From contig NC_079487.1 of assembly GCF_020520425.1 (NCBI RefSeq), forward strand, positions 134,562,385 to 134,626,384: 64,000 nt of DNA. The letters are read 5' to 3'. The position numbers and the translations under genes were made by a program. Source of the DNA: Spinacia oleracea. Taxonomy: Eukaryota; Streptophyta; Magnoliopsida; Caryophyllales; Amaranthaceae. Within the stretch, counting starts at the first letter, position 1, and each line of letters opens with the position of its first letter. A model generated the notes under the pieces. The model was not told where the DNA came from, did no database searches, and saw only the letters and a list, made by a program, of their open reading frames with translations. Positions 1-64,000 of the stretch are shown here, piece after piece.

Positions 1-1389
1 AAACAAGTAAAAAGACAATCATAAAAAAATCCCCATTTATTCTCTTTTATGCAATCACAACCGTTGATTTAAGAAGTGATGAATCTCCTCCCCTGGTGAT
101 AATGGTTGGATGAAGCAAGCTCATACATTCCGAGTCTTTTTTGCATGTTATAATTTTTTTTGACTATAGATAAGTAATGATATTGATTACTTAGTTACAA
201 ATCAAATATGAGTATTTCACATACTCATGCTATTTCTAATGTTTCTGTGGCTTTTAATCCACGGGTAAACACCCTTTGCTTAGTTCACCCTTTGCTTAGT
301 TCAACATGATTGACGATATACAAGCGAATCTATTTAATTAAAGTAAAATTTCATTAACATTTGCAACTAAGCCAAATTTTAGCTACTAATCGCAACAAAT
401 TATCGTATTTTCTAAACCTTCTTATAAATTATACGTTATAAATTAAGTACGATAGGGTGTGACATACGTTAAAAGACATAAATTATATTATGTTGTGTTC
501 AATCTAGTAAATCAGCAAAAAAACAACTATAAAAAACTTCTACACGTATCAATCTGCTCGTCTAATACAAAATTCACCAAAAACTAAAACCAAAAACAAA
601 CTCTCTTTCATTCCTTAAGATTACATGACAAAAATAAATAAATTATCTTTATTCTCTAAGATTAAAACATGCCAATATTTTTTTGTCTTTGTGTTGTCTT
701 TGTTCATCACAATCACATACAACCAAATTATTTTATTTTTAAACACAAACAACCAAAAATTTAATAAATTATGTAAAAACACCCATCTCATTTTTCACAC
801 ACAAAGAAGAACAAAAACAAAAACAAAAAAAAGTCATGCTCATATAAAACGAAAACAAAATAAAATTTTTACATATAAACATGAAATGTCATTTTCCCAA
901 TTTTAAACTACTAGCCTCCTAGTAACTTTTATATACGTAGTAACTATTTACCTTTTCTTTTTTTTGAGGGAAAGTAATTATTTACCTTAATAGCTATGTA
1001 AAATTTATTTTTCTGTGAAAAATCATATCCCGTGTGTTAGCACAGGTACATTTTAATGAAAATGAAAATAAAAATAAAAATTAAAGAGGAGACAAAAAAG
1101 GGTGGAAAAAAGAAAGAAAAGGAAAGAAAGAAAGGCACAGCTGAACTGGATTCACAGTAGCACAAAACTGTAATAATCACACAACAACAACAAACGATAA
1201 ACCCCCCACAAAAATTAAATAAAAAAATTAAAATAAATTAAAATCCTCCCCCAGAAAAAAGGCAAAATTTTTACAGAAGTTTTTTGTGTAGTATAGCAGA
1301 GAAACAAAACCTGAAAGAGAATGAAGGCGTGTTAAGGAGGAAACCAACATAAATCCCACAAAATTTTAAGAATTGGGTTCTAATTTTGT
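1..1389. other. AT-rich spacer and upstream region of the first gene
   Basis: No gene is recognised here; the short open frames are AT-rich with no family likeness. A 16-base unit is repeated in tandem at 272-287 and 288-303. The right part, from about 1050, is purine-rich and then pyrimidine-rich and should hold the promoter and start of the leader exon of the downstream Ser/Pro-rich gene. I cannot fix a TATA box or transcription start. Confidence 0.5.
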
Positions 1390-2275
1390 CATTATTTCTC
1401 TCTCTCTAGAAATCCCAGCTCAGTTCTTCACAGTTGTAGAGAGAGAAAGTGAGAATTTGTGGAGTTGAAGCTTTAATCTGATCTATAGTTCCCATTTTGT
1501 GTTTTTCTTGGTTTGAAGCAGATCCAAGTGGTTTTGATTCCAGAATGTTTGCAACCTTCATCAAATTTTGAGGGGATTTGATTCAAATGCTTTGGACTTT
1601 GGAGTATTTCTGGTAAGTTCTTCACACAATAGATAAATTTGGGGGAAAAGGGGTTGGTTTAATGTGTTGTTAATTGGGGTTTTTTGGGTGTAATTGATTG
1701 TAATGAAGTAGTAATTATGCTTAATTTTAAGTGCCATTCTGTGTTGTTTTTGTAAAGTGGCTGGTGATGAACTAGGGTTTGTGTTGAGTAACGATCTTGA
1801 ATATGTATATGTATTTTCTGTTTGGGTGATTGTTTGTTGAGATTTTGTGAAAAGGGTTTTTGTGGGTTTGGCAATTTGAGTTGTGTAGTGAACGAGGTTT
1901 CACTTATATTTGAGGGTGTGAGTGTGGATTGATTCTGGTGTACCTACATTGAGTTAATTGAACAGTGATCTTGCTTGATTGGAGACGAATTCGAAGCCCG
2001 TATTGATTTTGTTAATTATGAATGTAGGTAGAGTTTCTAAATTGGCATATTGAATAGCTGGTTTGGCTGAAGCTTTTATGGAATTGTATCATCATTCAAG
2101 GAAGGCTGGCTCAGTGAGGTTCTGATTAAGAGAACTGTTTGCCAGTGCAAGTTATTAAGCACGGCAAATTACTGTTTTCCAGCGCGAGTTATTAAGCACG
2201 TGGACGGAGTTTGAAGTTTTCTTTGTATGGATTGTATTGTGTGACTTATAGCAAAGGGAGTTTAAGGCATTGAGG
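1390..2275 (+). promoter_or_regulatory. 5' leader of the Ser/Pro-rich gene, with a leader intron
   Basis: A CT-rich leader runs to a strong donor (TCTG|GTAAGT) at 1612/1613. A matching acceptor (CTTATAG) ends at 2251, leaving 24 leader bases before the ATG at 2276. This predicts a leader intron of about 640 bases. The intron is T-rich, as expected for a plant intron. The transcription start is not determined. Confidence 0.55.
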
Positions 2276-5200
2276 ATGCCTCCTTCTCCATCCTTAAGGC
2301 GTTCGCCTGTTGGTGGTCCTCATAATGATATCCATAAGAGGGGGCGCAGTTTTGAAACCGGACTATCTTTTAAAGAAAGAGATGATGATCTTGCTCTATT
2401 CAATGAATTGCAGAGCAGAGAAAATGAGAATTTTCTTCTTCAGTCGGCGGATGATTTTGATGATTTATTATGTAATTCCTAAGACTCTTGCCTTAGTTCA
2501 CTCTATTGATTTGTTGATTTGAGTTGATAATCGCGTTCTATTGTTGCTTAATGCCTTATCTTTGTTTTGTTTTTTATTGTCTGTGGAACTTGCAGCTTCC
2601 AAAGTGAAGTCTTTCACAGATTTAAAGCTTGGAATCAATATTCCTGCTCGAGGAGAGAGCAGTGATCTGCTCAATGCGGATGGTGATAAGAATGATTATG
2701 AATGGTTAGTTTTTTTTTTTGTTTTTTTGTTTGAGCTTAGCATAGCAGGGAATTGTTTTTTCCTTTGCAATGGAGTGATAATAATTTTGCCTATTTAAGT
2801 TCATCTTTTTCCTTATATCCTTACAAAGTTGGCGGGCTTATTTACATGGTGTAATTGTACTGTCTTTTTTCAACAAAAAGCAGTTTGCTTGTTTCACGAA
2901 AATACTTTGTTTTATTTTATTTTGTTACACCTGTTGTTAGATTGTTAAGTGTTCTAATTTTATCTTTTATGTCTTAAACCGGAAGGTTATTGACTCCTCC
3001 AGACACTCCTCTCTTTCCATCATTGGATGAGGATCCTGCTCCCGATAACCATGTACATATTGGTAGAGCTCGAACCCGGCCCATCTCCATTTCAAGATCA
3101 TCTACCGTGAGTCACTAATTTGATGAACTGTTGATGTTTTGTTGTTATTTGTCAAAGAAACTAGTATATTATACTATCACTTGTTATTTCTTCAATTAAT
3201 ATTCATTCATACCACTATGTTTACAGATGGAGAGAAGTCAGAGAAGCAGTAGAGGTAGTCCTAGTCCGCAGCGTTTGAGCCCATCTCCTAAGTCTAGTAG
3301 TAGTACACTTAGGGGAAGGACATCTTCAGCTCCTCATACAAGTCCCGTTTCATTACGGGCCAGTCCTCCATCAAGAAGACCATCCCCTCCCCCAATCAAG
3401 CCTTCAACACCTCCTTCAAGATCTTTAACACCAACTTCTCGGAGAACAACTGCTGGATCTTCTGATATGAGGGGTACATCCCCTGTAAATACAAGCCGTG
3501 GTAATTCCGCATCACCGAAAATAAGGGCATGGCAGTCGAACATTCCCGGTTTCTCCTTAGAGGCACCTCCGAATCTCCGAACTTCTTTGGCGGATAGACC
3601 TGCATCATATGTTCGGGGATCTTCACCGGCATCTAGGGCAAGCAGAGGCAGGCAATCAAGGTCACCGACTGCTACCAGAAGCATCGGTTCATCACATAGT
3701 CAAGAACGAGATAGATACAGTAAAGGTTCTATAGCATCATCAGGTGATGATGATGCAGACTCTTTGCAGTCCACTCCTTTGAGTGTCTCTGAGCAGCGTC
3801 CAATGCCAAGAAAGGGAGCAGCCAGTGGTTATTCCAGTGGCAGACCATTGGCTTACTCTAAGAAACCTACAAAGACGATGTCCCCAAGTTCTGCTCCAAA
3901 GAGATCATTTGATTCAGCAATGCGGCAAATGGTACTATTACTATTTTAACTCCTTTGTGATTATTAACGTTACCATTAAGGTAGTGTCAACAGACCTGCA
4001 AATGATTCATGAAGTAACCTATAATTGAACTTTTTGATAACTTTCAGCGAGACTGCTTCATCTAAAGACTCACAAGATTTTAGGTAGTTACCCAACCAGT
4101 AATGAATGTCCCTATTCTGGATGCCCCTACACAATATAGTTACTAATGATGGTTGATATCAAGAAAAATAGATTGAATTTAGGAAAACGATGGGAATCTT
4201 GGGAGGAGGGTATAGATAGATAGAGAGAGAGAGAGATCTCCCCCCTTTTGCCTATAAGTTGTATTCCTGTATCCCATTCGAGGTAATATAATGGGCCATT
4301 CTTTTTTGTGAAAACTTCAAAACTTAGAGAATAGGTGTGACCGGAGAGACGGAGATAGTGAGTACATTTGTTTTGAGGAGAGAGAAGTGGAGATGGTGGA
4401 TAAATTTGTATTTAGGATAGAGGAAAAGTTAAGTAATCAGTGATAGTGGTTCTATACCAAAAATAGGGTGGACGATGTATTATTGGACAACCCAAAAGGA
4501 ATGAATGCAAAATATTATAGGAAGGGAGGGAGTATTAGTTTCACGAACAAGAATCTTTTTATGGGTTTTGCAGTTATTTAAGCTTGCTTTGAGGTGTTAC
4601 TCTAGTTTCCTCCCAAGAATTGTATGAAGGAAAACATTAATTTTTGTTGAAATTTTACTGACACCAAAAATATACAGGTGACTTATTTAGACACCTTTTT
4701 AGTATTAATTCACAAACTACTATTTATTACGGAGTAGTTACTAGTTTTTGTTGTTATCTGCAACATCTTATAATAACTTCCTAATATTTGTAGGATCGAA
4801 AAAGTCCTCAGAATATGTTCAGGCCACTTTTATCAAGTGTCCCCAGCTCTACCTTCTATGCTGGAAAAGCCAGTTCCACCCATCGCACTATGATATCAAG
4901 GAACTCTTCAGTTACCACCAGTAGTAACGCTAGTTCTGACCTAGCAATAAGCGGGGCACATGATACTGAAGATGACGGGGCAAGTGAATATGCTAGGGCA
5001 CCTTTCTCTGATATTCATGACGAGGTATTTGCATTTGAAAAGACGGATAATGCTACAAAGGAGGGCGTTAGGGATGAAGGAAATGGTGCATTAACAACGG
5101 AACATGTTGAACCTGGTAATAGCTCATTTGCTTCTAAGGCTGGTGATGAAGCTGTTGCAGTGGATGTGCGGTATAATATTGCGAAAATTGATAGCCATGA

Positions 5201-7800
5201 AAATGTATTACTCTGTTGTCGATGTGACAACCAGTATCATCCTATTGAGGTTGCGGAAAATGACGATAATATATGTCCTGAATGCAAACAGAAAGAAGAG
5301 TTGTTGAGCAACCCTAAAATAAGTCCTTCAATGAATGTCTTTGAGGAATCGCATGTAACACATTCTACACTTGAAGCCGAGGATCAGGTCAATCAACCAA
5401 GGGAAAGTTGTCTGGAAAATTCTCTTACAATGTCAGTGGAGGAGGAAAGTATGAAGATGCTTTCTGAGCAGTTAATAACTGAAGAACACACAACTGTTAA
5501 TGATCCGTCTCATACAGCTAACAGTTTGCAGGAGATGCAAAATTGTAGTGAGAAAACAAACAGGAATATGAATGTTGCAGAAGGTGCTGGTATTTCACTT
5601 CTACTATTGAATAGGTCAAGTAGTTACAAGGGGCCTTTGATTCATGGTAGGACCATAAACAGCAGTGCTATATCTTATGATGATCTATCTTACGCCAGAG
5701 ACTTGACTAGTTCGATGAGGAGTTCTATCGGTCATGGTAGTTTCTCTGCTACATCTTCCATGGATTTGACCTCAGGTACAGGTAGACATGTTGTGCAGAG
5801 ACAATTCAGTGGCAAGAGATCTGATGCAAGCCCAAGACATCATCAGAGAACAGGATCTTCACTTTCAGGGGCATCTTTGCCGGTTTATCAACAATCAACA
5901 AGCTCACGTGATGGAAGTTGTGAAGGATCTGTCACCAACATGAGGCATATTGTTGCAGTGGATAGACCTGGATCGCCTTCTGATCAAATAGTAGAAATTA
6001 CAGGATTGCATGATGATGCTGTTCCATCAATTTCCGGAGTGGGAAACAATGACATGCACATGATTTCTCGGGAAACAGATCTCGAATCTGACCATATGGT
6101 AAGCTCCGAGTTCGAGGGAAAATCTCGAGGGGATGTTGAATTAGAAAAAGATCTAGGAAATATCCGAAATTTAGAAGAGACTGCATTTGTTGAATCTTCT
6201 ATGGAAGAAGAAAATATAGTGCCAGGAAACAGGGTAAACCACGTGGGAGATGCAGAAGATCCCGCTGAATGTTCTGTATCTACAATGTCTGAAATTGAAA
6301 TTAACGATTCTCATCCTAGCTCACCAAAGTCACAAATTGATATGGTCTCCAGGGAAGATTTGGAAGATCCTTCATCTACCACACATTATAATGACGATGA
6401 AGTTAAGGATTCATCTCCGAAGTCCACTGAATCAAATCATGCTTATGGGAATGCAGGTATATATCCTTCTGTCTTATACATTCATAGCTTTCTTCTGATA
6501 CACTTGTTTCTGAATGTGCTTTAAAATAATTTATTGTGGTTGGGTTGAGTAACCTTTTCTTGTGAAATTACACGTTCTGTCGTATAAGGGATCCACAAAG
6601 AGTTCTGATGCCTGAAATGATGTTTAGTCTTATCCTCCTTCGGAATGATAACTGGTAATTGGAAAACACCCAAGAAATGATGTTTTATAATAAGCTGGGA
6701 GATGAGGGGCGTAAGTTGGTGGGTTTAACTTGGGCTGTCAAAAACTGACCCGATCCAACCGGATTTCTGACAAAAACCGAAGTGACCCGGAAAAAAAATT
6801 CACACTTTCAATCCGAATAAGTACAATGACCCTGCACAACTACATTATCCGATTATACCCGAAGATTATACCCTGCCTGTAATTGACTGATGACCCGATT
6901 TGGCAGCCCTAGTTTTAACTGACTGTATTTATACATCCAAACATCACGTGTTTTCAGCTTACTGTTCATTATATTCTCCGTGTATCTCAGAAGATATCTT
7001 TGAAAGATTATTGTTAGAAATTTTTGTTTATGCTTGCAGATTGTTGGCTTAGGATATTCTCACAGCATTACACTCTTTCGTTGGTAGCATGAAGTTTCCT
7101 ATGCTAGATTACATATCTAAAAATGCATCTTAAAATGAAAGATACGATCTTTATTACTAGTTGAAATGGACCCTTTCATTACCCTACCCACTTTTGACCC
7201 GCACCAACCCTGGCCTGATCCGCCCAATAACCAGGTCTAGTTTAGGATATTCTTACAGCATCCATCCTCTTTTGTTGGTAGCATGAGGTTCCTCATGCTA
7301 GATTGCATAATACCATAAAATGAAATATAACCATTTTTATTGCTTGTTATGCTGATGATTTGCTGGTTCTTACAGAAGAATCTACCGTGACAATGGAAGA
7401 ACAAGGCGGGGGAAGAACAAAATGTCCGACACTAGAAGAAGCAACCGATACAATTCTGTTTTGCAATTCCATAGTCCACGACTTAGATTGTATTTCCATT
7501 AAGAAAGAAAAAGAGAACCTAGAGCCATTGGAAGGTTCTAGACCAACGGTTACTATCCCAGAAAGGCGTAGCTCTGATCATCGTGGATTTACCAGTAACA
7601 AAACACCGAAAACTCAGAAAACCAGAAAAGGGCGGATACCAGAAACCGAGGTAAAACCTCCTCCTCTCACTGAAAATGATGAGAGGTCAAATGAACATGA
7701 ACGGGCCGTAGTTAGGAATGTCGGGCTTCCTAGCAGTAATAATGCAGATAGCATGAAACCTCCCAAATTGGAATCCAAGTGCAACTGCACTATAATGTGA
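2276..7800 (+). CDS. Ser/Pro-rich protein, BPP/At1g27850-like, with zinc-ribbon-like motif and C-terminal CaaX
   Basis: Exons: 2276-2471, 2596-2704, 2986-3106, 3227-3931, 4794-6456, 7376-7800. Together they give 1072 residues in frame, with consensus splice sites. Residues 66-140 hold the conserved block [18 protein letters not shown] followed by [15 protein letters not shown], typical of the plant BASIC PROLINE-RICH PROTEIN (BPP) group, some of which bind microtubules. A basic Ser/Pro/Arg-rich region follows, then [18 protein letters not shown]. Paired cysteines (CCRC at about 518-521, CPEC at 538-541) look like a small zinc ribbon. The C-terminal exon holds [19 protein letters not shown] and ends KCNCTIM, a CaaX box with a second nearby cysteine. 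The start at 2276 is the first ATG after the leader acceptor; the open frame reaches 2270 only through a TTG. From memory the closest Arabidopsis relative is At1g27850, a longer member of the family. A microtubule or membrane role is inferred. Confidence 0.82.
6732..6911. mobile_element. Small hAT-like element in the last intron of the Ser/Pro-rich gene
   Basis: The segment starts GGGCTGTCAAA and ends with the imperfect reverse complement (TTTGGCAGCCC). It is flanked by near-identical octamers (GTTTAACT / TTTTAACT). The interior carries ACCCGATCC-like words. This pattern fits a short non-autonomous hAT element. Limits are good to a few bases; the family is inferred from the ends and the 8-base duplication. 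Confidence 0.5.
7046..7350. repeat. Diverged direct duplication in the same intron
   Basis: A unit of about 110 bases (TTAGGATATTCTCACAGCAT ... GGTAGCATGAAG ... CTAGATTACAT) at 7046-7160 recurs at 7242-7350 with scattered changes. Between the copies lies a segment of about 75 bases rich in ACCC words (CTACCCACTTTTGACCCGC), like the insides of the GC-rich elements elsewhere in the window. The second copy lies just upstream of the acceptor at 7375. Confidence 0.6.
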
Positions 7801-8821
7801 GATTTTCTTTGCAAGTTTTGGTTTGTTTTGGGGGGTTTTGTTGGTTTGATAATTGCAAATTTTCCACATTATTTTGTAACACCAGTTCGTACGTACCACG
7901 GTTCGTGTGGGTGCATAATCTTGTAAAGTTTCTTTGTTCAAATTAGGCTGATATTATTATTATTATTATTAGAGAGAGCCAAGAGGCAATTAAGGGTATG
8001 TTCTTGCTCCATTTAATTACCACTTGAATGGGTTTAGCTACATTCAATTATTTTCAGGTTTGATTAGATGATGATGATGTTGTCATATTTGTTTCATTTG
8101 ATCCATCAGCTGTAAGAGCTGGAATAAATAAAAAAGCAATGATTTTATCTTGGCTTGTCACTTTGTTGTCACTTCATGTTTATTATTATCGGTTGTTTTG
8201 GTTGAAAGCAATTTTCACGGAGAACACATAAAATACGGAGTAGTTTACAATTTGAGGAGAATCCAAAGTCAAAAAGATACATTTATAAAGAAACGGAGAA
8301 ATAGTGTAAAAGGCAGAATGATGCGTTTTAAACGAAACGGAGGAGTAACTCATAATACAATGCACTAATAACAATGCGATATTAGCTTGGTGAGACATGT
8401 GCACGATAAATCATAGGTTCGCTTTGTTCTCTTCTCTAGTCTCGTCTTAACTTTTCTGGTCTGGTCGGAATGTGTTTGTGATTGTTTTTTTTTTTTTGCT
8501 TCTTTTGATCTGATTTGGTTTGAATTTTTCTGATTTGTTCTCGTTTAAATTTAACAAGAAGGAATACAAAGTAACAACAACGTGAATAGATCAAAGTCAT
8601 TGGGAAAGTGAAGAATACTCTACCGATAAATGCTCTCGTGACTCATTCGGACCAGAAACAATTTAATTTACTGAAAAGAAAAATGAACATTTTTTGGCGG
8701 GGAAATTGCAAGACTGAAGCATAAACCCTCCATTGAAAAATCCCAAAGATCTGCAGAAAAAAAAAACACAAAGCAGTTTTAAACTCCATTCTCTCTGAAG
8801 TCTTCAATCTTCAACAGAAAA
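7801..8821. other. Spacer between the Ser/Pro-rich gene and the RecQ gene
   Basis: The left part is the T-rich 3' end of the Ser/Pro-rich gene (a short ATT run near 7950, AATAAATAAAAAAG-like signal near 8130). Around 8230-8345 are ACGGAGTA and ACGGAGGAGTA words, probably remnants of Stowaway-type MITEs. The right 200 bases are the RecQ promoter and leader. No other gene is seen. Confidence 0.5.
8693..8706 (+). promoter_or_regulatory. E2F-like site upstream of the RecQ helicase
   Basis: TTTGGCGGGGAAAT lies about 120 bases upstream of the RecQ start codon. It matches the E2F core TTTSSCGS and closely resembles the classical TTTGGCGGGAAA, with one extra G. E2F sites are common before plant genes for replication and repair, so S-phase control of this helicase is plausible. 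This is a motif match only. Confidence 0.5.
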
Positions 8822-11800
8822 ATGGATTCAGATAGCGATTCTGATTGCTCTCACGTCTCTGCAACTCCACCCAGAAACTCAACTCCTTCTCCCCGACAAA
8901 AAATTCCCAGAAAACCCATCTTAAATGTCAAACAAAAACCACCCAAAACCCCACAAAAACCCTCTTCGATTTCCCCAAAATATCCACAAAAACCTCCTCA
9001 AGTTCAACACCCACTTCGCGAATCATCCAATTCAACCCTCCTCCCATGCTTTTCCCTCCCAATTAAACGACCTACTTTTAGTAATCCCGAAATTTCTGGG
9101 CCCAATTCTGTCAGGGCTGGTTTTTGTTCCTTTTCTAAATCTAATTCTTTCTCAAAGTTTCAGAACAATTCTCTTAATTTTGATAATGATAGTGAAAAGG
9201 TTCCGATTTTGCCAACTGGGGCGGGTTCGGAACCTGGGTTTGATGTCAATTTAGAAGGTGAAGGTGTTAGTTTGAAGAAAAGGGTAGTTAGGAGACCGTC
9301 AAATTTGATTGGGGGTGGAGCTAGGAGTGAGTCTAGTTCTAGCATAGCACCTGCAAAAAGGCTTAAAGGTAGTGGTGAAGGGAATTTTGTGAGGTTGAAT
9401 ATTAATGGGTATGGTAGTAAGAGGTTTAAGTTTAAGGGGAAGAATAGGAACTTTAGTTCATCAAGAAGAAGTAATTATTACAGGAGTAAGCGAAAATTCG
9501 GAGCGAAAAATGGGGATGGAAATAATGATGAGGAAGGTTTGGTTTTGGGGAGTAATGGAAAGCAGGTAAAGGGGGAGAGTGAAATGTCAAGTGTAGATGC
9601 TGAATTGATTAAAAAAGCTGTTTTAGATGTTAGGGACGAGGCGTCTGATGAGAATTTGGTGAGCTTATTGAAGCTTACACATGGTTATGATTCGTTTCGT
9701 GATGGGCAGTTGGAAGCTATTAAAATGGTGCTTTCTGGGAAATCAACTATGTTGGTTTTGCCTACTGGTGCTGGAAAATCACTGTGTTATCAGTTGCCTG
9801 CTATTGTTTTTCCGGGGATTACGATTGTTATAAGCCCCTTAATGGCTTTGATGATTGATCAGTTAAAACAGCTTCCTAATGTTGTGAATGGTGCTTTCTT
9901 AAGTAGTAGTCAGGTGAAATTTACTTCACCCTTTTAGTAATTTGTTAGTTTATCTTTTTGATGTTTTGCTAATTGGTTGATGTATGATATGTTTTAGTCG
10001 TTTGAGGAGATGTCTGATACTCTAAGCCTATTACAAGAAGGAAGCATAAAGGTGAATCTGTTGCCTTATAAGCTCAACTTGTGTGGAATAAACTTTATTA
10101 TAGTATGCATTTTCATTGAAATGCAACTAGTTTTAGTTACTAGAACTTCGGGTTTATCATGTTTTCTAAGTGATGGATTTTTATTGTTTTTTAGAAGGCT
10201 TGAGTGAATCAGTGTGCATTGTATGTTGGTTCTTGTATGAGTAATTCTTTTGTATGATTCAGGTGCTTTTTGTTTCACCAGAGAGGTTTCTGAATGAACA
10301 GTTTATCTCAATCATTTCCTCTTGCACATTAATATCACTCATAGTGATTGATGAAGCTCACTGTGTATCTGAATGGTCAGTGACTCCAGTTGGATTTCTT
10401 TTCTATTTGTTGTTTCAAAGTTGCTATATACATTTTCCAGTAGACTTGCTTTTCTGAGATTTGTTGCCTCAGGTCACACAATTTCCGGCCTTCATACATG
10501 AGGCTGAGGGCGTCTGTACTCCGTGATAAACTGAAAGCTGGATGCATACTTGCAATGACTGCAACAGCAACACAAAAAACACTTCATGCAGTTATGCATG
10601 CTTTGGACATTTCCTCAACTAATCTGGTGAAGACTCTTCAGCTGAGAAACAATTTGCAGTTGTCTGTGTCTTTATGTGGAAATAGCAAGTAAATATATTG
10701 CATTGCCTCTTATTTAACGTACTTTAACCTGATTAATAGCTGTATAAATGACTAGAACTTGTGTCATTGTGTTGGATGAACAGGATCAAAGATTTGATTG
10801 CAATAATCAAGTCATCCCCATATGCCGAACTCAAGAGCATTATTATTTACTGCAAATTTCAGGTAATTGGTAAAGTTTTCTTGTATTTTCAATGATTTCT
10901 CATGATAATGGCAATAAAATCCTATACTACTACTAAAAATGGATCTCCTAGTCTGTTAATATAACTTGAAGCTTTTGAAGGCTTTAGTTTACTTCATTGA
11001 ACCTATCTATGTTGTTAAAACAAATTCTGTTGCATGTATTACTTGCTTGACACGGAATGTTGGTAGGCGTGTAATCATATGCCTTTTGCTCTCCCTTGGG
11101 TTTTCAATGAGTGGAGAAGCATGCATGCCTTGTCCCTCAAAAATCACGGCTTTTGACATTCTATCTTTTTTCCACTTCTGTTTTTGGTGCAGTCAGAGAC
11201 TGACATGGTCAGTAAATACTTGAGCGATTATAACATTCGTGCAATGGTGAGTAGAAAAATCTGTTTAGTCCATTCACTTCAACTGTCTGGATATTAGAAT
11301 TCCTCTAAAAGTGTAACAACTGATTGATGTATTTTCTATGAGATTCCAGTGTTATCACAGTGGCATGATGGCAAAAGATCGTAGTCGTGTCCAAGCATTA
11401 TTTTGTTCCAACAAGCTCAGAGTGGTATAACATCATCTTGGCGACATTTCTTCGTCACTTGTAGTCTTGTAATTTTGTTCATCTAGTCATATATTATCTG
11501 TTTTGATGATAGGTTGTCGCAACTGTGGCATTTGGAATGGGGCTTGACAAAAGTGATGTTGGAGCTGTAAGAAAGTCTTACTCCAGAACTATTCTTTATA
11601 CAAGTATTTACATTTTTTTTTCCTGTACAGCAAGTAGAAGGAAATAAATCAAATAAATAGTGTCATAGCCATGCCAGTGTTTTTGATCATCAGGTTGATG
11701 AATTTAGTATTGCGCACATTAGATATTAGATATTCCTGTGAATTCCAGTAAACAAAAGCATGACACAAGGTGTTTTCTGGAAGGTAACAGAGAACAGATG

Positions 11801-14800
11801 AAAAAACAATTCAGAAAAGAAGAAACTTTTTGTTTTGGGAACCATTTTGGTTCATCTAGCAATAGATCTATTTACAAGCACAAACACAAAGTGTCTTCAA
11901 ATTCAAGAGAATGACTGCCTGAGATTTCTGTCTATTTCAGGTCATTCATTACAGTTTGCCAGAAAGCGTGGAAGAGTATGTTCAGGTTCATTCTTTTACT
12001 CTATGAGTAGTCCTGAATTGCTGATGCATAGCTTGTAAATACTAATGATACTCAATTTTGCTCATTTAGGAGATTGGACGTGCTGGTCGTGATGGGAGGT
12101 TATCATATTGTCATCTCCTCTTTGACGACACCAGTTATTTTAGGCTACGCAGTCTTATGTACAGGTGTTTTTGTAATGCTATATGTCAATATGTGTTCTT
12201 ATCATTGATTCTTAAAAAATAAATAAGAGGAAATGATATTTACCTGACAATATTTTTCACTTGACAGTGATGGTGTAGATGAATATGCTGTAAATAAACT
12301 ACTTTCTGAAATTTTTAACCATGGCACGAGACTTGAGGGAGAAATTCATTCACTTGTCAAAGAATCTGCATCTCGCAAATTTGACATCAAAGAAGAGGTA
12401 TGTTCCTACCTGCTAGGCTGCTATCCTAATTTATTTCAAACACCAAAAGGAAACTCATTTGACAGTGTTCAATTTTGATCATCTTTAATTTTTAGAGATT
12501 TGGGGTTTGTTTATAAGGTGTCAGAACCTACTGTCATGTTATTGCTGCTAGTATTGCTAATGGTTGTATTGCTTATATTGATAATTTGATATTGTATAGT
12601 CATGCTTTATCATCTCCATGAATTGAATTTTGTTGAGTATTATTTGACAGATGATGGAGTTGAGTAATTTCCTGCTGAATATTTCAGGTGATTCTAACAA
12701 TCTTAACACAATTGGAGTTAGGTGAAGTTCAGTACTTGCATCTTCTTCCGCAAATGAATGTTACTTGCATCTTAAATTTTCACAAGGTTGATTCTTGTTT
12801 CTAGTACTGTTTTTTTTTTTTTTGCTTTTCTGAGAGGTAGCTTTGTTTTCTAGTGAAAAAAAAATCTTATGACTTGTAAGTTTCAGTGTTCAGTAACAAC
12901 TAACAAGAGAACTAGACTGGCGACAAAATATTTTCTTAGTTCATACAGAACTGAAATGCATGACGGTATTTTCTTGATAATTGACATCAAAATGTTGTGT
13001 ACTTATATCAAATGCAGACCCCTGCAGTGGAGTTAGCTGCCAAAGACCCTCTAATTGCAGGGATTTTGAACAAGTATGTTATATCGACCACAGAAAAAAT
13101 GTTTTTGCTAATTTTTCCCTGTAAATCTGAACTAAGGCCGTATTACTTTTCAGGTCTGAGACTAAGCATGGGCAACATGCTTTTCACATACCCACTGTGG
13201 CAAATGCTATCGGTCATACAGCAACTGAGCTTCTAAGCCAGCTGCAGAACCTAAAGGTCTGGATTTAGTAACCCATTTATAATTGTATATGGTGAAATGC
13301 TTGATGGTACTTTTAGCACACCTGAATAGTTTAATGGAGTTTACTATTTTAAATCTTTGGATTATATAGAACTACATGAATCTTATCTCTCTCTTTTTTA
13401 ACACATAAAAGAGAAATATATTATAAATTTATGCTAATGCTCACTAAAAGGTTCCATAAAAACTGCTGGCACTCTAATGATCTATCTTGAAAACTGCTGG
13501 CACTCTAATTGATCTATCTTGAATTCACGATCTGATTAAGTAAACCTCAGATACTAGTGGGGTCCATATTGTATCTGTTTGAATAGCTAATGTACCAGGT
13601 TCCAGATTCTAAGTCATTGTAGAAACAAAACAGACGTGTTAAGATTTTATGAAGTCACACTAGCTGTGACCTTAACTATCACAGCCACCCCCGACTAATT
13701 GGGATTAATAGCTATCATATTGTATTTTACCAAAAACTGTGTGGCTAGAGTAGTACCAAAAACACAAAATAATACTCTTTCTTGAACTAATCATATATTG
13801 TCTGTGGTGGTAATCTAGTTGTTATTGCATTTCAGTTTAAGGGAGAAATAACATATGAATTGAAGGATCCAGGCTACTGTTACGTCATTGTGCATGTTCC
13901 TGAGGATGTATGCTCTCTGGCTACCCAGATGACCAAATGGTTGTCAGAAATTGAATGTTGTAAGGTACTACTTGAACCGCTTCTTTGATGTAAATTTCCA
14001 AGTCTCCGTGGAAATTTCGTAATGTTTCCTGTTTATTATTTTCTTTATTCTGCAAATAACTAGCATTTCCTCTGAAAAATACAGGTCCGTAAATTAGATG
14101 TGATGTTCAATGCTGCTACCTTTGCTGTAAAATCATGTGAAAGGACAAATGGCTGTGATGTCGTCCAGCACACAGCATGTTTGCAGAAGATGACTTCAGA
14201 ATACTTCAGTGAAGAAAATATCAGTGATTTTCCCACCAAGATCAAGCAAAACAGGTATATGCCATTTCATTGTAGCATTTTTTGATGGATTGTCATGTCA
14301 AAGATTGAATGATAATGTATCACCTGTGTCTTTTTTCTGTTCGCAAAAGCCGCTGAAGGGATATAAAGCTGTGCACTATGATTATCAGCTTTGCGATGAC
14401 TCGATTCCCTCTGATTTTACATAATTCTGCAAGAACATTCTACTTTTTTTTTTGGTTATAGATTTTTTTTATAATACTGATCACCAGTGTATGTTTGTGC
14501 AGCCCATTTCTTCGAGCAGATATTAAGGTAACAGACAATTTGATACTTAAAAGTCTTTTGTGCTTAAGACAAAGATTTTTTTATATTTACCACCTTTAAG
14601 TTTCAGGTTTTTGTATTTACCACCTTATAAAATGTAATTTTATATTTACCACCTTAATTTTAAGAAAATGTTTGTATTCACCATTTTTTAAAGGATTCCA
14701 TCCAATTTTCCGTCTATGTGGGCCATACTTGAACAAATTTTTTAAAATTTTACTCCTCTTTCATTAGGTTTCCAATGAGAAATGTTAGGTAAATAGAGCC

Positions 14801-15284
14801 TACATTGACGGAAATTTGGATAAAATTCTTCAAGTAGGTGGTAAATATAAAACGTTTCATAAAATTAAGGTGGTAAATATGAAATAACATTTTATAAGGT
14901 GGTAATACGAAAACCTAAAACTTAAAAGGTGGTAAGTATCAAATATCCTTAAGACTTTATAAGTTTGTTGAACTTTATGTTACCTTTGGCACTACAGGTT
15001 TTTCTGCAAGGCTCAGGGGCCAAATTCACCCCGCGTGCAGTAGCAAGAATAATGCATGGCATTGCTAGCCCAGCTTATCCTTCTGCAAACTGGTCAAAGA
15101 CTCATTTCTGGTAAGTTGAACTGCTTCCAAATCCATGCCTCGACTAATACAGGGAACAATTGTAAGCTGAAGTTGCTCATCATTTTTGGATTGCAGGGGA
15201 AGATATACAAATGTAGACTTTAATGTAGTAATGGAAGCAGCAAAATTAGAGCTCATAAATTTTGTAGGGAAGGATGGAACATAG
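8822..15284 (+). CDS. RECQL5: RecQ-family ATP-dependent DNA helicase, plant RECQ5 type
   Basis: Nineteen exons, all in frame, give 929 residues: 8822-9913, 9998-10051, 10263-10375, 10473-10688, 10784-10862, 11193-11246, 11350-11424, 11513-11566, 11941-11985, 12070-12164, 12268-12397, 12688-12786, 13018-13073, 13154-13256, 13836-13964, 14085-14254, 14503-14527, 14998-15110, 15197-15284. The N terminus (MDSDSDSDCSHVSATPPR) matches Arabidopsis At1g27880 as I recall it. A low-complexity basic arm precedes the helicase core: motif 0 SFRDGQLEAI, Walker A PTGAGKS (314-320), DEAH (412-415), MTATAT, GMGLDKSDVGA and motif VI QEIGRAGRDGR (about 594-604). I see no four-cysteine RQC zinc site and no HRDC domain. 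The ending THFWGRYTNVDFN is conserved with the Arabidopsis protein. Expected role: 3'-5' unwinding in nuclear DNA repair or recombination. Introns hold small transposons; no break is seen in the coding sequence. Confidence 0.92.
13458..13521. repeat. Short tandem duplication in a RecQ intron
   Basis: A 31-32 base unit (AAAACTGCTGGCACTCTAAT, then GATCTATCTTG) occurs twice in a row inside the intron between exons 14 and 15. The copies differ by a single extra base, so this is a recent slip-type duplication away from the splice sites. Confidence 0.7.
14571..14947. mobile_element. MITE with TTTACCACC inverted arms in a RecQ intron
   Basis: The element lies in the intron between exons 17 and 18. 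Its two halves are inverted copies of about 150 bases, each with several TATTTACCACCTT words and inner ends reading TTTTCCGTC / GACGGAAAT. Both sides carry the octamer CTTAAGAC (14563-14570 and 14948-14955), a likely target duplication. No coding capacity is seen. Long inverted arms with an 8-9 base duplication suggest a Mutator- or hAT-type MITE; superfamily is uncertain. A relative sits in the ARF gene at 47612-48106. Confidence 0.7.
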
Positions 15285-15871
15285 AGCTTTATACATGTTA
15301 CCACATTGGTTTAACAGAATAGATCTAAAAAGGTTTCTGCAGGTACAAGTTCAAACATCTTGACTGTTCAGCAGTCTTATTACGAAAATGCCATGCCCTG
15401 TTTGTTATTGTTCGTCATCACTGTGAACAAGACCATGAACGGAGTATAGCAAATAGGAACCGGGTCAAAGACGGGTTCCATGGTAAGTGCGCAGCAGTAC
15501 GCACGTCACCCCTGTACAGAACAATAGCTTAACAGAAGGCAATATGGAGTCTCCATGTATACACCTCTGAGTTGGTTTACGAAGTAGTAGTTTCGTAATT
15601 GTATTAGTAAAAAAATTATGATCACTTTGATAAGTTGTGCTTACCTAATTTATACATGTAACACTAATTTATTGATAGTAACACACTTGTGGTTTTTATC
15701 CATGTTAAATACCTTGTGTCTTGTGTATATTATACTTATTTTTGTTTTGTCAGCTTACATTGTTTGATTTTGAGTAGCCTAGTTTGTTTTGCAACAGTTA
15801 TTGTTGGGAGTTTTTTTAATTTATTTATAAAAAACTGATAAATTATCAAAAGCTGTTTCTGGTTTACTGTT
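15285..15871. other. 3' region of the RecQ gene and spacer
   Basis: No coding sequence is recognised after the RecQ stop. The stretch includes the 3' untranslated part and T-rich spacer. Its right end (15854-15871) is the left copy of the target-site duplication of the SINE that follows. Confidence 0.5.
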
Positions 15872-16062
15872 TTATTTTTTTTGGTTCTACTACGAGGAGT
15901 TCCCACCGCCTTTGGCGAGGTAATCTCCCGTGGGAGTTTGCATGGGTACCTCGATGGGCAGCATCCCTCCAAGTTGAGATTTTTTCCATTCCCAAGGCTC
16001 GAACCCGAGACCTTGGTTAAGGAGCAAGAGGCCCTTAACCACTCATGCCAACCTCAATTGGT
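15872..16062 (-). mobile_element. tRNA-derived SINE, minus strand
   Basis: Read on the minus strand, the body starts near 16062. It shows an A box (TGGCATGAGTGG) and, about 40 bases on, a B box (GGTTCGAGCC), the internal RNA polymerase III promoter of tRNA-derived SINEs. An A-rich tail (T-rich on the plus strand, about 15872-15882) closes it. Both sides carry the same 18 bases, TGTTTCTGGTTTACTGTT (15854-15871 and 16063-16080), a perfect target-site duplication typical of LINE-mobilised elements. Length about 190 bases. The perfect duplication implies a fairly recent insertion. It lies between the convergent RecQ and actin genes. Confidence 0.85.
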
Positions 16063-16080
16063 TGTTTCTGGTTTACTGTT

Positions 16081-16525
16081 AATTTTCAACAGTAACACGA
16101 TTGTTACAGTGAATAATTTTAAGTTCATTAGGGTAACAAGCCAATTTGTTAGCAAATTACGCGCAAATGAAATCAGTAAAAGCTCATTCAAAGCCTACAG
16201 CTATGGAATAACGAAACTGGTTTAAAGACTTCTAACAATGTACCTGAGTTTAATAAGAGTTGATACCATAATATGTTATCTGCTGATGCAAAATTAACTC
16301 AGAAAAGAAAGATATTTGTAAATTGGACTATAGAAATTAATTTTGTTGCTCGTTCAAGATCGTTGTTCCACAATGAAAACTAGAGAATTACAAATAATAT
16401 AAACTAGAAATTTTCGGACTAATTTGGCTCGCCAGTCAAAATCAGTGGGTGCAAGGTACACCCGTAATCCAAATAAACGGCCGTGGTTTCTCACTCCAAC
16501 ATTCATCTTTGATTTGATGGTGAAA
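16081..16525. other. Spacer and actin 3' untranslated region
   Basis: AT-rich sequence between the SINE and the actin stop codon on the minus strand. The right part should be the actin 3' untranslated region. No other feature is supported. Confidence 0.45.
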
Positions 16526-19229
<2,704 letters not shown>

Positions 19230-20400
19230 TTTTAATTACCTGGTCAAAGAAAAAGGGTGTAATTAATATCCTTGATTGCAAGATTTAACCCGTTTAACAA
19301 AATTTGACATTTTAAAAACCATCCCTTTCAATAAACAATGATCCAAATAATACAAGTTATCTCCCTCTGTCTCAATTGCATAGGCCACATTTTTATTTCA
19401 GAGTTCCCCAAATAATTAGGCCACTCCTCATATCTTGCAAGTTTAATTATAAAATTTTCACATGTTCCAGTTACAATTCCCTAATATCATAGATGCTTCT
19501 TCTAACAAATGTATAAGTTATCAAGAACAATTAACTAATTAAGGTATTTCAAGTCAATTCCTTAAAAATGACCCTTAGCCAAATGTTGGCCTATTTAAGT
19601 GGGACAGAGAGAGTAGTTATCAAATTACATAACACGCGAGCCTCTTTGTTAATAAATCCCAATTCATCAAACACAACAGACAACAGGTTACAAACACAGT
19701 TAAACAAACCCATCCAAATGTGGATCATTTTAAGGGTAGGTTAAATTGAGGCTCATCCTATTTACAACCGCAATAAGTTGAAATGCATATCCCAGGTTTA
19801 TATTAGGGATCCTGATCACTTACAAAACCAGCATTTCAATGATCTTAGAGACTAACAGGGGGGAACACTATTGGATCACTTAAAGATTTAAAATCACATT
19901 ATTATAGTCATCAACAGTGAGGTTCTCATGTTAAATCCCGCATCAAATTTCATTCAAACAGAATCTTAATCCAAATTAGATCAAATATTCATCCCAGCCG
20001 AAGCAATTCTGCACCCCATTTGAAAAGAAAAATACAAAAAATTCAACAAATTAATCCCAATGCGGCTAATCAAGCGAAAATGATACCACATTTATGAAGC
20101 TAAACACAAAATGCAAATCCAACGAAATCAAAACTATGATAAACAATCAATAAATCAATAAAAATGCAGAATTCAACCTGAAAAATGGCGTAGAAATTAG
20201 AGAAATTGATCGTGAAAGGAGAAGAGAATTACCAGAGATAGTGATTACAAGAGAGAATTGTGATGAAGAATTCGGGAGTTTGATGAAGATGAAACCCTAA
20301 AAATTGGAGAGAGAAAAGTTTGAAAATGGATGTATAGAAGTGTGAGAGAGGGAGAGAGAAGCGGAGAACCTTTGAATTTGCAAATTTCACGACTGGCCAA
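19230..20400 (-). promoter_or_regulatory. Actin leader exon, leader intron and telo-box
   Basis: On the minus strand a donor (TCTCTG|GTAATT) at 20233/20232 pairs with an acceptor (TTGACCAG) ending at 20240-19240, giving a 993-base leader intron (19240-20232) that stops about 10 bases before the ATG. The leader exon upstream (about 20233-20350) is CT-rich and carries AAACCCTAA (plus-strand 20292-20300), a telo-box found in many plant growth-related promoters and leaders. Transcription start not fixed. Confidence 0.6.
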
Positions 20401-21024
20401 GCACGTCGAGGCAACTACTAATTTTAACCATTTTAAAAATTAAAAAAAAATTGAAATTAAATTATTGGACAATAATTTTGTTTCTAATAATACTTTTTAT
20501 AATATTGTTATGCACTTGGAAAAAAGAATTCGTTATTATATTTTAGATTTGTTCTTGGGAATAATTTGATTAAATGTCGTATGGCTTTATTTTAATCTTT
20601 AAACCGTTAAAAATTATTATTATGTATTTTAGGCAATTTGCCAAAAATAAATAAATTTTATAAATAATCTGATTATATACTCTATTCGTTTCTAAATATG
20701 TAACATGTTGACTAGCACATTTACCAATGAACTAGTTTGACCACGATATTTGAAAACATCCCAACAACATACTCCGTATTACATTACACATTAATATTTC
20801 ATTTTTATATATTAGTAACAAAACTATGGTCAAGGTTAATACTTCTTAAATAGTGTAAAAGTTAAACTGTTAGAACATAGAGAATATTTCTTCGTTGTTT
20901 TTGCATGATGGTCGAAAAGGAAAAGCCAAGTTTTTTTTAGGGGGAGGGGTTCATAACTTTATTTAGGTTATTGATGTAAATTAGCAATTACAGAGTACTA
21001 TTGATTTATAAATGAAAACTTATA
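20401..21024. other. Actin upstream region and spacer
   Basis: Very AT-rich sequence upstream of actin on the minus strand. TATTATAAAAAG (minus strand, near 20500) could serve as a TATA box but is one of many AT-rich words. ATACTCCGTATTAC near 20768 looks like a Stowaway remnant. No gene is seen. Confidence 0.4.
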
Positions 21025-21032
21025 CGGAGTAA

Positions 21033-21361
21033 TAAAGATGGCCGTGGTCGGGCTGGAGCCAGGCCACTCGACTTCAGGTCGGGCGGGGCCGACCTGAAAA
21101 GTTAAAAACATGGCCCAGGCCCACAGGCTTGCGTTCCGAGTCGGGTTTGGCTGTCTTGCCTAGTTTTACTAAATTTAGCGTGCTTTGTCGTGCCGAGTCG
21201 AGTCGTGTCGTGTCTTGTCGTGTTTTTTTTCCAGAAAAGCGGCCCAAGCCCGGCCCACAACACACAACTTCGTGCTCGTGTCGGACCGTGCTTTTTTCGT
21301 GCCCGCGTCGATCGGGCCAGGCTTTTTCGTGTCGGGTCAGGTCGGGCCTCGGGCCGACCGG
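21033..21361. mobile_element. GC-rich hAT-like non-autonomous element
   Basis: This sharp GC island starts TAAAGATGGCCGTGG and consists of repeated CGGGCC, GTCGTG and CGTGCC words on both strands. CGGAGTAA occurs at each edge (21025-21032 and 21362-21369). The left end matches the 56773 and 61079 copies; the matching CCATCTYTA right end is not seen, so it is probably right-truncated. Long open frames on both strands come from composition, not genes. CGGAGTAA is also a common local word, so the duplication is less secure than in the other copies. Confidence 0.6.
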
Positions 21362-21369
21362 CGGAGTAA

Positions 21370-21657
21370 TATACTTTCTTCATATAATCTTATGTACTTT
21401 TTAGGCTATTTGCAAAAAATAAAATAAAAATAAAATTTCATATTCCAGTATAATTCATCTTTTGTATTTATAGAGTGGTTGCAAAACTAGAAATCAAGTG
21501 AATGGGATCATAAACCAAGGAGAACTAGGTTCAATCTCGTTTCCTAATGGGAAAGTATCAATAAGCATCTTGGTCGCGTGAATGGGCCTTTTTTTTCTAT
21601 AACTTTATTCAACTACTATTATTTTAGATTAATACGTACTTATAATTAAATGAGTTT
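21370..21657. other. Spacer with a possible SINE-like remnant
   Basis: AT-rich sequence left of the Pack-MULE. AACTAGGTTCAATCTCG near 21525 faintly resembles a tRNA B box, and a T-run follows near 21590. No matching A box or target duplication was found, so no element is called. Confidence 0.3.
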
Positions 21658-21666
21658 TATATTTAA

Positions 21667-23414
21667 CGGTTTTTTCATGAAATATCCCCGAGGTTTGCGA
21701 AAACGCACCAAATACCCTCGCGTCTTTTGAATCACATAATATATCCCTATTTTTTCCCAAGTTTGCACCAAATACCCCTAAACCGACCTTCCGTTAATTC
21801 GTGTTTATAATTCACAGAATACCCCTATTTATAAACTAAGTGCACCAAATACCCAAAATATTTTTAAACTGCAGAATTTGATTTCCACAAATCGTTCACC
21901 TAATATGGGGATTGAGGATATGCAATTAATAATAGAAAATATTGTCACTCAAATCTTTCACCTAAAATATCACACTTTGTTTGACCAGCAATGGAAATGA
22001 AAGGGGGGCGTCTACACAATCACCACCCACAAACATTAGTCGAAAAACCAAATCATAGTGGTTCATTTCTATGTTAGTTCACCATCACCTCTGGGCTTGA
22101 ATTCACAGAAAAACAATAACTGACTAGTTTCATATCCCATAGATACATCAAGGTGGGGCAACAACTTAGCAAGGAAGTGCTAATAATCAACTGACTTTAG
22201 CTCACTCTAATAAAATGAGATCAAAATTACAAGAAAAAGAAAGGAACATGAATGTCATGATGAATTCAAGGGTGAAATATAACTAATTTCAACTAGAAAG
22301 CACAACCAAAGAATATGTAGAAATCAAAACTGTAGTAATCATCATCATCAAATTGTTATCTGAAATGGCTACTACAAATGACCAGCTATTTCATCTGCTT
22401 TACGATACCTAGGGCCTTGAACCCAAGCACCATCAATGGGGGCAATAACTCCAGTCAAGCCATCGTCAACAAAATCACAACCCTCTTCCCCTCTAAAACA
22501 GCCTTCACCGGCGCCAACTTAAGCTTCACACCAAAGTCCCTAATCCTCTGTGAAGGCTCGATAAAGTTTCTCCCCACATAATGGGACCTAATCAAACCCT
22601 TTTGAAAGGGCACACCAGCTTTCTCAGCATCCCCAAGAGCAGCAACAACCCCAGAATCAGGCACTGCAATAACCACATCACATTCAACAGGCGAATCAAA
22701 CCAAAGAAAAAAATCCTAGAAATCAAACGCCAATTTGTAATCAAAAGAACTAATCAACAACAAACCCAAGAATCACAACCAAACCACCGATCAAAATCCG
22801 GCGAAATTTTTCGATCCCTCGCCAAAAGACCCGAAACACATCCCTAATTCAAACCCAATGAGAAACTTCCTTCTACTGGGTAATTATAATTTATCAAAGG
22901 AAAGAGAAGAAGCTTTGTAGAGCTTTACTTGATAAGGAGAGAGAAAATAATTTGGGTTTGGAATCTGATCACGAGGATGATGCAAGTGAGGCTGTTGGGT
23001 TTGGAATCTGGTCACGAGGATCACCAACATCTTGCCCCCATTTGTAGTAGCCACTATACTTCAAAATCGTGGGTTAGGCTTGCCGGCGACCAGAGATCGG
23101 AGATCGGCCTCCGCCGGCGAAAAAAGAGCGGAGATCGGACGCCGCCGGCGACCAGAGAGCCGGAGGAAGAACATCGGAGAGGAGAGAGAAAAAGAAAGAG
23201 AAAATGGTTGAGATTTCTTTGGGAATTTTGTCAAAAAACATGTATTAAGGGCAAAATAGTAAAACGCGACTAACGGCAGACTAACGCCGTTAACTCAAAT
23301 GTGTATCTCATGAACAGTACGCAAAAATAGGGGTATATTATGTGATTCAAAACACGCGAGGGTATTTGATGCGTTTTTGCATGCAAACCTCAGGGGTATT
23401 TCATGAAAAAACCG
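21667..23414. mobile_element. Pack-MULE (Mutator-like element with captured gene pieces)
   Basis: The 1748-base element has terminal inverted repeats of about 90 bases: the left end CGGTTTTTTCATGAAATA and the inverse of the right end share most positions, including CAAATACCCTCGCGT and GAATCACATAATATA. A perfect 9-base target duplication, TATATTTAA, flanks it (21658-21666 and 23415-23423). Long inverted ends plus a 9-base duplication identify a Mutator-like element. It encodes no transposase. Inside is host-gene sequence, including an amidophosphoribosyltransferase piece (22455-22705, minus strand) and a GC-rich part (23060-23190) resembling a gene's 5' end. A 35-40 base unit containing GTTTGGAATCTG is repeated in tandem near 22955-23025. 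Confidence 0.9.
22455..22705 (-). pseudogene. Captured fragment of an amidophosphoribosyltransferase gene
   Basis: The minus strand reads [20 protein letters not shown], then [33 protein letters not shown] and AVLEGKRVV. This is the conserved core of glutamine PRPP amidotransferase (GPAT/PurF), the first enzyme of plastid purine synthesis. Only about 80 of some 560 residues are present. The frame is lost just after EGKRVV, before the PRPP-binding VDDSIVRGTT segment expected next. It lacks the start, the glutaminase half and the active-site cysteine, so it cannot make enzyme. The fragment lies wholly inside the Mutator-like element and was evidently copied from a parental gene elsewhere. After the break, the minus strand reads GVIAPIDGAWVQGPRYRKAD to a stop near 22375; I do not recognise that part. 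Confidence 0.85.
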
Positions 23415-23423
23415 TATATTTAA

Positions 23424-23792
23424 TGTAAGACCGACATATGTTAGAAATGGTTTTAGGTGCCTCGGTTTTACTATATATATAGATTGATAATGCCTCCGAT
23501 TTAGTTGCGGATTTCAAAATTATACTCCGTACTTCATACTTACTAGGAAACCATTTAGAAACTAAATGAAAAATTGCTCTTCTCGAACAAAAGCTGAGAT
23601 GATAAGAACCTGCTTCAAAATGAAGCACGAACTCTAAACTGCCGGATTTTGCTTTTTTGTTATATGTGATGGCGGTGATGCCCTAGGTTTGGCCGAGGTT
23701 AACTTAAATTAAGTGTTTTTCATAAAATAATAATAATAATACTAATAATAAATTAACTAAAGCTAAGAAATAAATAAAACCGACCACGTAAC
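23424..23792. other. Spacer right of the Pack-MULE
   Basis: AT-rich sequence with a short AAT run near 23730. No gene or clear element is recognised. Confidence 0.4.
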
Positions 23793-24178
23793 CTAACTTG
23801 TTATACATTGGTCCACCACTGCTCCGATTTAGTCCAGTCTAGTTTTAGAATATGACATGCTTCATAATTGGTAATTTGTACATCCTATCTATAATCTGAG
23901 TCTGTTTGTTTACATGTTATGTTTAACGAGCAATAATATAGACATAATTTGATCTTAGATTTTAACTATCGCCCTGTTAATTTTTTACCTAATTTGTTAA
24001 CATTGGTCAACCGCTGCACCGATTTAGTCCGATCTAGTTTTAGAATATGACATGCTTCATAATTGATAATTTGTACATCCTATCTATAATCCGAGTCTTC
24101 TTTTACATATTATAACGATCAATAATATAGACGTAATACGATCTTAGATTTTAACTATCGCCCTGTTAATTTTTTACC
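23793..24178. repeat. Diverged tandem duplication upstream of the DUF212 gene
   Basis: A unit of about 190 bases occurs twice, at roughly 23793-23986 and 23991-24178. Both copies contain TTAGTCC, TTTTAGAATATGACATGCTT, TTTGTACATCCTATCTATAA and TTAACTATCGCCCTGTTAAT. They differ by scattered changes and small gaps, so the duplication is not fresh. It lies 250 bases upstream of the start codon and may form part of the promoter. Confidence 0.8.
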
Positions 24179-24427
24179 AACTTAGGTACTAGTTAGTTAG
24201 TTACCGCATGAGATTTTGGTTGCTAAAATCACACAAGGCATGTAAAGGAATATTCCACATTTCAATTCTACATTTCTACCCAAGAAGGAGACTTCTAGTT
24301 AAGAACTTAAGACCGTTTGTTAACTTCCCCAAAATAAATCACAGAAACGTTTTCAATACGTTTCGATTCAATCGCCATAACCATTGATAGTCGGGCAATG
24401 CTGGGTTGAGGTTCTCTTCGATCATTA

Positions 24428-27400
24428 ATGGTGGCGACAATGTCGAACGTTCAAGTTTCACCTTCAACTTCGTCTTCTTCTTCTTCTTCTTCAACTGATT
24501 ATTCTTTGAATTCGTCATCAATTTTCACCAACATTCCTCTGATTTCCGCGCTTGTTGCTTTTGTTCTTGCTCAATCACTCAAAGTTCTCACCACCTGGTA
24601 CTGTTTCTGACCTTTCTTGAGCTCAATTTTGTTTATTGTTCGGAAATTTGGCTTCTCTTTATTGTTTTTCTTGATCTAGGTTTGACCTTAATGTTTGATT
24701 TTGATTTTGATGTGTGAAATTGAATTGCATGTTCATATTGCGAAGAATTTTTCGTTCTTGGGCTTTTGACGGGTTTCAATCTGATTTCTGAATTAGATTT
24801 TTAATGCAAATTTTATTATCTTGATTCTTGAATTTTAATGCAATTCTGGTTATATTTGGTAGTTTGATATTGGATTGGCTGGGTAATGATTATTGGCGAG
24901 CTCCTTAATTTGGTTCAAGAACACTTTATCGTTAGGTTATTGCATGTCATTTTGAAAGTTGGAAGCCTTCTTGGCGACAAGCCGACATTCATGAATCAAA
25001 TAATTTAGGAGGTTGTGGAATATGAAGACATTGTATTGGGATTTGGTATTGAATGATGATATTGGAGGTGATCATAGCATTAGTTAGTCATCGAAATGTA
25101 GATGTGGCGTAATAGGAAATTCCATGAAATTAAGATGCTATCGGGGTTATGATTAGAAGACAAGGTGATGTAAAGTACCATGTCATAAAGTTTTATAGCT
25201 CACTAATTACTTTTAGGGTCGACCTCAACAATGAGTGTGCTTAATGTTCGTGGTCAAAAGATGTTTGAACGTTCTATTATGAATCATGATTGTAATGAAG
25301 ACATTGTTGTTATTGGGATTTGGGATTGAAGGATGATATTGGAGGTGATCATAGTATTAGTTGGTTACTGAAATGTAGATGCGGCGTAGTGATAGGAGTT
25401 TCCATGAAATTAAAATGCTATCAAGGTTATCAGTAGAATATGAGATGATGTAAATTACCATGTTATGAAGTTAGAGTAATATTATAGCTAACCAATTACT
25501 TTTAGGTTCAACCTCAACAACAAGTGTGCTTGATGTTCGTGGTCAAAAGATGTTTGAAATTTCAAGTGATTCCTGATGAATCCACCTAGGGAAAATCGCA
25601 ATGGAAAAAAAAGGAGTCTAAGCCTTACTTGACATTTGTGTTTAAAGCCAAAGAAAAAATCATATCAAACCTTCACGTTTGATCAATCTTGTTTAAAGGG
25701 GTCCAAAATTGCTTCATAGTTCATACTCACCTATTAGAGTTATAGTATATTTTGCATTTGTGGACAGGAGACCTCAGCCCTCTACCATACAAAAAGAAGT
25801 AAAAAGAAAGTGAAATATGCATGAGATGCCTAATCCATTCCAGGAAATTTCCAAGTTCAAGCAACATTTTCTCGCTACTCTGAAAACCAGACTCTAAAGT
25901 CTAAACTCTAAACAGTAGCGGAATGCTATCAAGATCTATCTTAGCTGGTTAGTATTACTCTGTTTAACCATAGAGGCATGAACTGACCTTTCGTGTGTAG
26001 CCTAATAGTGATCTCTGCCCGTTGCTGAAAGACCCTTCAAGTAAACACCTTAGTTTTTGGCGGATTTTCCATGTCCTGGGCATTGTCCCTAAATATTTCT
26101 TGGTAAGTTGAACTTAAGAACTAGTGATATGTAAAGCCTGTTCCATTGACACATAGAAGATGGTCCATCAGCATAATAACATTCATTAGGCAGCAATAGG
26201 ACCAGTGCATAATGGGTTTAGTTTGAAGAAAATTCTATTGATAGTTATGGCATCAATCCGTTTGATAGACCTATGGATGTGCAAGATTGTATTTTGGCTA
26301 TGTCAACCAAAATGCCAGGTTGTGTAACACTGAATTTCGTAGGGGACTAGGGGGGCTATGAATTTAAAAATATGCTTTATAAAATTAAATTGATTTTTGA
26401 TTTTTGATTTTTGATTTTATTAACATGGATGATATGAACTATGAAGTATTGGTTTTCTTGTTGGGTTATTGGTGGTACTCTGTGGTTGCTACCATTCTAT
26501 TTCTAGACTTCATGTGCCGAGAGGCTTAAGGTTTGATAGATTTTCAGGTACAAGGAAAGGAGATGGGATCTTAGACAGTTTATTGGTTCTGGTGGAATGC
26601 CGTCATCCCATTCTTCCACTGTCACAGCTTTAGCTGCTGCCATCGGGCTTCATGATGGGTTTGGAGGTTCAGTATTTGCAGCTGCATTGATCTTAGCATT
26701 TGTGGTATGCTCTGCCCCACCCCTACATCTTTCCAAGTTAATGATTTTGTGAGCATTGAACATTCATGTCTGGAGCTTTCCCCTATGTTCTTTTTTTTTT
26801 TGGAGGGGGGGGGGGGGGGGGGGGGGGTTAGAGGGGTGTTTGTTTTAAGGGGATGTATCCCTGTTGTTCGGGACAATGGATGATTTCAAGATGTGGTGTC
26901 CTCGGAGAACTAACTATTGCACCTTCTTGTCAATCTAGTTTGCTGTTCTCTGCCTTTGCTAATTCATCTAATAGGGTGCAGTAACCACAGAGAAGCTAAA
27001 TTTACCTTTTTCCTGTGACACTCTTGTTGGAATAATCTTTTGGTGATGAGTTGTCATTTGACCGGTTCACGTTTAGTTTCTATGATTATATCAACTCGCC
27101 CTCTTTTAGTTCTCTTGGTTTTCTTAGATTTATTGGGCAATCTCTCAGTATGTAAGTGTTTTGCTGATATATACGCTATGCATGTCTAGACATTATTAAT
27201 TAGTTGCTTGTACTTTGTAATCGTGAATTTAATTGTTGCCTAATGGTTTTAATTCTCGTACATACTCAAGTTGGCGACCTTTTGCAGGTCATGTATGACG
27301 CAACTGGTGTGAGATTACATGCTGGACGACAAGCTGAGGTTGTTATTCCACTTCACTGCCATATCTCATCATTATTGATTTTATATGATAGTTAGTTGGT

Positions 27401-28350
27401 CTCTCAGCCTCTCACCACATTTTGGTTACTCGTGTTCTGCAGGTCCTGAACCAGATAGTGTATGGTCTGCCTGCTGAACATCCTCTTGCAGAAAGGAGTC
27501 CATTGAGGGAGCTTCTTGGCCATACTCCTCCTCAGGTTGGTCTAAAGCATTTATATATCTTCATTCTACAGGCTTAAACTTTTATATCTGATAATCTTAT
27601 GTACTCGTATCAAACTGTGAAAGAACTAGAGTATGTTGTAGTCAGGAGTTGCTAACCCTGGCTCCGCCTCTCACAAAAAGTATTAAACATTTGTGGTTTG
27701 CGTACTTTGTGCTTGAACAAGCAGGAAAATGCTTCTCTTCTTATATTTATTAAACTGCGATTTTTTTTAGATCCAAAAGGAAAATGTCTTGGTGTCCATA
27801 CTCGTGTCAGAGTGTCAAGGATATGGCACGGGTATTATGGATGATTTAAGAGCCCACGTATCGTATGATCTATACACACAGTCAGATAATACTCAAATCA
27901 ATTGTCTGCATTGTCTATTTTCATGATAAAAAGAGATTGACACATTTTTGTGGGTAAGGAGTGATTAAAAAGTATTAAACATCTGTGGTTTGCGTACTTT
28001 GTGTTTGAACAAGCAGGAAAATGCTTCTCTTCTTATATTTATTAAACTGCGGTTTTTTTTTGGGTCCAAAAGGAAAATGTCTTAGTGTTCATACTCGTGT
28101 CAGAGTGTCAAGGATATGGCACGGGTATTATGGATGATTTAAGAGCCCAAGTATTGTAGGATCTATACACACGTCAGATAATACTCAAATCAATTGTCTG
28201 CATCGTCTATTTTCATGATGGAAGGAGATTGACACATTTTTGTTTCATCTCCTATTATTATCACAGGTCGTTGCTGGTGGATTGTTGGGTATCGTAACAG
28301 CTACCATGATTTACGCGATCGTCAGTATTGCTACCCGGATTTCACAGTAG
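24428..28350 (+). CDS. DUF212 membrane protein, acid phosphatase/vanadium haloperoxidase-related
   Basis: Five exons, in frame: 24428-24597, 26548-26704, 27288-27338, 27443-27535, 28267-28350, giving 184 residues. After a Ser-rich start (a run of serines at about 14-22) comes a hydrophobic segment (LISALVAFVLAQSLKVLTTW), then the family signature GSGGMPSSHSSTVTALAAAI, MYDATGVRLHAGRQAEVLNQ, a short loop, and GHTPPQVVAGGLLGIV leading into a second hydrophobic stretch. This is the DUF212 family (bacterial YuiD, plant At1g67600/At1g24350/At3g21610). SSHSS resembles the histidine phosphate-binding motif of PAP2 phosphatases, but activity is not established as far as I know. ATG 24428 is first in frame; a second at 24440 would lose four residues. 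Introns 1 and 4 contain tandem duplications and intron 2 a 23-G run. Confidence 0.9.
25015..25562. repeat. Tandem duplication inside intron 1 of the DUF212 gene
   Basis: Two copies of about 260-275 bases, near 25020-25272 and 25292-25560, share GATATTGGAGGTGATCATAG, CCATGAAATTAA, GATGCTATC-like words and TGTTCGTGGTCAAAAGATGT. They are moderately diverged. Both lie far from the splice sites. Confidence 0.8.
26791..26827. repeat. T run followed by a 23-base G homopolymer
   Basis: In intron 2 of the DUF212 gene, eleven T (26791-26801) and GGA are followed by 23 consecutive G (26805-26827). Such a G run is rare in an AT-rich genome; it can form quadruplex structures and its length is prone to sequencing error. 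Confidence 0.75.
27675..28240. repeat. Tandem duplication inside intron 4 of the DUF212 gene
   Basis: Two copies of about 275 bases (27675-27951 and 27967-28240) share AAAAAGTATTAAACATYTGT, AACAAGCAGGAAAATGCTTC, GAGTGTCAAGGATATGGCAC and TCAAATCAATTGTCTGCAT. They are about 95 percent alike by eye. The second copy ends close to the acceptor at 28266. Confidence 0.85.
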
Positions 28351-29634
28351 AAAAGAAATCATCGGTCATTCATCACATTTCGAACCATTGCATATATGTT
28401 GGTAAAATTGATAGCATCGAACTGGGATTTTTTGGCAACGAACTGGGATTTACGACAGTAGTTTCTTTAAATGCATTTTACTACTCATTGCATTTGTTGC
28501 AGTGAAGATACTAGTTTTGTTAGAGATCTGTTGTGTCTGCTATACTACAGATCAATGTCTAGGCATCTGAAAGGTATACATACCCTTTCGGTTTCGGCTT
28601 TTAAACTGTGAAGTTGGACAAAGTACGGAAGGGGTTTTAACTGTAGAGTGTAAAACGTTGATGGGAAAAAAATAGATGTAATATACAGCTTCTGGGACTT
28701 CGTTTACAAAGCTAAGTATGGCTCTGCATCTTATGGGATGTAATATACTCTTGTTGATGTTTTTCCCCCCAATATTTTGTTTGTCATCTTATGTTCAATC
28801 TCTTACTTTGCGAAATAATTTGCGTCATTAGCTTAAAATGATTTATCTTAAGTTGATAGGGTTCGTAATCCCCTAATTTCATAGTTTCACACATTGTCTC
28901 GACTCTCGAGCATCTCCATCTTGTCTTTAGAACTCGGTCTGGCCCACGCCAAGCCCACATGGCTCTTGTGGGGTCTAGTCGTGCCGAAAAATTCAAAAGG
29001 CAGCCCAAGCACGGTCCAAGCCCATGTATAAAGAGACGGGCCTTGCCTTTGTATCTAAGTCTTATTTTCACTCAATTTAATGTGTTACTCTTGTCGTGTT
29101 GGTTCCAAAAAATGTGACCGAACCCAATCCACGATTTTGTGCTCGTGTCGGGCAATGATTTTTCTTTGCCCGTATTGGGACTTCCTTTTTTCGTAATAGG
29201 CCGTGTTGTCCTTGGCCCGGCCCGGCCTGGTGTCACCTTTAACCCCCTGTAAGGACTATACTAGTCAATTGTTTTCAAAATTCAAACCAATTTAACCCCA
29301 CATGATACTCTCGAATCTCAATCAATGGGGTACGAAAACGACAACTTCAAACTATTTATCCAATTTATCACCCAAAAACAAAATAAAAATAAAAGGAGAA
29401 GAAAATGAAAGGTATAAATGAGAAAACATGAAATTATCTTGAAACTGAGTTGTGTACTTGTGTCTATGGCTACAATGTTGAGAAATACTACACTATGGAG
29501 TATAAATGTACGGAATACTATACTATAAAGTATTATGTACTGTATTTTGTACCAACTTTCATAATCTCAACAATGTATCTCCTGTAATAGTATCCCTAAA
29601 ATCTTCCTGTGCAACAAAATATTTCCAGGACTTC
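28351..29634. other. Convergent spacer with a GC-rich repeat
   Basis: The 3' ends of the DUF212 gene (plus) and the monooxygenase gene (minus) meet here. About 28880-29240 is a GC-rich segment with GGCCCACGCCAAGCCC, GTCGTGCCGAAAAATTC, GTGTCGGGCAATG and GGCCCGGCCCGGCC, a degenerate relative of the GC-rich elements at 21033, 54519 and 56773. I could not define ends or a target duplication. No gene is seen. Confidence 0.5.
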
Positions 29635-35318
<5,684 letters not shown>

Positions 35319-36008
35319 TTTTGGTAATTTGTTGATGAACCCAGATTGTTAATAACAGAATTAAGGGAAGTGAAATTTGTAATTAGTTGGTTGGTTTTGT
35401 AGTGTAACTGTGTAGGTAACAACCGTGGAAGCAAAGACGTCCACGTTCAATATTTGTTGTTGTAAGAATGTGATTTGAATGCTGGGCAATCGGGTTTTTG
35501 GGGTGGCGATCGGGTAACTCGATTTGGATTTGGTTCGGTCGTTTCTCGATTTTCGATTCAAGTATGATTTGACTACTTGAGTCGAGTTGGATCAGGTCAT
35601 CTCTATTTTATTTCGGTTTTGAGGGTGTATGATTAGTTTGTCAAGAATAGTCCTATGTTAAATAAAAATCTCAACGCCCGTATTTGACCATTGCATCAAA
35701 TTTATTTATTTTAGAATCTGTGAAAAGAAGAAATAAAATAAAATGTTTGGGTGGTTTGTTCAAGGGGAAAAATTGATGGTTCCTCTTGGAAGAACCATTA
35801 TATTTACTTATTTTAAGGTGAACCGTAAAAACAAAAACAGACTTTTCAGACCAATTCTACGTGATTGGTACTTGGGAAATTTGTTTGAAAATGACATGAA
35901 AGAGGAGTTGGTTTATATTTCTCAAAATTAGGGACGTTGTTTCATGTTCTTGGATATTGCTAACAATGTTCTAAGGGTAAATTATTCGTCAATTTTTCAC
36001 CTCTCAAT
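35319..36008. other. Upstream region of the monooxygenase gene
   Basis: The first hundred bases are the leader and promoter of the monooxygenase gene (minus strand). Around 35480-35600 are CGATCGGG- and GGTTCGGTCG-like words of the degenerate GC repeat type. The right end carries TCAAT (36004-36008), the left target duplication of the copia element. Confidence 0.45.
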
Positions 36009-36659
36009 TGAAGGAATTATGTCCTTAGACATTTCCGGCAATTACTAAATATAAATAGGAATTAATTATGAAGATAATAAGTTAATTATTTTAGTAATCA
36101 TATTTGCTTGCTAGAGAATAAATGTGATTAGCAGGACAATATTGATTGGACCTACAACTAAAATATATTAATCCTATAAGGTCACACATATAAGCATTAA
36201 TTGGAATGGGCCCAAAAGGCCCGATGGCAACCGGTCTGTTAAGGGAAGAATGTTGGGCTTTGGTTTTGTGTTAACCTAAAACTTTCACATTGTAATAGTT
36301 ATAATGTCAGGGATTTAAAAATCACGTTCATTCAATATCTGACAAAAAGGAAAACACAAAAACCCTAATTCTAATTCTCTAAACGCCGTACATCCCAAAC
36401 AAAGCAAGAGACAGATTGTGATCGTTCTCTTCCGTACTAGCATACGTGGGATTCAATTCGTGCTTGTGGACTGAGTAGAGGAGCAACAAGTGGGGCTCTA
36501 AGATCTTCGAAGCTTGCATACGAACGGGAGAACACGCTTCAAAGGTGATTATTCTTTCGACTTAATCTGATCTATACTATTGTTATGCATGAGATCCTGT
36601 GATAGATGTTAGGAAATTGTTTCCTGAAATTCCGCTTTATGCATCTATATGTTTCTACA
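36009..36659 (+). repeat. Left LTR of the copia element
   Basis: Starts TGAAGGAATTATG and ends CTACA. It has the same length as the right LTR and is practically identical to it. It includes GGGCCCAAAAGGCCCGATGG and a CT-rich stretch near the expected transcription start. Confidence 0.93.
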
Positions 36660-39600
36660 GTGGTATCAGTTTTAGCCTCTTGCATAATATTTTATGATCA
36701 TGATTGTATGCAACATTATTATTTTGATTCAATTAAGGGAAGATTTATTTATGGCTTGAATTTGCACAATTAATATATGATATTAATTGATTGGAATCAT
36801 TAAATCGTGATTTAATTAATTTTTGCTCAAAATAAATTTATAAAATTCCGAAATTTTTATCACAGGGTCGAAATTAACAGTTAATATCACATAAAAATTT
36901 TCGGATTTTTTAAAATTAAATTCGTCAGATTTTAAATTATTTAATGGTTAATAAGATTAATCATGGAAATAATTTGTTAACAATTAAATATTTGATTTTT
37001 AATTTGTTAAATAAATCTACTAATTATCCCCTAATTTTATACAATAGCCGAAATTTTTTGGTAATTTTTTAACTAATTTTCGGAATTTTTGTATATTAAT
37101 TATTGAATTTGGTTAATTTTTATGTTTAATTCGATTAATCATAAAATTTAAGGATAACAATTAAAATTTTTGATTTTATTTGTTAAGAAAATTCAATAGA
37201 TCTGCCTGGTAATTTAATTCGAATTTTTCGGACAATAATTGTTATTTTCTTGAATTATTTGAATAAAATGAGATAATTATGCCTTAAATTTTGAATTCTT
37301 GTTAGATTTAATTTTAATAAAGAGTTTAAATTGAAATCTAACTTCTAACAACCCTAAAATTCAGTTTAAGGATTGTTAATTTATTCAAATTTTTTTGCCA
37401 TTATTTTCGGATAATTAAACCCTAATTAAATTGTTAATCTTTAACAAAAGTTGAATAAAGATTAATTTAATTTAGGTAATTGTTACCCAAATTAAAATAA
37501 CAACCACCGCGACGGTGGAGCCACGGTGGAGGATAATTAGGGCGGCGTTCCGGCGGGAAAAGGGAATTAAAAATTGGAAATAAGATCTCCTAATTTTTTG
37601 GAAAAGTTAGAAATTTTCTCAAATTAAAGATTGTTTTCCAAAAGGTTTTGGGAAATAGTCTGGGTTGAAGGTTTTGGAAATTTGGTTTTTTGGTTCGATT
37701 CTCATTTATTAATTGAAATTGATAAGAAGAGTTGGAAATTAACTTGGGTTTAGTTCTTCTAAATTAAAAATAATTTCCAAAATATATTTTGAGTAACTTG
37801 TAAATATTTTTTTTTGAAAAACATATTTTCAATGTTGAGCATAAATCCATAAATTTCCTTTCAAATGCAAATTTTTGATTAATAAGATTATTCTAGCCAT
37901 ATTTAAATAGTAATTGAATTAAAATAATAAAGTTTCCCAAATAACGTTAAACTTAAATTGTTTAAGTTTTTTAGTATTATTTTGGAAATGTTATTTGCTT
38001 ATTAATAGTTAATAAGTAAATAATTTTTGTCTAATATATTTTAATATTATATGCGTGTATGGAATATTATGATATTTTGCTACAGGCAAGTGACTAGTAT
38101 GGCCCAAAATAGGATAGAAAATACGATCTGCGTATCGTTTTGTATTCTTGTAAATTTTGAAATACGATCTGCGCATCGTTCTGTATTGTTGTAATTTAAT
38201 TTAAAAGTTTAAATTAGATTATAAAGTTCGTATTATGAGTTCGATGAAGTAAGAAGGTTCAATCTAAAATTCAAGGATGGAGATCCAAGAAAGATGAACA
38301 GGAACCCAAGAAGATTTGAGCTTATTTTTTAGGGGTCATACTAGGATCACATTTATTTTTTTTATGCATTTTATATTGCCTTAAAATGCCTATTGAGTTT
38401 ATGTATGTGGTTATTTAAAGCAATGTGTTCACTTTTAATTAACCAACATAGTAAACTTAGGTCCCAAATAATATTGAGTTTATGTGCTTTTCCATACAAC
38501 ACCTATAAAGCCTTAGATCATGAGTAATAGGTTCTGCCAAAGCAGGGTGTTGCTTATAATTCCGGGGATAGTAGGGTAGGTTTTTGAAACTTACATGTTA
38601 ATGTTTGGTTTAACTCAACAAAACTATCAAAAGACAAAGTTTTGGGTTTTGAAGCTAAGAGATAGGAAAATACAAAGAGTTGTTAACCTGTCTACCAAGA
38701 GTTATAATCAGTTATAATTAGTAAAATGTTTACTTACCTCGAATACTATAAATTAAAGTAGCAGGGCCAAAGTCCGTTTAATTGTAGTGGGAGGGGATCT
38801 TGGTTAATTCTTTATTCAATGGGGACTTCTAATTTTGAATAAAGGGTAGTAGTGAATTGAATTTGTTTAATTGCTACTTTTGATAAACATTATATTGAAT
38901 CTTGCTTTACTTTTTATTGTAGTTATCATGTCTGGTGCAAACAACTCTACTTTTAACTTGCGCCCTCTAATTGAAAAAGACAAACTGAATGCTACCAACT
39001 TCCTACAATGGCAAATGACTGTGAGAATTGTTCTCAGAGCGGAAGGAAAAGAAAGTGTTCTTGACAATCCTCTCCCTGAACCCTTGCCAGAAAATGCTAT
39101 TGCAGCTCAAAAGCGAGCTAGACAAACTCTAGAGGATAACTCCTTGCAAGTAACATGCTTGATGCTTGCTTGCATGGAACCAGAGTATCAAAAACGTTTT
39201 GATGGTCTGGGATGCCTACAGCATAATCCAGCAACTGAAAACTTTGTTTCAGAAAAATGCTAGATTGGAGAGATTTGAAGCAAACTGCAAACTTCTGGAT
39301 TCCAAGTTGGAAGAAGGGAAGCTCGTTGGTCCGCATGTGTTCGATTTGATTGGACATTTTCAGACCATGGAGAAATTGGGTTTCCCTTATCCTAAGGACC
39401 TGGCAACTGACATAGTCATCAGATCCTTGCCTGAAGATTTTCATAACTTTAAGTTGAACTTCTACATGCAAGGAGGGGAGGCTACCCTGCAAGAGTTGCA
39501 TGGTTCACTAATTCAGGCTGAGAGAAACTTACCAAGTAAACCTAAACATAAGGATGTTCTAATGGTTAGTAAAGGTAAGCAGTTCAAGAAGAAAGGGGCT

Positions 39601-42600
39601 CCCATGAAGAAGAACAAGGGCAAGGTAGTTGCCAATGAGAACTCTTCAACCAAGCCAAAGGCCACTCCCAAGGCTAAGGTAGCTGCTCAACATGAGTGCT
39701 ACCACTGCCACAAGATTGGTCATTGGAAGAGGAACTGCCCCAAATATCTGGAGGAGAAGAAGACTGGTGCTTTAACTTCAGGTATCTATGTCATAGAAGT
39801 TAATTTAGCTACAACTGCTTCTTGGGTATTTGATATCGCTTGTGGATCTCACATTATAGGTAATGTGCAGGGACTAAAAAGAAGTAGGAGCTTGAGCAAA
39901 GGCGAAGTGGATCTCCGAGTAGGCAATGGAGCAAGAGTTGCTGCTTTAGCTGTAGGAGATTATAGTTTACGCTTGCCTTCTGGTTTAATGTTAGAACTTT
40001 ATAATTGTTATTACGTTCCAGTTATTACCAAGAACATAATTTCTATTCCGATTTTGGATTCGGAAGGTTTTTCATTTCAAATTATGAATAATTGTTGTTC
40101 AGCATATTTGAATGGTATGTTCTATGTCTCTGCTAAATTATCAAATGGTTTGTATGTACTAGACTTACAAAACCATATCTATCACATAGAAAACAAGAAA
40201 CACAAACCAAATGATTTGAACCCTACTTACCTATGGCATTGTCGATTAGGCCACAAAGCTCAAAGCGCATAGAGAAACTTCATAAGGATGGAATTCTCAA
40301 ATCATTTGATTTTGAATCATTTGAAGTATGTGAGTTTTGCTTAATGGGGAAAATGACAAAATCTCCTTTCACAGGCTCAAGTGAAAGGGCCAATGATCTT
40401 TTAGCCCTCATACATACTGATGTGTGCGGACCTATGAGTACTTTGGCTAGGGGAGGGTACGGGTATTTCATTACTTTTACTGATGATGTGAGCAGATTTG
40501 GATATGTTTACCTCATGCGACATGAGTCGGAATCATTTGAAAAGTTCAAGGAATTCCAAAATGAAGTACAAAACCAACTTGGAAAGAAAATTAAAGCATT
40601 GTGATCCGATCGTGGTGGTGAATATTTATCTCAAGAGTTTGGTGATCATTTGAAAGATTGTGGAATACTTTCGCAATTGACTCCACCAGGGACACCACAA
40701 TTGAATGGGGTTTCCGAAAGAAGGAACCAAACTCTATTAGATATGGTTCGGTCCATGATGAGTCTTGCTAACCTTCCTGCCTCATTTTGGGGATTTGCGC
40801 TTGAAACAGCGGCATTCACACTCAACAGAGCTCCGTCCAAAGCAGTAGAAAAGACGCCATATGAGATGTGGACTGGAAAAGTTCCAAAATTGTCTTTTCT
40901 AAGGACATGGGGTTGTGAAGTTTATGTAAAACGTTTACTTTCTTATAAGCTTTCACCCAAGTCCGATAAGTGTCTTTTTGTGGGTTACCCAAAACAGACT
41001 AAGGGATACTACTTCTACAACCAAAGCGAAAACAAAGTGTTTGTTGCTCGCGATGGTGTCTTTCTGGAAAAGGAGTTTATTTCCAGAAAAACAAGTGGGA
41101 GTAATGTATATCTCGAAGAAATTCGAGATGAGCAACAAATGGATGAGGTTCACACCTCGTCAGAGACGACCCAGCATGAAAATGCTCAGGAGGCGGTGCA
41201 TTCCATTCATGCGCCTTCTACCGTCCCACTTGGAGATAATCCATGCGAAGTCCCTCAACTTAATGAGGTGGAAACTTCTCCTGTTGTTCCCCAACGTAGG
41301 TCTAGTAGGACTGTCATTCCGTCAAAGAGATATATTGATTTCCTTTTGACTGAAAGTTCTGAAATAGAGATTTTAGAACATGAGGAACCTACTAGCTACA
41401 CAAATGCTTTGACGAGTCAAGACTCCGAGAAATGGCTTGAAGCCATGAGATCCGAAATGGATTCGATGTTTGAAAATCAAGTATGGGACTTGGTTGCTTT
41501 GCCTGATGGGGTTAAACCCATAGGTTGCAAATGGATTTTCAAACTGAAAAAGGACAAAGATGGAAACATTGATGTCTTTAAGGCAAGACTAGTGGCAAAA
41601 GGTTTTAGACAAATTCATGGTATTGACTATGATGAAACCTTCTCACCAGTAGCCATGCTGAAATCCATTAGGATAATTCTTGCGATTGCTGCCTTTCATG
41701 ACTATGAGATCTGGCAGATGGACGTCAAAACCGCTTTCTTGAATGGGTTCTTGAAAGAGGATGTGTACATGACACAACCACAAGGTTTTGAAGATCCAAA
41801 CAGTCTAAGAAAAGTTTGCAAGCTTAAGAAGTCCATTTATGGGCTTAAGCAAGCATCCCGGAGTTGGAACCTCAGATTTGATGAGGCAGTCAAATCTTTT
41901 GGCTTCCTCAGAAATGAAGAGGAATCTTGTATATACAAGAAGTTGAGTGGGAGTAGTATTGCTTTCCTAGTCTTGTATGTGGATGACATACTTCTCATAG
42001 GAAACGACAAGACCATGCTTGAGTCAGTCAAGGAATGGCTTAAAAGTTGTTTTTCCATGAAAGACCTAGGAGAAGCTGAATACATCTTGGGAATAAGGAT
42101 CCATAGAGATAGATCCAAAAGGCTGATTGGACTTAGCCAAGAGACTTATATTGATAAGGTTCTTGCAAGGTTCAAGCTGGAAAACTCCAAAAGAGGTTTC
42201 ATTCCCATGCAACATGGCATTTCACTTGGCAAGACTCAGTGTCCTTCGACACCTGATGAGGTCAAGCGCATGAGTAATGTTCCTTATGCCTCTGCAGTAG
42301 GGTCCATTATGTATGCCATGGTATGCACTCGACCGGATATTGCATATGCTTTGAGTATGTGCAGCAGATACCAGTCAAACCCAGGAGAGGCGCACTGGAT
42401 GGCAGCAAAGAATATCCTTAAGTACTTAAGAAGGACTAAGGATGATTTCTTGGTCTATGGTGGAGATAATGAGTTGGTTGCCACTGGATACACCGATGCA
42501 AGCTTCCAAAGTGACAAAGATGATTTCCGATCACAATCTGGTTTCATATTTTGTCTAAATGGAGGGGCTGTGAGCTGGAAGAGTTCTAAGCAGAGTACCA

Positions 42601-43726
42601 TCGCAGATTCTACAACAGAGGCTGAGTATATTGCAGCAAGTGATGCAGCAAAAGAAGCTGTTTGGATAAAAAAAGTTCATTAGTGAACTTGGTGTAGTTC
42701 CTAGCATTGAAAATGGCGTTGAGTTATATTGTGACAACAATGGTGCCATTTCTCAGTCCAAGGAACCCAGATCGCACCAAAAATCCAAACATGTGCTCAG
42801 GAGATTCCATCTTATTCGAGAGATCGTTGAAAGAGGGGATGTGAAAGTAAGCAAGGTTCATACTGAGGATAACGTGGCTGATCCTCTGACTAAACCGCTT
42901 GCTCAACCTAAGCATGAGAGTCATACTAGGTCTATGGGGCTTAGGCATATGGGAGAATGGCTTTAGTTTGTTTACTTTATGTTTACAATTGTAAAGACAT
43001 TTATTATGCTTTGAATGTTTATCAATAAAAGTTCATTCTTATTTAATTGTTTGGTTTAGTATTAAATAAAATGTCCAAATAACTTGTGTTTTCAAATAGG
43101 ATTATCGAAAACGTTTTGATAATGGAACCCTATAAAGTGAACTGAAATCACAACTTATTAAGTCCCTAGTCTAAATCACTAAATTGGACATAAGTGATTT
43201 ATGTGAAGACTAGTATGTAATTAATTGATAGTGCAGTTCCATGGGCTATGGAGACATAGGGATGTCTAATTGATTATATGGATGTATACTTGATGCATTG
43301 TGACTTGACCTAACTAGATTCTAAAAGTAGAATCAAACTTCTATATTTAGTGGATTCCTTAGACATGAGTATGTCTTAATAACCACGAGACAATTAGTTT
43401 AACTTTGACGCTGTTAAACGCCGCGCCGTAAAAGGAGGTTATAAAGGCAGTGATCAGGTGGGCTAAGAATTGAGTGGGAGTTATGGTCATACAAGAGTGA
43501 ATAAGTCCTCCTATTTGATAGGAATGGTGTCTGGGCCTCTTGATGAGCGAGAACTGAAAATTGCATGGCCATGCGGAATGGGATTAAAAGTTAATCTTTA
43601 TTTGAACAGTTCGAACTCGGCGATCAAGAAACTAGAATTTGAGAATAACAGTGTGTTATCAAATTTTGGCATTAAGAGACTTAAGGAATTTAGCATTGCG
43701 TTCTTGTCTTCGGACAAGTGGGAGAT

Positions 43727-44377
43727 TGAAGGAATTATGTCCTTAGACATTTCCGGCAATTACTAAATATAAATAGGAATTAATTATGAAGATAATAAGT
43801 TAATTATTTTAGTAATCATATTTGCTTGCTAGAGAATAAATGTGATTAGCAGGACAATATTGATTGGACCTACAACTAAAATATATTAATCCTATAAGGT
43901 CACACATATAAGCATTAATTGGAATGGGCCCAAAAGGCCCGATGGCAACCGGTCTGTTAAGGGAAGAATGTTGGGCTTTGGTTTTGTGTTAACCTAAAAC
44001 TTTCACATTGTAATAGTTATAATGTCAGGGATTTAAAAATCACGTTCATTCAATATCTGACAAAAAGGAAAACACAAAAACCCTAATTCTAATTCTCTAA
44101 ACGCCGTACATCCCAAACAAAGCAAGAGACAGATTGTGATCGTTCTCTTCCGTACTAGCATACGTGGGATTCAATTCGTGCTTGTGGACTGAGTAGAGGA
44201 GCAACAAGTGGGGCTCTAAGATCTTCGAAGCTTGCATACGAACGGGAGAACACGCTTCAAAGGTGATTATTCTTTCGACTTAATCTGATCTATACTATTG
44301 TTATGCATGAGATCCTGTGATAGATGTTAGGAAATTGTTTCCTGAAATTCCGCTTTATGCATCTATATGTTCCTACA
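43727..44377 (+). repeat. Right LTR of the copia element
   Basis: Second 651-base copy, starting TGAAGGAATTATG right after a purine-rich tract and ending CTACA. It is followed by the TCAAT target duplication. Confidence 0.93.
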
Positions 44378-44382
44378 TCAAT

Positions 44383-48158
<3,776 letters not shown>

Positions 48159-48573
48159 TGATGTTATGATGCCTGCAAGCAAGAGAGTTAGGAGCATTGT
48201 TACCCAATTATAAATACATATATGTTGGACTTTTCGATCATTGTAGAAAAAATGAGTGTTCATTATTGGTGTATTGTGTTGCTAACCATCATGAGTACTA
48301 CGTACGAAGCACTACGTATGTTTTTATGTAATCTTGCTATGCATCCGAAAAAAGTAACTAGATTGGAAACATTATACGGAGTATGTAAAAATATAATTGG
48401 GTTTTACCATTTTGTTCCTTAATTTTGCTTTAGTTTTTGCTACTCTTTGAGTTATTGAATTGTAACCATCCTGGTTAATATTTCAAGCTTGTACCCAATT
48501 TTGTTGTGAGTTCGTTGGGGTGGTTAAGTAGGAATTCTCTTTTATAATATCTCCATTTTTCAAATGATTTTTT
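48159..48573. other. 3' region of the ARF gene
   Basis: AT-rich sequence following the ARF stop codon, expected to hold the 3' untranslated region. ATACGGAGTATG near 48373 is a Stowaway-type remnant. No gene recognised. Confidence 0.4.
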
Positions 48574-49707
48574 TGTTATTGTAAGAAGAACGACCCTACT
48601 GAATAGGACATTTTAAGGATAAACCAACTCAGCTACATAAGTAAGACTCTTGGGAAAGCATGAGAAAATAGAATAGGAGAATTCGCCACGTATCCAAGAA
48701 CCTCAACTAAAAGATACTACATATTTTACACATGATCTCGAGATCATAAGATAAAATCCCTACCGAGTACCAACTACACTAATGAAGTGTTGTTGTGGGG
48801 TTTTTCCGATCAGCTGATGACAATGAGGTTTCTGGTAGAATACAACACGATCTTGGCTCCGACCTGCAAAACAAGAATATTCCTCTCGGAATATTCCCTC
48901 CGGTGCTTAAGTAAGTATGGGTTTTTAGAGAGAGAAAATAGAGAGAAGGCAGAGCATATAAAATTTGTGGTGGTTGTGAATTCAATGTCCCTGTCCTTGG
49001 GACTTGATCCTTTTATAGTACTCTCTCCGTCCAGGAATACTTGACCTGTTTTCCTTATCGGGCCGTCCCTTAATACTTGTCCTGTTTCTAAAAATGGAAA
49101 TATTCTAACAATATTATATTATTTCTCACTCCACCCCTATTAACCCACCTACCCCCTACTCCATACAAAAAATAATTAAAAATTCAACTCCTACTCTCCC
49201 CCAACCCCACCTCTTAACCCACCTCCCACTAACTACATTAAAATAATACCCCACTATCAACTACTATCTATTAAATTAAATAAGTCAATTCAAGTCCCTT
49301 AAACTCTGTGCCGGTCAAACCGGGTCGAGTATTCCGGGACGGAGGGAGTACTAAGTTAAGGAAGGAATGACATAGAATCTTTCTAATGTGATTGTTTGAA
49401 CTTTGAGGGGCTGACATGTGTCCCCAGCTTTAGTGCAACCAGCCTGATATGAGACATAAATGGGCTTTTGGGCCTTTGTGCATGATAGGAAAGTGAACAG
49501 TTTTTTCTCCTTATATTGACACTGATTAATCCAACACAAATGTGACAGTGTGCCAAGGCTTAGTGCCATGTGTCACTACCTCTGGGGCATAAGGTGTGCC
49601 ACGTCACATAGCAGTCAGTGGTCCATGTTGGACAGTCTAATGACATAATTCAGGCCATGTGTCACTCTTTAAGTGGCACAGATAACGTGGTAATTTTGCC
49701 TACAACA
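48574..49707 (-). mobile_element. Possible solo-LTR-like fossil with a nested MITE
   Basis: On the minus strand the segment starts TGTTGTAGGCAAAATTACC and ends CTTACAATAACA, giving TG...CA ends with short inverse termini. It includes CTTACTTAAGCACCGGAGGG followed by GTTTTGCAGGT, wording often seen in the end region of plant LTRs. No internal coding region and no matching target duplication were found. A Stowaway MITE sits inside it, so the LTR-like sequence is older. Family unknown. Confidence 0.4.
49021..49348. mobile_element. Stowaway-type MITE
   Basis: Starts CTCTCTCCGTCCAGGAATAC and ends with the inverse GTATTCCGGGACGGAGGGAG. It is flanked by TA on both sides (49019-49020 and 49349-49350). 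About 328 bases, no coding capacity. Confidence 0.88.
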
Positions 49708-50204
49708 AGTGCTTCCTCTAGTTAGCGGGTTGAGGAGTCATATATTTTAACCTTTTTTAACACTCCTTATACAAATCGACTAATCGAGTATTACTTATCG
49801 GGTCGAATATAATAGCTTTTGAGAATTTAGATTAGATACTCTAAATCCTTATATAGTTGTAGACTTGTAGGGCTTTGATCGAGTATATTGTGAAGAAGAA
49901 AAAAGTCAAACTAGTTATGAGCATCAAGTAAGTTGTTGGGCCCATATTATTTATTCCACGTGAAAAGGCTCAGATCATTATCACATTCTGTCCAAATTTA
50001 AGGCCCATCACTTCTTTGTCGTTTAGACTACTACTCGCTCACGCATTGTAGTCACAGAAATAACTTGGTTGAGGAAATAGTTAAGAGAGAATTTATAAAG
50101 GAATTTTGTTGATCAAAGGTAGGGAGGTAAACAAGTCAAGTTGAAATTTTGTTTGTTCATGTTACGTTTGAACTTTGAAGGTCATTGAGTGTGTTAATGT
50201 TTTA
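49708..50204. other. Spacer
   Basis: Unremarkable AT-rich sequence; no gene or repeat with supportable limits. Confidence 0.4.
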
Positions 50205-50436
50205 GGCTGCGTTCTATTCACCTGCTTTTCACTTAATTTTTCTGAACTTATTTTGAATTTATCTGAACTTATCTGAACTTATCTGAACTTATTAGAACTT
50301 ATCAAAACTTATTTTAGTTATAAATTGTACTTGGTCAACCCTTATTTTTCCTGAACTTATCTTATCTGAACTTACTGAATTTATCTGAACTTATTTTTCC
50401 TAAAATAACTGAAAATAAGGTGAATAGAACATAGCC
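50205..50436. mobile_element. Tourist-like (PIF/Harbinger) MITE
   Basis: Begins GGCTGCGTTCTATTCACCT and ends with the inverse AGGTGAATAGAACATAGCC. The 3-base target TTA is duplicated on both sides (50202-50204 and 50437-50439). A TTA duplication is characteristic of PIF/Harbinger elements. The inside is filled with degenerate TCTGAACTTAT units. A partial relative lies at about 60310-60425. Confidence 0.82.
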
Positions 50437-52516
50437 TTATTCATCTTTCAAAAAAAATACTCAGGTAAGTTTTATGTCCTATATGTTCATATAGATTCAG
50501 TTAAGTTGCATTTTAGTCCAATCTAGTTAATAAGTTGTAATCAGATCCTATAAGTTTACTCTTTTATCCTCTCAAAAAAAAAAAAAAAAATAATTACTCC
50601 CTTGCATTCAACTATGATCAAGTCTAATAAATTGCAATAAGGTTTTAGGTCAATTAAATTTAGTTCATATAAGATGTAGGTTTCACCGGTGAAGATAATA
50701 CACCTTTAATATATATATATTTGATTAAACTCAAGCTCGAACAAACTAAATTATTTAACTGAACTAAACTATTTTTACTGTTAAATTAAAATGAACTAAA
50801 CTAAACTATTTATACTGTTAAATTAAAATGAACTAAACTAAACTTATTGAATTTGAGTTAAAGTGAACATAATTTATTGTACGTGCAAAAAACTGAATTT
50901 ATAAAGACCAAATGTCCAAAAACTATCGCTTATAAATTGATATTTTATTTTATCTTTTCAGAATATTAGATATTCACTTATGAATAAAACTGTTAAAAAA
51001 ACAAAAATGTTGTAAAAAACTTTGTTTCGAAGACGTCAAGATAGAACCAAACCTTACCATTTTCAACAATGTGAGTTGTACATGGAAGTGTACTTGTACT
51101 ATATCTGTAAACGTCACTCATATTTCACTCCAAACTTTAACTTTGACTCAAATGCAACTTCCCTACCCTCACTTTCATTGTTTCATACCCCACATTGACA
51201 ACCTTCACAATTTCACTTACAATATAATAAAAACGATACTAATACTCTCTCAATTCCTGAATAATTTTCGTCATTTGTTAATCATGTGAGTAGTAATTTA
51301 AGAGGTGATTATTTTCACCTTACAATATCTGAATTTTAGTTGAACTTATCTAAACTAATAAAACTTGAACACTTGTTAAGACCTGATTGGAACTTATTAC
51401 ACCTGATCAAACCAGATTTCAAGAGAGAAAAACTTAAAAGACTAAACTTATACGACTTGATTGAAAGTCATTGACCAAATATGACCTAATTACATCTTAT
51501 CTGAACGTATTAGACATGATTTTTTCTTTAAAATTGAAAAGAACGCCGTTACTTGTCTTATGACTACAATCATTTACCCAAAGTATCAATTTTAATACAC
51601 CACAATTGTCGAAATTCACATAGAAATATTTTTTTCTCTTGAATTTTCCGTGGAAGACTCTAACTTCCATATATTCATAAGTATATTTTGTAATTTTGAT
51701 CAATATTTTACGTTATCAAAGTGAAAGTTTCATTAATATTAAAAATAATGAGTATATATAAAAACATAGAAAATTAAAATGATAATTATCTATAAACGGA
51801 AGAATATTCCATATAATAACCCAATTATGTTTTCCTTTACATTGGTGTAAAATGTAACAACAAAAATAGCTCTTCCCTAGATTCCGAAGTGAGGGAAACT
51901 AAGTTGCCCCCCACCTCACTATATGTACTCGATATTTACAAATACTACACGTTTCCCCATGTCATTTTCTGCCCATATTCTAAGTATGTTGTATGTACTA
52001 CCAAAACCATATTATAACATTTTTATTTATTTTATAATTTTTATTGTATAGTTTTAACCGTTACACTCCCTTCTGTTACATTAATCCACCATCAAACGTG
52101 CAAAGTACCTGTAAATTTTTGTCAAATTTAATTTTTTATTTTATAGTTGTATGGATCTGAATAGTGACCTCATTTTCTTTAGCTTGTGAAAAATAGGTAG
52201 AACATTTCCCAAAAATCTATGCTATTTTTGCTCTTACTTTCCATACCCAGTTGAGATTTTATGATTTTGTACTCATCAGTTGCTGTCATCTTACTGTTTC
52301 ATTTACTCAATATTTCTTCTTTTTTCTTGAATATAAACTAATTAATTCAACATTTGATGATTTCTGTGAAATTTTTACTTCGTTTCAGAGTGAAAGCAAA
52401 CACACCCAGATGATTTTTCTTCATTTTTTTCTACTAAAATTTACTTAGAACTGATATTATAGTCATTCATATTAGTGAAGATTTTCTGGTGTTTATCGTT
52501 GGGGTTTTCTTCTTCC
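50437..52516. other. Long AT-rich spacer upstream of the remorin gene
   Basis: No gene is seen. A unit of about 45 bases (AACTAAACTATTT, then TACTGTTAAATTAAAATG) is repeated in tandem at about 50755-50845. Around 51300-51520 are diverged CTTATCTGAAC-type words like those inside the Tourist-like MITE. The right part probably holds the remorin promoter. Confidence 0.45.
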
Positions 52517-52805
52517 CAGATTCTTACTGGTTTTATCTAGTGTTGGTGTTTAGAAACTACTCGAAAAGGTGTTTTTGCAGTAGTCTTAAGTTTTGAGTGA
52601 CAACTGAGAGTTCAGTAATCAGTATCTGAAGTTTTTGGATCTTGGTAAAAACTTTGTCAGTTTTTTTTTTTTTTGGTATCAGATTCTTATTGCTTTTATC
52701 GGTTGTTAGTCACTATTCCTAGTCTGTTTTGAGTGACAAATGAGAGTTCAGTAGTCAGTGTTTGAAGTTTGTGGTGGATCTTTGGTAAAAGTTTGTCAGT
52801 TTTTT
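52517..52805 (+). repeat. Duplication in the 5' leader of the remorin gene
   Basis: A block of roughly 140-160 bases occurs twice (about 52517-52665 and 52680-52805). Shared words in the same order are CAGATTCTTA, GTTTTATC, TTTTGAGTGACAA, TGAGAGTTCAGTA and AAACTTTGTCAG. The copies are clearly diverged. They lie less than 400 bases before the start codon. Confidence 0.7.
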
Positions 52806-52893
52806 GTGCAAGGAAGGTGTTTGTTAGAACGACTGTGTAATTACATTACATAAAAGTTTGTGTTTTGATTGAGGTTGATTAAGAAGGTAGAAA

Positions 52894-55453
52894 ATGGTGA
52901 GATCTATGGAGGATAAGGAGATCTCTAATGGAAGCATTACATTTGAGTTTCACAAAGGGAATAGTAATAACAATAATAATGGGGTAATTACTAGAGCCAA
53001 TCATCAGCCTAGAACAGCTTTAGGAAAACCAACACCTTCAAAATGGGATGATGCACAGAAATGGCTAGTTGGGTTTTCCTCTAATAAGGCTAATAATAAG
53101 CCTCGAAACTCGAATGCTGATGATACAAGGTTGATTGCCCCTATTCCCCAGCAAGAACACCGTTATTCTGGTGTAGGTTATGATGATGATGATGAGGAAG
53201 TAGAGAAGAATGTGAATACCAAGAATGTTGATTGTGAGGAGGGTTTTTGGAGAGTTGATGAGGTGGTAGGGAATGCTAGTTTAGGTGTAGCTAGATCAGT
53301 TTGTGTTAGAGATATGGGGACTGAGATGACTCCTATTGCTAGTCAGGAACCTTCTAGAACAGCCACACCTATTCGGGCCACCACACCGGTGGGTCGCAGC
53401 CCGATTTCTTCCGGGCCTTCCACCCCAATGAGGTGCCAACATGGTGCTCAAAGTAGAATGTCTAATTGTGAGGAAGAAGATGATGGGAGTAAGATGGTGG
53501 AGAGTAGTAGTGGTTTGGAACTAGTTAAGAAGGTTAGTCCTTTAGAAAATCGAGCTTTGGCTTGGGATGAAGCGGAGCGTGCCAAATACATGGCTAGGTG
53601 AGCATATTGTCAATTACAATTTGGGTTCATTGTTGAGTAAATTAAAGGGTAATTAACAGGTATCATTGTTGTTGATTTGTAGGTATAAACGCGAAGAAGT
53701 GAAGATACAAGCTTGGGAAAATCATGAGAAGAGAAAAGCTGAAATGGAGATGAAGAAATTGGAGGTAATCTACTCATCTAAGATGCAGAGAACAACTACT
53801 TATATTATATATCAGATAATGAAGAAATAGAGAATAGGGTAGAATTGCTTGCCTGCTATATTGATATTGAGAGAGTATATATACAAAGTCTAGATATGGC
53901 TAAGTATGGTAGGATTCTATGCAATTATCTCCTACTAAAATACAGTGATATTATGATAATCTCTTCCTAAAATACAAATATATTACTATGTCAATATCCT
54001 AACAGATAACCATGTCTATGTTATTACTCACTTTTCCTAGAAAAGTATAGACATAGAGCAACAATTATGAAGGGTTTTATGTAACAGGTTATATACTCTG
54101 ACACTCTGTAGTTAACTATAAGAGGTTGGGATAATCAGATAGTGGTAACTAATTTTGATTGAAGGGAATATATAGTGCTTTGCTGTTGTTGATCTTCAAC
54201 TATCCATAGTAGAATAGTGTTTGCAGAATTGCAGTAAATAAGGCTAAACTTGATGTGAGGAGCTTGTTAGAGTAGCTACTGCTAAAACTGTTGTTACAGT
54301 AGTCATTTTTGCAACTGGTGCAAATGTCTCAGCATAGTGTGTTCCATGCTGTTGTTTGTTCCTGACCACTACCAACCTTGATTTGCACCTCTCAATCATT
54401 CCACTAGGCTTGAATTTGGTAATAGTGGCATTTAGGGGAGTTGCTAGCCTAGATAATTGCGCTTGTCTGCTCTTACTTAATTTGTTCTCGTGCAAAACTC
54501 CGGCGTTATAACTTGCAGCCTAGTAAAGATGACCGTGGACCAGGCCGGGCCGGGTACACAAAATTGTGGGCCAGGCCTGGGTCGTATTTTTTGGGAAAAG
54601 CAGAACAAGGCACGCTAAATTTAGTAAAACTAGGCTTAAGCATGACGGCCCGACAGCCAGTGGGCCTAGGCCATGTTTGAACTTTTCAGCCCGGTCTGAC
54701 CCAACACAATTCAGAGCAGGGGCCTGGCGTGGGACCGGTCCGTTTAGGCATATGGCCTGTGGGATTGGCCCGAAGGCCGACCCGGACCTGCACACGGCCA
54801 TCGTTACTTGCAGGCAGAAACTGAGCAGCTAGCACAAATGCACAATTCAGAGTTTGAGATCCTGCCTTTTGTCTGTTAATTTACGGAATTTGCTCACAGA
54901 GTTGTTGCTCGTGTTGCTGTTTGTCTAGCTAAGCTACCTTACACGTATAGCTGCTGAACTGTGGTATAATTGTATAACCAATATTCATCATTTTGTTGCA
55001 TCATTCGTGAAGACAGTATCGAATTGATGATGATCTTCATTCTTAAATCAGAAAATTATCAGTAAAACTTAAAAAAGCCAGGCTTATGAAGTACTTTTCA
55101 TTCACATATCTGCACATAACCTAAAGTATATTCTTAAGATTCTCAGAAAACATCTATTCATCATTCAGTAAGCTTATATATGAATCAAATTGGTAATAAG
55201 GATGATCATATATAATCGCGTTTTAAAACTGCTGTAACAGGTGAAAGCAGAGAGATTGAAAGCTAGAGCGCAGGAGAAGTATGCAAATAAACTTGCTGCA
55301 GCAAGAAGAATCGCAGAAGAGAAGCGTGCAAATGCAGAGGCAACATTGAATGAAAAAGCCGTCAAGACATCAGAGAAAGCAGATTATATCAGAAGAACGG
55401 GTCACTTGCCTTCTTCATTCTCTTTTAAGTTGCCTTCTTTATGTTGGCAGTAG
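52894..55453 (+). CDS. Remorin family protein
   Basis: Three exons, in frame: 52894-53597, 53683-53764, 55241-55453, giving 332 residues. The N-terminal two thirds is a long disordered arm: an Asn run near 24-29, GFSSNKANN, an acidic patch, and a Thr/Pro-rich part (TATPIRATTPVGRSP) suited to phosphorylation. The remorin C-terminal domain starts near ENRALAWDEAERAKYMARYK (about 220) and continues as a charged coiled coil (KAERLKARAQEKYANKLAAA, RRIAEEKRANAEATLNEKA) to RTGHLPSSFSFKLPSLCWQ. Remorins bind the inner face of the plasma membrane in nanodomains; the C-terminal hydrophobic stretch with a cysteine fits the anchor, which is S-acylated in studied members. From memory the best Arabidopsis match is At1g67590. 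Intron 2 is large and holds a copia remnant and a GC-rich element. The first ATG (52894) was chosen; another at 52906 would cost four residues. Confidence 0.92.
53785..54495 (-). mobile_element. Remnant of a Ty1/copia element in remorin intron 2
   Basis: About 54244-54495 on the minus strand encodes a piece of copia reverse transcriptase (YAETFAPVAKMTTV). Downstream on the same strand, 53785-54003 looks like an LTR, beginning TGTTAGGATATTGACATAG. Only this end of the element remains and the coding part is short and broken. It is clearly older than the copia element at 36009 and from another family. Confidence 0.7.
54519..54805. mobile_element. GC-rich hAT-like non-autonomous element in remorin intron 2
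   Basis: A GC island with TAAAGATGACCGTGG near its left end and the inverse CACGGCCATCGTT at its right end. It is flanked by ACTTGCAG on both sides (54511-54518 and 54806-54813). The interior repeats GGCCGGGCCGGG, GGCCTGG and CCCGGTCTGACCC words. Open frames on both strands reflect composition only. Confidence 0.75.
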
Positions 55454-56167
55454 TAACTTCTTCCTCAACATATATGTATTTAGATGTTAGTTTTTCGCCT
55501 CATTTTCTTGCATTTGTAAGCTTTTGTACCTTTTCCCTTTCGGCATATGCACTCGTCGCCTTTGAAATATGGATCAATCTTGAAAGTAATGGAAGATGAT
55601 CAATTGATACATTTATGCATTCATCCATGGAATTAGTTTTGAAGCTTTTGTTGGTGTTGCTCTTATGTAGTATCCTTAGTGAAGTTTAAGGTTGTCTACG
55701 ATTACAGAGGGGAATGATGTATATACGATGTGTTTCCAACTCTTGAGTAACACCCAAAACTTCAAACAATTATACTTGTTCAATTTTTTTTTTTTAAAGG
55801 ACTTATTGTTTTTGAAATTAACATGTTTTTTTTACATTTTATATGGAGTATAGAATGTGTTTATAGTTTTCTGATTTTTACTTATTTTTCAAAGTTGTAT
55901 TTAGTTTGATCTAAGTATTCACAATGTTACGAATCGATTTAATGCATCAAGATAAACCAAGTACTCCCTCCATTTTAAATCATTTCATCAATTTGATATT
56001 ATTTACTATTCATATACTATTAACTTTTACTTGCACTTTGACTTTGACTTGTTCACTATTCCTAACTAAGACCATTACAACTAAGGTTAATGCTCTATAA
56101 TGTTTCCCACTTCGTGATTAGCTCTAGAGGGTTGCTTATAGGAAATCACTTATTTGTAATCATTCAA

Positions 56168-56501
56168 TCAAAAGGTCTTGCGCGCACAAGGTGTACAATA
56201 AATTTATTGTACACCAAGATAACTTTTACCCATTTTTTTATAACTTTAACTTAGTTTTGATTAAATTTTATATTAGTAAAAAAAAAGTTGATAGATAAAC
56301 ATTTTAAAGGGTTAAATGATTAATTTTATACATTATTAGTGATTTTGAAGAAATAAATAATATTAAAATGAAAAAAATTTATCACTAAAAAAAGATAACT
56401 TTTAGTTTTACATATATAACCTTAACTTTTAAGCATTTTGAGTTAACTTTTACTTCGGTGTACAATATTTATTATACAACCCTTGTAAATAAGAATGTGT
56501 G
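56168..56501. mobile_element. MITE present in copy A and absent from copy B
   Basis: The 334-base insert has inverted inner ends (ACAAGGTGTACAATAAATTT on the left; inverse of the right ACAAGGGTTGTATAATAAAT). It is flanked by TCATTCAA on both sides (56160-56167 and 56502-56509). The matching place in copy B, near 60820, reads GTAATCATTCAACATGATAC with a single TCATTCAA, an empty site. The 8-base duplication suggests hAT-type, though the ends are not diagnostic. No coding capacity. Confidence 0.85.
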
Positions 56502-56772
56502 TCATTCAATATGATACTTTATTCTAAAGTGTAGACATACTATTCTTTACTCCAATAAAAATTACTATAAAAAGTCAATATCCTTTGAGGAAAATATATA
56601 TCAAAATAATTCCATAAAATCTCACGGTATTATAATCTCTACGCTTATAAAAGAGGAAGGAAATATAAAGTTGAGATGATTATGACAAGGTTCGAGAATA
56701 ATTATGCCAATCTAACTAGCTTTATACAAACTCGTGCAATACCAACAATAAATACGATCCAATCTAAGCAAC

Positions 56773-57152
56773 TAAATATGGTCGTGGGTCGGGTCGGGTC
56801 GGGCTTCACCCCGAGCCCACGTGCCTAAACAGAGCAGGCCTAAGTCAGTCCCACTCTGCATCGTGCCAAGTTGGGATGAAAAGTTCAAAATAAGGCCCAA
56901 GCCCGACCCAAGCATGTGGCTGTCGTGTCGGGCCGTTGTGTCTCAGCCTAATTTTACAAAATTTAGCGTGCTTTGTCGTGGCGGGTCGAGTCGTGCAGTG
57001 CCTAATCGTGCTTTTTCCAAAAAAAAAAAAGCCAGGCCTGACACACGACCCACGAATTCGTCCTCGTTGATGAGCCGTGTGTTTTTCGTGCTCGTGCTGG
57101 ACCGGACTTTTTCCGTACCGGGTCGGATTGGGCTGGCCCTCAACCATCTCTA
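56773..57152. mobile_element. GC-rich hAT-like element in copy A
   Basis: Starts TAAATATGGTCGTGGGTCGG and ends TCAACCATCTCTA, an imperfect inverse. A perfect 8-base duplication TAAGCAAC lies on both sides (56765-56772 and 57153-57160). The inside repeats GTCGTG, CGGGTCG and CGTGCTCGTGC words. The 8-base target duplication and TARAGATGG ends point to the hAT superfamily; no transposase is encoded. Confidence 0.82.
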
Positions 57153-57440
57153 TAAGCAACCCGGACAAAATACAAGCTTAATACGGATTCTCGGGGTAAG
57201 AAGTCAATAATTGGGGAGTTGGCTGGCAATCTCAGTTTCACTGAAGAAGAGTCGAGTTCGAGTCACACTTTGCGGTGACATCCTTTCTTTTCTCCCTCAA
57301 TATTTCTTATTCCTGTCTTCCCCCCTTTTTTCTACCCGCACCATAATTTTCTCTCTCCTCACCGCACTTCCGCTCTCCGCCGATAATCCCTGAATTCCAT
57401 CACTTTTTCACTCTCTCTCTCTCCTCCGATTGCGAGAGGT

Positions 57441-58503
57441 GTGATAGTAAATAGAAGAATACAGCGCAATACAGGTTATATACACCATATTTCCACTAAA
57501 TACAAACTCCTAGCATTAATTACTTCTTATTTTTTTGAGAAAAATACGACTGCCTTTCCCACATTTTTACACTTATTGCCCTGTTTTCTAGATAGTGAAA
57601 ACTGAGAAACATTAGCAGCTTCAGTGATAGTTGCTCTTCAGTAATCGTTCCAAAATTTGATTAATCCGTATTCAACAACATCCAATTTGATAATTGATCC
57701 CAAATTCACGATCCCTGCATTATTCTGCGAGAAGATAATCTTCACTAACAAGAGTCGGTTTTCTTGTACTGGTGATTGATGCAAACATTTCTGGCGGCAA
57801 AACCTAAAATGTTGGAAGTTGGTGATGATGTTGGTTAGCTGGTTATCGTTGGTTAATGATCAGTTTTGGTAAAGTAGATGCGGAGCAGAGTACCAACAAG
57901 ACAGGTATGTCTATGTCTAGAGTACCAAACCTAAATATTTTTTTAATTTTAAGACCATTGCCAGTTTCCAATTTGAAAAACTGTATCAATTAATTCATGC
58001 TTTCCGGTGCAGTAATTTATGTAGTTAACTCATCCGTGACATCCTTTTGTAATTTCATAATTCGCAGAATTGTGTGCTCAAGTGATTAGCGTGTTATATA
58101 TACAGTAAATGTGTTAATCGTTGGTAATCACTTTGTTCTCTACCGAAAATAATCACTCTGTTATCTTCGGAGTAACAAGGACAATTTTCCCAACCCGAAC
58201 ACTAAACTGCACTGCATTCAGATTAGAAATTCTAAAATACAATAAAATAAATCGAATAACGCAGGTAATTGAAGAACCTAGGTTTTATAATTCCAAAGAA
58301 AAATCGGCTTACCTCGGATAACGACGAAATGGAGAACAAAATTATAAGTTCAAGTTTCCACCAACACTAAGGTATGTTCTATGGAGATTTTTGAACCAGG
58401 AAATGAAATCGTTCAAAATAGAAATGAAGAATCGGAAAATTTCATTTGCAACAGTGTTATCTGGGACCCACAGGCCAACTCACCGATATTTATTTGCAAC
58501 CTA
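57441..58503. other. Spacer inside the duplicated region
   Basis: No gene or defined element is recognised. The left end follows the copy of the kinase-gene leader-like CT-rich sequence. AT-rich throughout. Confidence 0.4.
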
Positions 58504-58511
58504 TCACGCCT

Positions 58512-59203
58512 AGAGATGGCAGCGGGTCCAGGACCCTACCCGGACCCTGTCGGACCCTTCTCTAAAATTAGGGTATGGGTCTTTATTTATAAGGTAAGGG
58601 TAGGGTATGGGCATATGCTATTTTTTTTAGGGTAGCGGGTCTTAATTTTTCAGACCCGTACCCTACCCATACCCTACTCGCGGACCCTTAAGACCCATAC
58701 CCTATATTTAGACCCGCTTAAATTTTGTTATTTTTATGTACTTCACTTTTTTTGTAGGATCTTGATGATGAAGTAGATGATGATATGGACGATAACTACT
58801 ACTAAAGTACTTAAATGATGCCTATTTATTAACATAAATGTTGTGTAGTTAAGAATGTGGGATTTGGTAACTTATGAGCTTCGTACTTTAAGATGTATTG
58901 TGTTTAAGGAAAGACAAGGATAATTTTTGAAGACTAGCTATTTATTTGTTTTAAAATGCCTTATTAATAGTTGTTTTTGTATTATTTTTGCATATTACAT
59001 ACAAAAAGGGAAATAAAAGTTATAGTTTAACGCGGACCCGCATAAGACCCTAGAAACTACCCATGCCCTGTTGGACCCTATGGTAAGGGTCTTATAATTT
59101 TAGACCCTATAGGGTAAGGGTAGGGTATGAGCATATGTCAAAAAATTAGGGTCCGGGTCTGGGTATTACTAGACCCTACCCAGACCCTACCCATTGCCAT
59201 CAT
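58512..59203. mobile_element. hAT-like element with GGGTAGGGTAT subterminal repeats
   Basis: A perfect 8-base duplication TCACGCCT flanks it (58504-58511 and 59204-59211). Ends are AGAGATGGCAGCGGGT and the inverse of ACCCATTGCCATCAT. Both arms, about 200 bases each, are packed with GGGTAGGGTATGGG, GACCCTACCC and GGGTCTTA words on both strands. The core (58735-59030) is AT-rich and includes TTTGTAG followed by a short acidic frame DLDDEVDDDMDDNYY and a stop, which looks like a last exon, perhaps of a transposase or a captured gene. Confidence 0.82.
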
Positions 59204-59211
59204 TCACGCCT

Positions 59212-59365
59212 CATCTTCCCCCCTTTTTTCTCACCCCGCACCATAATTTTCTCTCTCCATAATTTTCTCTATCCTCACCGCACCATAATTTTCTCCTTCA
59301 GCCGATAATCCCTAATTTCCTTCACTCTTTCGCTCTCTCTCTCCTCCGATTGCGAGAGGTGTGAT
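59212..59365. repeat. Third partial copy of the leader-like CT-rich sequence
   Basis: This stretch (CGCACCATAATTTTCTCTCT, GCCGATAATCCCTAATTTCC, CTCCTCCGATTGCGAGAGGT) matches the right ends of copies A (57300-57440) and B (61580-61692). It also has an internal repeat of the CACCATAATTTTCTC word. Only this end of the duplicated block is present. Confidence 0.8.
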
Positions 59366-60243
59366 GAATTTGTCTATGGTTTCATCATGGAATTTTCAAT
59401 TTATGGGTTTGTATTGATTCTGGGTTTATTTTTGTTGGGTATTTTGGCAACGAGCTTTTACTTTGCTAGTTGTAATAACTTCGACCAGATAACAATCGGG
59501 CCTACCAGCTTAAAGTTAATTACAAAGTGGATGAAGGGAATTCGAACATGAGACCTATTATACACTTATTCTTATATATTGCACAATCCTTGAGAATAAT
59601 CTCGTTAATATTGTGCATGATAGAAATTTGAGGACGCACGCGTAAGTTTTGATGGACCTGGATAACATAATAAAATTGCAATTTTATCATTGATAACATT
59701 ATAAGAATTGTACAACAATATTTGCGAGAGCTCATGTCTCTCACTTATCTCTTTGGTAGAACTCTTGTTTCTACCCTCATATTTTGTGGGAGCCCTCTTG
59801 ATTGACTCACCTCTCAACTTAGGCATACAACATATTCATAGTTGGTGTATCCTAGTTTCTAGATTTTTCTACACTTGTCATATATCTAGATTTTTCTTAA
59901 GATAATTCTAGAAAATTTCCTACTAGATTTTTACAAACATATTATCTAGATTTTTCTAGATTAATATTTCAACAGTGCATGCAACGTCCTTAATATTCTT
60001 GGGTGCATCGTATAATTTCACGTTATGTGTACTTTGCAACTAGTTATTTTTTTTTAATTTTATTTTGAGGGGAGTTATTTCAATAACCTAGTCGTAGTTA
60101 ATAATTCCATATTTTATCTTTTGGTGTCACTTTAAAATGAAATTTATTTTTTTATGTCTCGACTCTTGAGAATAATCCTTTAACTAGCGATGTATTTATT
60201 TATCTCAGTGGAACATATTTTTCTTTAAGGAGAAAGTCACAAA
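59366..60243. other. Spacer inside the duplicated region
   Basis: AT-rich, no gene seen. CTAGATTTTTCT words recur several times between 59858 and 59965. No limits of an element could be set. Confidence 0.4.
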
Positions 60244-61692
60244 AGGGGAATGATGTATATCAGTATATATGATATGTTTCCATTTCTTGAGTAGCACCCA
60301 AGAAATGGAAACATATCAAACTTATTTTGATTATAAATTATTGGTCAACCCTTATTTTTCCTGAACTTATCTAAACTTATTTTTTCATGAAATAAGTGAA
60401 AATGAGTTGAACAGAACATAAATAAAACCTTAACTGTACTTATTTTGCTGAATAAAGATCGTTTTTCTTGTACTCCTACTTTAATTGATATTCACATGTG
60501 TTAGAGTGGAACATCAAATAACTAGCAGTATTGCAACACTATCATTTGTCCAAAGGACAACAATGTTGCATTTAGATTGATCTAAGTGTTCACAATGTTA
60601 GAATAATGCATCTAGCTAAACCAAATACTCCCTTCGTTTTTAAATCATTTCATCAATTTGATCTCATTTACTATTCATATACTAATAACTTTTACTTGCA
60701 CTTTGACTTGTTCACAATTCCTAGCTAAGACCAATACGACTAAGGTTAATGCTCTATAATCTTTTCCACTTTGTGATTAGCTCTAGAGGGTTGCTTATAG
60801 GAAATCACTTATTGGTAATCATTCAACATGATACTTTATTTTAAAGTCTAGATATACTATTCTTTACCCCAATAAAAATTATCATAAAAATTCAATATTT
60901 TTTGTCATTTTTGAGGAAAATATATCAAAATATTTCCATAAAATCTACGCTCATAAAAGATGAAGGAAATATAAAGTTGAGATTATTATGATAAAATTCG
61001 GGAATAATTATGGCAATCTAACTAGCTTTATACAAACTCGTGCAATACCAAAATTAAATAAGAACCAATCTAAGCAACTAAAGATGGTCGTGGGGCAGGC
61101 TTCGGGCCGAGCCCACGGGCCTAAACGGAGCGGGCCCAAGCTAGTCCCACTCTGCATCGTGCCGGGCCGAGCTGAAAAGTTCATAACAAGGCCCATACCC
61201 ACGTGTTGTCGTGCCAGACCGAGTCAAACCGTCGTGCCTAAGTCTAATTAATTTTACTTAATTTAGCGTGCTTTGTTGTATCGTTCTTTTCTCAAAAAAT
61301 GCAGCCCATACCCATCCCACGACTTCGTGCTTATGCTGGGCCGTTCTTTTTCGTGCCCGTATCGTGCCGGACTTATTTTCGTGCGAGGTCCGACTTGACC
61401 CATAACCATCTTTACAAGCAACCAGGGCAAAACACGAGCTTTAGCAAGTCAATAATTGAGCGGTTGGCTGGCAATCTCAGTTTCACAGAAGAAGAGTCGA
61501 GTTCGAGTCACACTTTGCGGTGACATCCTTCGCCTTCCTTTCTCCCTCGATATTTCCTATTCCTATCTTTCCCCCTTTTTCTTCCCGCACCATAATTTTC
61601 TCTTTCCTCGCCGCACTTTCTCTCTCCGCCGATAAGCCCTAATTTCCATCACTCTTTCACACCCTCTCTCCTCCGATTGCGAGAGGTTTGAT
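60244..61692. repeat. Duplicated segment, copy B, running into the kinase gene leader
   Basis: Counterpart of copy A (55708-57440). It lacks the 56168-type MITE but shares the GC-rich element at the same site. A partial Tourist-like piece lies at about 60310-60425. Its right end (CTCCTCCGATTGCGAGAGGT) is 450 bases before the CDKG-type start codon and may be part of that gene's promoter or leader. Confidence 0.88.
61079..61414. mobile_element. GC-rich hAT-like element in copy B
   Basis: Starts TAAAGATGGTCGTGGGGCAG and ends CATAACCATCTTTA. It is flanked by TAAGCAAC (61071-61078) and CAAGCAAC (61415-61422), the same target as the element in copy A. The shared target shows that one insertion predates the duplication. 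Interior words: CGGGCCGAGC, CGTGCCGGGCC, TCGTGCC. Confidence 0.82.
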
Positions 61693-62141
61693 GAACGTTT
61701 CTAGGGTTTCTACTTGCTGAATTTCAATTTGTAGATTAAACACAAACACAACCCCCTAACATTTTGCCAAATAATTTCAATTAATTGCTCGTCGAACGGG
61801 TTTTCAAGCTTCGGAGCTGACGAATTTGCCGCAAAAGGTCCGCTTTTGCTATTAATTGCTCGCTGCTTCTCTCTCTTTCATTGTGTTTTTTTTAGTGAGT
61901 TACGATTTATATTCTCAGATCTGCATGATTTGCGATTTTGTGTAATTTTTTTGTTTTAGGGTTTTGTTTTAGGAGTTTCAATTTTCTTATATTCGTCGGA
62001 AACAGAAAAAAAATAAAATTGTTTCTTGTTTTATCAGTCTTTGAATTGCTTATATTCTAAAGATATAGAATTAGGGTTATTGAGCATTGAGGTGTGATTT
62101 GAATTGATTTTCCGAGTTTGGGGATATCTTTGATTGAATTC
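61693..62141 (+). promoter_or_regulatory. Leader region of the CDKG-type kinase gene
   Basis: The stretch between the duplicated CT-rich block and the ATG contains TCTAGGGTTTC near 61700 and T-rich, intron-like sequence (61850-62090). GCAAAAGGTCCG near 61832 could hold a leader intron donor, but no firm splice pair was fixed. Confidence 0.4.
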
Positions 62142-63913
62142 ATGGCTGCTAGAAGGCATGGGGGATACGACGAAATTGAATATAAGGACCGCAGCTCGGA
62201 TAATGATACGTCAAGGCGAGATATAGCTTATACAAAGGGTGAATATGATAGAATTAGGAATGGTAATTCGATAAAGGATCGGGAGATGATAAGGAGTAGA
62301 GATACAGCTAGGGTTAGGCAGAGGGATATTAGGGAAAGGGAGCTTGCTAATGGTGGTGGTTACCGCTCATCTTCTAGTAGAAGTGATTCAGATGGAAGTG
62401 GGGGTGGTGGTAGTGGTGGTGGAGGGGGAGGGGGAGGAGGAGGAGGAGGAGGGCCAAGGAGATGTGGGAATTCAACCAGGATTGCAGACCGTGAGCCTGG
62501 TGAGTTGTCGAGTGAGGATGGGTCTGAGGGTGCTATCGAGTCAGAATCACGGTTCGTAAAGGATAATGATGTGTCAAAGATGGATAATGGGGTTCAGTCC
62601 TCTCCTATGGATACCAAGAAAAGAAAGTTTTCTCCTATAGTATGGGATAGAGATGACAAGGGAGCTAAAGATGCATCAAAAAGCAGAGTTCTGTTGACTT
62701 CCGCTTCCCTTCCTCCTCAACCTGTTCGGAAATCGTACCAGCAGTTACCTGCCACAATGCCTGTTGAGAACAAGGAGGTATCTCCTGTTAAAAGTGACGA
62801 GCCCCTTGAAGATTTAGAAGTTTCTCTTGTTGATGCCTCTATGGAACAGGATCGTTCAGAAGATATTGTATCTGGGTCTCCTGCAGGACAGCACGTTTCA
62901 CCATCTCAGGAGAGACAGTGGGGGAATGGAGGAGAGGTTAAGCAGGTAGAAGATGAGGACTACATTCCCACTAGGCACATATCAGCCTCGAGGTGGGCAG
63001 GTGATGCTAATTCTCCTGCCGACGAAGGTGAAATTTATGATGATGAGATTATGCGAAAAAAGAGGAGAAAGATGCCTTCTTCTGAGTTTCTAGATACTAG
63101 GAGGAACAAGAAGTCATCTAGTCCAGAAGCCGGAGATGGTGCAAGAGATATTTCTGATGTAGCTAAGGGAAGATCATCAGATTCTGATGGAAGCATGCGA
63201 AGTAGACCTTCCAGTGGAGATCGTGGTCTCCGAAATGATGAGGACAGGGAGGATCATATGGAGGTGGATGATAGATATGATGACACTGACTCTAGCCTTA
63301 GCCCCAGAAGAGCTGATTCTGATTCCGATGATTATTCTAGTGAAACACCTGAACCTCCAGCTGCTCCTAAGAGAACTGTGAATATGCTTCAGGGTTGTAG
63401 AAGCGTGGACGAGTTCGAAAGACTGAATAAGATAGATGAAGGAACCTATGGTGTAGTTTACAGAGCTAGAGATAAGAAGACTGGAGAAATTGTAGCTTTG
63501 AAAAAGGTAAAGATGGAGAAGGAAAGGGAAGGCTTTCCATTGACTTCTCTGAGGGAAATTAACATTCTTTTATCATTGCACCACCCGTCAATTGTTGATG
63601 TCAAGGAAGTAGTAGTTGGAAGCAACCTTGATAGTATCTTTATGGTAATGGAATACATGGAGCATGATCTTAAAGCGCTTATGGAGACCATGAAACAGCC
63701 ATTTAGTCAGAGTGAAGTTAAATGCCTCATGCTTCAGTTATTAGATGGTATAAAGTATCTTCATGATAATTGGGTCCTTCATCGTGATTTAAAGACATCA
63801 AATTTGCTTATGAACAACCAGGGTGAGTTGAAGATATGTGACTTTGGATTGGCTCGTCAATATGGGAGTCCGTTGAAGCCATATACTCATTTGGTTGTCA
63901 CACTTTGGTACAG
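62142..63913 (+). CDS. CDKG-type (PITSLRE-like) cyclin-dependent kinase, first coding exon, cut by window end
   Basis: One long exon codes for the first 590 residues and ends at a donor (TACAG|GTGAGC) at 63913/63914; the rest lies beyond the window. The N-terminal 410 residues are an Arg/Ser/Asp/Glu-rich arm with a glycine tract (about 87-105), the SR-like character typical of kinases linked to splicing. The kinase domain begins near [20 protein letters not shown] (about 423), with the ALKKVKM lysine, the cyclin-binding helix [11 protein letters not shown] (PITSLRE class), [10 protein letters not shown] (about 547) and DFGLARQYG (about 567). From memory it matches Arabidopsis CDKG2 (At1g67580), which acts in splicing, flowering and meiosis. 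The start is the ATG in TTCATGGCTGCT; the open frame extends 24 bases upstream only through a TTG. The glycine tract is coded by GGA/GGT repeats and may vary in length. Confidence 0.92.
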
Positions 63914-64000
63914 GTGAGCAGAAATTCCACTTCTTGTATGTAAGTACTAATATCTGTCAACTCGGTGTAGCCTTTTTATTTATTTTGGCGGAGTATCTCT
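63914..64000 (+). other. Start of the next intron of the kinase gene
   Basis: T-rich sequence after the donor GTGAGC. The next exon, expected to continue ...VVTLWYRAPELLL, is not inside the window. Confidence 0.7.

Follow-up and report, generated by a model that had tools for sequence, protein, structure and literature searches.

The element described here shares with the Pack-MULEs of rice, tomato, and Arabidopsis long inverted repeats, a 9-bp target duplication, pieces of a gene, the lack of a transposase, and copies made by transposition; unlike in those elements, the captured part is the 3′ part of a gene together with its 3′ flank. In the available sections of PMC3310237, the terminal inverted repeats of Mutator-like elements (MULEs) are given as typically 100 to 500 bp and their target duplications as spanning 9 to 11 bp. 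The preference for GC-rich sequence in capture is described there as strong in rice and maize, and GC content as less variable in dicots. The same sections report the tomato Pack-MULE family PM-ZIBP, which has an identified parent and comprises 13 tandem-ended copies plus a single copy lacking tandem ends. For tomato, the combined use of an outer with an inner end is considered as aberrant transposition; the absence of a duplication around the internal ends is taken to argue against nested insertion, and nesting after which the duplication was lost is also listed as a possibility. Among 12 distinct tomato elements with a solo extra end, a second copy is given for only one (PMC3310237). In Arabidopsis, as recounted in the available part of a review (PMC13317346), neighboring Pack-CACTA elements combine their ends into hybrids that carry the intervening DNA. 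The uptake of gene pieces by Pack-MULEs is called unsettled in the parts available of PMC3310237 and PMC8277862. For spinach, the available portion of the genome paper's main text (PMC8668906) makes no mention of MULE or Mutator, and that of a Pack-TYPE survey (PMC8903248) makes none of spinach; we do not claim that the family is absent from print. Both terms, Pack-MULE and spinach, occur in the available text of a paper on sucrose genes.

The window, by which we mean the whole 64,000-nucleotide stretch of spinach DNA that was analyzed, sits on contig C1 of the assembly searched (894,210,420 bases in 242 contigs). The element occupies window positions 21667 to 23414 (1,748 bp). Inverted ends of about 90 bases had been proposed in an earlier note made from the letters of the window, and they hold on exact alignment. 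The left terminal inverted repeat (21667 to 21754, plus strand, 88 bp) and the right one (23323 to 23414, minus strand, 92 bp) align with a score of 66, compared with a best score of 11 among 300 single-base shuffles of the element. With 88 and 92 bp in the window copy, and 88 and 88 bp in a second copy (L006), these ends count as long and fall slightly below the typical MULE range. The perfect 9-bp target duplication reported in the same note is TATATTTAA, present on the left at 21658 to 21666 and identically on the right at 23415 to 23423; its length falls within the MULE range. As that note had also stated, the element contains no transposase: the sole listed open reading frame of at least 110 amino acids has 114 and no Pfam match. 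GC content is 40% in the element versus 36% in the window, a plain composition and not a measure of capture preference. A search for an empty site at another place in this genome was negative, the joined flanks matching nothing beyond the two flanks from which they were made (2 of 2 candidates scored).

Other features of the window include pieces of a copia-type retrotransposon with gag and reverse transcriptase domains (39166 to 42683), pieces of an actin-family gene (16859 to 18803, minus strand), and pieces of aromatic-ring hydroxylase C-terminal and FAD-binding domains (29635 to 32833, minus strand). A DEAD-box helicase piece lies at 8822 to 9937 and a protein kinase domain at 62118 to 63917. 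Tandem repeats of 1.9 copies each, with units of ~277 and ~292 bp, occupy 25034 to 25558 and 27675 to 28243, respectively.

The parental gene, which the earlier note had proposed to seek in the same genome, is intact on contig C6 (C6:135285615-135287342, minus strand). It is an intronless open frame of 575 codons with the Pfam domains GATase_7, GATase_6, Pribosyltran, and GATase_4; from these domains and from plant homologues, we take it to encode amidophosphoribosyltransferase. Three blocks of the element, all on the minus strand, derive from this locus. In parental order they comprise the catalytic core (codons ~355 to 433; window 22465 to 22698; 223/235 identical to the parent), the C-terminal codons ~538 to 575 with the stop codon and ~36 nt beyond it (22336 to 22487; 139/153 identical), and a 3′ flank from ~338 to 718 nt past the stop codon (21965 to 22339; 357/383 identical to C6). 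Missing between the blocks are ~312 nt of coding and ~301 nt of 3′ sequence. At the internal junctions, neighboring block alignments share 23 bases and 4 bases, respectively; the first is the deletion junction at which the core and C-terminal alignments run over each other. Past this junction the core continues out of frame. Because its DNA matches the parent, we could identify the core, as the note had, although the 69-amino-acid core by itself gave no Pfam match. The additional reading segment that the note had seen is indeed present, beside the core; rather than being unrecognized sequence, it corresponds to the C terminus of this gene in a different frame. Similarly, the segment delimited there as captured (22370 to 22705) is gene derived, but its true extent is larger, from 21965 to 22698 with the 3′ flank included. 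With MULE-type ends, 9-bp duplications, and a gene fragment that matches its parent, the reading as a Pack-MULE carrying a piece of a purine synthesis gene is sustained. So is the claim of a fairly recent capture: in the 3 of 22 copies measured, the noncoding captured flank differs from C6 by 2.7% (L006, 10/373), 3.0% (L041, 11/372), and 4.3% (window copy, 16/373).

Two related loci were considered as parents and rejected, the first of them for the 3′ flank. A paralogue on contig C1 also has a long open frame (a 595-amino-acid stop-to-stop stretch), but it matches the captured 3′ flank over only 31 bp versus 375 bp for C6. A piece on contig C4 (C4:41753899) has a longest related open stretch of 122 amino acids and does not match the captured 3′ flank. 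The parental 3′ flank itself (C6:135284897-135285277) diverges from that of the paralogue once past a repeated unit of 54 bp, and segments of the flank have matches of 82 to 88% identity on C2, C3, and C4. It is a rearranged gene end.

On either side of the captured gene lie sequences of other kinds. The left subterminal MULE sequence spans 21755 to 21964, and exact repeats of 21862 to 21904 were found at no fewer than 12 other places (best 40 of 155 candidates). At 22699 to 22705 is the right capture junction, followed by an interior without a clear source (22706 to 23048) and by a right subterminal module (23049 to 23414) that is shared elsewhere at 84 to 89% identity, either whole or over its last ~310 bp (best 40 of 1,876 candidates). 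Positions 22853 to 22990 match at 82% a stretch of contig C3 that precedes a reading frame with a JmjN domain (L072) by ~1.3 kb, and may perhaps represent a second captured piece.

The element is not a one-off: a search of the genome with window positions 22340 to 22740 (26 of 26 candidates scored) returned 22 copies, including that in the window. The remaining matches were the parent, the two paralogous places on C1 and C4, and one decayed relative on C3. The loci are spread over six contigs of 115 to 189 Mb each. Copies align over the element alone and their flanks differ, so the fragment does not run on past the inverted repeats. Eighteen of the 22 have a 9-bp duplication of their own, 17 at the exact ends and one (L018) with its last bases decayed. 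In two more (L009 and L014), the duplication encloses a longer unit; L011 has no recognizable target duplication, and the one copy without a call (L020) has its left end outside the sequence examined. Across the 17 duplications at exact ends, position 1 is T in 16 and position 9 is A in 15, and A+T content is 94% compared with 66% in the flanks.

Twenty of the 22 copies are a recent burst, with a mean pairwise difference of 0.55% (range, 0.07 to 1.12%). The window copy differs from these 20 by about 2.4% (2.1 to 2.7%), and L041 stands at a distance of 7.1 to 8.1%. Substitution rates in plants are 7 × 10⁻⁹ to 1.5 × 10⁻⁸ per site per year. At these rates, the burst would date to roughly 0.2 to 0.4 million years ago and the split of the window copy to roughly 0.8 to 1.7 million years ago.

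We conclude that the element is very probably a non-autonomous Mutator-like element, a Pack-MULE. It carries the 3′ part of one identified amidophosphoribosyltransferase gene in rearranged form and has transposed to 22 sites. The inverted ends would be recognized by a MULE transposase supplied from another place in the genome, which would mobilize the element in trans. Template switching in the course of repair or replication may have brought in the gene DNA, given that the parental gene survives intact and that the element holds a copied piece. Slippage at short matches could account for both internal losses and would leave overlaps between blocks such as those of 23 and 4 bases. Because of the frameshift and the lack of a start codon at its head, the captured piece would be expected to yield no enzyme.

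A comparison by eye of 100 of 228 exact ends with 150 of 1,960 transposase candidates turned up no autonomous partner that shares these ends. One candidate, L081 (C2:26187000-26194530), combines an exact end with a MULE transposase domain ~4 kb away, in an open stretch of 198 amino acids; next to this stretch is a distinct 1.68-kb element that has the ends in question. L081 was rejected as proof of a partner, given that the transposase domain lies outside the element. A MULE transposase domain in a 586-amino-acid open frame (C3:141702842-141703132) is located 4.6 kb from the copy at C3:141696617-141698225, which has lost a middle piece. This transposase is a possible partner or a chance neighbor.

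Copy L020 is interrupted by a nested element of 1,487 bp (L020:14-1500, corresponding to C1:123603806-123605292) with inverted ends of 112 to 113 bp (89% identical) and the 9-bp duplication TAGAAAATA on both sides. None of the three open stretches tested in this nested element (98 to 162 amino acids) has a Pfam match, and it is possibly another Pack-MULE. L009 and L014 extend past the right end of the element by 775 identical bases that terminate in another MULE end, and each of these composite units is enclosed by its own perfect 9-bp duplication (TTATTTAAA and ATAATATAT, respectively). Identity up to the outer end would also be seen if the two loci were one segmental duplication or chance neighbors and no three-ended unit had moved. 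This is highly improbable: the identity ends precisely at the outer ends, the outer flanks differ, each whole unit has a duplication of its own, and the 497-bp link recurs at full length and 99% identity at a minimum of 20 other places (best 40 of 141 candidates). At 8 or more of these places, exact ends 1,728 to 1,733 bp apart enclose the link (100 of 228 ends). Since the link lies within other paired ends and the duplications surround the whole units, we take the element to have landed in a member of another MULE family, after which its outer left end was mobilized jointly with the far end of that family. L009 and L014 thus suggest that the transposase may pair the left end of the element with the end of a different MULE and move the DNA between them.

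Such an amplified Pack-MULE family with an identified parent, in which some units have extra ends, resembles PM-ZIBP and the extra-end MULEs of tomato. Differing from tomato, where only one of the 12 elements with a solo extra end had a second copy, the composite is present here in two copies, and nesting followed by use of a foreign end can be read from the sequence. The Arabidopsis Pack-CACTA hybrids are similar in that the joined ends of neighboring elements give a larger unit with the DNA between them. They differ in that the present case involves Mutator rather than CACTA, nested rather than tandem elements, and an inner end that is intact rather than deleted.

The order in which the gene DNA was acquired was examined with the decayed relative at C3:32836893, which retains the left end; its right end was not found in the stretch examined. 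The bases of the right capture junction are identical in this relative and in copy L006, and neither of the two large internal losses has affected the gene stretch that the relative retains. Its 3′ flank tracks paralogue C1 (from position 1198 of the C3 locus) ~47 bp beyond C6 (from position 1245). The family segment at 21965 to 22339 is C6 specific, matching C6 over 375 bp and C1 over 31 bp only. These observations point to a two-step acquisition, in which the ancestor would first have taken up the coding part together with a 3′ flank that was not rearranged, as the C3 relative still shows; the line leading to the 22 copies would later have copied from C6 again, gaining the C6-specific flank, and would have lost two internal blocks. 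We rate this history at about even odds; against it, the C1-like flank of the relative rests on ~47 bp, gene conversion or rearrangement of the relative's left half could yield the same pattern, and the relative itself has many small gaps (81 gap positions in 993 versus C6). Informative sites in the coding blocks are also few, two joining the family to the C3 relative and one joining it to C6 (7 of 22 copies). Alternatively, one continuous stretch of C6 may have been captured once and then suffered internal losses, with the left half of the C3 relative replaced later. The three family blocks all lie in parental order and orientation, in keeping with such a single event, but a later C1-like flank replacement in the C3 relative is required; we regard it as conceivable, at somewhat less than an even chance.

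Divergence from the parent does not bear on this choice. In L006 it is lower in the 3′ flank (10/373) than in the coding blocks (23/359; Fisher p = 0.02), and the corresponding p values are 0.05 for L041 and 0.25 for the window copy. However, comparing L006 with L041 gives the same twofold contrast (flank, 8/374; coding blocks, 15/359), which rules out the lower divergence as a sign of a younger flank. Given that the copies differ likewise among themselves, the low flank divergence does not support a two-step history. On the remaining sequence comparisons, the two-step history appears slightly favored over single capture.

The earlier note had also raised the possibility that antisense or small RNAs from the fragment affect the parental gene. 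Pooled over the copies, 376 exact 21-base start positions are shared with the 3,696-bp C6 locus, including 152 in the coding sequence, and 146 are shared with paralogue C1; an effect on the parent is therefore possible. Small interfering RNA from captured sequence silences donor genes in maize, according to the available part of a review (PMC13317346), although silencing strength varies there with the importance of the donor gene. Here the parental open frame is intact, and we consider it unlikely that the fragment silences or tunes the purine gene.

The element thus belongs to a known kind, the Pack-MULEs, and its history can be read unusually well. A single genome contains the parent, a relative lacking the two large losses, an amplified family, and a moved composite, which makes the order of events testable. 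Tentatively, this Pack-MULE may have revisited the same parent, with the first captured piece providing the homology for copying of the 3′ flank, and may then have gained a third, foreign end through nesting and composite movement. If true, repeated capture together with composite movement would constitute a stepwise, self-reinforcing route for the growth of Pack-MULEs.
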